64,000 nt of DNA from Nitrospirota bacterium. Lineage in GTDB: Bacteria; Nitrospirota; Nitrospiria; SBBL01; JAADHI01. A program made the position numbers and the translations under genes. The stretch is from the NCBI GenBank assembly GCA_029261165.1, contig JAJDBV010000023.1:1-64000 (forward strand). The letters run 5' to 3'. This document shows, one piece after another, positions 1 to 64,000 of this stretch; position 1 is the first letter of the stretch; each line of letters begins with the position of its first letter. The notes beneath the pieces were generated by a model. It worked only from the letters and a program-made list of their open reading frames with translations. It was not told where the DNA came from and searched no databases.

Positions 1-245
1 TTTTCCTGAAGCTTGCCGATGATTGATACGGTTGCAAGCCCAAAGACGACCGCCATGAGGAGCGGAGGCGCACCGATCAGAAAAGCGAGTGTCACCCCTG
101 CAAAAGCGGCATGCGCCGTTCCCGCGCCGATAAAGGAAAGACCTTTTAAGACCACGAAGACCCCGATGACCGAACAGACCAAGCCAATCAGAAAAGAGGA
201 GAGAAAGGCCCGCTGCATGAATCCGTATGACAACATTTCAATCAT
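1..245 (-). CDS. znuB: ZnuB-type metal ABC transporter permease, N-terminal part (cut by window edge)
   Basis: The reverse strand is open from an ATG at 245 to the window edge and gives about 81 residues of a hydrophobic protein beginning MIEMLSYGFMQRAFLSSFLI. The stretch LKGLSFIGAGTAHAAFAGV is typical of the ABC-3 family of zinc/manganese permeases, which form the membrane channel of ZnuABC-type importers. It lies on the same strand downstream of the substrate-binding and ATPase genes, so it is most likely the third member of that operon. A repeat element fills the 150 bp before it. An AGGA sits about ten bases before the start. The C-terminal two thirds are outside the window. Zinc is more likely than manganese only by analogy with the neighbouring binding protein. 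Confidence 0.8.
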   Translation of the reverse strand, partial: MIEMLSYGFMQRAFLSSFLIGLVCSVIGVFVVLKGLSFIGAGTAHAAFAGVTLAFLIGAPPLLMAVVFGLATVSIIGKLQE

Positions 246-278
246 AATTTTATGATCCTGCTTTGTAATAACAATACA

Positions 279-396
279 GCCTGTCCGAAGATCGCTTCAG
301 GGCAAGGCACGAGGAGCGCAGAACTGCAACGTACTTTATATACGTGAGGATTAGAGCACCGCAGCAACGCCGCCATGGGGCAATCTCCGGACAGGC
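279..396. repeat. Dispersed intergenic repeat, copy R1 (variant ends)
   Basis: The ends are inverted: GCCTGTCCGAAGATCGC at 279-295 against GCAATCTCCGGACAGGC at 380-396 (14 of 17 pair). The core shares GGCAAGGC, GAGCGCAGAAC, ACGTGAGGATT and GCAGCAACGCCGCCA with the copy at 32647-32787. The termini differ from the GTAACGATTCAGCA ends of the other copies. It lies between the ATPase and permease genes of the metal transporter. Confidence 0.75.
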
Positions 397-398
397 AT

Positions 399-1190
399 TC
401 AAGTGTGGTGTGTATCGTGAATAATGATATAGGGCCTCTGATCCCGTTCCGCCATGATCACCTCTTCGCCGTAGACGCGGGAGAGGGTCTCCTTCGTCAG
501 GATTTCATGGGGAGGTCCTTTTCCATATAGCCGTGTTTTCAGGAGGGCAAGGGTATCGACAAAAGGGCTTATCGTATTGATATCATGCGTAACAAAGACG
601 ATCGTCAGATGATACGTCCGGTGAAGGTGACGTATCAGGTCAATCAACTGGCGTTGTGCATTGGCGTCGATTCCGGTTGTCGGCTCGTCCAGAAGAAGGA
701 TCTCGGGTCGTTGCGACAATGCACGAGCAATGAGGACGCGCTGCTGTTCTCCCCCGGAAAGCGTCCCGAAAGGAAGGCCTTTTAAATCATCCATCCCAAC
801 GGCTTGGAGTGATTCACGTACAATGGTTTCGTCGGTTCGGGAAGGCCGTCGGAAAAGACCGATGGCCCCGAAGCGTCCCATCATTGCCACCTCCCATGCC
901 GTGATTGGGTAGTTTGGATCGGTCATCCCTTTCTGAGGGAGGTATCCAATCCGCGCCCGATGGTGACAACGGAGCGCCTCACAGGCACAATCAAAAATCT
1001 GCAATTCGCCGCGAACCGGGGTCATCAGACCCAGCAGACCTTTTAAGAAGGTCGTTTTTCCCGATCCGTTGGGTCCGATCACCCCGACAAACTCTCCTGC
1101 CTTGATGTTCAGCGTGATGTCTTCCAGGGCGATGCGATTAGAATAGGAGAATGTGGCGTGGGTAAACTGTACGATTGGGGAAGAGGCCAT
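399..1190 (-). CDS. znuC: ZnuC-type metal ABC transporter ATP-binding protein
   Basis: Cytoplasmic ATPase that drives metal import through the ZnuB-type permease. With the ATG at 1190 it has 263 residues. Seen in order: Walker A GPNGSGKTT near residue 40, the Q-loop glutamine in LPQK near 86, signature LSGGEQQRV near 144, Walker B LLLLDEP near 165 and the H-loop in FVTHD near 202. A TTG lies one codon upstream, but the ATG overlaps the TGA of the upstream binding-protein gene (TGATG), the usual sign of translational coupling, so the ATG is preferred. Family assignment as Zn/Mn type rests on the adjacent ZnuA-like gene; the exact metal is inferred. Confidence 0.9.
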   Translation of the reverse strand: MASSPIVQFTHATFSYSNRIALEDITLNIKAGEFVGVIGPNGSGKTTFLKGLLGLMTPVRGELQIFDCACEALRCHHRARIGYLPQKGMTDPNYPITAWEVAMMGRFGAIGLFRRPSRTDETIVRESLQAVGMDDLKGLPFGTLSGGEQQRVLIARALSQRPEILLLDEPTTGIDANAQRQLIDLIRHLHRTYHLTIVFVTHDINTISPFVDTLALLKTRLYGKGPPHEILTKETLSRVYGEEVIMAERDQRPYIIIHDTHHT

Positions 1191-2149
1191 CAAGAACCCC
1201 GCAATGCCGCAACAAGGACTTGAGTGTTGTGGCGAATCAAGTCGAAATAGGTCTCCGTTCCGGGAATCGCGCCAGGCAAGGGGGAGAGAACAACGATGGT
1301 TGCCCCGGTTTCATCTGCCAGAATCTTAGGTATCTTTGGGCTAAGTTGAGGTTCTGAGACAATGACGCGGATGCCTTCCTTTCGGATCAACTCGATGAGA
1401 TCGCCGAGATGTCTGGCGGAAGGTCGGCTGCCGATTTGGGAGAGAATATCCCCTTTAATGATAAAGCCGAATCGGCGTGAAAAATAGGGCCATGCGGGAT
1501 GATGCGTGATAATCGCTTTATCCGGGAGGGCCTTCACTGTTTCCATCAATTCATTGACCAGAAAATCAAGTTCCCGAACATACCGTGACTGATTCTCAAT
1601 GAAATCGTCCTCGTGTACTGGATCAATCTTGATCAAACCTTCAACGATATTCTGAATCATGATTTTCGCATTTTCAGGGTCCAGCCAGATATGGGGATTT
1701 GCCGTAGATTCTCCTGGGTGCTCCAGCGCATGGGAACTGTCATCAACGAGAGAGACCCCTTGAGAGGTGACCACGACTGGAAGATCCACCCGGTCGGCAT
1801 TCTCGATAAGAGGATCAACCCACACCTCCAAGCCAAGACCGATCTTGATGAGGAGTCGGGCGTGTCGAAGGGCAATCACATCGCTCGGTTTCGGGGTATA
1901 AGTATGTTCACTCTCCAGACCACTGATCAAAGAGGTGACTTTGACGTGTGCCCCCCCGATTTTCTCGGCAAAACCTTTGAGGACCGGTAGGGTGGCAACA
2001 ATTGTGATCGGTTCTGCCGCGTAAAGAGGACCCGTAGAAAGGAGGAGAAAGAGGAAAAGAAGTGCTCCGGAACCCCTTGTCCTTATCGTTGAAAAAAGCA
2101 TCCGGGATAAGACCATGAAAAGGGGGGACAAGTCAAACCACCCTATCAT
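1190..2149 (-). CDS. znuA: ZnuA-type periplasmic metal-binding protein
   Basis: Solute-binding protein that captures a divalent metal in the periplasm and delivers it to the ABC transporter encoded next to it. An N-terminal hydrophobic segment ending GPLYAAEP is a signal peptide. Candidate metal ligands are the histidine in SEHTYTPKPSD, that in NPHIWLDP, that in ITHHPAWPYF, and an acidic residue in VSEPQLSP. A histidine at the third position is the pattern of zinc-type members, whereas manganese-type proteins usually have glutamate there. There is no long His-rich loop. The start is uncertain: no clear ribosome site precedes 2149, and internal ATGs at 2116 or 2101 would still leave a signal peptide. 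Confidence 0.87.
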   Translation of the reverse strand: MIGWFDLSPLFMVLSRMLFSTIRTRGSGALLFLFLLLSTGPLYAAEPITIVATLPVLKGFAEKIGGAHVKVTSLISGLESEHTYTPKPSDVIALRHARLLIKIGLGLEVWVDPLIENADRVDLPVVVTSQGVSLVDDSSHALEHPGESTANPHIWLDPENAKIMIQNIVEGLIKIDPVHEDDFIENQSRYVRELDFLVNELMETVKALPDKAIITHHPAWPYFSRRFGFIIKGDILSQIGSRPSARHLGDLIELIRKEGIRVIVSEPQLSPKIPKILADETGATIVVLSPLPGAIPGTETYFDLIRHNTQVLVAALRGS

Positions 2150-2177
2150 TTAGCGTAATTATTTGATAAAATCACAA

Positions 2178-2315
2178 GTAACGATTCAGCACACCCCTCT
2201 TTTCTCTATTATTGTTTAATGTGCGGGGCGACGTTGCTGTGGTGCTTCTCTCCGCGTCCCTTACCCGGAAGGATGGGTCTCGTGAAGCCAAAACAGTGGC
2301 ATGCTGAATCGTTAC
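2178..2315. repeat. Dispersed intergenic repeat, copy R2
   Basis: Perfect 14-bp inverted ends: GTAACGATTCAGCA at 2178-2191 and TGCTGAATCGTTAC at 2302-2315. Inside are GACGTTGCTGTGGTGCT (reverse orientation of the shared core) and GGGTCTCGTGAAGCCAAAA, the sub-terminal motif seen also in copies R4, R6 and R7. It fills the gap between the divergent znuA and DUF3105 genes, so it lies in the promoter region of both. Confidence 0.85.
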
Positions 2316-2355
2316 AATCACCTCGAAAGTATAAACGCAATAGGAGATTTTTAGA

Positions 2356-2898
2356 ATGAATTGTCTTTTGGGAAAAAACTTGATTTTATTTTCGGTCCTA
2401 CTGATAGTGCTGTCCTCTTTTAGTCCGGTCCGAGCGCAGGAAGATGGGCCGGGAACAAGCGTTCCCTCCCTTGGCAACAAACATATCTCCTCTATGAGGG
2501 CGAGCCACCCCCCCTACAATAGCAAGCCGCCGACTTCGGGACCACATACGCATAATGTGGCCAAGTGGGGGGTCTATCGGCAACAGATTCCAAATGAACT
2601 TCAGGTTCACAACCTCGAAGATGGCGGGGTCCTGATCCAGTATGATTGCAAAGACTGCAAAGACCTGATCAAAAAGATTGAGAAACTGGCATGGCGCTAC
2701 CTCAAAAAGGCCAAGCAGGGAGGAGAAAGCAGCCGCTACGGACATCTTATTGCGGCCCCCTACAAAGGAATGGATACCCGCATCGCCTTGACGGCCTGGA
2801 CAAGGATCGACAAGCTGGACGATTTTGATGAGGCACGCATTAAACGGTTTATTGAGGCGTATGTCGGCATTGATCACCATCCAAGTGGTCCGAAATAA
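2356..2898 (+). CDS. DUF3105 family secreted protein
   Basis: 180 residues with an N-terminal signal peptide (hydrophobic run LILFSVLLIVLSS, cleavage near VRAQ). The body carries YNSKPPTSGPH, WGVY and LQVHNLEDGGVLIQY, the hallmark sequences of the DUF3105 family, whose members are secreted or membrane-anchored proteins of unknown function. Several His residues (GPHTH, HNLEDGG, GHLIAAP, DHHP) and a CKDC pair could bind metal, which would suit its place beside a metal transporter, but that is inference. AGGAG lies nine bases before the ATG. A TATAAA at 2330-2335 lies just outside repeat R2 and may be its -10 box. Confidence 0.85.
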   Translation: MNCLLGKNLILFSVLLIVLSSFSPVRAQEDGPGTSVPSLGNKHISSMRASHPPYNSKPPTSGPHTHNVAKWGVYRQQIPNELQVHNLEDGGVLIQYDCKDCKDLIKKIEKLAWRYLKKAKQGGESSRYGHLIAAPYKGMDTRIALTAWTRIDKLDDFDEARIKRFIEAYVGIDHHPSGPK

Positions 2899-3014
2899 CG
2901 CGACGACCCACCTGCCTTTTCCGAAGCAGATCAGCCGCTTATCGCAATGAACGAGATGAAGAATCGGATACGGCCCTAGGAGTCTGTCTGAGAAATAGGG
3001 TCATCGCGAGGTGA

Positions 3015-4664
3015 ATGGAAAATAGAGCCAGGTTTGCAGGTTATTTGAGGCGAATAGCCCGGCTATTTAAGGAAAATAACCTGGGAAATGGGCCTATTTG
3101 CCATCACCGCAGTAGATCCTTTATTTCTCCGATAGGCTCCTATAGTCTTGCCTCCTTGTCGGGTTGCCTTCTCTGCTTAAGCTTTCCCCGCTGGGAATTC
3201 TCATTACTCGCATGGATCGCATTAATCCCCCTTTTTTTTGCCATTTTTGGCCAGCCTATTTCCAGGGCATTTTTCCTGGGATGGATCACGGGGGTCATTT
3301 TCTTTACCGGAACGCTCTCCTGGATCTCGTTCACCCTGCACAATTACGGAGAGATCTCCTGGGGAATCAGCCTTCTCCTGATGTTCCTCTTCCTTGCTTA
3401 TCTTTCGGTTTATTTCGGTCTCTTTGCCGCGCTGCTCCGATATATTCGGGATGATCGTTTCTCTACCCTTTTCTTTGTCCCTGCCGCATGGACAACATTA
3501 GAACTGATTAGAGGACAGCTCTTTACCGGATTTCCCTGGGCGCATCTCGGTTATTCGCAATATCGATTTCTTCCCGTTATTCAGATCGCTGACCTTGGAA
3601 GTGTCTACGCGGTCGGGTTTGTCGTGGTTCTTGTCAATGCCGCACTCTTTAAGATTCTCTTGGTGGGATTGGAGGAGCACCGAATTGCCACCCCTGAGGT
3701 CGCGGCGACCTTAGTCGTTCTCGCAGTGACGCTCATCTATGGCCTGTTTCGCCTTTGGCAGCCCATGGGAGACAGACCCTCCCTTTCCGTTTCAGTTGTA
3801 CAGGGAAACATCGATCAAATCCAGAAATGGGATTCACGATTCCGGGAGGAGACGTTTCAGACCTATAAACGCCTCTCGCTGATGGGTTCTGAGTCTGGAA
3901 CCAGGTTGAAGTCGGATTTAGTCATCTGGCCTGAGGCGGCTCTCCCTTTCTTCTTTGAAGACGAACCGGATTATCAAGCCGCGTTGCTGGACCTCGCCAG
4001 GGAAGGAAATTTCCACCTCCTCTTCGGAAGTCCGGCTTATAGCACGGCTTTTTCCGGAAAGATCTCGTTGTTGAACAGCGCTTATTTGCTTTCCCCGAAA
4101 AACCGCCTGTTTTTCCGCTATGATAAGATGCATTTGGTCCCTTTTGGGGAATATGTCCCCCTTCCTTCCCTCCTCTCCTTTGTCAACAAAATGGTCGAGG
4201 GTGTTGGCGATTTTATCCCAGGCCGGGAAGCGAGGCTCATGGAGGTTGCCGCAACCCGGATCGGAACCGTTATCTGCTTCGAGGTTATTTTCCCGGAAGT
4301 GGTTCGCCAATTTGTTAAAAACGGGGCAGGCCTGATGACCACCATCACGAATGACGCATGGTTCGGGAGGTCCGCCGCACCTTACCAGCATTTTTCTATG
4401 GTGGTCTTTCGGGCCATTGAAAACCGCGTTCCCTTCGCTCGGGCGGCAAATACCGGCATTTCTGGATTCATTGACGCAACCGGGAAAATTACGCAACAGT
4501 CCTCTCTTTTTGTTGAAGCGACCCTTTCCGAAGAGCTTCTCCCGGGAAACCGGAGAACTTTCTATACCCTGTATGGAGATTTTTTTGTGATCGCCTGTGC
4601 TATAATTACGCTCATTTTTTGTATTCTTGAACAACTCAAAAGGAGGAAGACCGATGCTCTTTGA
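3015..4664 (+). CDS. lnt: Apolipoprotein N-acyltransferase
   Basis: Inner-membrane enzyme that adds the third acyl chain to the N-terminal cysteine of lipoproteins. Residues 40-240 hold a run of membrane helices; the rest is a nitrilase-like periplasmic domain. The catalytic triad is visible: E307 in VIWPEAALP, K371 in YDKMHLVPFGEYVP and C421 in VICFEV, all in the expected contexts. 549 residues is slightly longer than usual because of about 40 extra N-terminal residues; the start at 3015 has only a weak GAGGTG upstream and a later start is possible. Its last 11 bases overlap the start of prfB. Several predicted lipoproteins in the window would be its substrates. Confidence 0.95.
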   Translation: MENRARFAGYLRRIARLFKENNLGNGPICHHRSRSFISPIGSYSLASLSGCLLCLSFPRWEFSLLAWIALIPLFFAIFGQPISRAFFLGWITGVIFFTGTLSWISFTLHNYGEISWGISLLLMFLFLAYLSVYFGLFAALLRYIRDDRFSTLFFVPAAWTTLELIRGQLFTGFPWAHLGYSQYRFLPVIQIADLGSVYAVGFVVVLVNAALFKILLVGLEEHRIATPEVAATLVVLAVTLIYGLFRLWQPMGDRPSLSVSVVQGNIDQIQKWDSRFREETFQTYKRLSLMGSESGTRLKSDLVIWPEAALPFFFEDEPDYQAALLDLAREGNFHLLFGSPAYSTAFSGKISLLNSAYLLSPKNRLFFRYDKMHLVPFGEYVPLPSLLSFVNKMVEGVGDFIPGREARLMEVAATRIGTVICFEVIFPEVVRQFVKNGAGLMTTITNDAWFGRSAAPYQHFSMVVFRAIENRVPFARAANTGISGFIDATGKITQQSSLFVEATLSEELLPGNRRTFYTLYGDFFVIACAIITLIFCILEQLKRRKTDAL

Positions 4665-5749
4665 ACTCCAAGAGGAACTTGAAACCCTTCGATCCGAGCT
4701 GGACCAGCTCAGGGGGCATCTTTGACCTGGCAACAATAGAGGATCAGATCAAGGAACTGGATGCGGCAGCGTCTGAGCCTGACTTCTGGAGTGATTCGGA
4801 AGCGGCACAAAAAAAAATTGCCCGCAAAGCAAGACTCGAAAAGGTCTCAAAGCAGTGGCATCGTATTGACGACAGCTGGGAAGAGACTGCCCTCCTGATT
4901 GATCTGAGTAAGGAAGAGAACGATCCCTCCGTTGAAAAAGAGATCGAGAGCGCGCTCAATGGTTTACGCCGGGAAACGGATCGGCTCACAATAGAAACCC
5001 TCTTCAAGGGTTCCAAAGACCTGAACAATGCCATCGTCACGATTCATCCGGGCGCCGGGGGAACCGAATCCCAGGACTGGGCCCAAATGCTGATGCGGAT
5101 GTATCTTCGCTGGAGTGAGCGGAAAGGGTATGGGGTTGAGACCTTCGATCTTCAGCCCGGAGATGAAGCAGGGATAAAGAGTGTCACCTTCTCCGTAAAA
5201 GGTTCTTACGCTTATGGCTATTTCAAGGCAGAGGCCGGCGTCCACAGGCTTGTCCGTATCTCTCCCTTTGACGCTAACAAGCGGCGGCATACCTCATTTG
5301 CATCCGTTTTTGTCTCTCCTGAAATTGAAGACGATCTGGATATTGTCATTGATGAAAAGGAACTCCGTATCGATATCTACCGGGCAAGCGGCGCCGGAGG
5401 GCAACATGTCAACAAAACCTCTTCCGCGGTTCGCATTACACATCTGCCGACGGGAACCGTAACACAGTGCCAGAATGAACGTTCTCAGCTTCAAAACAAG
5501 ACCGTCGCCATGACCGTATTAAAGTCACGCCTCTATGAATTAGAACAGGCAAAGAAGGAAGAGGCCATGGCAAAAATAACAGGAGAGAAAAAGGAGATCG
5601 GATGGGGAAACCAGATCCGATCTTATATCTTCCAGCCATATCAGATGGTCAAAGATCACCGCACGGGGATAGAAAAAGGGAATGTGACTTCTGTCATGGA
5701 TGGCGATATCGATATCTTCGTGGAAGGCTATCTGAAGAGGCCGAAGTAG
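4654..5749 (+). CDS. prfB: Peptide chain release factor 2, made by programmed +1 frameshift
   Basis: RF2 ends translation at UGA and UAA. The gene starts at ATG 4654 behind AGGAGGA, inside the end of lnt. The first 23 codons stop at an in-frame TGA (4723-4725). Skipping one base there joins the long frame that starts with GAC at 4724, for a product of 364 residues. The codon-recognition tripeptide is SPF (in RISPFDANKRR) and the hydrolysis motif GGQ is at about 248-250, in SGAGGQHVNKTSS. A caller that ignores the shift would place the start at 4661 with a spurious N-terminus. Because the stop is UGA, low RF2 raises its own synthesis. Confidence 0.97.
4711..4726 (+). promoter_or_regulatory. 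prfB programmed +1 frameshift site
   Basis: AGGGGGCATCTTTGAC: an internal Shine-Dalgarno-like AGGGGG, a three-base gap and the slippery CTT-TGA followed by C. This is the classic arrangement of bacterial prfB autoregulation. Confidence 0.96.
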
Positions 5750-5782
5750 GAAGATCAGGCAAGATCTCCAAAGAGGTCTAAC

Positions 5783-8395
5783 TTAGTTGCCTCTTTTAAC
5801 AAGTGGCAGTTTGATTGAAATACGCGTTCCATGACCCGGAGTTGAATCAATAAAGAATGTCCCACCAGAGAGTTCCACGCGCTCCTTCATTCCCAGAATG
5901 CCGATTCCCCTCCTGGACATTGGGGGCGAGGCAAAGTAACGTTTCACATCAAACCCCTTTCCATCATCTGTAATATACAGATGATGGTGGATGTCTTTTT
6001 TTTCTAGGGAGATGACAGCTGATTCCGCATTGGCATGCCTGGAGATATTGTTCAGCGCTTCCTGAACGATTCGGTAAAGGAGCGTTTCAAGGCGGGCAGA
6101 AAACCGCTTTTTAGACCCCGATAGCTGGAGATGGATTGCTGTTCCGGTTTGTTTTGAAAACAGGTCAGCAGTCCACTGCAGCGTTGCGATGAGACCGGAT
6201 TCATCCAGAATCGCAGGGCGTAAATCGTGGGAGAGTTTCTGGACGCCTTCAAGCGTTTTTCCAGCCTGTTCAATGATCTGATCAAGACGGGCACGCAGGG
6301 CTTCTTCAGGGTTCCCGAGCTCTTTTTTCATACACTCTAGGGTATTTTTAATGTTTTTCATGTTTTTTCCGGACTCATCCCTTAATTTCTTCGCGATACG
6401 TCGGCGTTCCTCTTCTTGGATATTCGCCATCGCCGAAGAGAGGGATTGTAAGCGTTCCAGGTGTTTCTGCACGGCTTGGTGTATCATGGCATTTTCGAAG
6501 GCGTGGGCAATCTGGCTGCCCATGTTTTCAATTCTTTCAACCTCTTCTTTGGAAAAGCTCCGAAAGTAGCGCGTTTCATCTAGGAGGACAACGCCGACGA
6601 TTCTATCTTTTTTAATGAGCGGGACAGAAAAGAGTGATCGCGATTTAAAGGTCTTAATCCATTTTTTACCGATCCGCGAATCATGAGGCGCATTATCAGC
6701 GACGATCGGATGTCGATCCCTTGCCGTAAGCGGGACGAGCATATTTTCATTCATTTTGAATTCGATCTTGCGGATGGCTTCACTGCAGTGGTCAGAGCCG
6801 GCGACACCCAGAAGGAGGCTTCGCTTATCCTCTACAGAAAAGATGTAACAATTGCTGGCCCCGATCATCTGCTTAAGGCTATTCGCAATAGACGGAAGGA
6901 GTTGCTCTAGATGGAGACTCTTTGCAATTGATTGGCCGACTTCATTGATAATCTTGAGGTCTTCGACCTGTTTCAGCATATCAGCGAACATCTTTATGCT
7001 GTCAATTGAGAAGACAAAGGCCTTTGCCGCGCGATCCAAGACCGCGACATCATCTTCTGTAAAGATCCTACTCCGGCTAAAGAGACAAAGGATTCCCCAG
7101 GAACTTCCTGATGGTTTTATCGGAATCCCCATATAGGATAGGATACCCTCTTCTCCGACCAGCTTTTTCTTTAAGGGTGTTCCCTCTTCTTCCGTGACGA
7201 TCAGGGTCGGCGATTTTCTTGTGATGACCTTTCCGATACCCCCATCCCCGACTTTTATTCCATTCTTTTCTAGGCGTTCGGCTGTTTCTACTGTGATGTG
7301 ATGCTGTGCTGCGAGAAAAAGCCGATGGCTCTTCTCTTCTAGTTTTAAGAGGTAGCCTCCGTCAACATCAACGGAGGAAAGCATCCCCTCTAATGCCTTC
7401 TGGAGGACTTCTTCCTCCTTTACGCAATGACTTAATATCGACAGGGTCGATTCGACGATTCCATGTTCGATATTTTTTCGCACAAGTTCTTTTTCAAGGG
7501 TTTGAATTCCTGTCGCATCCCGTCCGCTCAATTCTAATCCAAGAGGTTTTTTTCCCTTCTGATTCAGCGTGAGCTCTACTGAAAGAACCCCTTTCAAAGT
7601 GCCTTTCTTAACGACTTCCAGTTCGAAAGAGGCCACACTCTTCTTCCCTGATTTCAAGCGCTTTACCTGATTGGAGTATGATGACGCGCCCGCTGGGGTC
7701 AAGAACTGCGAAAGCGGAAGGTTGGAAATTTTTCCTGCCCCATACCCTAAGTAATGTGAAAATGGGGGGTTTGATTCAAGGATGCGGCCGTAACGGTCGA
7801 GCGACATTTTGAGAAGCGGATTCTCTTCTTGTCTCTCTTCCTTTGTGCTCATTCTCTGGAGGAGAAAGGGACAGATTAAATTAGAAATCAGGAGGAAGGA
7901 TTCTTGATCTGACGGGGTCAGGGCATTCGGCTGTACATAACCAAGAGAGAGAGAACCGAACACTTTTTCTTCAGAGCGGAGCGTCACCCCAGCGAAGCTC
8001 TTGACGTCTAACCCCCGAATGACTTGACCGACAAATTTGCGGTCTTTTGAGATCTCATCCGAAAAAAGGCTTTGGCCTTCCTGAAGAACAATGCTCGGGA
8101 GAGATTGCCACGCTCGAGGGATGGGACTGTTTTTGCCGAAACCCTTCGGCATCCCTATATTTGAAACAAGGAGCCATTCTTCCCCTTTTTCTTCGCGCCC
8201 GAAGAGGAGAAGAAGATCTGCTCCCATGGTCATTTTTATCTGGTTTAAGAGGAGGTCAAGAAAGTTGGAAGACGAGTCCAGAGATCCCGCATGGTTCGAA
8301 AAAACCTGCAAAACCGGCTGAATTTTCTCGTAAGCGGCGAGACCCAGAGGCTTCCCCTCGTCTCGCTCTGCAGCGCACATCGGTTGGTCGGACAT
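5783..8395 (-). CDS. GAF-PAS-GAF-GAF sensor histidine kinase-like protein with HisKA_3/HATPase, phospho-acceptor His missing
   Basis: About 870 residues, no membrane helix, so a soluble sensor. By sequence there is a GAF domain near 30-175, a PAS-like domain near 195-310, and GAF domains near 320-475 and 485-645. A NarL-type dimerisation domain lies near 655-725 and an ATPase domain near 765-865. In the dimerisation motif the usual RIAxxLHDE reads RIAKKLRDE, so residue 672 is arginine (AGG, 6380-6382) in place of the phosphorylated histidine. The ATP site looks intact (QEALNNISRHA, DDGKGFD, GIGILGMKER). Start chosen at ATG 8395 because AGGGG lies six bases before it; an upstream ATG at 8461 has no ribosome site. 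No response regulator is adjacent. It may be a pseudokinase or may act through another residue. Confidence 0.9.
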   Translation of the reverse strand: MSDQPMCAAERDEGKPLGLAAYEKIQPVLQVFSNHAGSLDSSSNFLDLLLNQIKMTMGADLLLLFGREEKGEEWLLVSNIGMPKGFGKNSPIPRAWQSLPSIVLQEGQSLFSDEISKDRKFVGQVIRGLDVKSFAGVTLRSEEKVFGSLSLGYVQPNALTPSDQESFLLISNLICPFLLQRMSTKEERQEENPLLKMSLDRYGRILESNPPFSHYLGYGAGKISNLPLSQFLTPAGASSYSNQVKRLKSGKKSVASFELEVVKKGTLKGVLSVELTLNQKGKKPLGLELSGRDATGIQTLEKELVRKNIEHGIVESTLSILSHCVKEEEVLQKALEGMLSSVDVDGGYLLKLEEKSHRLFLAAQHHITVETAERLEKNGIKVGDGGIGKVITRKSPTLIVTEEEGTPLKKKLVGEEGILSYMGIPIKPSGSSWGILCLFSRSRIFTEDDVAVLDRAAKAFVFSIDSIKMFADMLKQVEDLKIINEVGQSIAKSLHLEQLLPSIANSLKQMIGASNCYIFSVEDKRSLLLGVAGSDHCSEAIRKIEFKMNENMLVPLTARDRHPIVADNAPHDSRIGKKWIKTFKSRSLFSVPLIKKDRIVGVVLLDETRYFRSFSKEEVERIENMGSQIAHAFENAMIHQAVQKHLERLQSLSSAMANIQEEERRRIAKKLRDESGKNMKNIKNTLECMKKELGNPEEALRARLDQIIEQAGKTLEGVQKLSHDLRPAILDESGLIATLQWTADLFSKQTGTAIHLQLSGSKKRFSARLETLLYRIVQEALNNISRHANAESAVISLEKKDIHHHLYITDDGKGFDVKRYFASPPMSRRGIGILGMKERVELSGGTFFIDSTPGHGTRISIKLPLVKRGN

Positions 8396-8753
8396 TATAG
8401 GCCCCTGCTTTCCATACCCCCTTCGATACCGTGTGCGGAGACAGGTCCCGCTTCGCTTCAAAGAGATATTGAAACACCTTACAGGTGTCTCTATGGCAGG
8501 ATAAACGTATCAAAATTGTTGTTAAACTTAAGTAACTGTTCAGCAATAACGCCGCCATGAAGGCCTGGACGGGTGAACTGGAGCGGTACTCGTATAAATA
8601 CATTGGCAGGAAACACCAATCTGGTAGGCAGATTAGCACACCTCTGCGACAAAAGTCAAAACGATCCGGTTCCCCCAAATCATACACAATACGAGCGACT
8701 AACCCTAAGGAACTGTCGATTAAGTCATGAATTGTTTTTCGCAGGGTAAAATG
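8396..8753. other. Leader and non-coding stretch upstream of the sensor kinase
   Basis: No credible gene. Read on the minus strand it is the kinase leader. It holds GAAACACCTTACAGGTGTCTC (8471-8491 is a hairpin with ACACCT/AGGTGT arms and a three-base loop) and a lone repeat arm GTAACTGTTCAGCA at 8532-8545. The arm is followed by AACGCCGCCATG, probably a decayed copy of the dispersed repeat family. Long minus-strand frames here lack ribosome sites and have unusual composition. Confidence 0.5.
8630..8659 (-). promoter_or_regulatory. Sigma-70-like promoter for the sensor kinase
   Basis: On the minus strand TTGACT (8659-8654) is followed after 18 bases by TAATCT (8635-8630). Transcription would start near 8623, giving a leader of about 230 bases. 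Confidence 0.5.
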
Positions 8754-8891
8754 TCCTGCTTCATACCTTGCAAATCTTGAACACGCCTAGCCAGCGGACG
8801 GAGTTAGCGAGTGAATAAAGAAAATCGTCTTTCTTCATCTCGGGTCGAAGAATCCTCCCTCTTTTTTGGGGTGGTTCTTCCAAATTGCGGG
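8754..8891. repeat. 137-bp repeat, copy A (inverted relative to the copy at 29828-29964)
   Basis: From 8771 to 8891 the sequence is the reverse complement of 29828-29948 with one difference seen (CTAGCCAGC against CTAGCGAGC). The match continues more loosely towards 8754. Weaker similarity runs on to about 8965 (AAAATGTTTCC, TCAAG). On the minus strand the conserved part reads PAIWKNHPKKEGGFFDPR then a stop. Its nature is unknown; it has no terminal inverted repeats. Confidence 0.85.
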
Positions 8892-8936
8892 ATATTCTCT
8901 CCGGTTCAGGCCTTGACGCGCCTTGAAAGGAAACAT
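8835..8936 (-). CDS. Possible 33-residue protein inside the 137-bp repeat
   Basis: An ATG at 8936 has a good ribosome site (AGGAGATAAAATG) and opens 33 codons ending in PAIWKNHPKKEGGFFDPR. In the other repeat copy the same start region is present but a frame change gives an early stop, while the C-terminal codons are identical at DNA level. That argues either for a recently lost gene or for non-coding DNA that happens to be open. No family is recognised. A longer reading from 9026 has no ribosome site. Confidence 0.25.
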   Translation of the reverse strand: MFPFKARQGLNRREYPAIWKNHPKKEGGFFDPR

Positions 8937-9050
8937 TTTATCTCCTGAAAACTCAACCCAGACTTGATCAGAGCTTCCCTGAGAAAAAGAAACAAACGGG
9001 GTCAAGCCTTTTGAGTTTGACTCCATATCGGCAATTCAGTAAGATCACCC

Positions 9051-9172
9051 GTAACCATCAGCACGCCCATCTTTTTCTCCATGACTGGGTAGCTGTGGGG
9101 CTCGAATCCTCGCGCATTACCCTGGAGAATTGGGTCTCGCGAAGTCAAAATCTGAGCTTGCTGAATGGTTAC
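9051..9172. repeat. Dispersed intergenic repeat, copy R4
   Basis: Ends GTAACCATCAGCA (9051-9063) and TGCTGAATGGTTAC (9159-9172). Both arms carry C where copy R2 has G (CCATTCAG against CGATTCAG), a matched change that keeps the pairing; one T is missing from the left arm. The interior has GCTCGAATCCTCGCG and GGGTCTCGCGAAGTCAAAA, shared with the other copies. Confidence 0.8.
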
Positions 9173-9211
9173 GATCACACTTAATATTATCTGGAAATAT
9201 AGAGGTAGAAA

Positions 9212-10018
9212 ATGCCGCCAAGAGTATTTCTCATCATTGTCCTATTCAGTTTGTTCGGGGCTTGTTCTCGCCGTCCGCCGGAAGGGATGGTCGCCATTCC
9301 AGCCGGAGAATTTATCATGGGAACCGATGAGGTGGATGAATCGAACTTTGCGGCAGAGCAGGGGATTGTCAAGCCCTGGTTTGTCGATGAAGGCCCTTCG
9401 CACAAAATATTTCTTCCCCTTTACTATATAGACCAACATGAAGTGACGAACGCGGAATACGCTGAATATGTCCTCACCGAAAAGGTTTCCCCCCCGCCCT
9501 ATTGGGAAAAGGGACGTTATCCCCAAGGAGGTGACAATCTGCCCGTGGTCATGATCAGCTGGGAAGAGGCGCAAGGCTATTGCCGTTCAAAAGAAGGACA
9601 CCTCCCGAGCGAAGCCGAATGGGAAAAGGCCGCAAGAGGAACAGATGGAAGGCCCTATCCCTGGGGAGTCGAATTTGATATCCAAAAGGTGAATGTCGGA
9701 GGATCCTCACAAAGCCTCAAGCCCGTTGGAAGCTATGCCGCAGGAAAGAGCCCTTATGAGGTCTTCGATATGATCGGAAACGCATGGGAATGGACCGCCG
9801 ACTGGTACCAGCCGTACCCCGGAAGCAAGCATAAAAGTAAGGACTACGGAAGGCGCATCAAGGTGCTACGGGGAAATTCATGGTCCAGCATCGGCCATTT
9901 CCCGGAAGAAATCCATGGCGAACTGGTTAAACACCATTCCACGGTGACCTTTCGACTCTTTGCCCCCCCCGATGCAACCATTAATGACGTCGGATTTCGA
10001 TGCGTTCGACCCAGTTAA
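9212..10018 (+). CDS. SUMF1/formylglycine-generating-enzyme-like lipoprotein
   Basis: 268 residues. The N-terminus has a short signal and lipobox LFGAC, so it is probably a lipoprotein. The rest is a SUMF1 (FGE-sulfatase) domain. MVAIPAGEFIMGTDE opens it, then DQHEVTNAEYAEYV, PVVMISWEEAQGYCR, HLPSEAEWEKAARG, GNAWEWTADWY, VLRGNSW and a closing VGFRC. Family members include sulfatase-activating enzymes and many proteins with other or unknown roles. The paired active-site cysteines of true FGEs are not evident near the C-terminus, so a non-enzymatic role is likely. AGAGGT precedes the ATG. It overlaps the annotated start of pabB by 19 bases. Confidence 0.88.
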   Translation: MPPRVFLIIVLFSLFGACSRRPPEGMVAIPAGEFIMGTDEVDESNFAAEQGIVKPWFVDEGPSHKIFLPLYYIDQHEVTNAEYAEYVLTEKVSPPPYWEKGRYPQGGDNLPVVMISWEEAQGYCRSKEGHLPSEAEWEKAARGTDGRPYPWGVEFDIQKVNVGGSSQSLKPVGSYAAGKSPYEVFDMIGNAWEWTADWYQPYPGSKHKSKDYGRRIKVLRGNSWSSIGHFPEEIHGELVKHHSTVTFRLFAPPDATINDVGFRCVRPS

Positions 10019-11544
10019 ATCACGCCCAGACCGGGCTTCATCGTCCCGGTCATGAATCGAAAGGGAGGGTCGCATCAGCGAAGGATTCCCCCCTCCCTTT
10101 TGTCAAAACGGTTAAAGCCAACGGTCTTCATCCGGTCGATACCCTTCAAAAGGGAAGATGGGAAGAAGCCCTCTTCCTCCTGGATGGCTCCGCGGGAGGA
10201 TGGTTTGATGGCCGGTATTCTCTTTTCGGGGGCTCCCCTTTTGCCCGCTTCCAAAGCAAGGGAAAATCAAGCCGCTTCGACACGCTCCACTCCGGGAAGA
10301 AGCAGTCCACCTCTTCCGCGAGCAATCCTTTGCTTCACCTCCAGCGCTGGCTTGACCGATTTCGACCCACTGTGGAAGCGGATCGTCCTCTTTCGGAAAT
10401 TCCCTTCCTGGATGGAGGGGTTGTCGGTTTCTTTAGTTATGACCTGGTCCGACAGTTTGAAGCCATCCCGCCTCCGGCAAAGGAAGACCCGGACCTCCCC
10501 GATATTGACCTCCTCTTCTTGAATCTGTTCGTCCTCTTCGATCATGCGAAGGATTGCCTTCACATCATATACAATCCGGCCCCCGAAATACGCCTGGGGG
10601 AACCTCGTGAAAGAGTTTACCAGGAAGGTCAAGAGAAATTGAAGAGGGTCTGCGAGGGCCTGGCCGGGCCGACACCACAGAGGAAGTTTGAGGGCTTGGT
10701 GTTCCCACAAAAGGGTAGGACGGGCTGTTCTAAAAAGGAATACGTGGAGATGGTCCGACGAGCGAAGGCCTATATTGCGGCCGGAGATATTTTTCAGGCC
10801 AATCTCTCCCACCGTTTGACCTTCGAGGCCTCACGGTCCTCCATTTTTGAGGTGTACAGACGACTCTGGCAAATAAACCCTTCCCCGTTTTCAGCCTACC
10901 TTGATCTGGGAAAGATTCAGATCGCTTCAGGGTCTCCGGAGAGGCTGGTGCGGATCAGGAAAACGCCTCATGATGATATTGTCGAAACCCGGCCCATTGC
11001 AGGAACGCGGCCCCGCGGCGGGACCCCCCTTCAGGACGAACAGATGGTCAAGGCGCTCTACGGCAGTGAAAAGGAACGCGCGGAACACTTGATGTTGATC
11101 GACCTGGCGCGGAACGATCTCGGGAAAATCTGCCGGTACGGTTCGGTCTCTGTCGACGAGATGATGGCCCTGGAGAAATACTCCCATGTCTTTCATCTCG
11201 TATCCAATATCAGGGGAAGCTTGGTTCCGGGAACCACACCGCTTCAAGTCCTGAAAGCCCTTTTTCCGGGAGGAACCATTACAGGGGTTCCCAAGATCCG
11301 GTGCATGGAAATCATTTATGAACTGGAAAGCCAAGCGAGGGGAATTTATACCGGCGCGATCGGCTACATCGGATTTGGGGGAGAGATGGACCTGAACATT
11401 GCAATTCGCACCTGGGTCCGGACGAAAGATCAGATGTCCATGCAGGTCGGTGCGGGGATTGTCGCGGACTCGATTCCCGAACGAGAATATCAGGAGACAC
11501 TTCAGAAGGCAGCGGCCTTGATGAAGGCCATAAAACCGGCCTGA
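10000..11544 (+). CDS. pabB: Aminodeoxychorismate synthase component I (PabB)
   Basis: Chorismate-using enzyme that makes 4-amino-4-deoxychorismate for folate. Seen: [21 protein letters not shown] (residues 329-341), [28 protein letters not shown] and [22 protein letters not shown]. The last is the PabB rather than TrpE form. The PIAGT at 332-336 has Ala where the well-studied enterobacterial PabB has Lys; TrpE also has Ala there, so anthranilate synthase cannot be fully excluded. The following PabC-like gene and the FolB gene elsewhere favour folate. The only ATG is at 10000, within the end of the previous gene; about 34 residues before [10 protein letters not shown] look extra, so a non-ATG start downstream is possible. 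Confidence 0.87.
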
Positions 11545-11568
11545 TAGGATGTTAAAACCCGATAATCT

Positions 11569-11647
11569 GTCATTCCCGAAAAATTTAATCGGGAATCCAA
11601 AATACTAAAATCAAGACCTTATGGATTCCCGCCAGTGCGGGAATGAC
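11569..11647. repeat. REP-like palindromic unit
   Basis: GTCATTCCCG (11569-11578) and CGGGAATGAC (11638-11647) are inverted. Two inner hairpins (TTCCCGA...TCGGGAA and ATTCCCGC...GCGGGAAT) make a pair of stem-loops. The GGATTCCCGC...GCGGGAATGACG form is a common extragenic repeat type in many bacteria. It separates pabB from the aminotransferase gene. Confidence 0.7.
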
Positions 11648-11702
11648 GGCTAAACGCAAAACACCTGTTTTTTTAACAGCCTGTGAATAAGGACCAAGAG
11701 AG

Positions 11703-12605
11703 ATGTGGGTTTACCTTAACGATCACTTTGTCCCGGAAGAAGAGGCAAAGATCTCCATCTTTGATCATGGATTTCTCTACGGGGACGGTCTGTTTGAAAC
11801 GGTTCGGGCCTACTCGGGGCGAATCTTTGCCTTGCCAGAACACATGGACAGACTGTCGCGCTCCGCGGACCGTCTGGAGATTCCGCTGCCCCCTCCCGCG
11901 TCGCTTGAAACACTCCTGTACGAGACACTCAGACGAAACCACTTAAAAAATGCTGTTCTTCGCCTCACGATCACCCGGGGAGAGGCAAGGGGAGGGCTCG
12001 TCCCTGATTCCGACCCAAAGACCAGGACAACGATGGTCATTACGCCCCGCTTGTTTGACGGCCATCCGGCGGATTATTACGAGAATGGGGTGACCGCGTC
12101 CATCGTATCTGTACGCCGGAACGCACCCGACGCATTGGACCCCGCACTGAAATCCTTGAGCTTTCTAAACAACGTCATGGCAAAGATGGAGGCAAAGAAG
12201 AGGGGGGCCTTTGAAGGAATATTTCTCAGCCTGGAGGGGTGCCTCTCGGAAGGAACAACGAGTAATCTCTTTTGGGTCCGGGATGGCGTGATCAAGACCC
12301 CTTCGGTCAAGTCCTCTATATTAGAAGGGATCACGCGCGGTGTCGTGATCGGGTTGGCGAAAGGGATGGGGATTTCTCTAAAAGAAGGCAATTACCCCCC
12401 TGAAGACCTTCTTGACGCCGAGGAGGCCTTCTTGACGAACACGGGCCTAGAACTGATGCCCTTGACGGGGGTCAACGGGAAGAAGATCGGAACAGGCTTA
12501 CCGGGAGGGATGACCATTAAACTCCACCAGGCCTTCAAGGCCTTGGTCGCGACAGGGGACGGAGGGAAGTTTCTGGTTAAGACTTGGGGGACACCTTCAC
12601 CCTGA
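11703..12605 (+). CDS. pabC: Class IV PLP aminotransferase, probable aminodeoxychorismate lyase
   Basis: 300 residues of the fold-type IV family. FDHGFLYGDGLFETVRAY near the N-terminus is the typical opening. The PLP lysine is K150 in ALKSLSFLNNV, and SEGTTSNLFWV holds the residues that bind the cofactor ring and phosphate. The family covers ADC lyase (PabC), branched-chain aminotransferase and D-amino acid aminotransferase, which cannot be told apart by eye. Position just after pabB makes PabC the best guess; it would release pyruvate to give 4-aminobenzoate. The ATG is preceded by AAGAGAG. The 3' end overlaps the convergent CNNM gene by 29 bases. Confidence 0.85.
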   Translation: MWVYLNDHFVPEEEAKISIFDHGFLYGDGLFETVRAYSGRIFALPEHMDRLSRSADRLEIPLPPPASLETLLYETLRRNHLKNAVLRLTITRGEARGGLVPDSDPKTRTTMVITPRLFDGHPADYYENGVTASIVSVRRNAPDALDPALKSLSFLNNVMAKMEAKKRGAFEGIFLSLEGCLSEGTTSNLFWVRDGVIKTPSVKSSILEGITRGVVIGLAKGMGISLKEGNYPPEDLLDAEEAFLTNTGLELMPLTGVNGKKIGTGLPGGMTIKLHQAFKALVATGDGGKFLVKTWGTPSP

Positions 12606-13884
12606 CCGGCTTCTTTTCAACCTTCAACTTCGAAATACGCCGACCGTCCATATCGACAATCGTAAATTTGTACTCACCATGCCGAATATTCTCTCCCCCC
12701 TTTGGGATGCCCTGAAGCAGAGAAAGAACAAATCCACCCAAGGTCTCGTAGTCGGCGGATTCCGGCACGGGAAAACCATATTCGCTCTTCAGATCTCTCA
12801 CATTCAGAGAGGCATCGACGACCCATGAACCATCTTTCATGCGCTCGACAGGACGATCTTCCGTATCATATTCGTCCTGAATCTCTCCGACAATCTCTTC
12901 GATGATATCTTCCATTGTGATTAATCCTTCGACGCTCCCATATTCATTAATGACAATCGCAAGCTGGGTTCTCCTCCGCTGCATCTCTTTAAGAAGGACG
13001 CTGACCTGCATTGTCTCCGGAACAAAATAGGGCGGGTGGAGAAGGTCTTTCACTATAACAGGTTCGGCGCGGTGCAAAATATCGAGTAAGTCTTTAAAAT
13101 AAAGAATGCCGGAAATTTCGTTGAGGTTGGTTTTGAATACGGGGTATCTCGAAAAGTTATTCTCCGTGACGTACTTCAGCACTTCCTGAGAGGGTGTGTC
13201 GATCTGGAGGGCAAAAATCTTCGGTCTTGGAACCATGACCTCCTTGACTGAGGTATCCGTAAATTCAAATACACTATGAATCAACTCTTGTTCGGTCTCA
13301 TCAAAGACCCCTTTCTCTCTGCCTTCTTTTAACATCAGCTTGATCTCTTCTTCCGAGATAAAACTTCCAGAGACGATCCTTCCTCCCTCTGCCCCTAAAA
13401 AGATCCGGGTTGAAGCCGTCAGCACCCGGACAAAGGGGCGCAATACTTTGGCAAGAAGGTTCACCGGTTTGGCGAGTGCCAAGGCAATCTGGTCAGGATA
13501 TTTCAGGGCCAGGGACTTGGGAACCAGTTCGCCTAGAACGAGAGAGAAGTAAGAAATTCCGATGACGACCAGAAAGACTGAAAAAAACTCACCGGACGAT
13601 TGTAAGAGAGGGATCTTGTCGATTAAGGGCTTAATTGATCCGACGGCAGTGACACCACCGATGGCCGCGGCCGCCGACCCAAGGAGGGTGACTCCGATCT
13701 GAACCGTCGCTAAAAAAGGCTCTGGATTGGCTTGGAGCTGCTGCACATACCCAGCATGACGATTCCCCTTTTCGGCCAACTTTTTAATGTTGCTTTTTCG
13801 AGCGGCGATGACTGCAATTTCCGCCGAAGAAAAAAAACCGTTCGCCAAAATAAGGAGAAAGATCAGCGTAAATTCAAACAGCAT
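12577..13884 (-). CDS. CNNM/CorC (HlyC) family membrane protein with CBS pair
   Basis: 435 residues in three parts. Residues 1-190 are a CNNM (DUF21) membrane domain with ANGFFSSAEIAVIAARKS and GELVPKSLAL. Residues 200-330 hold two CBS domains with MVPRPKIFAL, GSVEGLITMEDIIEEIVGEI. Residues 345-425 are a CorC/HlyC domain with SADYETLGGFVLSLL. Family members are linked to magnesium or cobalt efflux and were once called haemolysins; transport direction here is not known. GAGGTG lies nine bases before the ATG. It is divergent from the TPR-barrel gene and convergent with the aminotransferase gene. Confidence 0.92.
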   Translation of the reverse strand: MLFEFTLIFLLILANGFFSSAEIAVIAARKSNIKKLAEKGNRHAGYVQQLQANPEPFLATVQIGVTLLGSAAAAIGGVTAVGSIKPLIDKIPLLQSSGEFFSVFLVVIGISYFSLVLGELVPKSLALKYPDQIALALAKPVNLLAKVLRPFVRVLTASTRIFLGAEGGRIVSGSFISEEEIKLMLKEGREKGVFDETEQELIHSVFEFTDTSVKEVMVPRPKIFALQIDTPSQEVLKYVTENNFSRYPVFKTNLNEISGILYFKDLLDILHRAEPVIVKDLLHPPYFVPETMQVSVLLKEMQRRRTQLAIVINEYGSVEGLITMEDIIEEIVGEIQDEYDTEDRPVERMKDGSWVVDASLNVRDLKSEYGFPVPESADYETLGGFVLSLLQGIPKGGENIRHGEYKFTIVDMDGRRISKLKVEKKPVRVKVSPKS

Positions 13885-13906
13885 ATAGATGACACCTCAC
13901 ACCGTA

Positions 13907-13935
13907 AAGATAACATAAAACAACAGAACGGACAA
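13907..13935 (-). promoter_or_regulatory. Sigma-70-like promoter for the CNNM gene
   Basis: On the minus strand TTGTCC (13935-13930) and TATCTT (13912-13907) are 17 bases apart, about 25 bases before the ATG at 13884. Confidence 0.45.
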
Positions 13936-14057
13936 GGGACCGCCAGAGACCATCGCCAGGGACCGTCGTAGATGAGACAATCTCACTCGGCCCTCAATAT
14001 GTATTTTTAACTAAAATGCTGTATTATCAGTACGATAGGATCATCTTTATTTTAAAA

Positions 14058-14081
14058 TCCCAGAATGTGGGGACTCTTTTT
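14058..14081 (+). terminator. Terminator-like hairpin in the divergent intergenic region
   Basis: TCCCA, a five-base loop, then TGGGGA and CTCTTTTT. The stem is short with one bulge. No plus-strand gene ends just before it, so if functional it would act on a leader transcript or block read-through. Confidence 0.3.
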
Positions 14082-14105
14082 CATTGACTTTTTCATCCAT
14101 TACCG

Positions 14106-14167
14106 TTAGCCTGTGGGCCGGATTTATCCAAGCCGGGAGGCTAAGGGGACCCCCAGTTGAGGTTCCC
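14106..14167 (+). ncRNA. Possible structured leader RNA (two adjacent hairpins)
   Basis: TTAGCCT (14106-14112) pairs perfectly with AGGCTAA (14138-14144), enclosing a GGCCGG...AAGCCGGG stem. The very next bases GGGGACC (14145-14151) pair with GGTTCCC (14161-14167), one G-T pair. Two stacked stems with no gap between them, 160 bases before the TPR-barrel gene, suggest a folded leader. It does not match the riboswitch classes I can recall. TTGACT at 14085-14090 may be a -35 box for it. Confidence 0.35.
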
Positions 14168-14328
14168 TCTTTAGTGGTCCTTCATGGGTTTGTATGATGC
14201 GGATGTTGACTGAATGGAACACCTTTCAGAAATTTTTTGATGCCGATCGTTTGACTGATTGTCGGCCTACAAGACAGGGGTTGGTCTCGACTGTGTGAAC
14301 GGATGGCCATCTTCCTGAAGGTTCTTCG

Positions 14329-17300
14329 TTGGATGGAGATTTGAACAGACGAACCCGCCCTCGTTTTCGAACGATATTTTTCCTCTCTCTTCTCCTCGTC
14401 TTCATATTTCAAAATCATGCTTGGCCAGAGCAGCAACGCACCGGTTCTTTGTGCTTTTCTGACAAGGTGATGAACCGCCTCCCGGTTTCTGAGTTTATCA
14501 TGTTACGTATTTATGGGCGTTATGACTGGAAGGTCGCACCTTGTGACCTCCCCTCGGAACGCTCACCGATGGAAAAAGGGATTGATGCGCTTCAGAGAGG
14601 AGATCTCAAAAGTGCAGAGGCTGAATTTCTGAAGGTCTTGGACGCCGATCCGAACCATCCGTTTGCCAACCTCCACCTCGGGTCCATTTATTTTGCAACC
14701 AATCGGGATGATCTGGCATTGTCCGTCCTGAATCGTGCCATCACCTCAAAGCCTGATCTTTTGCGTGCCTATCTCCGTCTGGCCGATATCTATGAAAAAC
14801 AAGGTAACTTGTCTGAGGCGATCAGAACGGTTCAAGAAGTCTATACGGGTCTGACGGATGAGAAATCTCCTGGGGCAAAAACCCTGTCCCTGCGCCTGAC
14901 GCACCTGCGAAACAAACTCGAAGTAAAGACAAGGTTCGAACGGGGAATCACCCTGTTGCGGGCAGGGAATACCGGGCGAGCGGAAGAGGCGTTTCGGTCT
15001 GTCCTGGCGATTCAACCGGAAAATGTGCAGGCATCCCATTTCCTTGGTCTTTCTCTCGGGATTCAAAACCGATTCGGGGAGGCTATCGAACAGTTTGAGG
15101 CTTTACTCCGAATTAAGCCGGAATTGATCGACTCCAGAACGCGTCTGGCCGAGCTTTATCAGTCGGGGGGAAGGCTGACTGACGCGAGATCGGAACTGGA
15201 AACGGGACTCTTTTTTCTGGAAGACGGAGATGGTCCACTTGCCCAATCTCTTGGTGAGAAGTTGAAAGATGTCGAGAATCAAATCGAATTGAAGGGGTTT
15301 TTTGATCGGAGTTCAAATGAGATTGCAGGCGAGCGGATCGATGTCGCGATTGCAACGCTCCAGGAGATCTTGAAGATCGATCCGGTACATGCTCTGGCTT
15401 ATTTTAACCTTGGAAACCTTTGGGCACAGAAAAACCGTCTCGATTTGGCCGAGTTTCACTTCAAAAAAGCAATTGAGCATGTCCCAGCCTACACGGAGGC
15501 ATATCAACGCTTAGGGCAAGTCTATGGGCTCATGCGTTCTTTTGGTCGGGCGAAGCGACAATACGAAGCGGCCTTAGAGACCCCGGGGGGAAAGCTTGAA
15601 CCAATGAGTGGCGGGTTGAAAGGGTTAATCATTCAAAGCGACAAAGAGATGGAGAAGGCCAGGGTGTCGTCTGAATTCGCTTTTCAGCGATCACAGGAAG
15701 AGCTTGATGGCGGTGATCTTGAGAAAGCGATCTCGTTTATGGAACGGGCAGTCTTTTTCGATCCGGAAAATTCGGAACACCATTTTCGATTGGGCGTCCT
15801 CTATGAACAAAAAGGTGAAATTGATTTGGCGTCGAACGAAATGCGTGGGGCACTGGCGTTTCATCCGAGTCTGGCCCAGGCCCATCAACACCTCGCACAC
15901 CTTCTTGAGAAAAGAGGATATTTTTATCAGGCGGTGAAAGAATTAAAACTGGCCGACGCGATCCAACCCTCTGGTCAAAACAAGCAGGGCCTGAAACGCT
16001 TGACGCAAAAGCTGATTGAGACAGAAAAAAAGACATCTCCCCTGATCAAGCGGGCAAGCGAAGAAGCCGAGACAGACAGAAAGACGGCTGCGATCGAATT
16101 ACTGCAAAAGGCGCTTCGCCTCGCACCGGACCATACTTTAATCCGCTTAAAACTTGGAGGTCTTTATGCGGAGACAGAGGACGTGACTTCCGCCTATGCT
16201 GAACTCAATGCCATTTTATTACTGGACCAGAAGCACGAGCAGGCAAAATATCGCCTGGGGGAACTTTATTTTTCTGCGGGGCAGTGGCGGGACGCAGAAA
16301 GAATATTCCATGAGATGCTCCAATGGGAGGGACTTTCAGAGCATTATCGTAAAAAGGCTGAAACTGCCCTGACGCGGTCCTTAACCATACTGGGGAATGA
16401 GCAACGCGCGCAGCGTAATCTTCAGCGGGGCGACCGGTTTTTCTCGACCCACGATTATGTCGCGGCCATAGAATCATACGAAAAGGTGCTTGGGATCTAC
16501 CCCTCTCACCTAAGGAGTCTCTATCAGACGGGATACTCCTATGAGAACGTCAGTGATTACAAGAAGGCGACCCGTTTCTATGAAAAGGTTCTGGCCCTCG
16601 ATTCCCGGCATGTTCAGGCGCGCCAACGACTCGGATTCATCCATGAGACGGAAGGGAAGAATGAAAAGGCCATCCGTATCTACCGAGAGACACTGCCTCT
16701 TTTCAGTGGAGAAGATTCCTCTGAGGCAGTTTGGGTAAAAAGCCGCTTAACCCCGCTTGAAAAACGTCTGGTTGTCTCCGTTAATCATGTGGTTTTGAGC
16801 TATAACAGTAACCCGGCGGGATCTTCAGATCCCAAGGGAGACCTTTCTTCAAATCTCGGCATTGATCTGACCTACTACATTAGAAAGGACCGACGTCTTC
16901 AGATCCCAATCGCGGTTGGCACGCACAACACATTTTTCTTTCAGTCGAACGCTTATTTCAGCAGTGAGAGCTTTTCCCTTTCTGCAACAGGTTTGCGCTC
17001 ACCCTATTCGTATTCCGCCGGCTACAAACTTCGGCTGGGTCTGGCGAAGGACGGGGTGACAGGGACGGACCACATCGGAAATATGAGCCTGACCTGGTCA
17101 GGGGCCATCCCTTCGATGATCGGCCTGGATTATAGTTACAACACCTTCACTTCAATCAGCAGTGAAAACTTTGATGCCATCCGGCAAAATATTCGGCTGA
17201 ATTTGACGCAAAGGTGGGGGGGGGACAGCGCAACACTTTCATACCGCTTTTCTGACAATAATGCCAATCTGAACGATCAGGCCTCCCAGACGAACGGGAT

Positions 17301-17616
17301 TGGCATCTCATACAGCAGGACCCTCTCAGAAAAGATCAGGGCGAGTGTTTCCTACAATCACGAAACCATTCAATTCATTAATCCGGATTCGCGAGCGAAT
17401 GTCCATCGGAAAAATACTTTCAGGAGTCTCAGCCTGACCACCTCTTACGTGCTGCAGAAAGGCCTGGCCTTCAGTTTGGGCTTTACTGAGCAACGTAATC
17501 GTTCCAACCTTCCCTCGGGTGCTGTTACGGTAGAGCAACGTCTTTCAGGGCAGGCGGCCTCCCTGGGAAACTATGATCAACGACTGCTCAATCTAAGGGC
17601 GAACTGGTCTTTCTAA
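14329..17616 (+). CDS. TPR-repeat outer-membrane protein with C-terminal beta-barrel
   Basis: 1095 residues. A hydrophobic signal (FFLSLLLVFIF) is followed by many tetratricopeptide repeats through about residue 800 (for example KSAEAEFLKVLDADPNHPFA, HALAYFNLGNLWAQKNRLDLA). The last 290 residues alternate polar and hydrophobic residues as in an outer-membrane barrel and end in phenylalanine (RANWSF), the usual assembly signal. A TPR array plus barrel is the design of exopolysaccharide export proteins such as BcsC and PgaA, but no polysaccharide synthase is nearby, so the cargo is unknown. No ATG is available: TTG 14329 (AAGG upstream) or TTG 14341 (GGAG upstream) must serve. It begins a three-gene envelope cluster. 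Confidence 0.85.
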   Translation: MDGDLNRRTRPRFRTIFFLSLLLVFIFQNHAWPEQQRTGSLCFSDKVMNRLPVSEFIMLRIYGRYDWKVAPCDLPSERSPMEKGIDALQRGDLKSAEAEFLKVLDADPNHPFANLHLGSIYFATNRDDLALSVLNRAITSKPDLLRAYLRLADIYEKQGNLSEAIRTVQEVYTGLTDEKSPGAKTLSLRLTHLRNKLEVKTRFERGITLLRAGNTGRAEEAFRSVLAIQPENVQASHFLGLSLGIQNRFGEAIEQFEALLRIKPELIDSRTRLAELYQSGGRLTDARSELETGLFFLEDGDGPLAQSLGEKLKDVENQIELKGFFDRSSNEIAGERIDVAIATLQEILKIDPVHALAYFNLGNLWAQKNRLDLAEFHFKKAIEHVPAYTEAYQRLGQVYGLMRSFGRAKRQYEAALETPGGKLEPMSGGLKGLIIQSDKEMEKARVSSEFAFQRSQEELDGGDLEKAISFMERAVFFDPENSEHHFRLGVLYEQKGEIDLASNEMRGALAFHPSLAQAHQHLAHLLEKRGYFYQAVKELKLADAIQPSGQNKQGLKRLTQKLIETEKKTSPLIKRASEEAETDRKTAAIELLQKALRLAPDHTLIRLKLGGLYAETEDVTSAYAELNAILLLDQKHEQAKYRLGELYFSAGQWRDAERIFHEMLQWEGLSEHYRKKAETALTRSLTILGNEQRAQRNLQRGDRFFSTHDYVAAIESYEKVLGIYPSHLRSLYQTGYSYENVSDYKKATRFYEKVLALDSRHVQARQRLGFIHETEGKNEKAIRIYRETLPLFSGEDSSEAVWVKSRLTPLEKRLVVSVNHVVLSYNSNPAGSSDPKGDLSSNLGIDLTYYIRKDRRLQIPIAVGTHNTFFFQSNAYFSSESFSLSATGLRSPYSYSAGYKLRLGLAKDGVTGTDHIGNMSLTWSGAIPSMIGLDYSYNTFTSISSENFDAIRQNIRLNLTQRWGGDSATLSYRFSDNNANLNDQASQTNGIGISYSRTLSEKIRASVSYNHETIQFINPDSRANVHRKNTFRSLSLTTSYVLQKGLAFSLGFTEQRNRSNLPSGAVTVEQRLSGQAASLGNYDQRLLNLRANWSF

Positions 17617-17774
17617 GTCAGACCGTTTTGTCATTCTGGTAAGATATGTTGATTCGTCCCGGAATGGGTTCACTTAGCTGATAGCAAGGTACTTGGACGG
17701 ACCTCGCCCTTGAGAGGGGGTGTGCTTGTTCTGGGTGTTCAGGAAAATTGGCATAATTTGGGATGAAGCATCTA

Positions 17775-17803
17775 TTGACATCTTGTGGATAACGTTCTAA
17801 ATT
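17775..17803 (+). promoter_or_regulatory. Sigma-70 promoter before the DUF1302-type gene
   Basis: TTGACA at 17775-17780, 17-base spacer, TAAATT at 17798-17803. The -35 is consensus. Transcription would begin near 17810, about 20 bases before the ATG at 17832. Confidence 0.65.
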
Positions 17804-17831
17804 AGACCTTTTCGCCAAAATTTGAGAAAGA

Positions 17832-19439
17832 ATGCTATTTGCCTCTTATAGAATCAAGATGTCCAGAAGGCCTTCCCGTGGGAGGCCTCAAAGGTTCTTT
17901 TTTGCCCGATTGGCCATCACGCTGCTCTTTTTACTCCATGCCGGGTTTGCTTGGGCACAGATCGATGTGGAAGACATCTTCCCGAGTATTGTTACCCCCG
18001 AGCCAAAGAAAGAAGTAAAGAAAGAAGCCCCGCCGAAGGAGGAAGCGCCCAAGCCTCCCCCTTCTGTGCTTGACCGATTAATGAACCGCATCAGCCGTGA
18101 TTTGACCTGGGGTGGGTACCTCCGGAATGAGACGGCCTTTCGAATTGTGGATCCAACCGGTTTTGATAAAGTCCTCAATATCATCCAACTCGAAGGCCGT
18201 TACCGCCTTGCACCGAGGTTTAGCCTTTCCGGGCGCTTTTGGGCCTTCTATGATGCGGCTTATGATGTGGAAAGTATTAGCACGGTCAGTCCTCGCAAGG
18301 GGCCTGCTGTCCCCTGTCCGGATGTTGTGAACCCGAACACGGCTAACCCAGACAATATCTGCGATATTGAGATCGTGGATCACCGAACCAAGTTCAAGGA
18401 ACTCTACCTCGACGTTAACCTGGAAAACTTCGATCTCCGGATTGGCAGACAGATCGTCCGATGGGGTGTTGTAGAAGGATCCCGGGTAACCGACGAGATA
18501 AACCCACTCGATTTTTACGAGTTGATTCTGAGGGATATTGATGATCGCTATATTCCCCTCTTCATGGTCAAGGGCAATCTCTATCTGGGAGCCAACTCCT
18601 TTGAAGCGATCTGGATCCCTGAAGTCCAGGGCCACCGGCCCGCACCACGGGGGAGTGAGTGGCAGCAGTTTCAGCTTCTACCGGGACATGTCAAGCCGAA
18701 GCATGCCTTCCAGGATATTTTTTCAGACTCGGATCAATTCAAAGAGAATATCGATAACGGCGAGTATGCCTTGAAATATACGCGCGTTTTTACCGGGCAG
18801 GAGCTTTCTTTCAGTTATTTTTATACCTGGGATGATTTCCCGTCCTCTTTTCGAAGCATTCAGGAGGCGAGCATTTTTGGAGGTGAGGTCACCGTCAATT
18901 TTCAACCCCGCCACAATCGGCTTACAATACTGGGGACCACGTTCTCCAAGACCTTTCCCAGCTTTGTCCTCAATGCCGAGGCCGTATATGTTGATGGGAA
19001 GTTTTTTGGAACCCGGCTCCAAGACCGACCCGTATCGGAGCGGGGGGAGATCCAAAGGGATTTTGTGAAGGGTGCAATCGGGTTTGATGCCTATGTCCTG
19101 GGCGTCGACGTTTCGCCCGCGCTGATCCTGCAATATATTATTGGTTATGAAAAACCCATTATTCAGGATGTTGTCGATATTGTCAGTGCTTTGTTCCTCC
19201 GTAAGGAATTTGTTCACAATGTCTGGTCGGGAAACCTGCTTCTGCTCTGGTTTCAAAATGACAACAACTGGCTGATCCGCCCTCGGACCAACTATAACGT
19301 GACCGACCGGGTCAGACTTTCTTTCGGACTGGATCTTTTTGAAGGAAAGATTGGTACTGGCCAGCCGGGAGAATTTAATTTCATCGGGTTTTTTGACAAT
19401 AACGATCGACTTTTTTGGGATATCACCTACAGCTTTTGA
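17832..19439 (+). CDS. DUF1302-type outer-membrane protein
   Basis: 535 residues. A signal peptide ends near GFAWAQ; a charged Lys/Glu/Pro-rich linker (residues 56-75) precedes a long beta-rich part ending in phenylalanine. The segment LRIGRQIVRWGVVEGSRVTDEI with INPLDF is like DUF1302 family barrels, which occur with lipid or hydrophobic-compound handling systems; function here is unknown. The first ATG has GAGAAAG upstream; a second ATG ten codons later (MSRRPSRG) would give a more standard signal peptide. The TGA overlaps the ATG of the next gene (TGATG), so the two are coupled. The family call is by eye and moderately sure. Confidence 0.75.
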   Translation: MLFASYRIKMSRRPSRGRPQRFFFARLAITLLFLLHAGFAWAQIDVEDIFPSIVTPEPKKEVKKEAPPKEEAPKPPPSVLDRLMNRISRDLTWGGYLRNETAFRIVDPTGFDKVLNIIQLEGRYRLAPRFSLSGRFWAFYDAAYDVESISTVSPRKGPAVPCPDVVNPNTANPDNICDIEIVDHRTKFKELYLDVNLENFDLRIGRQIVRWGVVEGSRVTDEINPLDFYELILRDIDDRYIPLFMVKGNLYLGANSFEAIWIPEVQGHRPAPRGSEWQQFQLLPGHVKPKHAFQDIFSDSDQFKENIDNGEYALKYTRVFTGQELSFSYFYTWDDFPSSFRSIQEASIFGGEVTVNFQPRHNRLTILGTTFSKTFPSFVLNAEAVYVDGKFFGTRLQDRPVSERGEIQRDFVKGAIGFDAYVLGVDVSPALILQYIIGYEKPIIQDVVDIVSALFLRKEFVHNVWSGNLLLLWFQNDNNWLIRPRTNYNVTDRVRLSFGLDLFEGKIGTGQPGEFNFIGFFDNNDRLFWDITYSF

Positions 19440-22400
19440 TGATGAAAACACTACGCCTTTATCTGGGTCTGACCCTATTGCTGTTGCTTGCCGGATGTAG
19501 CGCTCAAGATTTTCCTGGTTGCTGTGATCCGACTGGGGATAGAGATGTCTCGTTCAGCGAAACATTCCTCTTTAACTTCAAGACCGGCGTTGGAGATATC
19601 TCAAAAGGAAATCCGGCAGGAAACCTTCAGATCGTATCTCATGCCGACCTCGCGACCCTACTTTCAGCGGCACAAGATCAACAACTTCTGGATCAAAATC
19701 TTGGCATGGTGAGCGGACAGGTTCTCTTTAATGGAGCCGCAGTCCAGGATGTCGCCCTGAAGGTGACGGATGCCAACGGAGATATTCTTGCCATCCGGAT
19801 AGAAGGAGAGAAACAAACCGGTGGCCAATTGCTTCTTCCGGACGGAACCTTCTGTCCTGCCGCTTTTATCTCCGATACCCTTTGCGTCAGCAAGACCCCT
19901 CAGGGAAGCATCTATTACAATAGTCCCGGCGGGATCCCCGATTTTTCAAACAATAAGGGAACGTCTGAGGCGGGCTCGTTTACGATTTTCAACGTTCCCG
20001 TAGGAGACGTCTATCTCTGGGCCTCTCGTGCGGCAAGGGGAAACATGCGTATCACGATTTTTTCAGACAGGATTTCTGTTGGAGATATTCAGGTTTTTCC
20101 TATTCCAATTGCCACGACAGACGTTGACGGTAATACGGTTGACGTTTCTAAAACAGTCAGTTCCCGTGTTTCGAACGCGACAATAACGATTCTAGGAAGT
20201 AATCCGACCTTGGCGACCAGCAGCGGAGAGGAAGGAAATTATATCTTCCCCTCCATCGGGGCCAACAGCCACTTTATAATGGAGTCTAGGAAAACGGATT
20301 TCTGGACAACTTATCAGAACCTTAATACTGCGCCGTTTCAAGGAGAGGCCAATATTCCGACGGTCAACCTGGATGCGAAGCTCTATCCAAATACTTACAT
20401 CGATGATATAGCCACAACGGCGGGGGTTCCACTCCCGGGTCTTAAAACAAAAGGAATTATTGCAGGTCGTGTCCAGAAAGGTGACGGGACGCCGCAGCAT
20501 TGTGCCCAGTTGACCGTCACGGATCGAACCGGGAAGAACCTTTTGAATGATGGTGTAAGAATCGCCTATCCAGGCAATGACAGGCCGGACTGTACGCGCA
20601 AAGATCCGAACGATCCGGATAAAATAATCTCGGATCCGAACCAAACATCCTCGAGCGGGCAGTTCATTATACTTAATCTCCCTCCTGGAGAGGTTTTTAT
20701 TCGATTTGTGGCAAAGCTCCAATCCGGGTCTGCGGTGAATTTACTCAGCGGCGGGGCGATCGCCTCCGCTTTTCCAGGAGTGGTCTTTGATCTGGATCTC
20801 TTCAATTCGGGAAACGGGGCTTCCCAGGAGCTTTCAGGACGGGTAAGCGACGAGGGGAATGTTTTTTCTCCGGACGTGGATATCGATATCCTGGGGATCA
20901 CACCGGGAATTTACAACAGCACCTTCAATCTTGCTTTGGTGAAGAGCGATACGGCAACCGGCGACTATTTGATTCCGGAAAATGTTGCTGCAGAAGATCC
21001 TCCTTATCCATTGGTTGCTGGAACACCTTATCGCCTCAAGACATCAAAGGCAGGCGCTGCCGATACCTATCAGGCCGTCAGGATGGTCAATTCAGCGACC
21101 AGTCAGGACCTGGTGATATCGAATGCCTCGCCTCCCTCTCCCGGTCAGGGGGAAATTCACGGTATGCTGCTCAATCAGGGAACCGGGCGGTTGGCGAAAA
21201 ACGTAAGATTGAAGATTACAGACTTAAGCGGCGCGTTCTTGGGTGGCGGGGAGGTATTTTCTGTAGATGGCCAGTTTACGATCTCCGGTCTTGCGCCCGG
21301 CCTGGTGAATCTCCAAGTGATCTCAGGTGATGATTCGGGCAATATGGTGGTCCGTGTGTACGATCAGGGGGTTTCCTTCGTGAAATTTCCTATGGTCAAA
21401 GTCATTCCGGCGGAGATAAATGCGAAAGGGACCGTGAAAGATCTGGCGGGAAATGATGTTGTGTCAAGTTTGAAAGTTCTTGGCCGGTCGGGCACCGTCT
21501 CTTCAACGCAACTGGAGGCAGGCACCCTTAAACTCGACACGAACAGCCGATTTGTCATCAAGGCGCCCAATGCAGGATTTGATACCTACAATTTCTTCCC
21601 AAAGACGGGCATTGTGGATGCGGTTGGACTGAATCTTTTTTCAATCTCTCGAAGTGAAATGACAACAATCGCGGGCGGGACGCCCGATCCGTTAAACGGG
21701 ATTATTGTCGGGAAGACGGTTGAAAACCGCTTTGACCTCGTCTCCTCGGCCACAACTTGCGACAGTACCACCGCTCATGGACTCGCGGCCGGATTTTTTG
21801 ATCAGGATACCAACCTGGATATTGCGATTACAAACTGCTCCGGCCCTTCCCCTTCGGACAGGGTGAGCATATTGTTTGGAGATGGGAGTGGTGGTTTTAG
21901 CACACCCTCTGCACAAGATATGGTCAGCGTCGGAAAAAATCCTGTCGCGGTTGCCCTTGGAGATTTTGACGGAGACGGCAGTTCTGACCTGGCGGTCGCG
22001 AATCAAGGGGATGATCCCACGATAGACGCGGGCATCTCGATTCTCCTGGGTGACCAGAATGGACAATTCACTTTGGTGTCCAATCCGCTGCTTGATGAGA
22101 ACAAGAATGTTCTCCCCACTTTAGAGATTGTAGAAGATCTCACCGTAACGCCTCCTGTTATCGGTGTTCCCGGCGTCCCCTCTCCAGTCAACAGTCCTGT
22201 TGCATTGGCCGTGGGTCTCTTTGACCCGGGCACAGACCTTGATATTGCCGTTGTCAATTCCGGGGATAACTCCGTTTTTGTTTTGTTGGGGAATGGTGAT
22301 GGTACCTTTCGCCCGAATGTCGATCAGAATAACGGGAATCTGATCTCAAATTTGGTTGGGGGCACGCCGACGGCGATTCTGGCACGTAATTTTAACAAAG

Positions 22401-23557
22401 ATACCCTGGACCAGCTTGATCTGGCGATTGCGACGACAAATACCACGACAATGGTGGATAGCCTTTTGGTTCTACATGGCAATATCGCGGATGGTACGTT
22501 TCAGCAGCCAAACAGCGATGGAACGCTCATAACAAACCCGATCACCGTAGCCGATCCCAGAGCTATGGTCACGGTTGACCTGAACTCAGACGGGGATCTT
22601 GATCTGGCGGTTGTATCCGGAAATAGTGAGATTGCTATTTTCACCGGTAACGCGAGCGGAACTTTCGATCAACTTAAGGATGTGGACGATATCGTTGTTC
22701 CAAATATCTCTGTGGGTTTTGGCATCTCTAACATCACATTCGGTGAGTTCAATGGAGATAATCGGGTTGATCTGGCGGTTTCGGATAAAGGGAATGCTAC
22801 GGAAAACGACCAGGTCTATGTCCTCTTTGGGATTGGAGATGGGACATTTTCTGCTCCTATTCCATTGCTGGCCACAACACCGGCTCCAGGGATTATCCCA
22901 GATCAGATTTTGTCAGCCAACCTGGATAACAACAACCTGATCGATCTCATCGTGGTCGGTTCCAAGATCGGAAGCCTTCTCGGAAGCGAGAAGGCCGTCG
23001 GTGGAATCTCTGTCGAAGCAAGAGATATGGCAGGCCTCCCTGCAGGAGGGAATACGCGCTATCTTGACTGTGCGGGGCTGGTGAGCACGACATTGCAAGC
23101 GACCATATCCTGTGCTTCCCCGGATGAAGATAAAAGCGGTCGTTTTGTTATCCTCAATCTCGATGCGCCACCTGTCCCACCCGGCTTACCCGCTCCACCT
23201 GCCTTGACTGTGGTTCGGGCAAAAAATGCGAAGGACTTTCCCACCGGGACATGCCCTGTTCAGTGCGCCGCAGGAAATAGTATCATCAACACATTTGCGG
23301 ACAGCGTTTCGTTTGCAACGGTCAGGACCACAGCCCTGAATCCGATTGAAGTCACCGTAAATGGGGTCACCTTTGATCCCGTGGGGCCCCCTCCGGCAGG
23401 CCGCCCGGTCGGGACGGTCCAGATCGACGTGTTGGGAACAGATCCACCTCCTCAGCCCATTGAATCGACGAGCGGACTGGGTACGGAAGGGGACTATCAA
23501 CTGACCCTCGATGCAAATAGCGAATATATCCTGAAGCTCTCCTTCCAAGGCCCCTGA
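19439..23557 (+). CDS. Large surface lipoprotein with carboxypeptidase-regulatory-like and FG-GAP/VCBS repeats
   Basis: 1372 residues from the ATG at 19439, which overlaps the previous stop; the frame is open further upstream but the lipobox LLLAGC at residues 15-20 fixes the start. Residues 60-700 contain repeated beta modules with GxVxxGDGTP and SGQFIILNLPPGEV type sequence, as in carboxypeptidase-regulatory-like domains. Residues 760-1180 hold FG-GAP/VCBS-like repeats with calcium-loop sequences such as GDFDGDGSSDLAV, GLFDPGTDLDIAV and DLNSDGDLDLAV. FG-GAP repeats form beta-propellers. The protein probably sits on the cell surface and binds calcium, a ligand or another envelope part; no enzyme motif is seen. 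Confidence 0.85.
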   Translation: MMKTLRLYLGLTLLLLLAGCSAQDFPGCCDPTGDRDVSFSETFLFNFKTGVGDISKGNPAGNLQIVSHADLATLLSAAQDQQLLDQNLGMVSGQVLFNGAAVQDVALKVTDANGDILAIRIEGEKQTGGQLLLPDGTFCPAAFISDTLCVSKTPQGSIYYNSPGGIPDFSNNKGTSEAGSFTIFNVPVGDVYLWASRAARGNMRITIFSDRISVGDIQVFPIPIATTDVDGNTVDVSKTVSSRVSNATITILGSNPTLATSSGEEGNYIFPSIGANSHFIMESRKTDFWTTYQNLNTAPFQGEANIPTVNLDAKLYPNTYIDDIATTAGVPLPGLKTKGIIAGRVQKGDGTPQHCAQLTVTDRTGKNLLNDGVRIAYPGNDRPDCTRKDPNDPDKIISDPNQTSSSGQFIILNLPPGEVFIRFVAKLQSGSAVNLLSGGAIASAFPGVVFDLDLFNSGNGASQELSGRVSDEGNVFSPDVDIDILGITPGIYNSTFNLALVKSDTATGDYLIPENVAAEDPPYPLVAGTPYRLKTSKAGAADTYQAVRMVNSATSQDLVISNASPPSPGQGEIHGMLLNQGTGRLAKNVRLKITDLSGAFLGGGEVFSVDGQFTISGLAPGLVNLQVISGDDSGNMVVRVYDQGVSFVKFPMVKVIPAEINAKGTVKDLAGNDVVSSLKVLGRSGTVSSTQLEAGTLKLDTNSRFVIKAPNAGFDTYNFFPKTGIVDAVGLNLFSISRSEMTTIAGGTPDPLNGIIVGKTVENRFDLVSSATTCDSTTAHGLAAGFFDQDTNLDIAITNCSGPSPSDRVSILFGDGSGGFSTPSAQDMVSVGKNPVAVALGDFDGDGSSDLAVANQGDDPTIDAGISILLGDQNGQFTLVSNPLLDENKNVLPTLEIVEDLTVTPPVIGVPGVPSPVNSPVALAVGLFDPGTDLDIAVVNSGDNSVFVLLGNGDGTFRPNVDQNNGNLISNLVGGTPTAILARNFNKDTLDQLDLAIATTNTTTMVDSLLVLHGNIADGTFQQPNSDGTLITNPITVADPRAMVTVDLNSDGDLDLAVVSGNSEIAIFTGNASGTFDQLKDVDDIVVPNISVGFGISNITFGEFNGDNRVDLAVSDKGNATENDQVYVLFGIGDGTFSAPIPLLATTPAPGIIPDQILSANLDNNNLIDLIVVGSKIGSLLGSEKAVGGISVEARDMAGLPAGGNTRYLDCAGLVSTTLQATISCASPDEDKSGRFVILNLDAPPVPPGLPAPPALTVVRAKNAKDFPTGTCPVQCAAGNSIINTFADSVSFATVRTTALNPIEVTVNGVTFDPVGPPPAGRPVGTVQIDVLGTDPPPQPIESTSGLGTEGDYQLTLDANSEYILKLSFQGP

Positions 23558-23732
23558 TTCAGGTTTCAATAAACCAGGTATATGTTATCTCGGCCATCGG
23601 GGGAGATCCTGTCCCCGAATCCCCTGTTACACGAATGCTCTTTCTTGCATTTCTCCAAATGGCTGCTTAAGAACCATTCTTTTCCGCATTTTTATCCTTG
23701 ACTATTCCTTAATATGTGCTACCTTGTTGTGA

Positions 23733-23765
23733 TTAATGGCATTAACCAAATAACATTACTGTAAT
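23733..23765. promoter_or_regulatory. Two palindromes, candidate Fur-family (Zur/Mur type) operators
   Basis: TTAATGGCATTAA (23733-23745) is a perfect 6-1-6 palindrome and ATTACTGTAAT (23755-23765) a perfect 5-1-5 one. TTGACT at 23698-23703 and TACCTT at 23720-23725 may be the promoter just upstream, so the palindromes would cover the start of transcription. The downstream genes encode a porin and a metal-binding protein, which suits metal-dependent repression. Confidence 0.5.
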
Positions 23766-23786
23766 CGTACTACCAGAAAGGATAAC

Positions 23787-25154
23787 ATGATCGATCGAAA
23801 CTCTGCGAAGAATGTCTTTTATCGGGGACTCATCCCGGTGGTTTTCCTGTTATTTATATTGACAAGCCCAACGATACGCCCTGTTTTTGCAAAGGAAACC
23901 CCGTCGAAAAAAAAAGATACCTCCCAGGAAAGCAAACACCAGTCAGGGTCGATCTCATTGGAGGATGAAATTACGCAACTGAAGAAGCGAGTCGATCTCC
24001 TGGAAAATAAGCGGTCGGAAGTGGATGTCTCTGATCATGCAGAGATCGGACATAAACTCCATCCGATTCACACCACGCTTGGTGCAAAGTTCTCGGGTGG
24101 ATTAACCATGATCTATCAAAGATCCCAGGAATTGGGAACTGATGAGGGTGGCGCGACAATGTCGGCCGATCTCTTCATCGAATCACCCCTTGGTGGACAT
24201 GGGACATTCCTCCTCCGATTTGATGTCCAACAGGGAAACGGATTAACCAACATCCCGTCCCTCTTTACGAACCCCAATGGGAGTACGACCGGCACAAACA
24301 GCGATATTGAGTCCTGGGACAACCCTGATGAAATCCATCTGAATGAGGCCCGTTTTCATGGACATTTTTTAGACGGTTCCCTTCAGGTCGATTTCGGCCA
24401 TATAGACCTGACTGCCTATTTTGATACGAATCATTACGCCAATTCGGAGATGGATCAGTTTATCGCCCCGATCTTTACAAACAATGTCACGATCGATTGG
24501 GGCGGAACGGAGAATGCCCTTGGGCCGGGCCTGGTCCTCGCTTATACCCCTTCAGAGTCTGTGACATGGGCAATCGGAGGGATGTTTGCGGGGGATGGCG
24601 ATTACAATGAAGTCCCGAATGATCCCTGGTTGGCGACGGAAATCGGGTTGAAACCGACCATCGGCCATCATGCGGGCCATTACCGTCTCTATTTCTGGCA
24701 ACAGAATGCCTCTCGCTGTCCTGTGGTCTCCGTTCAAATAAATGGGGTGTGTGATCCGACCGCAGGCCGGGAAAAAAACAGAGGCGTCGGCCTCAGCTTT
24801 AACCAGGAATTAAGTGATGCAATCGGTCTCTGGGGGCGCTTCGGAACCCAAAAAGCCGATGTGGCACAATTTGACCTTTCATTTTCACTCGGCATTCGGG
24901 CCAGGAACAAGATCTTTGGTCGGGCCGACGATGTTCTGGGTCTGGCGTATGGCCTTACAATCATCAGCGAAGACTTCAGGGCGTTTTCTGGCCGAACCGC
25001 GAATGAGCACTATGCCGAGCTTTATTATCGTTTTGTTGCAATTCCGGGCACACTGGAGATCTCACCGGATATTCAAGTTGTGATCAACCCCGGGGGGGAC
25101 CCCCGTCAGGACGCATTCACCCTGGTCGGCCTGAGAACCCAAGCTTATTTCTAA
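23787..25154 (+). CDS. OprB/LbtU-like outer-membrane porin with N-terminal coiled coil
   Basis: 455 residues. Signal peptide (IPVVFLLFILTS, cleavage near VFAKE), then a short coiled coil (LEDEITQLKKRVDLLENK), then a porin-like barrel with ADLFIESPLGGHGTFLLRFD, VDFGHIDLTAYFDTNHYAN and a C-terminal RTQAYF. The layout and the AYFDTNHYAN region are like OprB-type and LbtU-type porins. It is followed 11 bases later by a metal-binding protein gene, so a role in letting metal or a metal chelate through the outer membrane is plausible. AGAAAGGA precedes the ATG. Substrate not established. Confidence 0.8.
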   Translation: MIDRNSAKNVFYRGLIPVVFLLFILTSPTIRPVFAKETPSKKKDTSQESKHQSGSISLEDEITQLKKRVDLLENKRSEVDVSDHAEIGHKLHPIHTTLGAKFSGGLTMIYQRSQELGTDEGGATMSADLFIESPLGGHGTFLLRFDVQQGNGLTNIPSLFTNPNGSTTGTNSDIESWDNPDEIHLNEARFHGHFLDGSLQVDFGHIDLTAYFDTNHYANSEMDQFIAPIFTNNVTIDWGGTENALGPGLVLAYTPSESVTWAIGGMFAGDGDYNEVPNDPWLATEIGLKPTIGHHAGHYRLYFWQQNASRCPVVSVQINGVCDPTAGREKNRGVGLSFNQELSDAIGLWGRFGTQKADVAQFDLSFSLGIRARNKIFGRADDVLGLAYGLTIISEDFRAFSGRTANEHYAELYYRFVAIPGTLEISPDIQVVINPGGDPRQDAFTLVGLRTQAYF

Positions 25155-25165
25155 GGGAGGTTTGT

Positions 25166-26119
25166 ATGTTCAAGTTCTTGATTCGACACCTACTCATCGT
25201 GTTGTTTTTTAGCGGGGTCACTGAGGCGGCATCGGAGAAACTGAAAGTGGTGACGACGGTTGCGCCCATCACAAATATTGTCCTAAATATCGGGGGAGAC
25301 CGGATTGATCTTCACGGGATTGTCCCGGAGGGAACCAACTCTCATACTTTTGAACCGGCGCCCTCCGATATTAAATATCTTGCCGGGGCCGACCTGCTGA
25401 TCTTCAATGGCCTCCATCTGGAAGTCCCGACGGAGAAACTGGCGAAGGCCAGTATGAAGCCCGACTCCAGGAGACTTAAACTGGGGGATCATACGATATC
25501 GAAGAAAGAATGGCGTTTTGATTTCAGTTTTCCGGAATCGGAGGGAAGTCCCAACCCTCACTTGTGGCTCAACGTCGCCCATGCCATGCGCTACGCTGAA
25601 CTGGTCCGCGATGCCCTGGTCACGCTTGACCCTGAAAACAAGGGGTTTTATGAGCAAAGGACCAGCACCTATCTTGCGAGGTTAAGGCAGCTGGATGAAG
25701 CAGCGGAAAAGGTTATCGCAAGCATCCCGGAAAAAAACAGAAAGCTGGTCACCTATCATGATTCCTGGGCCTATTTCTGCCCGCGCTATGGGTGTACCGT
25801 CATCGGGGCGATTCAGCCTTCGAGTTTCTCCGACCCCCCTCCCAAAGAAATGGCCCGCCTCATCGACCAACTCAGGGCGGAAAAAGTACCGGCCATCTTC
25901 GGATCAGAGGTTTTTCCGAGCAAGATCCTGAACCAGATTGGGAGAGAAGCCGGTGTCGAATTTATCTCAACTCTTCGGGACGATGATCTTCCCGGATCAG
26001 CGAGTGCCCCGGAACACAGCTATATCGGGATGATGTTGGAGAACCTCCGGACGATGGCGAATACTCTAGGGGGGCGTTCGGATCAGCTGGAGGGGATTGA
26101 TCCTCGAAATTTGAAGTGA
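25166..26119 (+). CDS. Second ZnuA-type metal-binding protein
   Basis: 317 residues with a signal peptide (LLIVLFFSGVTEAAS). Candidate ligands are the histidine in NSHTFEPAPSD, that in NPHLWLNV, that in TYHDSWAYF and acidic residues in FGSEVFPSK or DDDLP; three histidines suggest zinc. It is only distantly similar to the ZnuA at 1190-2149. No ATPase or permease follows, so it probably shares the ZnuBC at the window start or another transporter elsewhere. AAGGGAGG lies before the ATG. Pairing with the upstream porin under one promoter suggests a two-step uptake route, outer membrane then periplasm. Confidence 0.87.
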   Translation: MFKFLIRHLLIVLFFSGVTEAASEKLKVVTTVAPITNIVLNIGGDRIDLHGIVPEGTNSHTFEPAPSDIKYLAGADLLIFNGLHLEVPTEKLAKASMKPDSRRLKLGDHTISKKEWRFDFSFPESEGSPNPHLWLNVAHAMRYAELVRDALVTLDPENKGFYEQRTSTYLARLRQLDEAAEKVIASIPEKNRKLVTYHDSWAYFCPRYGCTVIGAIQPSSFSDPPPKEMARLIDQLRAEKVPAIFGSEVFPSKILNQIGREAGVEFISTLRDDDLPGSASAPEHSYIGMMLENLRTMANTLGGRSDQLEGIDPRNLK

Positions 26120-26238
26120 CCGTGACAGACAATTGACGCCGAAGAAGAGATGATGCTATAACCTAGTCCCGGTCCGGTCCACATCGGATACGGCCTACAA
26201 ATTTATTTTCATTACAAGTTGGCAACAGGTTGGCATTT

Positions 26239-26311
26239 GGCGGCGTAGCTCAGGCGGTAGAGCAGGTGAATCATAATCACTCGGTCGGGGGTTCAAGTCC
26301 CTCCGCCGCTA
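26239..26311 (+). tRNA. tRNA-Met(CAT)
   Basis: A 73-base cloverleaf. Acceptor GGCGGCG pairs with CGCCGCT (G-T at the first pair), D-stem GCTC/GAGC, anticodon stem GGTGA/TCACT, loop ATCATAA with anticodon CAT, T-stem GGGGG/CCCTC. The 3' CCA is not encoded (ACAAAC follows). The overall sequence is like elongator methionine tRNA; a tRNA-Ile with lysidine at C34 is the alternative reading of CAT. Confidence 0.93.
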
Positions 26312-26485
26312 CAAACTTTTTCACTCTACTTTTTAAATACCTCGATTAAACCTCCCGGTCTCGATATGAGGCTGCATCACAGACGATTTCCCCCTTTAGA
26401 AGAATGTGTTATGACTTATTCAAAGATGCTTTAAATATTGAAAGTGCGGTAAAATGATGGACAACAATAAAAAGGAGCAACGAAG

Positions 26486-28342
26486 ATGAGCGTGGATAGT
26501 AGCAAGAAAGAGACTTTTGAATATAAAGCAGAAATGAACCAACTTTTAAATCTAATCGTCCATTCCTTATATACGCATCCCGAGATATTTTTAAGAGAAC
26601 TCATTTCAAATGCTTCGGATGCTTCGAATAAGGTCCGTTATCTGCAGATCACGGATGATACGATTTTAGATCGTAATAAAGACTTGACGATTAAAATAGA
26701 GGTCGATGAAAAGGCGCAGCATTTTTCAATTGAAGATACCGGAATTGGCATGTCGCGTGAAGATTTAATCAATAACATCGGAAAGATCGCCTCTTCAGGC
26801 ACGTTGAAGTTTTTAGAGCAAGCCAAGGAAGAGAAAGAAAAGTTAGGTGACCTGATTGGGCAATTTGGTGTTGGATTTTATTCGGCCTTCATGGTAACGG
26901 ATGAAATCGTCATTGAAACCCGTCATGCTGGAAAAGAGGGCGTCGGTCTTCGGTGGACATCGGCTGTCGGCGGGAATTACACCATCGAAGAGATTGAACG
27001 GGAGCAACGCGGCACAAAGATTTCCTTTCGGTTAAAGGATGAATTTAAAGAGTTTTCAACAGAACTAAGAATAAAAAGTACGATTAAAAAATATTCGAAC
27101 TTTGCCGATTTTCCTATTTATGTCGGAAAAGAAAAGGTGAATACTATTGCACCCCTCTGGACCCAAAAAGCAAAAGATCTTAAGGCGGAGGAACTCAACG
27201 AGTTTTACAAATTTATTGCCAATGACTGGGAAGATCCCCTGGATTATTTAGCCCTGTCTCTTGAGGGGGTCGGCGCAACATTCAAGGCCTTGCTGTTTAT
27301 CCCTAAAAATGCGCCTTTTGAACTCATGAGGACGCAGGAACATAAGACCTTGCAGCTTTATTCCAATCGCGTCATGATTATGGAAGATTGCAAAGACTTA
27401 TTACCGGAGTACCTCCAGTTTATGAGGGGGGTTGTGGACACGGAAGATCTGCCACTCAACGTTTCAAGAGAAATGGTCCAGTCTTCGCCCGTGATGCAAA
27501 AAATAAAAACGACGATTACCAATAAAGTTCTTGCATGGATCGATAAAATGGCGACAAAGGACACTGAGAAATATGCTGAATTCTACAGGACGTTTGGCAA
27601 ACTCTTTAAGTACGGTGTGAATAGCGATTTTTCGAACAAGGAGAAAATTGTTGAGCTGCTGCGCTATGAAACCTCACGGAAAGACGAGGGCGTTCTGTCC
27701 TCTTTTAAAGACTATGTTGCTCGCATGAAGGAAGATCAAAAGGAGATTTATTATTTATCGGGTGAGAGCCGCGGTCAAGTTGAAAGTAATCCGAATATGG
27801 AATATTTTAAGAAGCATGAGACTGAAGTCTTGTACTTGATCGACCCTGTGGATGCTTTTATCATTCCATCTATTCCAGAGTATGATAAAAAACCGGTTAA
27901 AGCCATCGACAAAGGTGATCTTGATTTAAAAAGCGATGAAAAAGAGGGAGAGAAAGAAAAGAATCAGCTCTCTAACGCACTGATTGATCTTTTTAAAGAA
28001 ACACTCAAAGACCGGGCGCAAGAGGTTCGGGTTTCAAAACGTCTTGTCGATTCGGCAGTGACCTTAGTTGCAGGTGCCGATGGTGCGGATAAACATACTG
28101 AACAGTTAATGAAAATGATGGGCCAGGATGTTCCTCAATCCAAGCGTATTTTGGAAGTAAATGCAGACCATCCTGTGGTCCGGAATTTATCGAAACGCTA
28201 TATCGCAAACGACAAAGATCCCATGATCTCCAAATGCATCCTCGGGCTTTTCGAAAGTGCGCAACTCATTGATGATGAACTGGTTTCCAAAAATGCATAT
28301 GTCAAAAGAATGATGGAGATCATGGAAGAAGCAACACAATAG
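26486..28342 (+). CDS. htpG: Chaperone protein HtpG (Hsp90)
   Basis: 618 residues. The N-terminal ATP site carries ELISNASDASNKVRY, DTGIGMSREDLI and GQFGVGFYSAFMV. The middle domain has GVVDTEDLPLNVSREMVQ, and the C-terminal dimerisation domain ends normally. Hsp90 remodels client proteins in the cytoplasm. AAAAAGGAG precedes the ATG. The coding sequence uses many more A/T-ending codons (TTA, AAA, GAT, ATT) than the genes around it, which may mean transfer or different expression selection. I saw no CIRCE palindrome or clear heat-shock promoter upstream, although rpoH is in the window. Confidence 0.97.
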   Translation: MSVDSSKKETFEYKAEMNQLLNLIVHSLYTHPEIFLRELISNASDASNKVRYLQITDDTILDRNKDLTIKIEVDEKAQHFSIEDTGIGMSREDLINNIGKIASSGTLKFLEQAKEEKEKLGDLIGQFGVGFYSAFMVTDEIVIETRHAGKEGVGLRWTSAVGGNYTIEEIEREQRGTKISFRLKDEFKEFSTELRIKSTIKKYSNFADFPIYVGKEKVNTIAPLWTQKAKDLKAEELNEFYKFIANDWEDPLDYLALSLEGVGATFKALLFIPKNAPFELMRTQEHKTLQLYSNRVMIMEDCKDLLPEYLQFMRGVVDTEDLPLNVSREMVQSSPVMQKIKTTITNKVLAWIDKMATKDTEKYAEFYRTFGKLFKYGVNSDFSNKEKIVELLRYETSRKDEGVLSSFKDYVARMKEDQKEIYYLSGESRGQVESNPNMEYFKKHETEVLYLIDPVDAFIIPSIPEYDKKPVKAIDKGDLDLKSDEKEGEKEKNQLSNALIDLFKETLKDRAQEVRVSKRLVDSAVTLVAGADGADKHTEQLMKMMGQDVPQSKRILEVNADHPVVRNLSKRYIANDKDPMISKCILGLFESAQLIDDELVSKNAYVKRMMEIMEEATQ

Positions 28343-28399
28343 ATTAGAAGATACGGCATCGGTTATTAAATCTCTTGTCATGAAAAAGAGGGAGGTTCT

Positions 28400-28573
28400 A
28401 TGGAATCCAAGGAGCGTCGTTCCGGGAAACAATTGAGGACAGGGCTAGACCGTCGGAAATTCAAAGATCCGAATTTCAGAGGGCCAGACCTTCGTAGTGG
28501 TCTGGAAAGAAGGTGCGGGGAAGACAGGAGAAAGATAGTCGGCCGGGACCAGAGGATTGCATACGTACTATGA
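28400..28573 (+). CDS. Small Arg-rich protein with ERR/DRR repeats (57 residues)
   Basis: Begins at ATG 28400 behind a strong GAGGGAGG site. The sequence is highly charged with spaced double arginines: KERRSG, LDRRKF, FRGPDLR, LERRCG, EDRRK, with a single cysteine. Similar short proteins with repeated ERRSG/DRRK units are common in Nitrospirota and delta-type genomes, with no known function; nucleic-acid binding is a guess from charge. It lies 57 bases after htpG and may share its transcript. A GGGTGG-ACT-CCACCC hairpin directly follows the stop. Confidence 0.7.
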   Translation: MESKERRSGKQLRTGLDRRKFKDPNFRGPDLRSGLERRCGEDRRKIVGRDQRIAYVL

Positions 28574-28720
28574 GGGGTGGACTCCACCCGCTTCCAGGTC
28601 GACGGAGTCCGTTCATGGAATAATCTTTTTCCTTCTCACATCAAACGAGCCCCAGTTTCACTTGGTCTGTCATTCGGCTTGACCGCGTATTTTAGGCCTA
28701 CATCCTGGATCTTCGGGAAG

Positions 28721-28746
28721 TTGACAGTCTCTGTTGTATCTGTCAA
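28721..28746. promoter_or_regulatory. Inverted repeat before the unknown secreted protein gene
   Basis: TTGACAG (28721-28727) and CTGTCAA (28740-28746) are perfect inverted arms 12 bases apart, ending ten bases before the ATG. Could be an operator or an RNA hairpin near the ribosome site. TTGACA may also be read as a -35 box, but no good -10 is correctly spaced. Confidence 0.35.
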
Positions 28747-28755
28747 CATCCTAGA

Positions 28756-29745
28756 ATGATCCTAAAGAACATGATCAAGGGATGTCTGCTTGCCTTGCTT
28801 CTGATCGTTGCTTGCCCGCACGTTGCTCCCAATGCCTTTGCCGATTCCGATCCACCCACCCTGAAGGGTGAAGGAGAGACCAGCTATCATTCCGACCGAT
28901 TTATCTTCCGGGGGAGTGATGTGGATAATTTTCTTCTCATTATCCTTACCTTCGGCCGTGGGAGCAAGGAATCGCGCCTTTGGGGAGAATTTTTTGGGGC
29001 CGTGTTCTATAAAAATCGGTGGTCTTTTCTTGAAGGAAATGACAAGTATTTCTATCGGGGAAACGATCTGGAGGAGATCCAACCCTCATATTTTGCAAAG
29101 GTCGAGGGGTCTCCGGTATCTGGATTTAAACTTCAGTATGATGGAGGTGACTTTACAATCAACATCTCCAGTGGCCAGATTTCCCCTCTTTATGCCTCCG
29201 ACAAGGGGACGAATCTCAAAAGAAGTGTCGGTTTTTCGGAAGCGGTTGTTACCCTGAAGGGAACCGAATATTGGGGAGAGCTTCTCCACGAACCTTTGGT
29301 GTGGAAGGGATTCAACGGCTTAAAAAGGTATAAGGGACTCTACAAGGAATATCAGGGATTTTATATGACCACGGTGAAGGGACGGCAGATCTATTTTCAC
29401 CAAAATAAGGCAGATCGCGGTCAGTTTAAGAAAGAATATAATCTTTCAGAAACACTACAAAACGAAGGAGGCGTGATCTTGTCGGGGAATAAGATCACGC
29501 ATGCATTCAAGGCGCCGATTCCACTCACAACACTAAAGAGAGTCACGCCTCCCTTTGCCTTCTACACTGTTCCACAACGGTGGCGTGTTGAGGTCCCCAC
29601 ATTAGGGACATTCTTCGTCTGGTCACGGCTCAAGATATCAAAGCACTGGATATTCGGGGGTTATTATCTTATGGCGGTCGAAGGCGTCATGAAAGATGGA
29701 CCCGAAGAAGAACGAATATGGGGATTTGCAGAATATTTTCCTTAA
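28756..29745 (+). CDS. Secreted protein of unknown function
   Basis: 329 residues with a signal peptide (CLLALLLIVACPHVAPNAFADS). The mature part is rich in aromatic residues and short beta-like segments, with no cysteines after the signal and no recognised catalytic motif. Segments such as YHSDRFIFRG, GGDFTINISSG and GGYYLMAVEGVMKDG recall lipocalin-like AttH/CrtC-type folds, but this is a weak resemblance and no function is claimed. The ATG at 28756 lacks a good ribosome site; ATG 28771 is an alternative. It is followed by the 137-bp repeat, then glnD. Confidence 0.75.
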   Translation: MILKNMIKGCLLALLLIVACPHVAPNAFADSDPPTLKGEGETSYHSDRFIFRGSDVDNFLLIILTFGRGSKESRLWGEFFGAVFYKNRWSFLEGNDKYFYRGNDLEEIQPSYFAKVEGSPVSGFKLQYDGGDFTINISSGQISPLYASDKGTNLKRSVGFSEAVVTLKGTEYWGELLHEPLVWKGFNGLKRYKGLYKEYQGFYMTTVKGRQIYFHQNKADRGQFKKEYNLSETLQNEGGVILSGNKITHAFKAPIPLTTLKRVTPPFAFYTVPQRWRVEVPTLGTFFVWSRLKISKHWIFGGYYLMAVEGVMKDGPEEERIWGFAEYFP

Positions 29746-29827
29746 GGAATCTTCGATTAAGTTTGGTTTGGTTTGGTTTTTCAGAAGAGAAAATGTTTCC
29801 ATTCAAGGTATGAATGACAGGAAGTAG

Positions 29828-29964
29828 CCCGCAATTTGGAAGAACCACCCCAAAAAAGAGGGAGGATTCTTCGACCCGAGATGAAGAAAGACGATTTTCT
29901 TTATTCACTCGCTAACTCCGTCCGCTCGCTAGGCGTGTTCAAGATTTGCAACGTAGAAGCAGGG
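29828..29964. repeat. 137-bp repeat, copy B (inverted relative to 8754-8891)
   Basis: Reverse complement of copy A with one mismatch over 29828-29948. It fills the gap upstream of glnD, ending 14 bases before its ATG, so it must hold the glnD promoter or lie in its leader. Upstream of CCCGCAATTTGG the two copies diverge quickly. Confidence 0.85.
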
Positions 29965-29977
29965 CATATAGAAACTC

Positions 29978-32599
29978 ATGGAACAGACCCAGAGCAAAAT
30001 ACTCACCGAGCTTCGAAGGTTCTTCGACGGTAAGTACAAAGAGATCCAGGATTATCATGATCAAGGCGGTGGAGGAAGTCAGACCGGGAGCGCCCTCTCA
30101 AATCTGGCGGACACTATTGTTTTAAGGGCGGTCCAATCGATCGACCAGGGCTTGTCGGAGGAGTGGAACGGGGCCTTGATCGCCATCGGAGGCTATGGCC
30201 GTGCCGAACTCTCACCCGGTTCTGATATCGACCTGATGTTTCTTTGCCCCGTCGAAGACAGGAAGGAGGCTGAACCTCTAGCATCCAAGTTCCTCTGTCT
30301 CCTTTGGGACCTGGGATATAAGGTTGGGCATAGTTTCAGGACTCTTGAGGAGTGTATCACTCTTGCGCGCAAGGATCAGGTGATTGCGAATTCTCTACTG
30401 GACTCAAGGCGCCTTTTAGGGAACCGTGTCCTTTTTAAACACTTCCGTGAGCAGTTTTTCTCAAAGGTGGTTGATAAAAACCTTAAGATGTTTCTACATC
30501 AATTGAGTTTGGATAGGGAATCAAGGTATACCAAGTACGGGCAGACCCCTTTTCTCATCGAACCCAATCTCAAGGAGAGTCCTGGAGGATTGCGAGATAT
30601 CCATGCCCTGAGATGGGTTGCCTCCGCACGCTACCGAACGGACAACCTTCCCCAAATCCATCAGTGGGGACACCTCTCAAACATCGAGTATGCCAGTCTG
30701 AAAACGGCGCAAGACTTTCTCTGGAAGATTAGAAATCATCTCCATTTTATTGATGGGAAAGCGTCCGATCATCTGGCGATTGACATACAAGAGAACGTCG
30801 CCCCATTTTTTCATTTTAAAGACCGTCGTGAATTCATGCGTCGTTATTACATTGAAACGGGAAGAATCTTCGAGATATCGAAGCGATTTATCCGGGAAGC
30901 CTCGCCTATGAGCCGGTATCAAAGATGGCGCCGAGGCTGGAAGACGCGTCTTATCGCGCCTGGATTTCAGTTGGTCTCCGAGGAAATCTCGATTCAGTCA
31001 CCCAAACCCTTCCATTTTATGGAGGAAGACAGCAATGTGCTGCAAGTCTTTCTTTACGCGAAGGAATATTCGGCTCGGATTGCCGACCCGCTTCTGGAGG
31101 TTATCCACGAGGTTACTGAGAAAAAGAAGGGCGTTCCCCTTTCATCCGATGCCATACCTCTGTTTCGAAAACTGCTATCAAAACCGGGGAATATTGCCGA
31201 GACCTTAAGAATCATGCACCGCACGCGGTTTTTGTGGAGAATTATTCCGGAATTTTCCAGGGTCCATTGCCTGGTACAAGAGAGTCCATCACATGCCTTC
31301 ACGGTAGATGAGCATAGTATTCGCGCCTTGGAGGAGGCGGAAGGCCTTCTCGGAGAGAAAGGTTTTCTCCATGACACCTATATCGACATTCGGAAGAAAG
31401 ATATCCTGCACCTCGCGACCCTTCTCCATGATATTGGTAAAGGAAAAGGGGTGGACCACAGCCGTGCGGGTGAAGAGATTGCTGAGGAGGCTGCGACGCT
31501 TCTCGGCTACGACGGAAAAGAGAAGGCCTTGCTTCTTTTTCTCGTCCGGCGGCATCTCATTTTCTCAGAGGTTGCTCTCTACCGTGACTTTTCAAACGAA
31601 CCTGTCCTCCTGAAATTCACCAAGGAGGTTGCCTCTCCACGCACCCTGCGACATCTTTTTATCTTAACCGTTGCAGATATTAGAGCTGTTGGGCCGGGAA
31701 GGTGGACGAGTTGGAAAGGAGACCTCCTGACCAAGCTTTATCGTGAGGCCTTGGTCCTGTTGACAGGGGAAGAAAAAGAAACAAAGCAAAAAAAAGTTGC
31801 ATCAATTCGGGGGCTCATCCCGGAGTCTGCGCAAGGCCAATTTCCGGTGGAATGGCTGGAAGAAATTCTCCCCCAATTGCCACCCCGTTATTTGTTAAAA
31901 ACCCCCATGGAGAAAATCCTGATCGACTTGTCCTCCCTCAAGCAACTTGGGAAGGACTCCGTCCGGATTGATGCGCGGGATTTTCCCAGTCGCGGGGTCA
32001 CAGAATATACCCTGTACACGCATCGTAAGATCTCATACGGCATCTTCTCAAAGATAACAGGCGTTCTCACGGCCAAAGGATTGAAAATCCTGGCGGCCCA
32101 GGTTTATACCTTGGCAAACGGGATGATCGTCGATACTTTTCAGGTTGTTGATCCGGATTTTCCCGGTTTGGTCCCAGGGGATCGGTCTTCGGCGATCCTG
32201 GAAGATATCAAGAAGGTCTTGGGCGGAAGCGAAGAGGTCGAAATGCTTCTTGCAAAAAATGATCGTTTCCAGCGTAAAAAGAGACCTGTCCCCTTGCCTC
32301 AACCGGTTCGCGTCGAACTGGACAATAACAGTTCACAAACCTACACCGTGATTGATCTCTTTGCCCCTGATCGACGAGGGCTCCTCTACGTGATCACCAA
32401 GTCGATTTTTGATGCGGGCTTGACCGTTTGCGCTGCAAAGATTGCGACACGCTTAGACCAAGTGGTCGATATTTTTTATGTGACCGATTCAGATGAGAAA
32501 AAGTTGACGGATCCGGAAAAGATCGAATCCATCCGGAAATTTTTAAAAGAACAGATCGAGGCGGACCTCTCCCCGAAAAAGAATAAATCGGCAGTATAA
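29978..32599 (+). CDS. glnD: Bifunctional uridylyltransferase/uridylyl-removing enzyme GlnD
   Basis: 873 residues, normal for the family. The nucleotidyltransferase motif GGYGRAELSPGSDIDL begins at residue 71. The PII-uridylyltransferase helical part follows (IEPNLKESPGGLRDIHALRW). The HD hydrolase motif LLHDIGKGKGVDHS has H484-D485. Two ACT domains sit at about 677-750 and 790-860, where glutamine is sensed. GlnD modifies PII proteins according to nitrogen status. The ATG has only a weak ribosome site and its leader is the 137-bp repeat, so the exact start is a little uncertain. The single-gene unit is followed by repeat R5. Confidence 0.95.
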   Translation: MEQTQSKILTELRRFFDGKYKEIQDYHDQGGGGSQTGSALSNLADTIVLRAVQSIDQGLSEEWNGALIAIGGYGRAELSPGSDIDLMFLCPVEDRKEAEPLASKFLCLLWDLGYKVGHSFRTLEECITLARKDQVIANSLLDSRRLLGNRVLFKHFREQFFSKVVDKNLKMFLHQLSLDRESRYTKYGQTPFLIEPNLKESPGGLRDIHALRWVASARYRTDNLPQIHQWGHLSNIEYASLKTAQDFLWKIRNHLHFIDGKASDHLAIDIQENVAPFFHFKDRREFMRRYYIETGRIFEISKRFIREASPMSRYQRWRRGWKTRLIAPGFQLVSEEISIQSPKPFHFMEEDSNVLQVFLYAKEYSARIADPLLEVIHEVTEKKKGVPLSSDAIPLFRKLLSKPGNIAETLRIMHRTRFLWRIIPEFSRVHCLVQESPSHAFTVDEHSIRALEEAEGLLGEKGFLHDTYIDIRKKDILHLATLLHDIGKGKGVDHSRAGEEIAEEAATLLGYDGKEKALLLFLVRRHLIFSEVALYRDFSNEPVLLKFTKEVASPRTLRHLFILTVADIRAVGPGRWTSWKGDLLTKLYREALVLLTGEEKETKQKKVASIRGLIPESAQGQFPVEWLEEILPQLPPRYLLKTPMEKILIDLSSLKQLGKDSVRIDARDFPSRGVTEYTLYTHRKISYGIFSKITGVLTAKGLKILAAQVYTLANGMIVDTFQVVDPDFPGLVPGDRSSAILEDIKKVLGGSEEVEMLLAKNDRFQRKKRPVPLPQPVRVELDNNSSQTYTVIDLFAPDRRGLLYVITKSIFDAGLTVCAAKIATRLDQVVDIFYVTDSDEKKLTDPEKIESIRKFLKEQIEADLSPKKNKSAV

Positions 32600-32646
32600 C
32601 CGTTTTGGCTTTATGACCAGATTCCTATGGGAATAGCGGTTTTGTC

Positions 32647-32787
32647 GTGACGATTCAGGATGCCACTATTTTTCTCGTATGGCAAGGCGCGGGGAGCGCA
32701 GAACCGGAGCGTAATGTTCGTACGTGAGGATTCGAGTGCGGCAGCAACGCCGCCAGAGAAGAAAAGAGGAACGTGCTGAATCGTTAC
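32647..32787. repeat. Dispersed intergenic repeat, copy R5
   Basis: Ends GTGACGATTCAGGA (32647-32660) and TGCTGAATCGTTAC (32774-32787). The core GGCAAGGCGCGGGGAGCGCA, then ACGTGAGGATTCGAG, then GCAGCAACGCCGCCA matches R1 in the same orientation. It lies between the convergent glnD and folB genes and reaches the last four bases of folB. Confidence 0.85.
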
Positions 32788-33143
32788 GAACGTATCCTAT
32801 GGCATTCAACAACGACGCTCCCCCGGATCGCTTCGCAGGGTGGGGATATTTTTTTTAGACGAATGTGAACTGAATGTACCTTTCTGTCTTCGAGAACCTT
32901 CTCCGAGATTCTTTCAGCCAGTGTTTCAATCAGATGCACCTTGAGCCCTCTTCCCAGCGTCGCAATTTCAGCACTCAGCCGGTCATAATCGATCGTCTCT
33001 TTAAGACGGTCGGTCTCAGCAGCTTTCCTGAAGTCATAAGTCAAAATGACATCAACCGAAAGGCGCTGTCCTATCAAACGTTCCGCATCCGTTATGCCAC
33101 AATGGCCGTGAAATTCTATCTGGTAAATCGTCAGCTTATCCAT
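32784..33143 (-). CDS. folB: Dihydroneopterin aldolase FolB
   Basis: 119 residues from ATG 33143 (MDKLTIYQIEFHGHCGI). Seen: the conserved Glu region ITDAERLIGQRLSVDV, the tyrosine in IDYDRL, HLIETLAERI, and the lysine in IRLKKISPP. The enzyme converts 7,8-dihydroneopterin to 6-hydroxymethyl-dihydropterin in folate synthesis, the same pathway as PabB/PabC at 10-12.6 kb. A longer frame to 33224 exists but its N-terminus lies inside the upstream gene and is not conserved. The start overlaps the end of the 2Fe-2S protein gene by eight bases. Confidence 0.9.
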   Translation of the reverse strand: MDKLTIYQIEFHGHCGITDAERLIGQRLSVDVILTYDFRKAAETDRLKETIDYDRLSAEIATLGRGLKVHLIETLAERISEKVLEDRKVHSVHIRLKKISPPCEAIRGSVVVECHRIRS

Positions 33144-33432
33144 CGGAAGGACTTCTGAGAAGACAAGAAAGGGGTTTTCCCTCAATGAGGTGTTCCTGTA
33201 CCAGGGCCTCGACCTCCTTTTCACTCAGGCCGGCATACCAGGTCCCTTCAGGATAGATGACCATGTTGGGGCCATTGCCGCACTGCCCGAGGCAAAGGCA
33301 GAGCGTGACGCGAACTTTCTTCGTTAAGTTCTTTCCCTCAAGCGACCTCTGGAGGGCCTGCAATGTTTCTTCTGCTCCATCCTGCCGACAGTTCGGACCG
33401 GTACAGACAAACAGGTGGCGAAATCCGGGCAC
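33136..33432 (-). CDS. Thioredoxin-like 2Fe-2S ferredoxin
   Basis: 98 residues. Cysteines C10 and C15 (FVCTGPNCRQDG) and C47 and C51 (CLGQCGNGPNMVIYPEG) form the four-cysteine pattern of small thioredoxin-fold ferredoxins that carry a 2Fe-2S cluster. The GxxxVIYPEGxWY segment is typical. The start is GTG 33432 with GAGGAAAT upstream; a nearby ATG is out of frame. It forms a two-gene unit with folB. Electron partner unknown. Confidence 0.87.
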   Translation of the reverse strand: MPGFRHLFVCTGPNCRQDGAEETLQALQRSLEGKNLTKKVRVTLCLCLGQCGNGPNMVIYPEGTWYAGLSEKEVEALVQEHLIEGKPLSCLLRSPSDG

Positions 33433-33455
33433 AGCATTTCCTCAAGATTAATAGC

Positions 33456-33461
33456 ATTATA
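33456..33461 (-). promoter_or_regulatory. -10 box for the ferredoxin-folB unit
   Basis: A perfect TATAAT on the minus strand, 24 bases before the GTG start. No good -35 is seen at 16-18 bases upstream. Confidence 0.4.
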
Positions 33462-33506
33462 TAGCATGACAAAGGGATAAATTAAAGAATAGGACAACCA
33501 TTCAGA

Positions 33507-34424
33507 TCACCGATCTTCTTCTGAAAAATCCTTGATCTCTTCTTTCATGAATTTCTGCAGCTTTTTTTTGATATTGTTTTCGATCTGTCGAACCCGTTCT
33601 TTTGAGATCTGGAATTTTGTTGCAAATGTCTCGAGGGTCTTTGGTTTTTCGGACAGGATCCTCTCCGACAATATTTCTATCTCTCTCGGTTTTAATGTTT
33701 TTGAGAATTCCTTTAACTTTGACCGAAACAGCAGGGCCAGTTGTTTATCGGCCAAAGCGTCATCGACCCCCACTTGTTCGGATGGAAGGACACTGGAAAG
33801 AGGTTCATCTGAAAGAGTGCCTGCGGGTGCATCGAGGGAGAGTTCAGACCCTCCCAGGCGTTGTGACATTTCGATGACGTCTTTTTCTTTTACATCCAAT
33901 CGATTCGCGAGCAGTTTGGGGCCGGCTTTCACTCCTAATTTTTCCAGTCGTTCCCGCTCTTTGGAGAGCTGAAAGAATAGCTTGCGTTGTGTTTCAGTGG
34001 TGCCAATTCGAACCAGGCGCCAATTCTGGAGGATATATTTCAGGATGTAAGCACGGATCCACCAAGTGGCATAGGTAGACACCCTGACCTTCTTGTAGGG
34101 GTCAAATTTCTTTACGGCATGCATCAAGCCGACGTTACCTTCCTGTATCAGATCCATGACATTGAAAGGGAGGTTTTTATATTCCATCGCGATGGAGACG
34201 GCCAGGCGAAGATGGGACAGGATTAATCCTGTGACTGCATCGAGGTCGCCCTTTTCACGAAACCGGATTGAGAGCGCGTGTTCTTCCTCTCGGCTGAGGA
34301 AGGGATACCTGCGAACCTCTGCGAGATACCGCTGGAGGGGGTCGGTGATTGAGAGCGCGCGTTCCTTGCCCTTCGATAAAACCTCACCACCAGGCGGATC
34401 TTTTTCTAAGTCCAACTCCTCCAA
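33507..34424 (-). CDS. rpoH: RNA polymerase heat-shock-type sigma factor RpoH
   Basis: 305 residues with sigma-70 regions 1.2, 2, 3 and 4. Region 2 reads DLIQEGNVGLMHAVKKFDPYKKVRVSTYATWWIRAYI in pieces from residue 91. QRKLFF at 146-151 is the RpoH box that marks sigma-32 family members and follows region 2.4. Region 4 ends with FQISKERVRQIENNIKKKL. Class assignment is firm; the regulon in this organism is not known. The start is TTG 34424, with AGGT six bases upstream, since the ATG just upstream meets a stop. It is divergent from the PP-loop gene. Confidence 0.92.
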   Translation of the reverse strand: MEELDLEKDPPGGEVLSKGKERALSITDPLQRYLAEVRRYPFLSREEEHALSIRFREKGDLDAVTGLILSHLRLAVSIAMEYKNLPFNVMDLIQEGNVGLMHAVKKFDPYKKVRVSTYATWWIRAYILKYILQNWRLVRIGTTETQRKLFFQLSKERERLEKLGVKAGPKLLANRLDVKEKDVIEMSQRLGGSELSLDAPAGTLSDEPLSSVLPSEQVGVDDALADKQLALLFRSKLKEFSKTLKPREIEILSERILSEKPKTLETFATKFQISKERVRQIENNIKKKLQKFMKEEIKDFSEEDR

Positions 34425-34583
34425 GGTTTTACCTGGAAAACATGAATGATATCAGGGAGTATAGCAGAAAAGTTATGGAGAAAAAAGGAGAAGCCCCACG
34501 GTCAGACGCCTATTCTATTGGAAGAAGCCTGAGTTGACAGGCGGGAGGGTGGTTGATATGATGCCTGTCATGAGGGAAAAAGC

Positions 34584-35654
34584 ATGAATACGATTGATAA
34601 AAAACGCCCGAGAAAGGCGATTTCTTTGATGTCGGGAGGGCTTGACAGCACCCTGGCAACGAAGCTGGTCCTGGACCAGGGGATTGAGGTGATCGGCCTT
34701 TTTCTGGAGAGTCCTTTTGGCTGTCAAGAAGATGTTCGAAAGGTTGCTGATGCCCTGGGCATTCCCCTGAAGATCGTCGACAAGGGAAAGGCCTATATCG
34801 ACCTGATCCGCAACCCAAAATATGGCTATGGGAAAAACATGAACCCCTGCGTGGATTGCAGGATTTATATGTTTCACCTTGCTAAAAAGGTGATGGACGA
34901 CCTGGGTGCCGATTTTATTTTCACGGGTGAAGTCCTGGGACAGCGTCCCATGTCCCAGCGGCGTGAGGCGATGGATATTATCGACCGCGACAGCGGGATG
35001 AAAGGTCTGGTGCTTCGTCCACTGTCAGCGCAACATTTTCCACCGACGTATCCTGAAATAGAAGGCTGGGTCAGTCGGGAAAAACTCCTGAATATTTCTG
35101 GCCGCGGTCGGGTTGAGCAATTGCAATGGGCCAAGGACCTGGACCTGAAGGAATACAGTGCCCCGGCGGGCGGATGCCTGCTTACGGATAAGAATTTCTC
35201 TAAGCGCCTCTCGAATTTTTTTGAACACAATGCAGACCCGACGATGGCTGAAGCGCGTCTTCTTCGATACGGTCGTCACTTTGATCTGGCCGATGGCGCC
35301 CATGTGGTGATCGGGCGGGACCAGGAAGAAAATGCCAGCCTATGGGAGACCTCCCGGCTGGAGGTTGAAGCGGGGAGAATGGTTTTCTTTAAACCCCGTT
35401 TCCCGGCGCCGGTGGCCGTCTTAAGTGGTAGAAAGTCCTCAAATTTGTACGATGAAGTCGGAATGCGCATCGCGGCTTACGCAAAAAGAGGCATCTCCAC
35501 AGAGCAGGTCATTGAAGTGAGATGCGGGAGTGAGGTCTCCGATAGAAAAGTCCACATTCCTTTGCGTCCACCGGTCGCACAGGGGACTGCGACGGGGGCA
35601 GGCACGTCGTTGCCCATGTCCTCTGAGCCATCGCAGAACCACTCTACAAGATGA
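34584..35654 (+). CDS. PP-loop ATPase of the ThiI/MnmA-like tRNA-thiolation type
   Basis: 356 residues. The PP-loop SGGLDST at residues 17-23 binds ATP. A CVDCR motif (C89, C92) and FTGEVLGQRPMSQRREAM follow, then a APAGGCLLTD segment with another cysteine. This layout is typical of a group of ThiI/MnmA-related proteins often called tRNA methyltransferase-like or NFACT-linked, thought to thiolate or otherwise modify tRNA; the substrate is unproven. The C-terminal part (about 225-330) with YGRHFDLADGAHVVIGRDQEEN looks like an RNA-binding appendage. AGGG precedes the ATG by eight bases. Confidence 0.8.
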   Translation: MNTIDKKRPRKAISLMSGGLDSTLATKLVLDQGIEVIGLFLESPFGCQEDVRKVADALGIPLKIVDKGKAYIDLIRNPKYGYGKNMNPCVDCRIYMFHLAKKVMDDLGADFIFTGEVLGQRPMSQRREAMDIIDRDSGMKGLVLRPLSAQHFPPTYPEIEGWVSREKLLNISGRGRVEQLQWAKDLDLKEYSAPAGGCLLTDKNFSKRLSNFFEHNADPTMAEARLLRYGRHFDLADGAHVVIGRDQEENASLWETSRLEVEAGRMVFFKPRFPAPVAVLSGRKSSNLYDEVGMRIAAYAKRGISTEQVIEVRCGSEVSDRKVHIPLRPPVAQGTATGAGTSLPMSSEPSQNHSTR

Positions 35655-35745
35655 CCACGCATAGCGAACATCATCCTCGGCCTTCCAGGGCGGGGTTCTT
35701 CAAAACGACAGACCCTGTACATAGGTGTGAGACGGATTGCACGCC

Positions 35746-36369
35746 ATGATTGTCGAGTCCTTCCCTGTCGGCCCTTTTCAATGTAATTGCATCATCCTGG
35801 GGTGTGAAGAAACACAGGCGGCACTGGTCATCGATCCCGGCGAAGAATCGGAGAGGATCCTTAAACGCCTTTCAGAGCTGAGCCTGAAAACTGTTTATCT
35901 GTTTCATACTCATGCGCATCTGGACCATATCAGCGGAACAGACGGGGTTCAAAAAAAGGCGGGAGGTCTGACCTGTCTCCATGAAGACGATATGGACCTC
36001 TGTGAAAAGCTTCAGCTCCAGGCCTCTTTCTTCGGTCTGCCGTCGCCGACTACGCCACGTATCGATCAATTTTTGCATGATGGAGATGTCCTTTCGTTCG
36101 GCCAACATTCAGTTGAAGTCCTTCATACCCCGGGTCACACGCCGGGAAGTCTCACCTTTTATATCTCTGGTTTTGGTTTGGTCACGGGGGATACTCTCTT
36201 CGCCGGCGGTATTGGCCGGACCGACCTCTGGGGAGGATCCCATCCGACATTGATCCATTCGATTCAAAAAAAGCTCCTCACCTTTCCCGGGGAGACAAGC
36301 GTCTACCCTGGACACGGCCCAAAGACCACAGTGGGAAGAGAGAGAGAAGGGAATCCTTTTTTAGTATGA
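35746..36369 (+). CDS. Metallo-beta-lactamase-fold hydrolase (glyoxalase II-like)
   Basis: 207 residues from ATG 35746; a TTG three codons upstream is less likely. The metal motif HTHAHLDH, then HTPGHTPGSLTFYI, TGDTLFAGGIGRTDLWGG and YPGHGPKTTVGRE give the full ligand set of the family. Such small hydrolases include hydroxyacylglutathione hydrolases and relatives; glutathione use is not shown. It lies between the PP-loop gene and the deacetylase-like gene, all on the plus strand. Confidence 0.88.
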   Translation: MIVESFPVGPFQCNCIILGCEETQAALVIDPGEESERILKRLSELSLKTVYLFHTHAHLDHISGTDGVQKKAGGLTCLHEDDMDLCEKLQLQASFFGLPSPTTPRIDQFLHDGDVLSFGQHSVEVLHTPGHTPGSLTFYISGFGLVTGDTLFAGGIGRTDLWGGSHPTLIHSIQKKLLTFPGETSVYPGHGPKTTVGREREGNPFLV

Positions 36370-36397
36370 TTACCCATAGCGGTATGGATCGATACGA

Positions 36398-37381
36398 ATG
36401 AAGAAGACGGGCTTTGTGACTCATCCCTTTTTTCTTCAACATGATACGGGACGAGGACATCCTGAAACAGCCCGCCGACTCACCGCCATAGGGAAACGCC
36501 TTTTTAGACAGGGTGCAGGGGGACCGGATGATACGAAGGAGCTTCGTACGCGATTGATGCGACTCTCCCCCTCGTCTCATCCAGAGCTCTCCCGTTGGAT
36601 CACAGAGAATCATCATCCATCATACTATCAATCTCTGAAAGACCAGATCCCGGAACAAGGCCACATTTACCTTGACCCGGATACCCCTTGTTCTTCCGAA
36701 TCTCTTGCGGCTGCAGAGATGGCGGTCTCGGGTGTTTTGACGGCGATTGATCGGGTCATGGATGGATCTGTTTCCAATGCATTTTGCGCTTTGAGGCCGC
36801 CGGGACACCATGCGGAGCCGGACCGCGCGATGGGGTTTTGCCTCTTTAACAATGTGGCTGTTGGGGCAAGGTATCTTCAGTTGAAGTACGGTCTGAAACG
36901 CATCCTCATTATTGATTGGGACGTCCATCACGGGAATGGGACCCAAAACAGCTTTTATTCCGATCCGACGATTTTTTATTTTAGCACGCATCAATATCCC
37001 TTCTATCCCGGAACAGGATCTGATCAGGAAAGGGGAGAAAAAGAGGGAGAAGGCTTCACGGTCAACAGCCCCCTTGTGGCCGGATCGGGGGATCTGGAGA
37101 TCCATACCGCATTTGAAAAGAAACTCATCCCTGCCGTCAAGGCTTTTGACCCTGACTTTATCCTCATCTCGGCGGGCTTCGATGCGCACAAAGATGACCC
37201 CCTGGCCGGCCTGGAGGTGACCGAGAGCGGTTTTTTTGAACTGACAAAGAGGGTCATGTCACTTGCGAATCAGCATTGTCATGGAAGGATTGTCTCCTGT
37301 CTGGAGGGGGGCTACCACCTCAATGCCCTGGCAAGATCCGTCCAAAGCCATCTGGAAGCACTTTCGCAGTCTCAGCCCTGA
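36398..37381 (+). CDS. Histone-deacetylase-family (acetoin-utilisation AcuC-like) deacetylase
   Basis: 327 residues covering a whole arginase/deacetylase fold. Zinc ligands are D175 and H177 in DWDVHHGNG and the aspartate in SAGFDAHKDDPL. RPPGHHAEPDRAMGFCLFNN holds the charge-relay histidines, and CLEGGYHL is the conserved end motif. Bacterial members remove acetyl groups from acetyl-CoA synthetase or polyamines; the substrate here is unknown. The gene starts 28 bases after the previous stop, so they may be co-transcribed. Confidence 0.9.
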   Translation: MKKTGFVTHPFFLQHDTGRGHPETARRLTAIGKRLFRQGAGGPDDTKELRTRLMRLSPSSHPELSRWITENHHPSYYQSLKDQIPEQGHIYLDPDTPCSSESLAAAEMAVSGVLTAIDRVMDGSVSNAFCALRPPGHHAEPDRAMGFCLFNNVAVGARYLQLKYGLKRILIIDWDVHHGNGTQNSFYSDPTIFYFSTHQYPFYPGTGSDQERGEKEGEGFTVNSPLVAGSGDLEIHTAFEKKLIPAVKAFDPDFILISAGFDAHKDDPLAGLEVTESGFFELTKRVMSLANQHCHGRIVSCLEGGYHLNALARSVQSHLEALSQSQP

Positions 37382-37403
37382 GGGTCTCCCCTCCTGACTT
37401 TTC

Positions 37404-37433
37404 TTGACCGCCCCTATGTCCACATGATATGCT
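37404..37433 (+). promoter_or_regulatory. Sigma-70-like promoter for the ccm operon
   Basis: TTGACC at 37404-37409 and TATGCT at 37428-37433, 18 bases apart, in the gap before ccmA. The start of transcription would be near 37440. Confidence 0.5.
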
Positions 37434-37497
37434 CCACCACTTGACTTGAAACCCTTTGTTATTGTTGTTTCTGAGGACCGAATTTCGTCTGTTTTTG

Positions 37498-38175
37498 ATG
37501 GTGGCCATTCGCGGAATAGCGCTTTCGAAGTCCTTTCATTATCATCAGGTACTCAATGAGATTTCCCTGGAGGTAAAAGAGGGGGAGTGTTATGCGCTTT
37601 TTGGGCCGAACGGCGCCGGAAAAACAACCCTCCTGAGGATATTCGCGACATTACACCGCCCCTCTTCCGGACGATTTGAGATCCTCGGTCGGGATGGTCT
37701 CGGGGACAGGGCGAAGATTCGCGAAGACCTCTTCCTGATCGGCCACGGATCATACCTGTATGACGATTTGAGTGTCGTTGAAAATATTCAGTTTGCGCTC
37801 GGCGTTCGCGGAGGACATCCGACGGATCATGAGATCAAGCTTGCACTCGACCGGGTGGGGATCGGCGCGTTTAGAAAATTAAAAAGCCGTCATTTGTCGG
37901 CTGGGATGAAAAAACGGCTCTCGATCGCGAAAACCCTCCTGATCCGCCCGAAGATCCTCCTCCTTGATGAAGCCTATGCCTCCCTTGATGAACGGGGCGT
38001 TGTGATGCTGAATGATTGCATCCGCGAGTTTGCGAAGGAGGGGTCGGCTATCCTGATGACCACACATGACCGATCCAGGACGGCAGAGGTGGCGCACCGG
38101 GCCGGGGTGATACAGCAAAGCGTACTGCAGGAAATAACCATTCAAGAGATGTTGGCGGCAGATGCACTTTTTTAA
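37498..38175 (+). CDS. ccmA: Haem-handling ABC transporter ATP-binding protein CcmA
   Basis: 225 residues from ATG 37498. Walker A FGPNGAGKTTLL, signature LSAGMKKRLSIAKTL, Walker B ILLLDEAYASLD and the switch histidine in LMTTHDRS are present. The LSAGMKKR form is typical of CcmA. CcmA works with CcmB and CcmC to release haem-loaded CcmE in System I cytochrome c maturation. A longer frame from TTG 37456 has no support. The end overlaps ccmB by 14 bases. Confidence 0.9.
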   Translation: MVAIRGIALSKSFHYHQVLNEISLEVKEGECYALFGPNGAGKTTLLRIFATLHRPSSGRFEILGRDGLGDRAKIREDLFLIGHGSYLYDDLSVVENIQFALGVRGGHPTDHEIKLALDRVGIGAFRKLKSRHLSAGMKKRLSIAKTLLIRPKILLLDEAYASLDERGVVMLNDCIREFAKEGSAILMTTHDRSRTAEVAHRAGVIQQSVLQEITIQEMLAADALF

Positions 38176-38839
38176 CACGATCCGTTGGATCGCATGGAAA
38201 GATCTCCTCAGCGAGGTTCGAAATCGAGAGAATATTTCCTCGATGTTTTTCTTTGCCCTCATTGTTATTTTTATCTTTAGTTTCAGTTTTTCTCTGGACC
38301 CGAGAACAGTACAGGAGGTGATGCCGGGGATTATCTGGGTTGCCTTTGGTTTTACGGCGATTATCGGCCTGGGAAAGTCCTTTCTAGCAGAGGTGCATAA
38401 TGACTGTATGGAATATTTTCAGATGTTGCCGGTTCCGAAGGGGGCCATTTATCTTGGGAAATTTATCGGCAACGTACTTTTCATGCTGATTGTCGAAACC
38501 ATACTGTTCCCTCTTTTTGTCCTCTTCTTTAATCTGGATGTGCTTGAAAAATTTCCACAATTTCTGTTAATATTCGGGGTTGCAACGGTTGGGCTGTCGG
38601 CACTGGGTACGCTATTCTCTGCCCTGACGGTTCAAGTCCGGGCGCGAGAAGTCATGTTCCCGATACTCCTGTTGCCGATGGCGGTCCCGATCTTTATCGG
38701 CGCAGTCGAGGCGACCCGGGGTGTTTTCAATGGTGACGCTTTCGCGCTCTACAGCCACTGGATTCAGTTATTGGTGGTTTTTGATGTCATCTTTGTGATT
38801 GTTTCTTTTTGGATCTTTGAGTTTATATTGGATTTTTGA
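38162..38839 (+). CDS. ccmB: Haem exporter membrane protein CcmB
   Basis: 225 residues with about six membrane helices. Typical CcmB sequence is seen: WIAWKDLLSEVRNRENISSM near the N-terminus, FTAIIGLGKSF, QMLPVPKGAIYLGKFIGN, and LLPMAVPIFIGAVEAT. It forms the membrane part of the CcmAB complex. Overlaps ccmA by 14 bases and ends two bases before ccmC. Confidence 0.93.
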   Translation: MHFFNTIRWIAWKDLLSEVRNRENISSMFFFALIVIFIFSFSFSLDPRTVQEVMPGIIWVAFGFTAIIGLGKSFLAEVHNDCMEYFQMLPVPKGAIYLGKFIGNVLFMLIVETILFPLFVLFFNLDVLEKFPQFLLIFGVATVGLSALGTLFSALTVQVRAREVMFPILLLPMAVPIFIGAVEATRGVFNGDAFALYSHWIQLLVVFDVIFVIVSFWIFEFILDF

Positions 38840-38841
38840 AT

Positions 38842-39555
38842 ATGATTCTAAACCGTTTCATCCGATGGCTCGGACGTTATGAAGGATGGTTTGGCGGGGG
38901 CGCGGCGCTTTGCATCGGCATTGGGCTCTACATGGGCCTGGTAACCTCTCCCCCCGATTATTATCAGGGCGAGGTTGTGCGGATCATGTATGTCCATGTC
39001 CCTTCTGCGAAAACCTCCCTGTTTGCCTATCTGGTTCTCTTTATCGGAAGTATCTGGTATCTCTGGAAACGAGATCCGGTCATCGACAACATGTGTCATG
39101 CCACCGCCGGGATCGCTCTTTTTTATGTGGGAACGGCCTTGCTCACCGGCTCGATCTGGGCCAAGCCCACCTGGAATACCTGGTGGACCTGGGATCCGCG
39201 CCTGACCTCCTTTGCCATCTTGTTTTTAACCCTGGTCGGATACCTGATGCTTAGAACCTTCCTGGACGATAAGGAAAAAGAAGCGACCTTTGCGGCGATA
39301 CTGGCAATCATCGGCTTCATCGATCTTCCCATCGTCTATTTCTCCGTGGAATGGTGGCGGACCTTGCACCAGCCGATGTCGATGTCGGTCCGGGGAATCA
39401 GTTTCGCACCCGAGATGCTCACTCCCCTCATCCTGATGTCAATCGGTTCTTCCCTGCTCTTTTCTTATATGCTCATGGTGCGGACCCAGATGCTCTATCT
39501 GGAGCGTCTGCTGGAAGCAAAGCAGGGCCGTCTGCTCAGCGAGACCCGTTTATGA
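38842..39555 (+). CDS. ccmC: Haem-delivery protein CcmC
   Basis: 237 residues from ATG 38842 (a TTG two codons upstream overlaps the ccmB stop). Six helices. The periplasmic haem-binding WWD motif is NTWWTWDPRLTS, and the two haem-ligand histidines are in MYVHVPSAKTS and WWRTLHQPMSM, as expected. CcmC presents haem to CcmE. Next comes the CcmE/CcmD-like fusion gene after ten bases. Confidence 0.95.
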   Translation: MILNRFIRWLGRYEGWFGGGAALCIGIGLYMGLVTSPPDYYQGEVVRIMYVHVPSAKTSLFAYLVLFIGSIWYLWKRDPVIDNMCHATAGIALFYVGTALLTGSIWAKPTWNTWWTWDPRLTSFAILFLTLVGYLMLRTFLDDKEKEATFAAILAIIGFIDLPIVYFSVEWWRTLHQPMSMSVRGISFAPEMLTPLILMSIGSSLLFSYMLMVRTQMLYLERLLEAKQGRLLSETRL

Positions 39556-39565
39556 GAGTGAGGCA

Positions 39566-40060
39566 ATGAAACGATTCTACCTGCGCTGGGGAGGCGTGTT
39601 GGTCATAGGTGTTATCATTTGTCTCTTTGGCCTGGCGCGATATCAAAGGGAGGTCAGTCACATTCCGATTGAAAAGTTTCTGGATGAGAAGCCGACTCGG
39701 GCCGTGCGCGTTCTGGGAATGGTTGTGGGCGGAAGTCTGAACCGGGGGGGGGCTGGAGAACCGATTCAATTCACACTTTCCGGTACAGGGGCGCAGGTTC
39801 CCGTCTATTATCAGGGAGAGGACCCGGAAAACTTGAGAGAGCTCAAAAAGCTGGTTATTTACGGACGATGGAATCCTGAGGAGCAGCGGATAGAGTCGGA
39901 GACAATCTTGGGCGTCCCCAATTACGGCTTTGTAAGCTGGGCTTATCTGGTGACGCTCATCCCGATGACCCTCTTTCTCTTTAATATGGAAAGAAAGGTT
40001 GCTTTGCTGTATATTATGATAAAAGAAGAGAAGGTTTATCAGTCGGAGGAAAGCGCTTGA
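39566..40060 (+). CDS. CcmE-like OB-fold protein with CcmD-like C-terminal tail
   Basis: 164 residues. Helix near 9-25, then an OB-fold-like region (RAVRVLGMVVGGSLNR, PIQFTLSGTGAQVPVYYQG, LVIYGRWN) that mirrors the CcmE next to it, but there is no His-x3-Tyr haem-attachment site. From about residue 120 the tail NYGFVSWAYLVTLIPMTLFL plus a basic/acidic stretch looks like CcmD, a small one-helix protein that normally sits between ccmC and ccmE, exactly this position. No separate ccmD is present. The fusion reading is by eye. GAGG lies just before the ATG; the stop overlaps the TTG start of ccmE. Confidence 0.8.
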   Translation: MKRFYLRWGGVLVIGVIICLFGLARYQREVSHIPIEKFLDEKPTRAVRVLGMVVGGSLNRGGAGEPIQFTLSGTGAQVPVYYQGEDPENLRELKKLVIYGRWNPEEQRIESETILGVPNYGFVSWAYLVTLIPMTLFLFNMERKVALLYIMIKEEKVYQSEESA

Positions 40061-40512
40061 GGTTGGGAAGGAAAACAGGGATCGTCTTTAGTATCTCCTT
40101 GATTGTCTTCGGTCTTGGATATCTGGCCTATGGTAATTTTGGGAAGAACCTCGTCTATTTTGTTACCCCCTCAGAGGTGGTGACTTTCGAATCGGATCGC
40201 TACGGCAGGAAGATCCGGGTGGCCGGTATGGTGGTTCAGGCCAGTTTAAAGGTCGTTCCGAACACCTTGAAGATTACCTTTGACCTGACGGATGGCGCAG
40301 AGACCATCCCGGTGGCTTTTGAAGGCGTGCCTCCCGACCTGTTCAAAGAAGGGACCGGGGCCGTTGTTGAAGGTTTCTGGGACGCGGACGGTGTTTTTCA
40401 CTCTCACATGATCATGGCAAAGCATGAAGAAGACTATATGCCGATTGAGATGAAAAACGCGGGAATGACACTCCCGACGAAAGGCATCATCAAGACCTTA
40501 CAGGTAAAATAG
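40057..40512 (+). CDS. ccmE: Cytochrome c maturation haem chaperone CcmE
   Basis: 151 residues, one N-terminal membrane anchor and a periplasmic OB fold (IRVAGMVVQASLKV, ITFDLTDGAETIPVAFEG, AVVEGFWDADGVF). The haem-binding histidine and its partner tyrosine are in AKHEEDYMP, the classic H-x3-Y. The start is TTG 40057, overlapping the previous stop, with GGAGGA seven bases upstream. CcmE carries haem from CcmABC to CcmFH. Confidence 0.95.
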   Translation: MRLGRKTGIVFSISLIVFGLGYLAYGNFGKNLVYFVTPSEVVTFESDRYGRKIRVAGMVVQASLKVVPNTLKITFDLTDGAETIPVAFEGVPPDLFKEGTGAVVEGFWDADGVFHSHMIMAKHEEDYMPIEMKNAGMTLPTKGIIKTLQVK

Positions 40513-40591
40513 TTTATATCCACCCCCTCCCTACCCCTGGTCGACATCATGGCTGCGGTGTGTTTAGGGCTGGTAAAAAAAAGGGATCAGC

Positions 40592-42634
40592 ATGATTGTT
40601 GAAATTGGACATTATGCCGTGGTGACGGCATTGCTTTTATCTATGCTCGGGGTTGCCGCACCGATTATCGGTCTGAAGAGAAAGAACGCGGCCTGGGTCC
40701 AGGTTGGTCAACGGGCCCTTATCCTCACCTTCGTCCTGATCACGGTCGGAATGGTCGCCATGATTTATTCCTATCTGACCGAGGACTACTCCGTCAAATA
40801 TGTCTATGCCACTTCCAACAGCAAGCTCCCGATCTTCTACAAGATTGCAGGTCTCTGGGGAGGTCATGAAGGCTCTCTGCTTCTCTGGGCGTGGATTCTT
40901 GCCTTCTATTCCATGGCTGCGGCAACGCTCCATTGGAAAACACAGCCCGTAGTGATGCCTTATCTCATCCTGATGGAATCGATTGTGCTGTGTGGGTTTT
41001 TGCTCCTCATCCTCTTTCTCTCGAATCCCTTTGAGCGAATATTCCCGGCGCCACTCGACGGCAAGGATTTAAACCCCCTCCTGCAGGACCCCGCGATGGT
41101 CGTTCATCCCCCTTTGCTTTATTTGGGGTATGTTGGTCTGTCCATCCCATTCTCTTTTGCGATGGCCGCCCTTTTTTCCGGACGGCTGGGGGAGGAATGG
41201 GTCAAGGTGACCCAGCGATGGACCCTCTTTGCCTGGATTTGCCTGACCGCCGGTATTCTGATGGGGGGATATTGGGCTTACTATGAACTGGGCTGGGGAG
41301 GCTACTGGGGATGGGATCCGGTCGAAAATGCAGCCTTTATGCCGTGGTTGGTCGCGACCGCTTTTCTCCATTCGGTCATGGTTCAAGAGACCCGGAAGAT
41401 GTTCAAGGTCTGGAATCTTTTTCTCATTATATTGGCATTTTCGCTGTCGCTTATCGGGACCTTCCTGGTTCGAAGCGGTATCCTCTCATCGGTCCATTCC
41501 TTCGCGGCCGACCCGGGAAGGGGAGTCTTTATCCTTGGGTTTGTTGCGTTTATGCTCCTTCTCTCTTTCGGGACCCTCATCCTTAGATCGGCCAAGCTGA
41601 AGAGTTCGGTCACGATAGAATCAGTCGTTTCCCGGGAGGCAATTTTCCTGTTTAATAACCTCTTTTTCCTTGTGGCTCTGGTGACGGTTTTTATCGGAAC
41701 GCTGTATCCCCTCTTAATGGAGGTCTTGCAGTTTAACAAGGTTTCCGTCGGTCCCCCCTACTACAATGCGGTCTTCATGCCGGTGGCCCTGGGTCTGATC
41801 TTCCTGATGGGGATCGGCCCCTATATCCCCTGGCGAAAAACAACGGCCAAAAACATCAAAGAATTGTTCGGTCTTCCCCTCATGCTCGCATTCGGGGCGG
41901 GAGTCCTTTTGTTTATCTTCGGGATCCGGGAGGAGTACGCCCTGGCCAGCATGACGGTTGTTGCTTTTGTCGCTGCCGCGATTTTTATTGATTTCAGGAA
42001 GATCGCGTTATTTTGGGGGAAGCGGGATCGGGTCAATCCTTTTCTTGGATTTCTTTCGGCATACAGAAGGAACCCCAGACGGATCGCGGGGCTGATTACT
42101 CATGTCGGTGTCCTGGTCATGATAGTCGGTATTACCTTCTCGTCGCTCTACCAGACGGAAAAGATACTCATCATGAAGCCGGGGGATGAGGTGAGCCTCA
42201 AATCTTTTCAGCTGCGCATGGCAACACTACATGGTGCGGAAGGGGTCAATTGGGAGGGCAAGGAGGCCCTCTTTGATATCTACCAGGAGGACCGAATTGT
42301 CACCCAGATGCGCCCCCAGAAGCGGTTTTATACGGTTTCTCAGACACCCACCACGGAGACCGCCATTTATCAGACCAATATGGGTCACCTTTTCGTGACG
42401 ATACCCGAAGTTTCCCCTGACGGCACCTGGGCGCGCGTCCGTGTCTTGCACAACCCCCTGGTTCTTCTGGTCTGGTACGGTGGCGGGATTATGGGCATCG
42501 GGGGCTTTTTAAACATCTTCCGGAGGGATCGAAAGCGGTCCGTTGTTTCTGTCGCGTCCGGTGTCACCGCCAAGACCGCCCCTTCCCTGGCATCGGGGAG
42601 AGACGGGATCGTGGCACAGCGTTCGGAGAGCTAA
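40592..42634 (+). CDS. ccmF: Cytochrome c haem lyase subunit CcmF
   Basis: 680 residues, many membrane helices. Seen: GLWGGHEGSLLLWAWIL, DPAMVVHPPLLYLGYVG, the WWD motif GWGGYWGWDPVENAAFMPWL and FLVRSGILSSVHSFAADP. It accepts haem from CcmE and, with CcmH/I, attaches it to apocytochrome c in the periplasm. An 80-base gap separates it from ccmE. The last 45 residues after the final helix are less conserved and charged. Confidence 0.96.
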   Translation: MIVEIGHYAVVTALLLSMLGVAAPIIGLKRKNAAWVQVGQRALILTFVLITVGMVAMIYSYLTEDYSVKYVYATSNSKLPIFYKIAGLWGGHEGSLLLWAWILAFYSMAAATLHWKTQPVVMPYLILMESIVLCGFLLLILFLSNPFERIFPAPLDGKDLNPLLQDPAMVVHPPLLYLGYVGLSIPFSFAMAALFSGRLGEEWVKVTQRWTLFAWICLTAGILMGGYWAYYELGWGGYWGWDPVENAAFMPWLVATAFLHSVMVQETRKMFKVWNLFLIILAFSLSLIGTFLVRSGILSSVHSFAADPGRGVFILGFVAFMLLLSFGTLILRSAKLKSSVTIESVVSREAIFLFNNLFFLVALVTVFIGTLYPLLMEVLQFNKVSVGPPYYNAVFMPVALGLIFLMGIGPYIPWRKTTAKNIKELFGLPLMLAFGAGVLLFIFGIREEYALASMTVVAFVAAAIFIDFRKIALFWGKRDRVNPFLGFLSAYRRNPRRIAGLITHVGVLVMIVGITFSSLYQTEKILIMKPGDEVSLKSFQLRMATLHGAEGVNWEGKEALFDIYQEDRIVTQMRPQKRFYTVSQTPTTETAIYQTNMGHLFVTIPEVSPDGTWARVRVLHNPLVLLVWYGGGIMGIGGFLNIFRRDRKRSVVSVASGVTAKTAPSLASGRDGIVAQRSES

Positions 42635-42637
42635 GAG

Positions 42638-43216
42638 ATGGCTGCGTTTAAAGGGTGGCATGTCCTCCTTCTTGTGGGGACTCTGGGCCTTTTGGCTATT
42701 TTCTACCAGGGATTGTGGGGAAATCCAAACTTCATCCCGCCGGTGATCGTAGAGACACCGGCCCCCGAAGTAACGGGGCCCGACCTCTACAAGGGGACCG
42801 CCGTTTCCCTCAGCGATTTTAGAGGGAAGGTGATTCTCGTTAATTTCTGGGCATCGTGGTGTCAGGAATGCAAACTGGAGCACAAATCGCTCCTTGCCAT
42901 CAAGAAGCATTATGAGGATGATCCGAATTTCGCCATGTTTGGCATCAATTACCAGGATAAGGATCATCTGGCTAAGGACTATCTTCAGGTTCATGGAAAC
43001 AATTTCGATCATATCCGGGATCTTGACGGCAGGATATCCATTGATTTTGGTGTGTATGGTGTGCCGGAAACCTTTGTCATCGACCAGGAAGGGATTATCC
43101 GCCACAAACAGATCGGGCCGATTATCGGAGATGTCTATTCAGATATGATTGAGAAGGTCATCGATCCTCTGCTCAATGGGACGGCGGGGATTGTTGGGAC
43201 GGTGTCTTCATCATGA
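42638..43216 (+). CDS. ccmG: CcmG/DsbE-type thiol-disulfide oxidoreductase
   Basis: 192 residues. One N-terminal membrane anchor, then a periplasmic thioredoxin domain with active site WASWCQECKLEH and the cis-proline motif GVPETFVID, characteristic of CcmG. It reduces the disulfide of apocytochrome or CcmH so haem can attach. The CQEC centre is less usual than CxPC. Four bases after ccmF, and its stop overlaps ccmH. Confidence 0.92.
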   Translation: MAAFKGWHVLLLVGTLGLLAIFYQGLWGNPNFIPPVIVETPAPEVTGPDLYKGTAVSLSDFRGKVILVNFWASWCQECKLEHKSLLAIKKHYEDDPNFAMFGINYQDKDHLAKDYLQVHGNNFDHIRDLDGRISIDFGVYGVPETFVIDQEGIIRHKQIGPIIGDVYSDMIEKVIDPLLNGTAGIVGTVSSS

Positions 43217-43686
43217 GAAAGTCCTTTGTACTGATCCTATTTTTCTTGATTGCTTTTTCCGGCGTCTCTTTCGCGGAGCCACAGGATGACGAGGTTTTAC
43301 AGGGCCGGATCAAGGAGGTTTCAAAGACGCTTCGCTGCGCGGTCTGCCAGTCGGAATCGGTCTGGGAATCGAATGCCACACTCGCGATTCAGATGCGTAA
43401 GATCGTCCGGGAGCGGCTCATTGCCGGAGAATCTCCAGAAGAAATTCGGGCCTACTTTGTCGGTCGGTATGGCGACTATATCCTACTAAAACCCAGAGTG
43501 CGCGGCCTGAACCGGCTCCTTTGGTTTGGCCCTTTTATTCTCTTGTCCTTTGGAGGGTTTTTTCTTTACAAAACCTTGCGCCGATGGGCGTCAAAACCTG
43601 CACGAACTGAGCCTGTGGCATTCTCTCCCATTGATGATGCCCACCGAAGACGGATCGAAGAAGAGTTGCGTTCTTATAATGAATAG
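43213..43686 (+). CDS. ccmH: Cytochrome c maturation protein CcmH (CycL)
   Basis: 157 residues. Signal peptide, then a three-helix redox domain with LRCAVCQSESVWESNA, the RCxxC site that handles apocytochrome cysteines. FVGRYGDYILLKPRV is conserved, and a C-terminal membrane helix (LLWFGPFILLSFGGFFLY) anchors it. ATGA overlap with ccmG. Partner of CcmF and CcmI. Confidence 0.95.
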   Translation: MRKSFVLILFFLIAFSGVSFAEPQDDEVLQGRIKEVSKTLRCAVCQSESVWESNATLAIQMRKIVRERLIAGESPEEIRAYFVGRYGDYILLKPRVRGLNRLLWFGPFILLSFGGFFLYKTLRRWASKPARTEPVAFSPIDDAHRRRIEEELRSYNE

Positions 43687-43699
43687 GTCACGATAAGAG

Positions 43700-44629
43700 A
43701 TGTTCCCTGCTATAATTACATTCATGCTTCTGGGGGTTGTCGCGATGCTCGCCATGCCCCTAATCCGAAGATCGGCGAACCCGCTGCTTGTGGGCAATGA
43801 GGCCGATATTGACGAAGAACGGGTGAATCTGGACATCGAGCGGCAGACCCTTCTTCGAACGCTTTCAGAACTAGAGGTCAATTACTCACAGGGAAAGGTC
43901 TCTCTCGGTGACTATGAACGCCTGAAACTGGGCTATGAGCATCGCCTTGTAAACATTCTTGACCGTTTGGATGCATTTTCCCGGACGGGTAAAATTACTC
44001 AAAAAAAGAAGAAGTCCCGAGGGCCTTCCTCCAATAAAGGACATTGGCTCGCCATTGGGATGATCGGACTCCTTGTCGCGGCCGGTTCGCCCGGGATCTA
44101 TGAGCTGGTTTATTGGAAATTTGACCGAGACGCGACCTCAGGCGGAGGTGTTCCGGCGTCCCAACAAATGCCCCCGATTGATCCGGTGGCTATGGTTGCG
44201 CGTCTCGAAAAGCGCCTTAAGGAAAATCCGGATGATCTTCAAGGACAGGTGATGATCGGCCGGTCCTATGGGGCATTGGAACGTTGGGAAGATGCAAAAG
44301 CCGCATGGCGGAAGGTCCTTGAACTCGACCCAAGGCATTATATAGCACATTTTCAGATGGGAGAAATCCTGCTCCGGACCTCGGCCCTTACCGATCCCCG
44401 TGATGCGGAAGAGGCACTGTTTCACATTGATAAGGCGCTTATCGTGACCCCTCAGGATGCCAGTGTTCTCTGGTTAAAGGGCTGGTCTCTGGTCGCCCTG
44501 GGTCGAACCTTTGAGGCGGACGAAATCTGGACGGAGGCCTTTCAATATATTCCCCAGGGGACAGAAGAATCGGAGACGGTCAAGAAGGCCTTGCAGAATC
44601 TCCGGGCGGGGAAATTTCCCTCGTCATAG
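43700..44629 (+). CDS. ccmI: CcmI-like apocytochrome chaperone with TPRs
   Basis: 309 residues. A first membrane helix (about 4-22), a cytoplasmic coiled region (NLDIERQTLLRTLSELEVNY), a second helix (about 114-131), then periplasmic tetratricopeptide repeats (DLQGQVMIGRSYGALERWED, HYIAHFQMGEILLRTSAL). This is the CcmI/CycH layout, which binds the C-terminus of apocytochromes. Short linker of 13 bases after ccmH. Confidence 0.9.
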   Translation: MFPAIITFMLLGVVAMLAMPLIRRSANPLLVGNEADIDEERVNLDIERQTLLRTLSELEVNYSQGKVSLGDYERLKLGYEHRLVNILDRLDAFSRTGKITQKKKKSRGPSSNKGHWLAIGMIGLLVAAGSPGIYELVYWKFDRDATSGGGVPASQQMPPIDPVAMVARLEKRLKENPDDLQGQVMIGRSYGALERWEDAKAAWRKVLELDPRHYIAHFQMGEILLRTSALTDPRDAEEALFHIDKALIVTPQDASVLWLKGWSLVALGRTFEADEIWTEAFQYIPQGTEESETVKKALQNLRAGKFPSS

Positions 44630-44641
44630 AGAGGTCCAAGA

Positions 44642-45271
44642 GTGATTGAATTACCTTCCCGGCGAGCTTCGGTGGGGTTCTTCCTCAGGTTTGCCTACTG
44701 TTTTCTCATTATTCTGATATCCTCGTTCCAGGCCGCCTGCACCGAGAAGAAGTTTGAGCCGGAGAAGAAAGCGGTACCCTTGAAGACGGGCATAGAGGTC
44801 GGCAATCTTGCCCCGGATTTTAATATCAAGAACCTGGGGGGGGGGAGCGCATCGCTCTCGGACTATCGGGGAAAGGTTGTTCTTGTTAATTTCTGGGCAA
44901 CCTGGTGCGGACCCTGCAAGGCAGAAATGCCGTCGATGGAGGCACTTTATCGAAGCCATGGGAGAGACGACTTCGAGATTCTGGCCGTTTCGATTGATCT
45001 CGGAGACGAGACCCCGGTTCGCTCATTCGTGGAAGATTTTGGTTTTACATTTCCAATCCTGCTCGATAGCCAATTTGACGTCAACGATCTTTTCCAGGTC
45101 CGGGTTGTGCCGACCAGCATTGTCATCGACCGCAATGGGGTGGTGACGGATCGTTTGTTGGGAGCAAAGGACTGGAACGATCCGGACGCGCAGGCGTTTG
45201 TGAAGGAGTTGATCCAGCGCCCTCATGAACAAATCAGTCAATCAGGCGTAGGTGCTAACAAGAAAGGGTAA
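44642..45271 (+). CDS. TlpA-type thioredoxin, probable lipoprotein
   Basis: 209 residues from GTG 44642 with GAGAGG upstream. N-terminal hydrophobic segment ends SSFQAAC, a possible lipobox. Thioredoxin fold with active site NFWATWCGPCKAEM and VVPTSIVIDRNG. It is the second membrane-tethered thioredoxin in this locus, after CcmG; the WCGPC centre suggests a reductant of wider use. It would take electrons from CcdA, encoded next after repeat R6. Confidence 0.9.
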   Translation: MIELPSRRASVGFFLRFAYCFLIILISSFQAACTEKKFEPEKKAVPLKTGIEVGNLAPDFNIKNLGGGSASLSDYRGKVVLVNFWATWCGPCKAEMPSMEALYRSHGRDDFEILAVSIDLGDETPVRSFVEDFGFTFPILLDSQFDVNDLFQVRVVPTSIVIDRNGVVTDRLLGAKDWNDPDAQAFVKELIQRPHEQISQSGVGANKKG

Positions 45272-45277
45272 AGGGAT

Positions 45278-45342
45278 GTAACGATTCAGCATGCCACTAT
45301 TTTGGCTTCGCGAAGCCAAAGGGGGGTGTGCTGGACTGTTAC
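45278..45342. repeat. Dispersed intergenic repeat, short copy R6
   Basis: Only 65 bp: ends GTAACGATTCAGCA (45278-45291) and TGCTGGACTGTTAC (45329-45342). The middle is the perfect 20-base palindrome TTTGGCTTCGCGAAGCCAAA (45301-45320). The core of the long copies is absent, so it looks like a minimal, internally deleted form. It sits between the tlpA-type gene and ccdA within an apparent operon. Confidence 0.85.
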
Positions 45343-45372
45343 AAGCGTGACCATATGCAGCCAACGGGCAAC

Positions 45373-46098
45373 ATGTCATTTTTCATCGCTTTTTCAGCGG
45401 GATTCCTCTCGTTTGTCTCCCCTTGTGTCCTTCCGATTGTCCCTTCTTATGTTTCCTTTATTACCGGTTTGTCCCTTGATGAACTGACCTCGGAGGAGGG
45501 GAAGGGGCGGGCCCGCGAGATCGCGTTGAAAAACTCCCTGATGTTTATCCTGGGTTTTTCAACTATTTTTATTCTTTTCGGCGCATCGGCGACCTTCCTC
45601 GGTAAGGTCTTTCTGTCGAACCAGGTGATCCTCCGCCGTTTTGGCGGCGCCCTCATTATGTTTTTTGGATTATATGTTATGGGATTGATTAAGCCTTTGC
45701 TGATGGGAAGAGATGCCCGTTTTCATTTCAAGAATAAGCCCGCCGGCTACTTTGGTTCTTACCTTGTCGGGATTGCTTTCGGAGCGGGCTGGACCCCTTG
45801 CGTCGGTCCCATCCTCGGATCGATTCTCCTCTATGCCAGTACGACCGGCTCTGTTTTTACAGGGATTCAGCTCCTTTCCGTGTATTCTATCGGACTTGGA
45901 CTTCCTCTCCTGATTTCCGCCATTGGAGTCCAGTCCTTCTTGTTATATTTTAAAAAGACGGCACGATATATGCGGTTTGTTTCCGGGACGAGTGGTGCAG
46001 TCTTGGTCGCCGTGGGGTTTCTGATCTTTACGAACTCTCTTACCCTTCTGACGTCGTTCTTTACAGAAATTGGCTTTGGATGGACGATCGGGCAGTAA
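45373..46098 (+). CDS. ccdA: Cytochrome c biogenesis protein CcdA
   Basis: About 241 residues, six membrane helices. The two electron-carrying cysteines are in SPCVLPIVPSYV and GWTPCVGPILGSIL. CcdA moves reducing power from cytoplasmic thioredoxin to periplasmic CcmG/TlpA-type proteins. The frame is open to 45328 but that part is repeat R6; ATG 45373 (MSFFIAFSAGFLSF) matches family N-termini, with ATG 45355 as an alternative. Confidence 0.92.
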   Translation: MSFFIAFSAGFLSFVSPCVLPIVPSYVSFITGLSLDELTSEEGKGRAREIALKNSLMFILGFSTIFILFGASATFLGKVFLSNQVILRRFGGALIMFFGLYVMGLIKPLLMGRDARFHFKNKPAGYFGSYLVGIAFGAGWTPCVGPILGSILLYASTTGSVFTGIQLLSVYSIGLGLPLLISAIGVQSFLLYFKKTARYMRFVSGTSGAVLVAVGFLIFTNSLTLLTSFFTEIGFGWTIGQ

Positions 46099-46146
46099 AG
46101 GAAGCGCTGAACCCCGTCTTTCTTACCTGGTTTTGAGGGCCTGTGA

Positions 46147-47199
46147 ATGCGGCTAACGCTTAGTACACTCCTGGCCTTTGCTTTTTTTTCTTTTCCGGTT
46201 CTATCCGCTGAAGACCTTCCTCGTCCGTACACCTTTTCTGCCCTCGCTGAGATCGGAAATCGATCTGTCGTCAATATCCGTTCCTCAGAAGTCGGAGAAG
46301 AGGGCGGGGGGCCACTTAAAGATTTCTTTCGTCTGGGCGACTTCCTCGATGCGGAGGTGAAAGCGGGAAGCCTGGGGACGGGTTTTATCATCGATCCCGC
46401 AGGGTTGGTTCTTACCAATTACCATGTTGTTGCGCCGCAGCCCTGGAACCGGGTTGCGGGCGGGATCACTGCTCGGCTATCTGATGGGAGGGAGTTCCCG
46501 GCACGGGTGATCGGAACAGATGAAAAACTGAATGTCGCCCTCCTGAGGATTGAAGGGGAAAGGCCCTTCCCCTCGGCGACCCTTGGGGATTCGGCCCATC
46601 TTGAAATTGGAGAATGGGTCATGGCGGTTGGCAATCCCTTTGGTATTGAAACTTCGGTGACGGTCGGTGTGGTCAGCGGAACGGGCAGAGTGCTCGGTGC
46701 CGGTCCCTATGACCATTTTATCCAGACCGATGCCGGAATCCATGCCGGAAATTCCGGTGGGCCATTGTTGAACCTTCATGGAAAGGTTGTCGGGATGAAT
46801 GCCGCGGTGCGTTCTTCTGCGCAGGGCATCGGGTTTGCCACGCCGATTAATATGCTGAAAAAGATTCTCTCGTCACTGGAGAAAGAGGGAAAGGTGACAC
46901 GGGGGTGGTTAGGGGTCATGATACAGTCGCTGACCCGCGATCTGGCCAGGGCCTTTCAATTGGAAGGTGAGCGGGGGGCATTGGTTTCTCAGGTTATGAA
47001 AGAAAGTCCGGCGGAGCAGGCCGGGGTCCTCCGTGGGGATGTCATTATGAGGTTTGATGGAAAAGAGGTCGGAAAGATGCACGATCTCCCGTCCCTGGTT
47101 GCGGAAACCCTTGTCGGAAAGACGGTTTCGCTTGCCCTGATCCGTAAGGGAATGCCGCTTGAGTTACGGGTTAAAATCAGACGCCTGGAAGAAAACTAG
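46147..47199 (+). CDS. HtrA/Deg-like periplasmic protease homologue with altered catalytic triad
   Basis: 350 residues: signal peptide (LLAFAFFSFPVLSAE), a trypsin-like domain and one PDZ domain (about 260-345). H93 in NYHVVAP and S203 in HAGNSGGPLL match the triad. The catalytic aspartate position, usually D-(L/I)-A-L, reads KLNVALLRI, so residue 129 is asparagine (AAT, 46531-46533). Activity may be weak or absent; chaperone or regulated function is possible. GAGG lies nine bases before the ATG. It follows ccdA by 48 bases. Confidence 0.9.
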   Translation: MRLTLSTLLAFAFFSFPVLSAEDLPRPYTFSALAEIGNRSVVNIRSSEVGEEGGGPLKDFFRLGDFLDAEVKAGSLGTGFIIDPAGLVLTNYHVVAPQPWNRVAGGITARLSDGREFPARVIGTDEKLNVALLRIEGERPFPSATLGDSAHLEIGEWVMAVGNPFGIETSVTVGVVSGTGRVLGAGPYDHFIQTDAGIHAGNSGGPLLNLHGKVVGMNAAVRSSAQGIGFATPINMLKKILSSLEKEGKVTRGWLGVMIQSLTRDLARAFQLEGERGALVSQVMKESPAEQAGVLRGDVIMRFDGKEVGKMHDLPSLVAETLVGKTVSLALIRKGMPLELRVKIRRLEEN

Positions 47200-47230
47200 G
47201 GGCAGGAAGAAATCCATGAGACACGCTTTC

Positions 47231-47407
47231 TCAAGCGATTTTCTGGAGCAACCAGCCGGCCATAAAAATTCCCATGCCGACGATGGTAAATGTGTAGAGA
47301 AAGCCCATATCTTTACCGAGGGCCGCCGACACAACGAGTGAGTGCAATACCAACACAATTCCGGTGACCTGAACGGTTTTTGCAATATAATAAAAGGTTT
47401 TTCCCAT
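47231..47407 (-). CDS. Small two-helix membrane protein
   Basis: 58 residues from ATG 47407 (MGKTFYYIAKTV), which overlaps the TGA of the remnant frame upstream (TGATG). Two hydrophobic segments, VQVTGIVLVLHSLVVSAAL and FLYTFTIVGMGIFMAGWLL, flank a short charged loop. No family recognised. It is convergent with the HtrA-like gene. A start four codons earlier (47419) is possible but the coupled ATG is preferred. Confidence 0.6.
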   Translation of the reverse strand: MGKTFYYIAKTVQVTGIVLVLHSLVVSAALGKDMGFLYTFTIVGMGIFMAGWLLQKIA

Positions 47408-47577
47408 CACTTTTTCCATTGAGTACGCATAAGGCCTGCAATCCCCGTCCCTCTACGTCGGTGCGCGCGGGAATAGAAGAACAGAGAGCTTGCTTCATTC
47501 TGATCAGGAGGCGTTTTGCCCTTTGAGGCGAGGTCGCTCAACCTGGAAAGAAATCTATCATAAGCAATGGTCAAAAA
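47407..47577 (-). pseudogene. Probable 3' remnant of a PgeF/YfiH-type (polyphenol oxidase/laccase-fold) gene
   Basis: An open stretch of 56 codons ends at 47407 with SSLFFYSRAHRRRGTGIAGL, which resembles the C-terminus of PgeF/YfiH proteins (FFSYRRD...TGR...GLI). There is no start with a ribosome site, and a stop lies at 47578-47580, so the N-terminal 200 or so residues are missing. The coupling of its stop to the next ATG suggests the pair was once an operon. The family call is tentative. Confidence 0.35.
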
Positions 47578-47634
47578 TCAATTGAGAGAAGGACTCCAGG
47601 CGCCATGGTTTCCGAATAGAGGGAGGGTCTGAGT

Positions 47635-49413
47635 ATGCCGAAATCGTTTCAAAAGAGAAAGAGGCTGGGCGAAATGCTCATTGCGGAAGGGCTCCTTTCG
47701 GAAGAGCAGTTGGACCGGACCCTGACCGAACAGCGCACGCATGGTGGGCGGATTGGAATGCTCTTGAAAGATCTCGGATTTGTAACGGAGGATGACATCA
47801 TCAAGGCCCTCGGGCGGCAGATGGGGATCGGATATGTTGATCTTTCGAGCATGCTCATCGATTCGGAGGTGGTCAAAGAGGTCCCTGAAATATTGGCCCG
47901 CCGCCACAGTGTCGTCCCTCTTTTTAAGAAGGAAAACAGGCTCACCCTGGCGATGGCCGACCCCCTCAATGTGTTCGCCATTGACGACGTGAAGCGGGTG
48001 TCCGGATGTGAAGTCGAGCCCATGATGGCCAAAGAGGCCGACATGATGAAGGCGATTGACCGCTGCTACGGCATGAGCGGAACCATGGAAGAGGTTGTTC
48101 GGAGTTTCGACGAACAGCGGGTGGAACCCGACCGCCGCCTGGGAGATAGACGTGCCACCCAGGGTCAATACCTCATCGACCCCAGGGGGACTGAGGTCGG
48201 GGATGGGGTGGAAGAGGGCAACCTGGAAACGATCGCGGAAGATGCCCCCGTGATCAAGCTTGTAAATACGGTCATCGCGCAGGCGGTACGAGAAGGGGCC
48301 AGTGATATCCACATTGAACCGGACTCGGATGTGTTGAGGATCCGGTTCCGTATTGATGGGATTCTCCGTGAGGTGACGGCGCCTCCGAAGCACCTTCAGC
48401 AGGGGGTCATCTCGCGTATTAAGATTATGGCAAGCCTTGATATTTCTGAAAAGCGGGTTCCCCAGGATGGCCGTATTGAGATGAAGGTGGGGGAAAAGGA
48501 GTTTGATCTCCGCTTGTCGACCCTCCCGACAGTACATGGCGAGAAGGCCGTGATGCGTCTTTTGGACAAGAGCAGCGTGATGCTCGGTTTGGACGATCTG
48601 GGTTTTGCAGATGAGACGCTAAAAAGTATACTCAAAGTCATCCATCGCCCTTATGGCATGATGTTGGTTACCGGCCCCACCGGGAGCGGAAAGACAACCA
48701 CACTCTACTCGGCCTTGACGGAGCTTAACTCGGTGGAGAAAAATATCGTGACCATTGAGGATCCGGTTGAGTACCAAATCAAACGCATTACCCAGGTTCC
48801 CGTCAATGTGAAGTCGGGGGTTACGTTTGCAAGCGGCCTGAGATCGACTCTTCGACAGGACCCTGACATCGTCATGGTCGGAGAGGTGCGCGACCGGGAA
48901 ACCGCCGTGATTGCGATTCAAGCCGCCCTCACCGGACATTTCGTTCTATCGACCCTCCACACCAATGATTCGGCAGGGGCGATTGCGCGGCTCATCGACA
49001 TTGGGGTTGAACCCTTCCTGATTGCTTCATCGCTTGTCGGGATCGTCTCACAGCGTCTTCTTCGAAAAGTCTGCAAGCACTGCAAAGAGACCTATCCCGC
49101 GCCTTCCGATCTTGTGGCTGAACTCAGCCTGGGTGAACTTGTTGAAGGAGGAAAGGAAATCCAGCTCGTTCGGGGAACAGGATGTGCGGAATGCAGGGGG
49201 ATTGGGTATTCCGGCCGTGTTGGTATATACGAACTCCTCATTGCAGACGATACGATCCGGAGCCTGATCATCAGCCGAGCCCCATCGACAGAAATTCGAA
49301 AGAAGGCATCTGGTCAAAAGTTCAGGTCACTTCAAAGTGAAGGCCTTCGGAAGGCGATTCAAGGGATCACCACCATTGAAGAAGTCCTGCGGGTCACGCA
49401 GGAGTTCGATTAA
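47635..49413 (+). CDS. pilB: Type IV pilus assembly ATPase PilB
   Basis: 592 residues. Two N-terminal MshEN-type modules (about 10-150; LGEMLIAEGLLSEEQLDRTL), then a GspE/PilB ATPase core. Walker A GPTGSGKTTT starts at residue 347; the Asp box (VTIEDPVEY), Walker B (DIVMVGEVRD) and His box (LSTLHTND) follow. A zinc site CKHC...CAEC lies in the C-terminal part. PilB powers pilus extension. A strong GGGAGGG precedes the ATG. A linker at 150-205 is charged and variable. The MshEN domain binds cyclic di-GMP in some relatives. Confidence 0.95.
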   Translation: MPKSFQKRKRLGEMLIAEGLLSEEQLDRTLTEQRTHGGRIGMLLKDLGFVTEDDIIKALGRQMGIGYVDLSSMLIDSEVVKEVPEILARRHSVVPLFKKENRLTLAMADPLNVFAIDDVKRVSGCEVEPMMAKEADMMKAIDRCYGMSGTMEEVVRSFDEQRVEPDRRLGDRRATQGQYLIDPRGTEVGDGVEEGNLETIAEDAPVIKLVNTVIAQAVREGASDIHIEPDSDVLRIRFRIDGILREVTAPPKHLQQGVISRIKIMASLDISEKRVPQDGRIEMKVGEKEFDLRLSTLPTVHGEKAVMRLLDKSSVMLGLDDLGFADETLKSILKVIHRPYGMMLVTGPTGSGKTTTLYSALTELNSVEKNIVTIEDPVEYQIKRITQVPVNVKSGVTFASGLRSTLRQDPDIVMVGEVRDRETAVIAIQAALTGHFVLSTLHTNDSAGAIARLIDIGVEPFLIASSLVGIVSQRLLRKVCKHCKETYPAPSDLVAELSLGELVEGGKEIQLVRGTGCAECRGIGYSGRVGIYELLIADDTIRSLIISRAPSTEIRKKASGQKFRSLQSEGLRKAIQGITTIEEVLRVTQEFD

Positions 49414-49421
49414 GGCAAATG

Positions 49422-49576
49422 GTGCGATTCAACACACCCTTCTTTGGCTTCGCGAGACCCATTCTTCCAGGGAGATGTTGCTGTGGTGCTCGAATCCTCA
49501 CGTATACGGGTCCGCTGTGGTTCCGTGCGCCCCTCGCCTTTCTCTGAAGATAAATAGTGGCCTATTGAATCGTTAA
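49422..49576. repeat. Dispersed intergenic repeat, copy R7
   Basis: Weaker ends: GTGCGATTCAACA (49422-49434) and TATTGAATCGTTAA (49563-49576). Next to the left end is CTTTGGCTTCGCGAGACCC; the core GTTGCTGTGGTGCTCGAATC plus CTCACGTATACG matches R1/R5 in reverse. The most diverged full-length copy. It separates pilB from pilC. Confidence 0.8.
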
Positions 49577-49758
49577 AAATCTTTCTACCCTTCCCTCCGA
49601 CAGACTCCAGGAAATATCAAAAACTGACAAAAAACGGCCCCTTGGGTGACAGACTACATAAGTTTAAACCTCTATAGTTCCTCTCTCCTTTCTGGATTAA
49701 TTACATAACCAATTGAATTTATAGATCTTTATCCTATAAACCCCTCCAGGTTCATAAA

Positions 49759-49774
49759 AGGCATACAATTTGCT
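49759..49774 (+). promoter_or_regulatory. Sigma-54-type promoter upstream of pilC and the pilin genes
   Basis: AGGCATACAATTTGCT has GG (49760-49761) and GC (49772-49773) exactly 12 bases apart, with TTGC at -12 and GGCA at -24. It lies 36 bases before the pilC ATG in an AT-rich stretch. Sigma-54 control of pilus genes is well known. No rpoN or activator is in the window. Confidence 0.6.
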
Positions 49775-49809
49775 TTTTATTAGGAGAATTCTAACCTTAG
49801 AGAAGCCAG

Positions 49810-51030
49810 ATGTCCCAATATCGGTACAAAGCAAGAGATAAGTTTGGCGCGCTCTTTGTCGGAACCTTCGAAAGCAGCGGTAAAGAGGCCGTAGCCGGTC
49901 ATCTTGATGGCTTGGGTTATTACCCCGTTTTGATTGAGGAAGAACGACCTCGCATTTCTTTTTCGCAGTTTTCTCTGAAATTTGAAAGGGTTTCGCCCAA
50001 TGACCTGATCATTTTCTCCAGGCAATTGTCGACCCTTATCAACGCGAGCATTCCCATAGTGGACAGCTTTGCCGCCTTGGAAGAGCAGACAGAAAATCCA
50101 ATTCTAAAAACGGTGATCTCAAATGTACGAAGCGATATCGAATCAGGAGAGACTTTTGCCGGTGCCCTTGCGAAGCACCCTAAAATATTCAGTCCCCTTT
50201 ACGTCAACATGGTGCGTGCGGGGGAAGAGGCGGGGGTGCTTGATGAAATCCTCGATCGGCTTGCGATATTGGCGGAACATGATGCCGAGACCCAGGCCCG
50301 GATCAAGGCGGCAACCCGTTATCCAAAAATTGTAATCGGTGCTCTCGCTGTCGCCTTTGGCGTCCTGGTTAAATTTGTTATTCCACGTTTTGCGGGCATG
50401 TATGACAACTTTGATGCCGCCTTACCACTCCCGACACGCATCATGGTCTGGACCAATCAGGCTGTTCAACAATATGGTCTCGTTGTCGTGGTGGTCCTGG
50501 CCCTGGTTTACATTGGTTTTAAAAAATATACAAAAACAAAGAGAGGAGAGCTTTGGTTGGACGGTTTTAAGCTCAAGGTTCCCATCTTCGGGGTCATCTA
50601 TACAAAGACGGCGCTTTCCCGCTTTGCGCGCGTTTTCGGGGCACTGACGCGTTCAGGCATGCCGATCTTGAAGACACTTGATATTGTCTCCACCACGGTC
50701 GGAAATGTCGTGATCAGTCGTGTTGTCGATACCGTCCGTGATTCGGCCAGACAGGGACGGGGCATCGTTGAGCCGATGCGGGTCAGCCGGGTCTTCCCAC
50801 CGATTGTCATTCAGATGGTCGCTGTGGGGGAAGAGAGTGGAAAGATGGAAGAGATGATGTCCAAGGTCTCGGAATATTACGACCGGGATGTTGAATACGC
50901 CATCCGCAATCTCTCGAGCAACCTGGAGCCGATCCTCCTCGCGTGTATCGGCGGCGTGGTGCTTTTCATGGCGCTGGCGATCTTCATGCCTTGGTGGAAC
51001 ATGATCAATGTCTTCAAGGGCGGGGGGTAG
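49810..51030 (+). CDS. pilC: Type IV pilus inner-membrane platform protein PilC
   Basis: 406 residues with two T2SSF domains (about 70-195 and 270-395) and three membrane helices. Typical sequence: FSRQLSTLINASIPIVDSFA, MVRAGEEAGVLDEILDRLA, FGALTRSGMPILKTLDIV, MVAVGEESGKMEEMMSKV. It is the platform on which PilB acts. The first 60 residues (YRYKARDKFGALFVGTFES) are the usual N-terminal extension. It overlaps the next gene by 23 bases. Confidence 0.95.
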   Translation: MSQYRYKARDKFGALFVGTFESSGKEAVAGHLDGLGYYPVLIEEERPRISFSQFSLKFERVSPNDLIIFSRQLSTLINASIPIVDSFAALEEQTENPILKTVISNVRSDIESGETFAGALAKHPKIFSPLYVNMVRAGEEAGVLDEILDRLAILAEHDAETQARIKAATRYPKIVIGALAVAFGVLVKFVIPRFAGMYDNFDAALPLPTRIMVWTNQAVQQYGLVVVVVLALVYIGFKKYTKTKRGELWLDGFKLKVPIFGVIYTKTALSRFARVFGALTRSGMPILKTLDIVSTTVGNVVISRVVDTVRDSARQGRGIVEPMRVSRVFPPIVIQMVAVGEESGKMEEMMSKVSEYYDRDVEYAIRNLSSNLEPILLACIGGVVLFMALAIFMPWWNMINVFKGGG

Positions 51031-51439
51031 ATCGACGATTGGTTTGGCACAAGCAAAAAACGAGAAAGGGATGTCGGCCCTCGAGACGCTCATTGTCTGT
51101 ATCCTGGTGGGCCTCTTGGCCGGGATCGGCACCTCTTATTTTCAGGAAGTAACACAGGAGGCAAAAGAGGTGGCACTAAGAGAAGAGCTGGGTCTTATTC
51201 GCAAGGCGGTCACACTCTATTCCGTCCTTCAGGGAAGGCTCCCGGGCGATCTTGGGGATCTGATCGAGACGCAATATGTGATTCCACTGCGGAACGACAC
51301 TTCCTTTAAGGGGGAATATTTAAGCACCCAGGCGACCGATTCTGAAGGCGCTCTTCTTGATCCCTTTGGAAAGCGGTACCGCTATGATCCCAGGGGAGGG
51401 GCGGTCTCTTCAGTGGAAGAGGGATATGAAGCGTGGTAG
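51008..51439 (+). CDS. Prepilin-like protein (pseudopilin)
   Basis: 143 residues. The prepilin-peptidase site is NEKG^MSALETLIVCILVGLLA: glycine before the cut and glutamate at +5 as required, though with MSALE rather than FTLIE. The C-terminal half (LPGDLGDLIETQYVIPLRND, LDPFGKRYRYDP) is like GspG-type pseudopilins. ATG 51008 lies in the end of pilC; TTG 51044 would give a shorter leader. Likely a minor subunit. Confidence 0.8.
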   Translation: MSSRAGGRSTIGLAQAKNEKGMSALETLIVCILVGLLAGIGTSYFQEVTQEAKEVALREELGLIRKAVTLYSVLQGRLPGDLGDLIETQYVIPLRNDTSFKGEYLSTQATDSEGALLDPFGKRYRYDPRGGAVSSVEEGYEAW

Positions 51440-51561
51440 GAGGGGGGAAAGATGTAAAGATTTTCGAAAGAAATGCCGATGCAGATGTAAGAGAAAAGAG
51501 ATTTAAGATCAAAATAAATATCAATGCATTACACTGAAACCCAACAAAAGGAGAAGATCAA

Positions 51562-52035
51562 ATGAAAATGCTCAAAAACGAAAAAGGCTTTACCTTGATC
51601 GAATTGGTATTGATCATTGTCGTGCTGGGGGTTTTATCCGCAGTGGCGACAATGCAATTTGGGTCTGTTATTGGCGATTCAAAAGATGCAGCGGTGGAAG
51701 GTGCAGCGGGGTCAGTGAACGCCCAGCTTGCCCTCGCAGTGAATACGCTAAAGGCACTACCATCAACAGGCACTGGAGCGGGGACATTTGGGGACGAGGT
51801 CCATGCCAAGCTGACGATTAGTGGGAGTAATATTTCGAAGAGTGCATATATTGGAGCTGATGATCGATTTGCAATTTGTACTCTTTCCGCAGCTGGCCCT
51901 TGCGTACTTGCCGGTACAACCGGAAGCCCGACTGTTTCCGCTTGTGGTTCTACATCAGATAAGTTTGTGCAAGTTTCGTACACAGCAGGGACGGGTGCGT
52001 TGGCGATCACAGCTCCCGCGGCCTGTGGTTCCTAG
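51562..52035 (+). CDS. pilA: Type IV prepilin, likely major pilin
   Basis: 157 residues. Short basic leader MKMLKNEKG then FTLIELVLIIVVLGVLSAVA, the canonical cleavage site and hydrophobic helix. The globular part is small, rich in Ala, Ser, Thr and Gly, with cysteines (ICTLSAAGPC, VSACG, PAACGS) that may form disulfides. Gene has its own AAAGGAG and a 122-base upstream gap with AT-rich sequence, which suits separate strong expression. Major-subunit status is inferred. Confidence 0.85.
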   Translation: MKMLKNEKGFTLIELVLIIVVLGVLSAVATMQFGSVIGDSKDAAVEGAAGSVNAQLALAVNTLKALPSTGTGAGTFGDEVHAKLTISGSNISKSAYIGADDRFAICTLSAAGPCVLAGTTGSPTVSACGSTSDKFVQVSYTAGTGALAITAPAACGS

Positions 52036-52570
52036 GCCTCTCGGAGAATCGGGCTTTACGCTGATCGAGATGGTTCTGATCATTGTCATTGTCGGAATCC
52101 TGGCGGTGGGCGTGGGGATCGGTTTGAACAGCCTCAATACCGTCAAGCTCAATACCGCCTCTGGTAAGGTGGTCGCCGATCTGCGCTATGTGCAGCAGTT
52201 GGCGACCACCACACAGGGGCGGCATGGCCTGACGATTGATTCGGTGCAGGTCTACTCGGTCCATCGCGATACCGGGGGGACCGATACCGACATCAAAGAT
52301 CCGACCGATCTGGCCCAGGACTTTGTGGTGGACTTTGATACCTATCAGCAGAATCAATTACAGGGCGTGCGCTTTGATTCAACGACGCCGTTCTGTACCG
52401 GACCACCCGGATGCGTAACCTGTGGCAATACAGTCGAATTTACCAGTCTGGGTGTCCCGACCGATACGGCCGGGACACCGCTTTGCAGTGTGCCACTCGT
52501 CCTGACCAAGAGTGGCGCCTCAAATCAGACGATTACGATTACTCCCAATACGGGGCAGATCGGAAATTAA
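52025..52570 (+). CDS. GspH/FimT-type pseudopilin
   Basis: About 181 residues. Prepilin site GESG^FTLIEMVLIIVIVGILA, then a beta-rich domain with VVADLRYVQQLATTTQGRHG, the FimT/GspH hallmark, and VRFDSTTPFCTGPPGCVTCG. No ATG is available: GTG 52025 (leader of nine residues, overlaps the pilA stop) or GTG 51995 (AGGG upstream) may serve. Minor pilins of this type prime pilus assembly. Confidence 0.8.
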   Translation: MVPRPLGESGFTLIEMVLIIVIVGILAVGVGIGLNSLNTVKLNTASGKVVADLRYVQQLATTTQGRHGLTIDSVQVYSVHRDTGGTDTDIKDPTDLAQDFVVDFDTYQQNQLQGVRFDSTTPFCTGPPGCVTCGNTVEFTSLGVPTDTAGTPLCSVPLVLTKSGASNQTITITPNTGQIGN

Positions 52571-52579
52571 GGAGGCGGC

Positions 52580-52996
52580 ATGGGGAACCGCGGTTTTACC
52601 CTGATTGAGATCATCATGATTGTTGTTTTGATGGGCGTGTCGATCCCCGGCCTGATTTCAGCCCTCAGTTTTATCACGAAGGCGCAGGTGAACCCGCTTG
52701 GATCGTCGACGGCGTCGTATCTGTCGCAGGAAAGGATGGAAGAGATGATCGCCAGGAAAGTGTCTTCATGCGCTGACTGCGGCTACGCCAACCTCACGGT
52801 GGGGATGGGCACCTTTGCGCCGGTCACCGGGTTTTCAAACTATGAAAAGAAAACTGATGTGGCCTATGTTGATGCCTCTTTTAACGCGGTGGGGTCTGAC
52901 CAAGGTTATAAAAAAATCACGGTGACGGTCCGGGATATCGGCGTTGGGCCAAGTGTTCCCGACGCCGTCCTCGATACTGTCCTGGCAAATTATTAA
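52580..52996 (+). CDS. PilV-like minor prepilin
   Basis: 138 residues with a four-residue leader: MGNRG^FTLIEIIMIVVLMGV. AAGGAGG precedes the ATG by five bases. The rest has YLSQERMEEMIARKV, typical of PilV/GspI-like minor pilins, and a paired CADC. It ends directly before the next minor pilin gene, stop and start adjoining. Confidence 0.82.
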   Translation: MGNRGFTLIEIIMIVVLMGVSIPGLISALSFITKAQVNPLGSSTASYLSQERMEEMIARKVSSCADCGYANLTVGMGTFAPVTGFSNYEKKTDVAYVDASFNAVGSDQGYKKITVTVRDIGVGPSVPDAVLDTVLANY

Positions 52997-53518
52997 ATGA
53001 ACGAACGAGGTGCAACACTCATAGAGCTTGTTCTATCAATTGTGATCATCGGGATCATCGCAGTGGTCATTACCGATGCCTTTGTCACTTCCAGCAAAAG
53101 TATTCTGACTGGTAACGCGGTCCGGGAGGCGGCACAGGAAGGACGGATGGCGGCGAGCCGAATGGTCCGGGAGATTCGAAATCTCCGGAGCGATCGATGT
53201 GTTTCAAGCGCCACGGTGAACACTTTGACTTTTGTCGATACAAACGCCGAGACGATCACCTTCAGTTGGTCTGGAACATCGGGGGATCCCCTCATGCGAA
53301 ACGCCGATATTTTTGTCGAGAAGGTGAGCAACCTGACCTTTACATATTATGACAACGCCGAACCTGCCGTTGGGATTCCGAGCCCGACGGTTTGTGGGAC
53401 GCCCTGCTCCGCCACCTGCGCCGCGACAAATATCTGGTCGATCAATATTGATCTGACGACACAGTCGGGGGCGGAGACGATGCAGTTTCGGTCTCAGCTC
53501 CACCCGATCAATCTTTAG
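52997..53518 (+). CDS. PilW/GspJ-like minor prepilin
   Basis: 173 residues. Site NERG^ATLIELVLSIVIIGIIAV with glutamate at +5. EGRMAASRMVREIRNLRSDRC is the usual helix of PilW/GspJ-type subunits. A cluster of cysteines (TVCGTPCSATCAA) is unusual for the family and may make a disulfide-rich loop. The stop TAG overlaps the GTG of the next gene. Confidence 0.82.
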   Translation: MNERGATLIELVLSIVIIGIIAVVITDAFVTSSKSILTGNAVREAAQEGRMAASRMVREIRNLRSDRCVSSATVNTLTFVDTNAETITFSWSGTSGDPLMRNADIFVEKVSNLTFTYYDNAEPAVGIPSPTVCGTPCSATCAATNIWSINIDLTTQSGAETMQFRSQLHPINL

Positions 53519-55404
53519 TGTTTGCAGGACCGTTGCAGATGAAACACTTAGAGATTCACCAGAACTCGGCTTCCCCCGTATCTCGTAAGATCGGGGGGCA
53601 ACAAGGGGCCTCCCTCATCGTGGTCGTTGTCATGATTTTGGTTCTGGGAATGGCGATTGCCGGGATGATTTCGATGGTCAATACAGAGAGTTTCAACGCG
53701 ATGCATCAACAAGCCGCAGCAGAGGCGGACTACGTGACAAGGGCAGGGATAGAAAAGGGCTTGTATCGGCTCAAGAACGGGACCGGCTGTAGTGCCCTCG
53801 CCGGGTCAGATACTTTGGGGACAGGGAGTATTTCAACGACTGCGATCCCCTATAATCTCTCCACCGCCATCCTGTCAGCCACGATATCAAATACCGACAC
53901 GACCATTCCTGTCGATGCGACCGCCAGCTATGCCGCCTGGGGAAGGGTCAAAATTGAATCGGAAGAGATCGCATACGCCTCCAAGACAGCAACTTCTTTT
54001 ACCGGGGTCCAAAGAGGGGTTGGTGGCACGGCGGCCGCCGGACACCTGAGCGGAAAATTGGCGACACAGAATCAATGCTTTATTTCTGCGACTGGAACGG
54101 TCAACGGCCCCATTGTGAATACGCAGCGTGTAATAGAGGCCATCCAGGTTGGAGGAGGGGGAGGAGGTGGTTCCACCAGCACAAAATATGGAAGTTTTAC
54201 GAAAGCAACTGGGGGAGCGCCAGTGAGTGATGTGGTCACGGGCGTCGGTTTTCAGCCGAAGGCGGTGATTTTCCTTTGGACGCGGCAAACCGCTGAAGGC
54301 TTTGCCGCCGACCTCAATGCCGGTGTCGGCTTTGCCTCCGGCCCTGCCAATGAACGCGCCGTGTCGGTCACCTCTCTTGACAACCAAGGTAATTCAGATA
54401 CCGGTCGACGGCGTTCGGAATCGAATATGATCCTTCTGCTTTCCGGGGGCACCGATCCGACGCTGGAGGCTCAGGCGGAGTTGACCTCGTTCGACGCAGA
54501 TGGTTTTACGATCAATTGGACAACGAATGATGCCAACGCATATCGGATCCACTATATCGCCCTCGGAGGAGATATTACAAATGCCCTGGCCAGTACGTTT
54601 ACCTTAACGGATGTCACCGGGAATCAAGCGGTGACCGGTGTCGGGTTTCAGCCCGACTCTGTCATGTTTCTCTGGAGTTTTACAACGGATGTCGATGTCA
54701 GCGAACGCGGGTCTGAGATCGGCATCGGTTTTGCGGAGAGCGCGGCGGCCCAAGGGGGGATGGTTTATGCGGCAAAAGATAATGATACGAATACAGAAAA
54801 AAGGTGGCAGCAGCGGACCGATGCCACTATATTAATATTGGATCCAGAGCGGTCTCCGCCGGACCAAGATGCCGTTGTTGATTTTGTTTCGATGGATGCG
54901 GATGGCTTTACAGTAAATAAATCAGATCCGCCGAAGAATGACACCCCTATCTTTTACCTGGCATTAAAAGGGGGGCGTCACAGCGTTGGGGCCTTTGATC
55001 AAGCAACCACAACCGGGAACCAATCGACAACGGGGGTCGGGTTTCAACCGGAACAATTGATCCTGGCCAGTTTTAATCTGGCCGCAACGACAGCTCTTTC
55101 AGGCGGTGGCGCAATTTCGCTCGGTGCGGCGGCGTCTTCGACGGCTAGAGGGGGGATCTGGTTTCAGGACCGGAGCGACGCCGACCCGTCCGAGGCGAAT
55201 ATGTATACGGCCACCTCGGACACCCTGACCCTGGCGACCGGGCCGAGTACGGTCGACGCCCGGGCCGATTTTGTGCAGTTTGACCCCGACGGCTTTACTT
55301 TGGATTGGACAACGGCAGATGCGACCGCCCGGCAGACTCTTTACTGGGCGGTAGCCCCGAGTCTCTTCACCCTGGGAGGGATCGATTGGCGAGAGGTTTA
55401 TTAA
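53518..55404 (+). CDS. PilX-like minor pilin with three tandem beta domains (probable tip adhesin)
   Basis: 628 residues from GTG 53518 (or 621 from ATG 53539). The N-terminal part is PilX-like: GQQG^ASLIVVVVMILVLGMA, with no glutamate at +5, and QQAAAEADYVTRAGIEKGLY. A glycine run (about 212-219) links to three repeats of about 125 residues, near 225-350, 359-485 and 488-615. Each has GVGFQP, a DxDGFT(I/V/L) motif and a closing YxAL or YWAV strand. The domains recall receptor-binding or lectin-like modules of phage and surface proteins. Such an insert on a tip subunit suggests adhesion, which is inference. Confidence 0.82.
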   Translation: MFAGPLQMKHLEIHQNSASPVSRKIGGQQGASLIVVVVMILVLGMAIAGMISMVNTESFNAMHQQAAAEADYVTRAGIEKGLYRLKNGTGCSALAGSDTLGTGSISTTAIPYNLSTAILSATISNTDTTIPVDATASYAAWGRVKIESEEIAYASKTATSFTGVQRGVGGTAAAGHLSGKLATQNQCFISATGTVNGPIVNTQRVIEAIQVGGGGGGGSTSTKYGSFTKATGGAPVSDVVTGVGFQPKAVIFLWTRQTAEGFAADLNAGVGFASGPANERAVSVTSLDNQGNSDTGRRRSESNMILLLSGGTDPTLEAQAELTSFDADGFTINWTTNDANAYRIHYIALGGDITNALASTFTLTDVTGNQAVTGVGFQPDSVMFLWSFTTDVDVSERGSEIGIGFAESAAAQGGMVYAAKDNDTNTEKRWQQRTDATILILDPERSPPDQDAVVDFVSMDADGFTVNKSDPPKNDTPIFYLALKGGRHSVGAFDQATTTGNQSTTGVGFQPEQLILASFNLAATTALSGGGAISLGAAASSTARGGIWFQDRSDADPSEANMYTATSDTLTLATGPSTVDARADFVQFDPDGFTLDWTTADATARQTLYWAVAPSLFTLGGIDWREVY

Positions 55405-55455
55405 TAAGTGCATGGGAGATCACCTGTGTGGGGGGCTAGGTTTTTGGGAAGAACT

Positions 55456-55486
55456 ATAGAAAAATATATTTATAACTATTTTCTAT
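55456..55486. promoter_or_regulatory. Inverted repeat upstream of the MerR-type gene
   Basis: ATAGAAAA (55456-55463) and TTTTCTAT (55479-55486) are perfect inverted arms around an AT-rich centre, 13 bases before the ATG at 55500. Possible autoregulatory operator, or a hairpin controlling translation of pilMNOPQ. Confidence 0.4.
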
Positions 55487-55499
55487 TGGGAGAAAAAGG

Positions 55500-55733
55500 A
55501 TGAAAACGTCTGAAATTCTTAGAGAAATCGACATCCCTCGACACAAACTTTACTATTTGGAACAAAAAGGGTATGTTGCCCCCAACAGGATACCGATGGG
55601 AGATCTGGAGGCCAGAGAGTATAGTCAGGAGGATGTCACCAAGATTAGATTGATCTGGAAATATCTGGCGAGCGGGTTCAAGCATAAAATTGCCTACCGT
55701 AAAGCAATGGAAGACTTAGGTTTTGAGGGATAA
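55500..55733 (+). CDS. Short MerR-type DNA-binding protein
   Basis: 77 residues, essentially one winged-helix domain: MKTSEILREIDIPRHKLYYLEQKGYV and EYSQEDVTKIRLIWKYL follow the MerR pattern. There is no effector or coiled-coil domain, so it may act as a co-regulator or in complex with another protein. GGGAGAAAAAGG precedes the ATG. It stands between the pilin genes and pilM, with only two bases before the pilM start, so it is probably co-transcribed and may regulate the pilus. Confidence 0.82.
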   Translation: MKTSEILREIDIPRHKLYYLEQKGYVAPNRIPMGDLEAREYSQEDVTKIRLIWKYLASGFKHKIAYRKAMEDLGFEG

Positions 55734-55735
55734 AA

Positions 55736-56770
55736 GTGTCTTGGCTCTCTTTTCATAAACCGTTTTGGGGGATTGATATCGGGGCGAGCTCGGTGAAGGC
55801 TGTCCGCCTCGAGCCCATCCGGAAGGGAATGCAACTGCTTGATATCGGAATGAAGAACCTTCCGATGGGTGAGGATTTCCACCCGGAGAATCTATCTGAG
55901 GCCTTGGCAGAGGCTCTGGATGCATTGATCCATGATAAAAAAAGGCCGAAGGCCGTTGTTAATTTTTCAGGAAAGACCCCGTTAATTCGTTACCTCAGCC
56001 TACCGGTCATGCCAAAAGATGAACTTGCAGAGGCGGTCAAATGGGAGGCCAAGAAGTTGGTTTCTTTCCCGATGGAGGAGATGCTTCTTGATTACTTTAT
56101 TGCCGCTGAAGATCAGAGTCAGGACATTAAGCGTTACGAACTGGTCCTGGTCGTTGTGGAAAAAAATATCGTGCAAAAGCAGTGGGCCATGATGAATAAA
56201 ATTGGACTGGACCTGCTGGCGATCGACGTCAATCCACTCTCTCTCTTGAGTGCGGTTCGCTTCAACCATCCAAATGATCTAAAGGGAAATCTCATCTACC
56301 TCGACATCGGTGCGGCCAAAACGGACATTGCGATATTAAAGGAGGGGGTTTTACGCTTTACACGGCGCCTGGAAATGGGAGGGGAGCAGATTACCCGGCG
56401 CCTGGAAACGGAATTGAATGTTTCTTATGATCAGGCGGAGCGGATGAAATGTGAAAAGGGAATGGCGGCTGAAGAGGCGATCCAGACCTTCTTAAAGGAA
56501 GAGATTGACCGATTCATTGTGGAGGTTCAACGCTCGGTCGACTACTACCGCGCGCAGTTCAGGGAAACAGTGTTTTCCAAGATTATATTGATGGGTGGCG
56601 GGGCGCTCCTCCCCGGCTTCGCAGACTATTTCTCAGGTTATTTTGATTCGGATGTCATGCTGGATGATCCTTTTATAGCAATCTCCGGGGCAGAATCGCT
56701 AAGCGACGTCAAAATGATTTCCCCTCGATTTTCTACGGGAATTGGTCTCGCGCTCAGAGGGAATTGTTAA
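55736..56770 (+). CDS. pilM: Type IV pilus assembly protein PilM
   Basis: 344 residues, actin-like ATPase fold. Nucleotide-site motifs: WGIDIGASSVKAVRL near residue 11, YLDIGAAKTDIAIL near 190 and ILMGGGALLPGF near 285. PilM lies on the cytoplasmic side and binds the N-terminus of PilN. Start is GTG 55736 with GAGGGA just upstream. Leads the pilMNOPQ run. Confidence 0.95.
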   Translation: MSWLSFHKPFWGIDIGASSVKAVRLEPIRKGMQLLDIGMKNLPMGEDFHPENLSEALAEALDALIHDKKRPKAVVNFSGKTPLIRYLSLPVMPKDELAEAVKWEAKKLVSFPMEEMLLDYFIAAEDQSQDIKRYELVLVVVEKNIVQKQWAMMNKIGLDLLAIDVNPLSLLSAVRFNHPNDLKGNLIYLDIGAAKTDIAILKEGVLRFTRRLEMGGEQITRRLETELNVSYDQAERMKCEKGMAAEEAIQTFLKEEIDRFIVEVQRSVDYYRAQFRETVFSKIILMGGGALLPGFADYFSGYFDSDVMLDDPFIAISGAESLSDVKMISPRFSTGIGLALRGNC

Positions 56771-56824
56771 AGAGTCGTTTCTAAGATCTTTTCCACATGG
56801 CGTTTCACCCAGGAAGAACAGGAT

Positions 56825-57406
56825 ATGGATAGACACATTAATCTCCTTCAGCCCGACCTCCTTGAGAATCAGTCCGGGGTAGGTGTTTTTGCCAAAAAGG
56901 GCCTGTTCCCGGCTGCGATCACAGTGATTGTTCTGGTCTTCGTTGGGTTTTACATTCAGGATCAAAAGAGAGGGGCTCAGCTTTTTACTGAAGTGGAGAG
57001 CATTCGGCGGCAACGCGATGAGCTCCTCCATCAGATCGAGAAGGTTCCAGCTGTGACGAAGTCCGTCGTTAAGGGGGTTTCTTCCCGGCTTGACCCGGTC
57101 AGGATCGACATGATTCTGGAAGAGAGAATCCCCTGGTCACATATTCTGAGAGAGTTCAGCTTGGTGATTCCGAAGGGGACCTGGATTACTGAATTAGAGA
57201 ATGCGTCTGGAGAAGGGGTTCGGATTCTGGGTTTCGCCCCATCACACAAAAAGGTGACTGAGATGATGTCGTTCATGGAAACTTCCCGGTTTTTCCAAGA
57301 TGTGACTCTTGAATTCTCGAAGCAAAACCTGAGAGAGGGCCGATTCGATTTTGCGATCCATTCCGGCGTAAGCAGGGAACATTCTCAGAGCTTGGAGGAC
57401 GGATGA
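56825..57406 (+). CDS. pilN: Type IV pilus assembly protein PilN
   Basis: 193 residues. The cytoplasmic N-terminus INLLQPDLLEN is the PilM-binding INLL motif, then one membrane helix (AAITVIVLVFVGFYI), a coiled segment and a periplasmic ferredoxin-like domain (VRILGFAPSHKKVTEMMSF). Works with PilM, PilO and PilP in the alignment complex. Overlaps pilO by four bases. Confidence 0.93.
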   Translation: MDRHINLLQPDLLENQSGVGVFAKKGLFPAAITVIVLVFVGFYIQDQKRGAQLFTEVESIRRQRDELLHQIEKVPAVTKSVVKGVSSRLDPVRIDMILEERIPWSHILREFSLVIPKGTWITELENASGEGVRILGFAPSHKKVTEMMSFMETSRFFQDVTLEFSKQNLREGRFDFAIHSGVSREHSQSLEDG

Positions 57407-57963
57407 CGCTTGCAAGCCAGCCGAAGTGGTGGTCTAAACTTTCATTGCGTGAAAAGGTTTTGTGCGGAGTGACGCTAGGGGCGGTCTGCTATTTGTTCTT
57501 TGTATCCCTTTATCTACCGAGAGTGGCGGAACGCAAAAGACTGAGCAGCCAGGAAGAAAGCCTTCGTATGGAAATAACCCGCCTCACTGCGACCTTGGGG
57601 GTCTTGCGCAAAAGAACCCCAAGGTCGGGAGCAATGACTCAGATTCAGGATGCGGATCTGATCGACTCAGGTTCCAGGCTCTCAAAGTTGCTACACAAGA
57701 TACACAAGCAGGCGAGGGGACAGGGGGTTGAAATTCTGGAGATAAAACAGAAAGTGCTTGAAAACAAGGCCTCCTATCGGATTCTCCCTTTGGAGTTAAA
57801 GGCCCGTTCCCGTTTTCGAGACCTCGGCTTGTACCTCCTCTCCTTGGAGGGATTTTCCGATCCGGTCGTGATCGACCGGATTATCATCCGATCTGATCTC
57901 GAAACCAACCCTGAGGTTGTTGCAGAGTTGACCCTTCACATTTACAGGAGAGGAGAAGCATGA
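57403..57963 (+). CDS. pilO: Type IV pilus assembly protein PilO
   Basis: 186 residues. One N-terminal membrane helix (VLCGVTLGAVCYLFFVSLYL), coiled coil, then a periplasmic domain with LPLELKARSRFRDLGLYLLS. The arrangement and position fit PilO (GspM/PilO-type). GGAGGA precedes the ATG. Overlaps both neighbours by four bases. Confidence 0.9.
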   Translation: MTLASQPKWWSKLSLREKVLCGVTLGAVCYLFFVSLYLPRVAERKRLSSQEESLRMEITRLTATLGVLRKRTPRSGAMTQIQDADLIDSGSRLSKLLHKIHKQARGQGVEILEIKQKVLENKASYRILPLELKARSRFRDLGLYLLSLEGFSDPVVIDRIIIRSDLETNPEVVAELTLHIYRRGEA

Positions 57964-58382
57964 GTAAAAAACAAGCGTTTGCGCTTATGTTGCTTTTTCT
58001 GTTTTCCATGATATCCCTTGATTCAGTCCCGGCCTTTTCTGAAGACTCAGGTCCCGATGTAAAAAAGGAATCACGGTCTCTTGTTGATATCAACCTTCAT
58101 TTTCTTCGGCAGAAAAAAACGGTCGACGAATGGGGAAGAGACCCGTTTCTCCTGCCTCCCGTGACCAAAAATGGATTGGTGGTTGATAAAGAAAAACGGT
58201 TTTGGTTGAACGCGATCATTTATAAAAATGGGAGCGGGGCGGCCATTATCAATAATCAGATTACCCGGAGGGGGGACCATATCGGTGGGATGGCGGTCCA
58301 TGATATTCAACCGGACCGCGTTATTCTGAAAAATGGGCCTGACATTTTGGAGTTAAGGGTCGATCCGATTACAATGAAATAA
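57960..58382 (+). CDS. pilP: Type IV pilus assembly protein PilP
   Basis: 140 residues, with a signal peptide (LMLLFLFSMISLDSVPAFSE) that lacks a lipobox cysteine, unlike many PilP proteins. The beta domain has WGRDPFLLP, LNAIIYKNGSGAAIINNQI and DRVILKNGPDILELRV, as in PilP/GspC. It links PilNO to the secretin PilQ. AGGAGAGGAG precedes the ATG. Confidence 0.88.
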   Translation: MSKKQAFALMLLFLFSMISLDSVPAFSEDSGPDVKKESRSLVDINLHFLRQKKTVDEWGRDPFLLPPVTKNGLVVDKEKRFWLNAIIYKNGSGAAIINNQITRRGDHIGGMAVHDIQPDRVILKNGPDILELRVDPITMK

Positions 58383-58406
58383 GTGTGTCTGGAAGGAGGG
58401 TATCGA

Positions 58407-59813
58407 ATGCAGCCAAATAAAAAAAATAAAATAAAAGACAGAATTGCACGGATCACTCTCTTTCTTTTATCCCTTTTTCTTGTTTTTATGATCAGTTTCG
58501 GTGAGGCTGGAGCAGGACCCCGGAACGCAAATGGGCTGGAGAAGGGACCATCCCTGCTCTCCATGGAATTCCGAGATGCCGATTTAAAAGATGTTCTCCG
58601 TGCCCTCGGTCAGGAAAACCAGTTGAACATCATTGTCGGTGAAGGGGTAACCGGGAAGGTCACCCTCAGTTTTCGGGAGGTTGTTTTTAAAGAGGCGTTG
58701 GAGGCCATTCTGAAGGTCAATAACCTTGTCTCTTTTCGCGAGGGGAATATTGTCCGTGTGATAAAGTCTCCTTTTGGTGAAGGTGAAACGGATCTGGAGA
58801 CACGGATTCTCCCGGTCTCATATGCGGACGCCCAGGAAACGCAGGCCATCATCAAGGAGTTGTTGACCAACAAGGGGAGTGTCTCAATCGATGTTCGTAC
58901 CAATTCGCTGATTGTCAGGGATGATCCTGGGAACATACAAAAGATTTCCATGGTCGTCGAGACCCTCGACAGCGAAACCCCACAAGTCATGATTGAAGCA
59001 CGTATCGTTGAGGTAAACTCCAATTTTACCCGGGAGTTGGGAATTCAGTGGGGAGGAAGGATCGAAGCCGGTTCGAATAAATTTTTTCAGGCGACGGGGA
59101 CGAGTTTGACGGGTGGGACCGGTCTTTCCGGAAATAATTTCCTGGTCAACCTTCCGGCCACAGTCGGTTCCGGATCAGGCGGGGCCATCGGATTACTGGT
59201 CGGAAGTATTGGGTCGGCCAGGCAGCTCGACCTCCAGCTATCTGCGATGGAGGACACGGGGCGGGGGAAGATCCTCTCTAATCCCCGGGTTTTGACCCTG
59301 AACAACAAGAAGGCCGTTATCTCAAGCGGAACGGAGATTCTGATCCCGACGGCCGCGATTTTATCAACAGGGGCACAAACGGGTGGCGGCGGGGGAACAT
59401 CGGTCACCGGAACGGAGGCAACGACAGGCGTCACGACCATTGACGCAAAACTTGAACTTACCGTCGTCCCTCACATTACGCCCGACAATCAGATTCTCCT
59501 CCATGTCAAGACAGATAAAAAAGATCCCGATTTCAGTCAGCAGGTCCAAGGCATTCCCCCCCTGCTTACCCGAACCGCTGAAACAGACCTCCTGGTGGGG
59601 AACCGTGAAACGATTGCGATCGGAGGTATCTACACACGGCGGGAATCAACAGCGGAAAAGGGAGTTCCGTGGCTGTCAAAGGTTCCGTTCGTGGGATGGC
59701 TTTTCAAGAAAGAGATCAAGAACGAAATTCAGAACGAGCTCTTGATCTTTATTACCCCAACCATCCACAAGAAACCGAAGAAGGAGGACCGGAGTGTGCG
59801 AGCCCTCCGATAA
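58407..59813 (+). CDS. pilQ: Type IV pilus secretin PilQ
   Basis: 468 residues from ATG 58407 (GGAGGG upstream; a GTG at 58383 is less likely). Signal peptide, then a STN-like N0 domain (MEFRDADLKDVLRALGQENQ), an N1 domain (VSYADAQETQAIIKELL) and the secretin core with VPWLSKVPFVGWLFKK and NELLIFITPTI. It is short for PilQ: no N-terminal AMIN domains are present. Forms the outer-membrane gate. The gene ends 17 bases before tRNA-Arg. Confidence 0.94.
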   Translation: MQPNKKNKIKDRIARITLFLLSLFLVFMISFGEAGAGPRNANGLEKGPSLLSMEFRDADLKDVLRALGQENQLNIIVGEGVTGKVTLSFREVVFKEALEAILKVNNLVSFREGNIVRVIKSPFGEGETDLETRILPVSYADAQETQAIIKELLTNKGSVSIDVRTNSLIVRDDPGNIQKISMVVETLDSETPQVMIEARIVEVNSNFTRELGIQWGGRIEAGSNKFFQATGTSLTGGTGLSGNNFLVNLPATVGSGSGGAIGLLVGSIGSARQLDLQLSAMEDTGRGKILSNPRVLTLNNKKAVISSGTEILIPTAAILSTGAQTGGGGGTSVTGTEATTGVTTIDAKLELTVVPHITPDNQILLHVKTDKKDPDFSQQVQGIPPLLTRTAETDLLVGNRETIAIGGIYTRRESTAEKGVPWLSKVPFVGWLFKKEIKNEIQNELLIFITPTIHKKPKKEDRSVRALR

Positions 59814-59830
59814 CGTAAGTATCCATTCAC

Positions 59831-59907
59831 GCGCCCATAGCTCAGCTGGATAGAGCACTTGGCTTCGAACCAAGGGGTCGGGGGTTCGAATCCCTCTGGG
59901 CGCACCA
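59831..59907 (+). tRNA. tRNA-Arg(TCG)
   Basis: 77 bases with encoded CCA. Acceptor GCGCCCA/TGGGCGC, D-stem GCTC/GAGC, anticodon stem CTTGG/CCAAG with loop CTTCGAA (anticodon TCG, reads CGA), T-stem GGGGG/CCCTC. The integrase stop codon lies only 15 bases past the 3' end, so the tRNA 3' part is very likely the attachment site of the element that follows; the tRNA itself is intact. Confidence 0.96.
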
Positions 59908-59921
59908 GTCTTTTCAATGAG

Positions 59922-60986
59922 TTATGAAGATCCACCGCCTGCCTCAGATCCAGATTGTGATAAAATTGTGATAGATTTTTCCTTCCGATCCAGGATTTCC
60001 ACCCCGTCCCTCAGGCTTTCCGGGTAGTGATGTGCATATCGTTGGGTCATTGTAGGCGATTTATGGCCCAACAATCGCTGCACTTTGTAGAGGTCCACCC
60101 CCGCCTGGACAAGCCGTGTGGCGAAGGTATGCCTGAGATCATGGAAGCGAAAATCTTCAATCACGGCCTTTGTGAGCCCCGAAAGGAAGGCACGTCGAAG
60201 GTTATGGGCATTCATCCCAGTGTAAGCCCCGCTGTGAAACACAAGATTCGTATTGAGCGATCTTACCTTCGACTTCTCCTTGAGAAGGGACAGTACTGTT
60301 TGGTTAATCGGGATGGTCCTTCTCTCCCCGTTCTTGGAGCGGAAGACGGTGACGGTTCTACGAAACAAGTCCACCCCCTTCCAGGTAAGCGCAAGGATCT
60401 CCCCCCTTCTCATTCCGGTATTGAGGGCAAAAACAAGAATCTTCTTCAACCAGGATGGACAGGCCTTCAGGAGTTGTTCCTCCTCTTCGAAAGATAACCA
60501 CCGATCCCGCTTGTTATTCTCCTTCTCCATTGAAACCCTGCTCACCGGGTTGTCTCTGCACCATTCCCATTCCCGGATTGCAAGATTAAAGGCGGCCTTC
60601 ATGGCACCTAATTCCCTGTTGATCGTCGCTGGCGTTACCCCCTTAGCATACCGTTCACTCTTGTACTGGACAATGAGCTTTGGGGTGACTTCAGCCAGAG
60701 TATACGGACCAAAAAAGGAAAGAAGGTTTTTCGAGTAATAGTGATGCGATTCCCGGCTTGCCTTTTTGACAATGTGTTCCCTCATGTACCTTTCCATCAT
60801 TTCCGCAAGCGTCCGCTCCTTTTCCTCAAGGGTGTCAAAGAAGCGTCCCTCAACGATCTTGACCGTGACCTTTGCTAGAATTGACTCAGCCAACCTTCGA
60901 TTTGCCGTGCCGGTTGGCCGTCTGACCTGTTTTCCCTGGTACGATATTGCCATCCACCAGACCTTACCTCGTTTATACAGCCCCAT
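59922..60986 (-). CDS. Tyrosine recombinase (integrase)
   Basis: 354 residues from ATG 60986 (AGGAGAAATAAG upstream). N-terminal SAM-like and DNA-binding part (MGLYKRGKVWWMAISYQGKQ), then a catalytic domain. The catalytic residues are visible as the arginine in NTGMRRGEILAL, the H-x2-R of FHDLRHTFATRLV, the histidine in LLGHKSPTMTQRY and its tyrosine nucleophile. Catalyses insertion and excision at the tRNA site. The frame is open to 61067 but that part overlaps the upstream gene. The stop is 15 bases from tRNA-Arg. Confidence 0.95.
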   Translation of the reverse strand: MGLYKRGKVWWMAISYQGKQVRRPTGTANRRLAESILAKVTVKIVEGRFFDTLEEKERTLAEMMERYMREHIVKKASRESHHYYSKNLLSFFGPYTLAEVTPKLIVQYKSERYAKGVTPATINRELGAMKAAFNLAIREWEWCRDNPVSRVSMEKENNKRDRWLSFEEEEQLLKACPSWLKKILVFALNTGMRRGEILALTWKGVDLFRRTVTVFRSKNGERRTIPINQTVLSLLKEKSKVRSLNTNLVFHSGAYTGMNAHNLRRAFLSGLTKAVIEDFRFHDLRHTFATRLVQAGVDLYKVQRLLGHKSPTMTQRYAHHYPESLRDGVEILDRKEKSITILSQSGSEAGGGSS

Positions 60987-60987
60987 C

Positions 60988-61314
60988 TTATTTCTCCTTT
61001 CTTTGGGCTGATTCAGGTCTGGTTTCCCCGCGAGTGTCATTATAGACATTCCGCTTTGCCTTGGCAATCAAGGAGTCGATGTCACACCCTTTGTCTTTAA
61101 ACCTCAGCATTATCGCCTTCGGTTTTTCATTGCGAAACCCTTCCACCCAGGCGTCAATCTCTTCTTTTCGGAACCGAATCACACCATGAATCTTGATCGA
61201 TGGGATCTTGCTTTGAGCACTCCACGCATAGAGCGTGGAGACTTTAATCTGTAGATAGGCCGATAGGGCTTTGATATCGAAGTAAGGTGTTTTGTTCCGT
61301 TCTTGCTCACTCAT
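60988..61314 (-). CDS. Excisionase/AlpA-like helix-turn-helix protein
   Basis: 108 residues. YFDIKALSAYLQIKVSTLYAW, then IPSIKIHGVIRFRKEEIDAWV, is the winged HTH_17 pattern of excisionase-type proteins. Residues 65-108 form a charged tail. The stop is one base before the integrase ATG, so both are made from one transcript. Probably directs excision or controls integrase expression. Confidence 0.85.
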   Translation of the reverse strand: MSEQERNKTPYFDIKALSAYLQIKVSTLYAWSAQSKIPSIKIHGVIRFRKEEIDAWVEGFRNEKPKAIMLRFKDKGCDIDSLIAKAKRNVYNDTRGETRPESAQRKEK

Positions 61315-61419
61315 TGTTTGCGTATCCGGGTCGTACTGTAAAGAAAATCAGGCACACTGCCCCTCAACTCATTATTTCCCTCTTAAGCCAACTCTGTCGT
61401 CCACTATAGTTTTAGCACC

Positions 61420-61471
61420 AAAACCGTAAAAATAAATGTCTCATAAACACGACACTTATTTTTACGGTTTT
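61420..61471. promoter_or_regulatory. Large palindrome between the integrase and transfer gene units
   Basis: Arms 61420-61440 and 61451-61471 pair over 21 bases with one mismatch around a ten-base centre; the outer 15-16 bases (AAAACCGTAAAAATAA and its complement) are perfect. It lies about 105 bases upstream of the excisionase start and 295 bases upstream of the transfer genes. It may be an operator, a strong hairpin or a replication/transfer site. Confidence 0.6.
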
Positions 61472-61765
61472 TCAGGTAGGATCAATAGCAACTGATTAAA
61501 AGATCGTAAGAAGGGGTGGAATTCCGTTAATCGAATCAAGGCGTGAAAGAGGTTGGGTATCTTGCGAGACCCCTCTTTTTTCTGTCACACCCCACGCAAC
61601 CTCGCGCGGGCTTGCCGGTAGACCTAAGTTATCTAAGCGGTGGAGTTGATTCACTTTTTTAGTCGTTCTTGGGTCCACCTTGGGTAGACCGGACATCGCA
61701 AGATTGGGATGCAACTCCATGACACACAAGATGTTTATCAGGTTGACCTTTTTAGGGAGGTTGTA
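61472..61765. other. Non-coding stretch upstream of the transfer genes
   Basis: No credible gene. GGTAGACC occurs twice (61618-61625 and 61684-61691) with a related GGTCCACC at 61671-61678, a small set of spaced repeats. Just before the next gene is TTTTTAGGGAGG. A transfer origin would be expected near a MobF relaxase gene, but no known nic sequence is recognised. Confidence 0.4.
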
Positions 61766-62113
61766 ATGGTAAAGCGGCGAATGAGTTTCAAGTTAGAGCC
61801 GGGAGAATGCGAAGCATTGAAGGCCCTTGCCAAGGAACGGAGGCTGACCGTTTCCTCAGCCGGGAGGGAGCTGATCCGACAGGGCCTTGGGATGACCGGC
61901 ACGCAGATAGAAAGCATCGTCCACCAGCTTTCGATCATTGATAAGCGCACTCGGCGCGCCCAGATCGCCGCCTACCGGGCCTATGCCGGAATAGCGGAAT
62001 TGATCCGGTTCATAGCAAAAGAAGACGATGCCGCTCAAGAGATTCTGGAGGCCCTGGTAAAAAAATCGGACGACACCTTACGAAAGGAAAAAGAGCGGGG
62101 AGATTATCAATGA
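61766..62113 (+). CDS. Small ribbon-helix-helix-like DNA-binding protein of the transfer module
   Basis: 115 residues from ATG 61766 with GGGAGG upstream. The N-terminus VKRRMSFKLEPGECEALKAL and SSAGRELIRQGLG fits a ribbon-helix-helix fold, as in relaxosome accessory proteins (TrwA/MobC-like); the rest is helical and charged (KSDDTLRKEKERGDYQ). It overlaps the coupling protein gene by four bases, so an accessory role in DNA processing or repression of the transfer operon is likely. Family not certain. Confidence 0.75.
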   Translation: MVKRRMSFKLEPGECEALKALAKERRLTVSSAGRELIRQGLGMTGTQIESIVHQLSIIDKRTRRAQIAAYRAYAGIAELIRFIAKEDDAAQEILEALVKKSDDTLRKEKERGDYQ

Positions 62114-63861
62114 AAAAGACCTCTGCATATAAAGGCCATGAGACCTTCCACAATGCAATCCGGATGTCGCTGAAAATGATCTTCAACATCTTTCTTTGGG
62201 TTTTTTTTGCGCACCTCGGCCTGATCCTCTTCTTCATCATCAGGTGGCATGGGGAGCACCTGTCCCAGTTTTTCTGGGTCGTCATGGCCGCGCTTGCCCA
62301 TCTCAGGTTCCCGGATAGGGAATACGTCGATGCCTATTTCTCATGGTTGCGCGGCCGCATCTCATATATTTCAGGCATCACTTCCATCATCTGGCTTTTC
62401 TACCCGATGGCACTCTACTTTTTTAAGCGTCGCGCCCAGAAGCAGGGACGGACCTTACACCTTCGAGGCGCAAAACTCCAGACACCTGATGACCTAAATC
62501 GACAGATGAAGCGAAACAGAGAAAAGCGGGACTTTCAGATCGGGGAGGTCTTCTTTCCCCGCTCAATAGAGGTCAAACATGCGCTGGTCTTGGGCCGCCC
62601 CGGTGCAGGTAAAACCGTACTGTTGTCTCAGTACTTAGAGAAGCTCATCGACCGTGGGGAGAAAGGCGTAATCTACGACTTTAAAGGGGACTATGTGGAA
62701 CGCTTTTACCGCCCGGAACGTGATCTGATCTTTAATCCGGTCGATGAAAGGTGTATCGCCTGGAATATCTTCAATGAGATCAAAACATTCACCGATGTCG
62801 ATGCCGTCGCCCACTCCCTCATCCCATCCGCACATTTGAGCGATCCCTTCTGGAACGATGGCGCACGGGATATCTTTGCAGGCCTGCTTTACAGCCTTTA
62901 TCATAGAAATTTAAAAACGAATGCCGAAATCTGGAAAGCGGTATCCGCCCCGGCCAGAGATATTTCGAGCTGGTTGAAAAACATTCCGGGAGGCGCGCGC
63001 GGATACCGTTATGTGGAGGACCCCACCAGCAGGCAGGCCATGTCGCTCTTAGCGGTCATGATGCAGTATGTGAAGTGCTTTGAGCTTCTTTCCAAGATCG
63101 ATGGGGACTTTCGGATCAGCGAGTGGCTTGAGAAAGGGACCGGGTGGCTCTTTGTGACCAACGATGCCGAGACATCGGAAACCCTCCGGCCAATGATCTC
63201 CCTCTTTGTTGACCTCATCGGCCGAAGGCTCCTGGCCTTATCAGAGGATTATGGTCGAAGAATCTTCTTTATCTTAGATGAGTTTGGAACCCTGCAATCG
63301 CTCTCCACGATTGTCCGGCTCTTGACCCTCTCCCGCTCCAAAGGGGGAAGCGTCTGGCTTGGGATTCAGGATCTGGGGCAGATCGACAAGATCTATGGGG
63401 AGCCGCTACGACAAGCCATCGTAAATGCCTGTGGGACGGCGGCCATCTTCTCTGTGTCTGATCCAAAGACTGCCAAGTTCTTGAGTACCAAGATCGGTGA
63501 GACGGAGTTTTTAGAGACGGAGGAGACCTACAGCATGGGGGTGGACGATCACCGGGATGGCCTTTCTCTCATGCGAAGACGAAAGGTGGAGCCACTCATC
63601 CTCCCCTCGGAGATCATGCAGCTTAAAGATCTGGAGCTTTATCTTCAGATTCCCAACTACGGTCTGACCCGGACGAACCTGGCATGGAACCCCTATACCG
63701 TGATTGCCGATGCACTTCATTTCCGTCCGGACCTGGAACTTGACCGGATCATGGCCGAGCACAAGGCCATCCGGGCCGAGGCCGAAGCGGTCACAGGCGT
63801 GAAGAAGGAAATCATCGATAAGACGAAAAAACCATATGAACTCAAGATCGAGGAGCGTTAA
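62110..63861 (+). CDS. Type IV coupling protein TraD/TrwB
   Basis: 583 residues. Two membrane helices near residues 20-45 and 85-110, then a hexameric ATPase domain. Walker A LGRPGAGKT has G162-T169, with VIYDFKGDYVERFY (the conserved DxKG region) just after, Walker B IFFILDEFG, and LGIQDLGQIDKIYG. The protein brings the relaxase-DNA complex to the secretion channel and pumps DNA. The transfer genes overlap or nearly touch. Confidence 0.93.
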   Translation: MKKTSAYKGHETFHNAIRMSLKMIFNIFLWVFFAHLGLILFFIIRWHGEHLSQFFWVVMAALAHLRFPDREYVDAYFSWLRGRISYISGITSIIWLFYPMALYFFKRRAQKQGRTLHLRGAKLQTPDDLNRQMKRNREKRDFQIGEVFFPRSIEVKHALVLGRPGAGKTVLLSQYLEKLIDRGEKGVIYDFKGDYVERFYRPERDLIFNPVDERCIAWNIFNEIKTFTDVDAVAHSLIPSAHLSDPFWNDGARDIFAGLLYSLYHRNLKTNAEIWKAVSAPARDISSWLKNIPGGARGYRYVEDPTSRQAMSLLAVMMQYVKCFELLSKIDGDFRISEWLEKGTGWLFVTNDAETSETLRPMISLFVDLIGRRLLALSEDYGRRIFFILDEFGTLQSLSTIVRLLTLSRSKGGSVWLGIQDLGQIDKIYGEPLRQAIVNACGTAAIFSVSDPKTAKFLSTKIGETEFLETEETYSMGVDDHRDGLSLMRRRKVEPLILPSEIMQLKDLELYLQIPNYGLTRTNLAWNPYTVIADALHFRPDLELDRIMAEHKAIRAEAEAVTGVKKEIIDKTKKPYELKIEER

Positions 63862-63864
63862 ACC

Positions 63865-64000
63865 GTGCTATCAATCTCCCGGCCGATGACGGCAGGCCAT
63901 GCCGAACAATACTTCTCAAGAGATGATTATTACTTAAACAGTCAGGGAACCTGGCAGGGTAGGGCCGCTAAGGCTTTAGGCTTAGCCGGACCGGTTCAAA
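63865..64000 (+). CDS. MobF-type (TrwC) relaxase, N-terminus only
   Basis: Starts at GTG 63865 with GAGGAG upstream. The 45 residues present begin MLSISRPMTAGHAEQYFSRD and contain DDYYLNSQGTWQG and KALGLAGPV, the conserved start of TrwC/TraI-type relaxases. The paired tyrosines are likely the catalytic ones. A MobF protein usually also has a C-terminal helicase; it lies outside the window. Confidence 0.85.
   Translation, partial: MLSISRPMTAGHAEQYFSRDDYYLNSQGTWQGRAAKALGLAGPVQ

Follow-up and report, generated by a model that had tools for sequence, protein, structure and literature searches.

A System I ccm operon from a Nitrospirota bacterium raises the question of what acts as CcmD when the slot between ccmC and ccmE holds the gene for a 164-residue protein that resembles CcmE. 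The operon lies on the forward strand of a 64-kb window, by which is meant the whole stretch of DNA that was analysed, and it runs ccmABC, the gene in question, ccmEFGH and a ccmI-like gene; the order in E. coli is identical, with ccmD in the slot of the present gene. The genes ccmA (37456-38175, start not refined), ccmB (38162-38839) and ccmC (38836-39555) are followed after a gap of 10 bp by the gene in question (39566-40060, ATG start), the stop of which overlaps the start of ccmE proper (40057-40512) in the 4 bp TTGA (40057-40060), with GGAGG just 5' of the ccmE start. The operon continues with ccmF (40592-42634), the DsbE-like ccmG (42638-43216), ccmH (43213-43686) and the gene for a ccmI-like TPR protein (43700-44629). 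An earlier note on this DNA had put the gene in the CcmD position, which the coordinates bear out, and the same place is found in the 38 loci read. A putative histone-deacetylase-like gene of the acetoin utilisation type (36398-37381) lies just upstream of ccmA, and a second thioredoxin-fold gene, TlpA/ResA-like, follows the operon (44642-45271), besides ccmG.

The role of CcmD itself is unsettled. It contacts CcmC and CcmE and is required for release of haem-loaded CcmE (PMC3601427), and it has an N-out/C-in topology with a tail that bonds CcmC (PMC10457321). In a modelled CcmA2B2CDE complex, the His130/Tyr134 loop of CcmE reaches the site of the CcmC histidines and CcmD Tyr17 (PMC8975832). 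CcmD can also touch haem: E. coli CcmD with position 17 changed to Cys gives a haem cross-link, and a CcmE-CcmD complex has been observed with tagged CcmD (PMC12077264). The protein described here links two partners whose hand-over step is the least understood, and a literature search found no paper on a CcmE-CcmD fusion.

The first part of the fusion is built like CcmE (PF03100; E. coli, PDB 1sr3 and 8ce8 chain E), with which it has in common an N-terminal anchor and a periplasmic OB domain. The anchor is a membrane helix at about residues 9-26 (39590-39643), with R7 and Y26 invariant, and the match to the CcmE profile begins within it. The OB domain follows at about residues 40-116 (39683-39913); residues 41-115 match Pfam CcmE with 42.3 bits (E = 1e-10), over the cut-off of 24.6, and the OB part is 31% identical to the neighbouring CcmE over 68 residues. 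The NCBIfam equivalog cut-off for CcmE is missed by the fusion (best 33.6 bits versus 152), and the true CcmE of the window falls narrowly under its own nearest NCBIfam cut-off (119.5 versus 126). Structure prediction of the protein alone by AlphaFold2, from a four-row alignment of the window fusion, its relative at locus L001 and two CcmEs, gives a five-stranded OB barrel flanked by two long helices, with middling confidence (mean pLDDT 70.5, pTM 0.48). Among PDB chains, this model is closest to E. coli CcmE (8ce8_E, E = 2.9e-6), followed by 1sr3 and 1lm0; 1j6q and 2kct, both CcmE, are also among the matches. A profile of the fusion family recovers the same CcmE chains by sequence (6.9e-10). 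The OB fold like that of CcmE, proposed earlier from the letters of the DNA, is therefore upheld.

The last part, at about residues 117-164 (39914-40057), is of another kind. It reads P-N-Y-G-F-...-A-Y-..., so that N119-Y120-x-F122...A126-Y127 belongs to a membrane helix, and a charged tail follows that is predicted to be cytoplasmic. Sequence and model both fit an N-out/C-in helix, such that the whole protein would have two helices and the added domain. M141 and Y158 are invariant, and position 120 is Tyr in 40 of 42 homologues and Phe in the other 2. Like the fusion, CcmD (PF04995; E. coli, PDB 7f04 and 8ce8 chain D) occupies the ccmC-ccmE slot and ends in such a helix and tail, but it has 37-100 residues, and in the fusion an extra membrane helix and the OB domain replace its short periplasmic start.

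In direct comparison with CcmD, the window tail scores 11.8 bits against CcmD_alt (PF20077), under the cut-off, and fusion tails never reach the Pfam CcmD cut-off (best 13-16 bits versus 23.5-25.6); nearby stand-alone CcmD-like proteins likewise fail the curated CcmD cut-offs. Searched against the PDB, the tail gives no match to E. coli CcmD, whereas a conventional Nitrospirota CcmD does. N-Y-x-F can be aligned over G-G-Y17-A-F-F of E. coli CcmD, in a register uncertain by one residue.

Related ccm operons provide the link. In f21, the closest ccm lineage apart from that of the fusion (CcmC about 50% identical), a stand-alone protein of 53-55 residues, VKSNYEFIAAAYGATAV, fills the slot, and its SNYEFIAAAY compares with PNYGFITAAY in the fusion tail. 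In a further group (f27/33/34/36/45), a stand-alone protein like MENWGYLVGAYT is in the slot at 8 of 8 loci read. Profile-profile comparison matches the fusion tails to the f21 proteins at 94.7% (E = 6e-8) and to those of the further group at 83.8% (E = 8e-6). Controls with eight further membrane segments of these operons reach at most 0.63%, and none of 100 column-shuffled tails with the hydrophobic block kept attains either score. A profile of the tail only finds the stand-alone ORF as the sole match at E<=1 in 3 of 3 f21 genomes. In the reverse direction, a profile of the small stand-alone CcmDs only ranks the fusion tail first in many fusion genomes (G168, 1.6e-5; G023, 5e-4), although in the genome of the window it does not recover the tail at E<=1. 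Profile-profile comparison of the fusion tail with classical Nitrospira-type CcmD does not rise above background (0.24%), and the link to CcmD therefore runs via the intermediate stand-alone proteins, themselves named CcmD from position and weak similarity. The CcmD-like helix and tail noticed earlier are thus homologous to the stand-alone CcmDs of related ccm operons.

Small stand-alone proteins of this sort follow ccmC in several Nitrospirota families (L059-L069). They share with the fusion the place after ccmC and the helix motif N-Y/W-x-F/Y-(x)3-A-Y, but have only 46-55 residues and no OB domain, and they too lie under the Pfam CcmD cut-off. Therefore, CcmD looks absent from those genomes and is probably present.

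The two parts of the fusion meet where CcmE would bind haem. The second membrane helix of the fusion replaces the C-terminal loop of CcmE, and the [H/C]-x-x-x-Y of haem attachment is missing from all 42 aligned fusion homologues, as the earlier note had seen for this one. In contrast, H-x-x-x-Y is in all 41 partner CcmEs and in all 22 other Nitrospirota CcmEs compared; the true CcmE encoded next door in the window retains the haem His in AKHEEDY. F37, F103, H130 and Y134, four of the haem-platform positions of E. coli CcmE, have all lost their equivalents: in a profile alignment to E. coli CcmE, F37 becomes Ser, Thr or Ala and F103 becomes Leu, and the fusions have no His or Tyr in the H-x-x-x-Y register of H130 and Y134. 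The glycine-rich E-G-x-G loop of CcmE is E-L-K-T/I/V in the fusions. R91, which with K94 is invariant among the fusions, was considered as the counterpart of F103 and rejected, as in the profile alignment F103 is matched by L90, and R91 falls on R104. Since the periplasmic start of CcmD replaces the haem-binding loop, the OB domain should be unable to hold haem in the manner of CcmE.

A second haem chaperone could nonetheless be envisaged, in which haem is bound non-covalently by the OB domain, for instance with Tyr120 or residues of CcmC, and is passed on from CcmC to the His of CcmE. The retained CcmE fold speaks for such a relay, as does the near-constant aromatic residue at position 120, close to CcmD Tyr17, the position at which a Cys cross-links haem (PMC12077264). 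However, these four platform positions are replaced and no His or Cys is invariant anywhere in the fusion alignment, which makes this reading unlikely.

The distribution of the fusion was surveyed in 396 Nitrospirota genomes, with a full-length match at E<=1e-20. The fusion is in 49, which answers the earlier suggestion to look for it in related genomes and rules out an assembly artefact; ccmC is in 135, and conventional CcmD (PF04995 over cut-off) in 66. No genome has both the fusion and conventional CcmD, a lack of overlap among the 135 ccmC genomes with a chance of 6e-21 if the two were independent, that is, ignoring relatedness. The 135 divide into 49 with a CcmC at least 64% identical to that of the window, 3 of f21, 66 with conventional CcmD, 16 of the f33 group and 1 with a ccmC fragment only, and the first 49 are exactly the fusion genomes. 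Because the fusion tracks one CcmC lineage, its complementarity with CcmD stems both from common descent and from substitution, and mutual exclusion that follows ccm lineages represents fewer independent events than the genome counts suggest. Nitrospirota have at least three ccm lineages, with CcmC at least 64%, about 50% and 34-41% identical to that of the window, and each of them has one or more CcmD forms of its own. The fusion gene directly follows ccmC in all 49 genomes, by loci read or otherwise by coordinates, and ccmE comes next, or behind an insert, wherever the stretch read extends far enough. A separate CcmD, the absence of which the earlier reading depended on, was not found in the genome of the window (95% complete) by PF04995, CcmD_alt or the small-CcmD profile of the phylum.

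The fusion occurs in two classes, f23 belonging to a different class from the others. When the fusions are placed in a tree together with the partner CcmEs, they all group in one clade (100/100) separate from all CcmEs, which indicates that the fusion arose once and mostly descended vertically. The joining branches are long, and neither the root nor, hence, the CcmE of the same lineage as donor is fixed by this tree. A contig scan for near-exact peptides only gave one relative, also from Nitrospirota (a MAG, isolate OFTM308), and a plasmid search gave matches to the CcmE region only and no fusion.

These results bear on whether the protein is, as first proposed, a CcmE paralogue that took over the role of CcmD. 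In one form of this idea, a CcmE without its His acquired an unrelated second membrane helix, the likeness to CcmD arose by convergence, and CcmD is dispensable to these bacteria, as it is to archaea. The sub-threshold CcmD scores would fit, as would the formation of holo-CcmE in archaea without CcmD (PMC9084895). Against it, the profile and reciprocal searches with their controls tie the tail to stand-alone CcmDs, the gene is in the ccmD position and mutually exclusive with ccmD, and the tail is better conserved than the OB domain (mean identity 60%, the best-conserved part, versus 43%), so that this origin is quite improbable. Homology of the tail to the stand-alone CcmDs of related ccm operons instead argues for a CcmD that gained a CcmE-derived domain in front, and the paralogue interpretation is revised to that extent. 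A decaying, functionless duplicate of ccmE might account for evolution faster than that of the partner CcmE (mean pairwise identity 47% versus 68%, with longer branches in the tree), but for practical purposes it is refuted by conservation, with the reading frame kept open at its usual site in 49 genomes of two classes, 14 invariant residues across 18 diverse sequences and a non-CcmE tail as the most conserved part.

The fusion protein is very probably a CcmD. The gene as a whole is likely to encode the D subunit of CcmABCD, which would carry a CcmE mimic without haem at the site of CcmC-CcmE hand-over. In such an arrangement, the last 48 or so residues would be the CcmD, with an N-out/C-in membrane helix and charged cytoplasmic tail bound on CcmC, with which the fusion presumably assembles; in front, the CcmE-derived anchor and OB domain would be joined so that the periplasmic start of CcmD supplants the haem-binding loop. 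With the start of CcmD in place of the His130/Tyr134 loop, the OB domain should occupy the place of docked CcmE without being able to take haem. By analogy with E. coli CcmD, the fusion would release haem-loaded CcmE. That the OB domain itself acts at the hand-over, in docking or release, has somewhat less than an even chance.

If it does so, the OB domain would be tethered above CcmC, at the place to which real CcmE has to dock for loading. As a permanently attached, haem-free mimic it would most likely shape the hand-over: before loading it would cover or orient the CcmC site, and after ATP hydrolysis it would help displace haem-loaded CcmE, promoting exchange of real CcmE. In a bolder reading, a haem-less copy of CcmE would permanently fill the CcmE dock on CcmC as a dummy chaperone and control the loading and ejection of the real one, and the role of CcmD would be one of competition or gating; this proposal is possible, though the odds are against it.

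A CcmD joined to a haem-stripped CcmE domain exactly at the haem loop of CcmE is evidence that both act at one site, and the fusion offers a stable handle for structural trapping of the CcmD-CcmE state. Joined Ccm subunits have a precedent in the CcmH-CcmI fusion of E. coli (PMC3601427), which differs in that it concerns other subunits, belongs to the lyase module and has lost no catalytic residue. The fusion occurs in a large part of the phylum Nitrospirota. Annotation can be corrected: the gene scores as CcmE, and its genomes appear to be without CcmD.

Two further observations concern the placing of ccmE. In f33-type genomes (L062-L069), ccmE is apart from ccmC-ccmD, usually about 4-5 kb off and, by coordinates, beyond ccmAB. 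Some f13 genomes have 1-2 kb of extra DNA between the fusion and ccmE (L074:2157-3187, L075:1789-3588), and the insert of L074 contains an ORF that by eye resembles a GIY-YIG nuclease.
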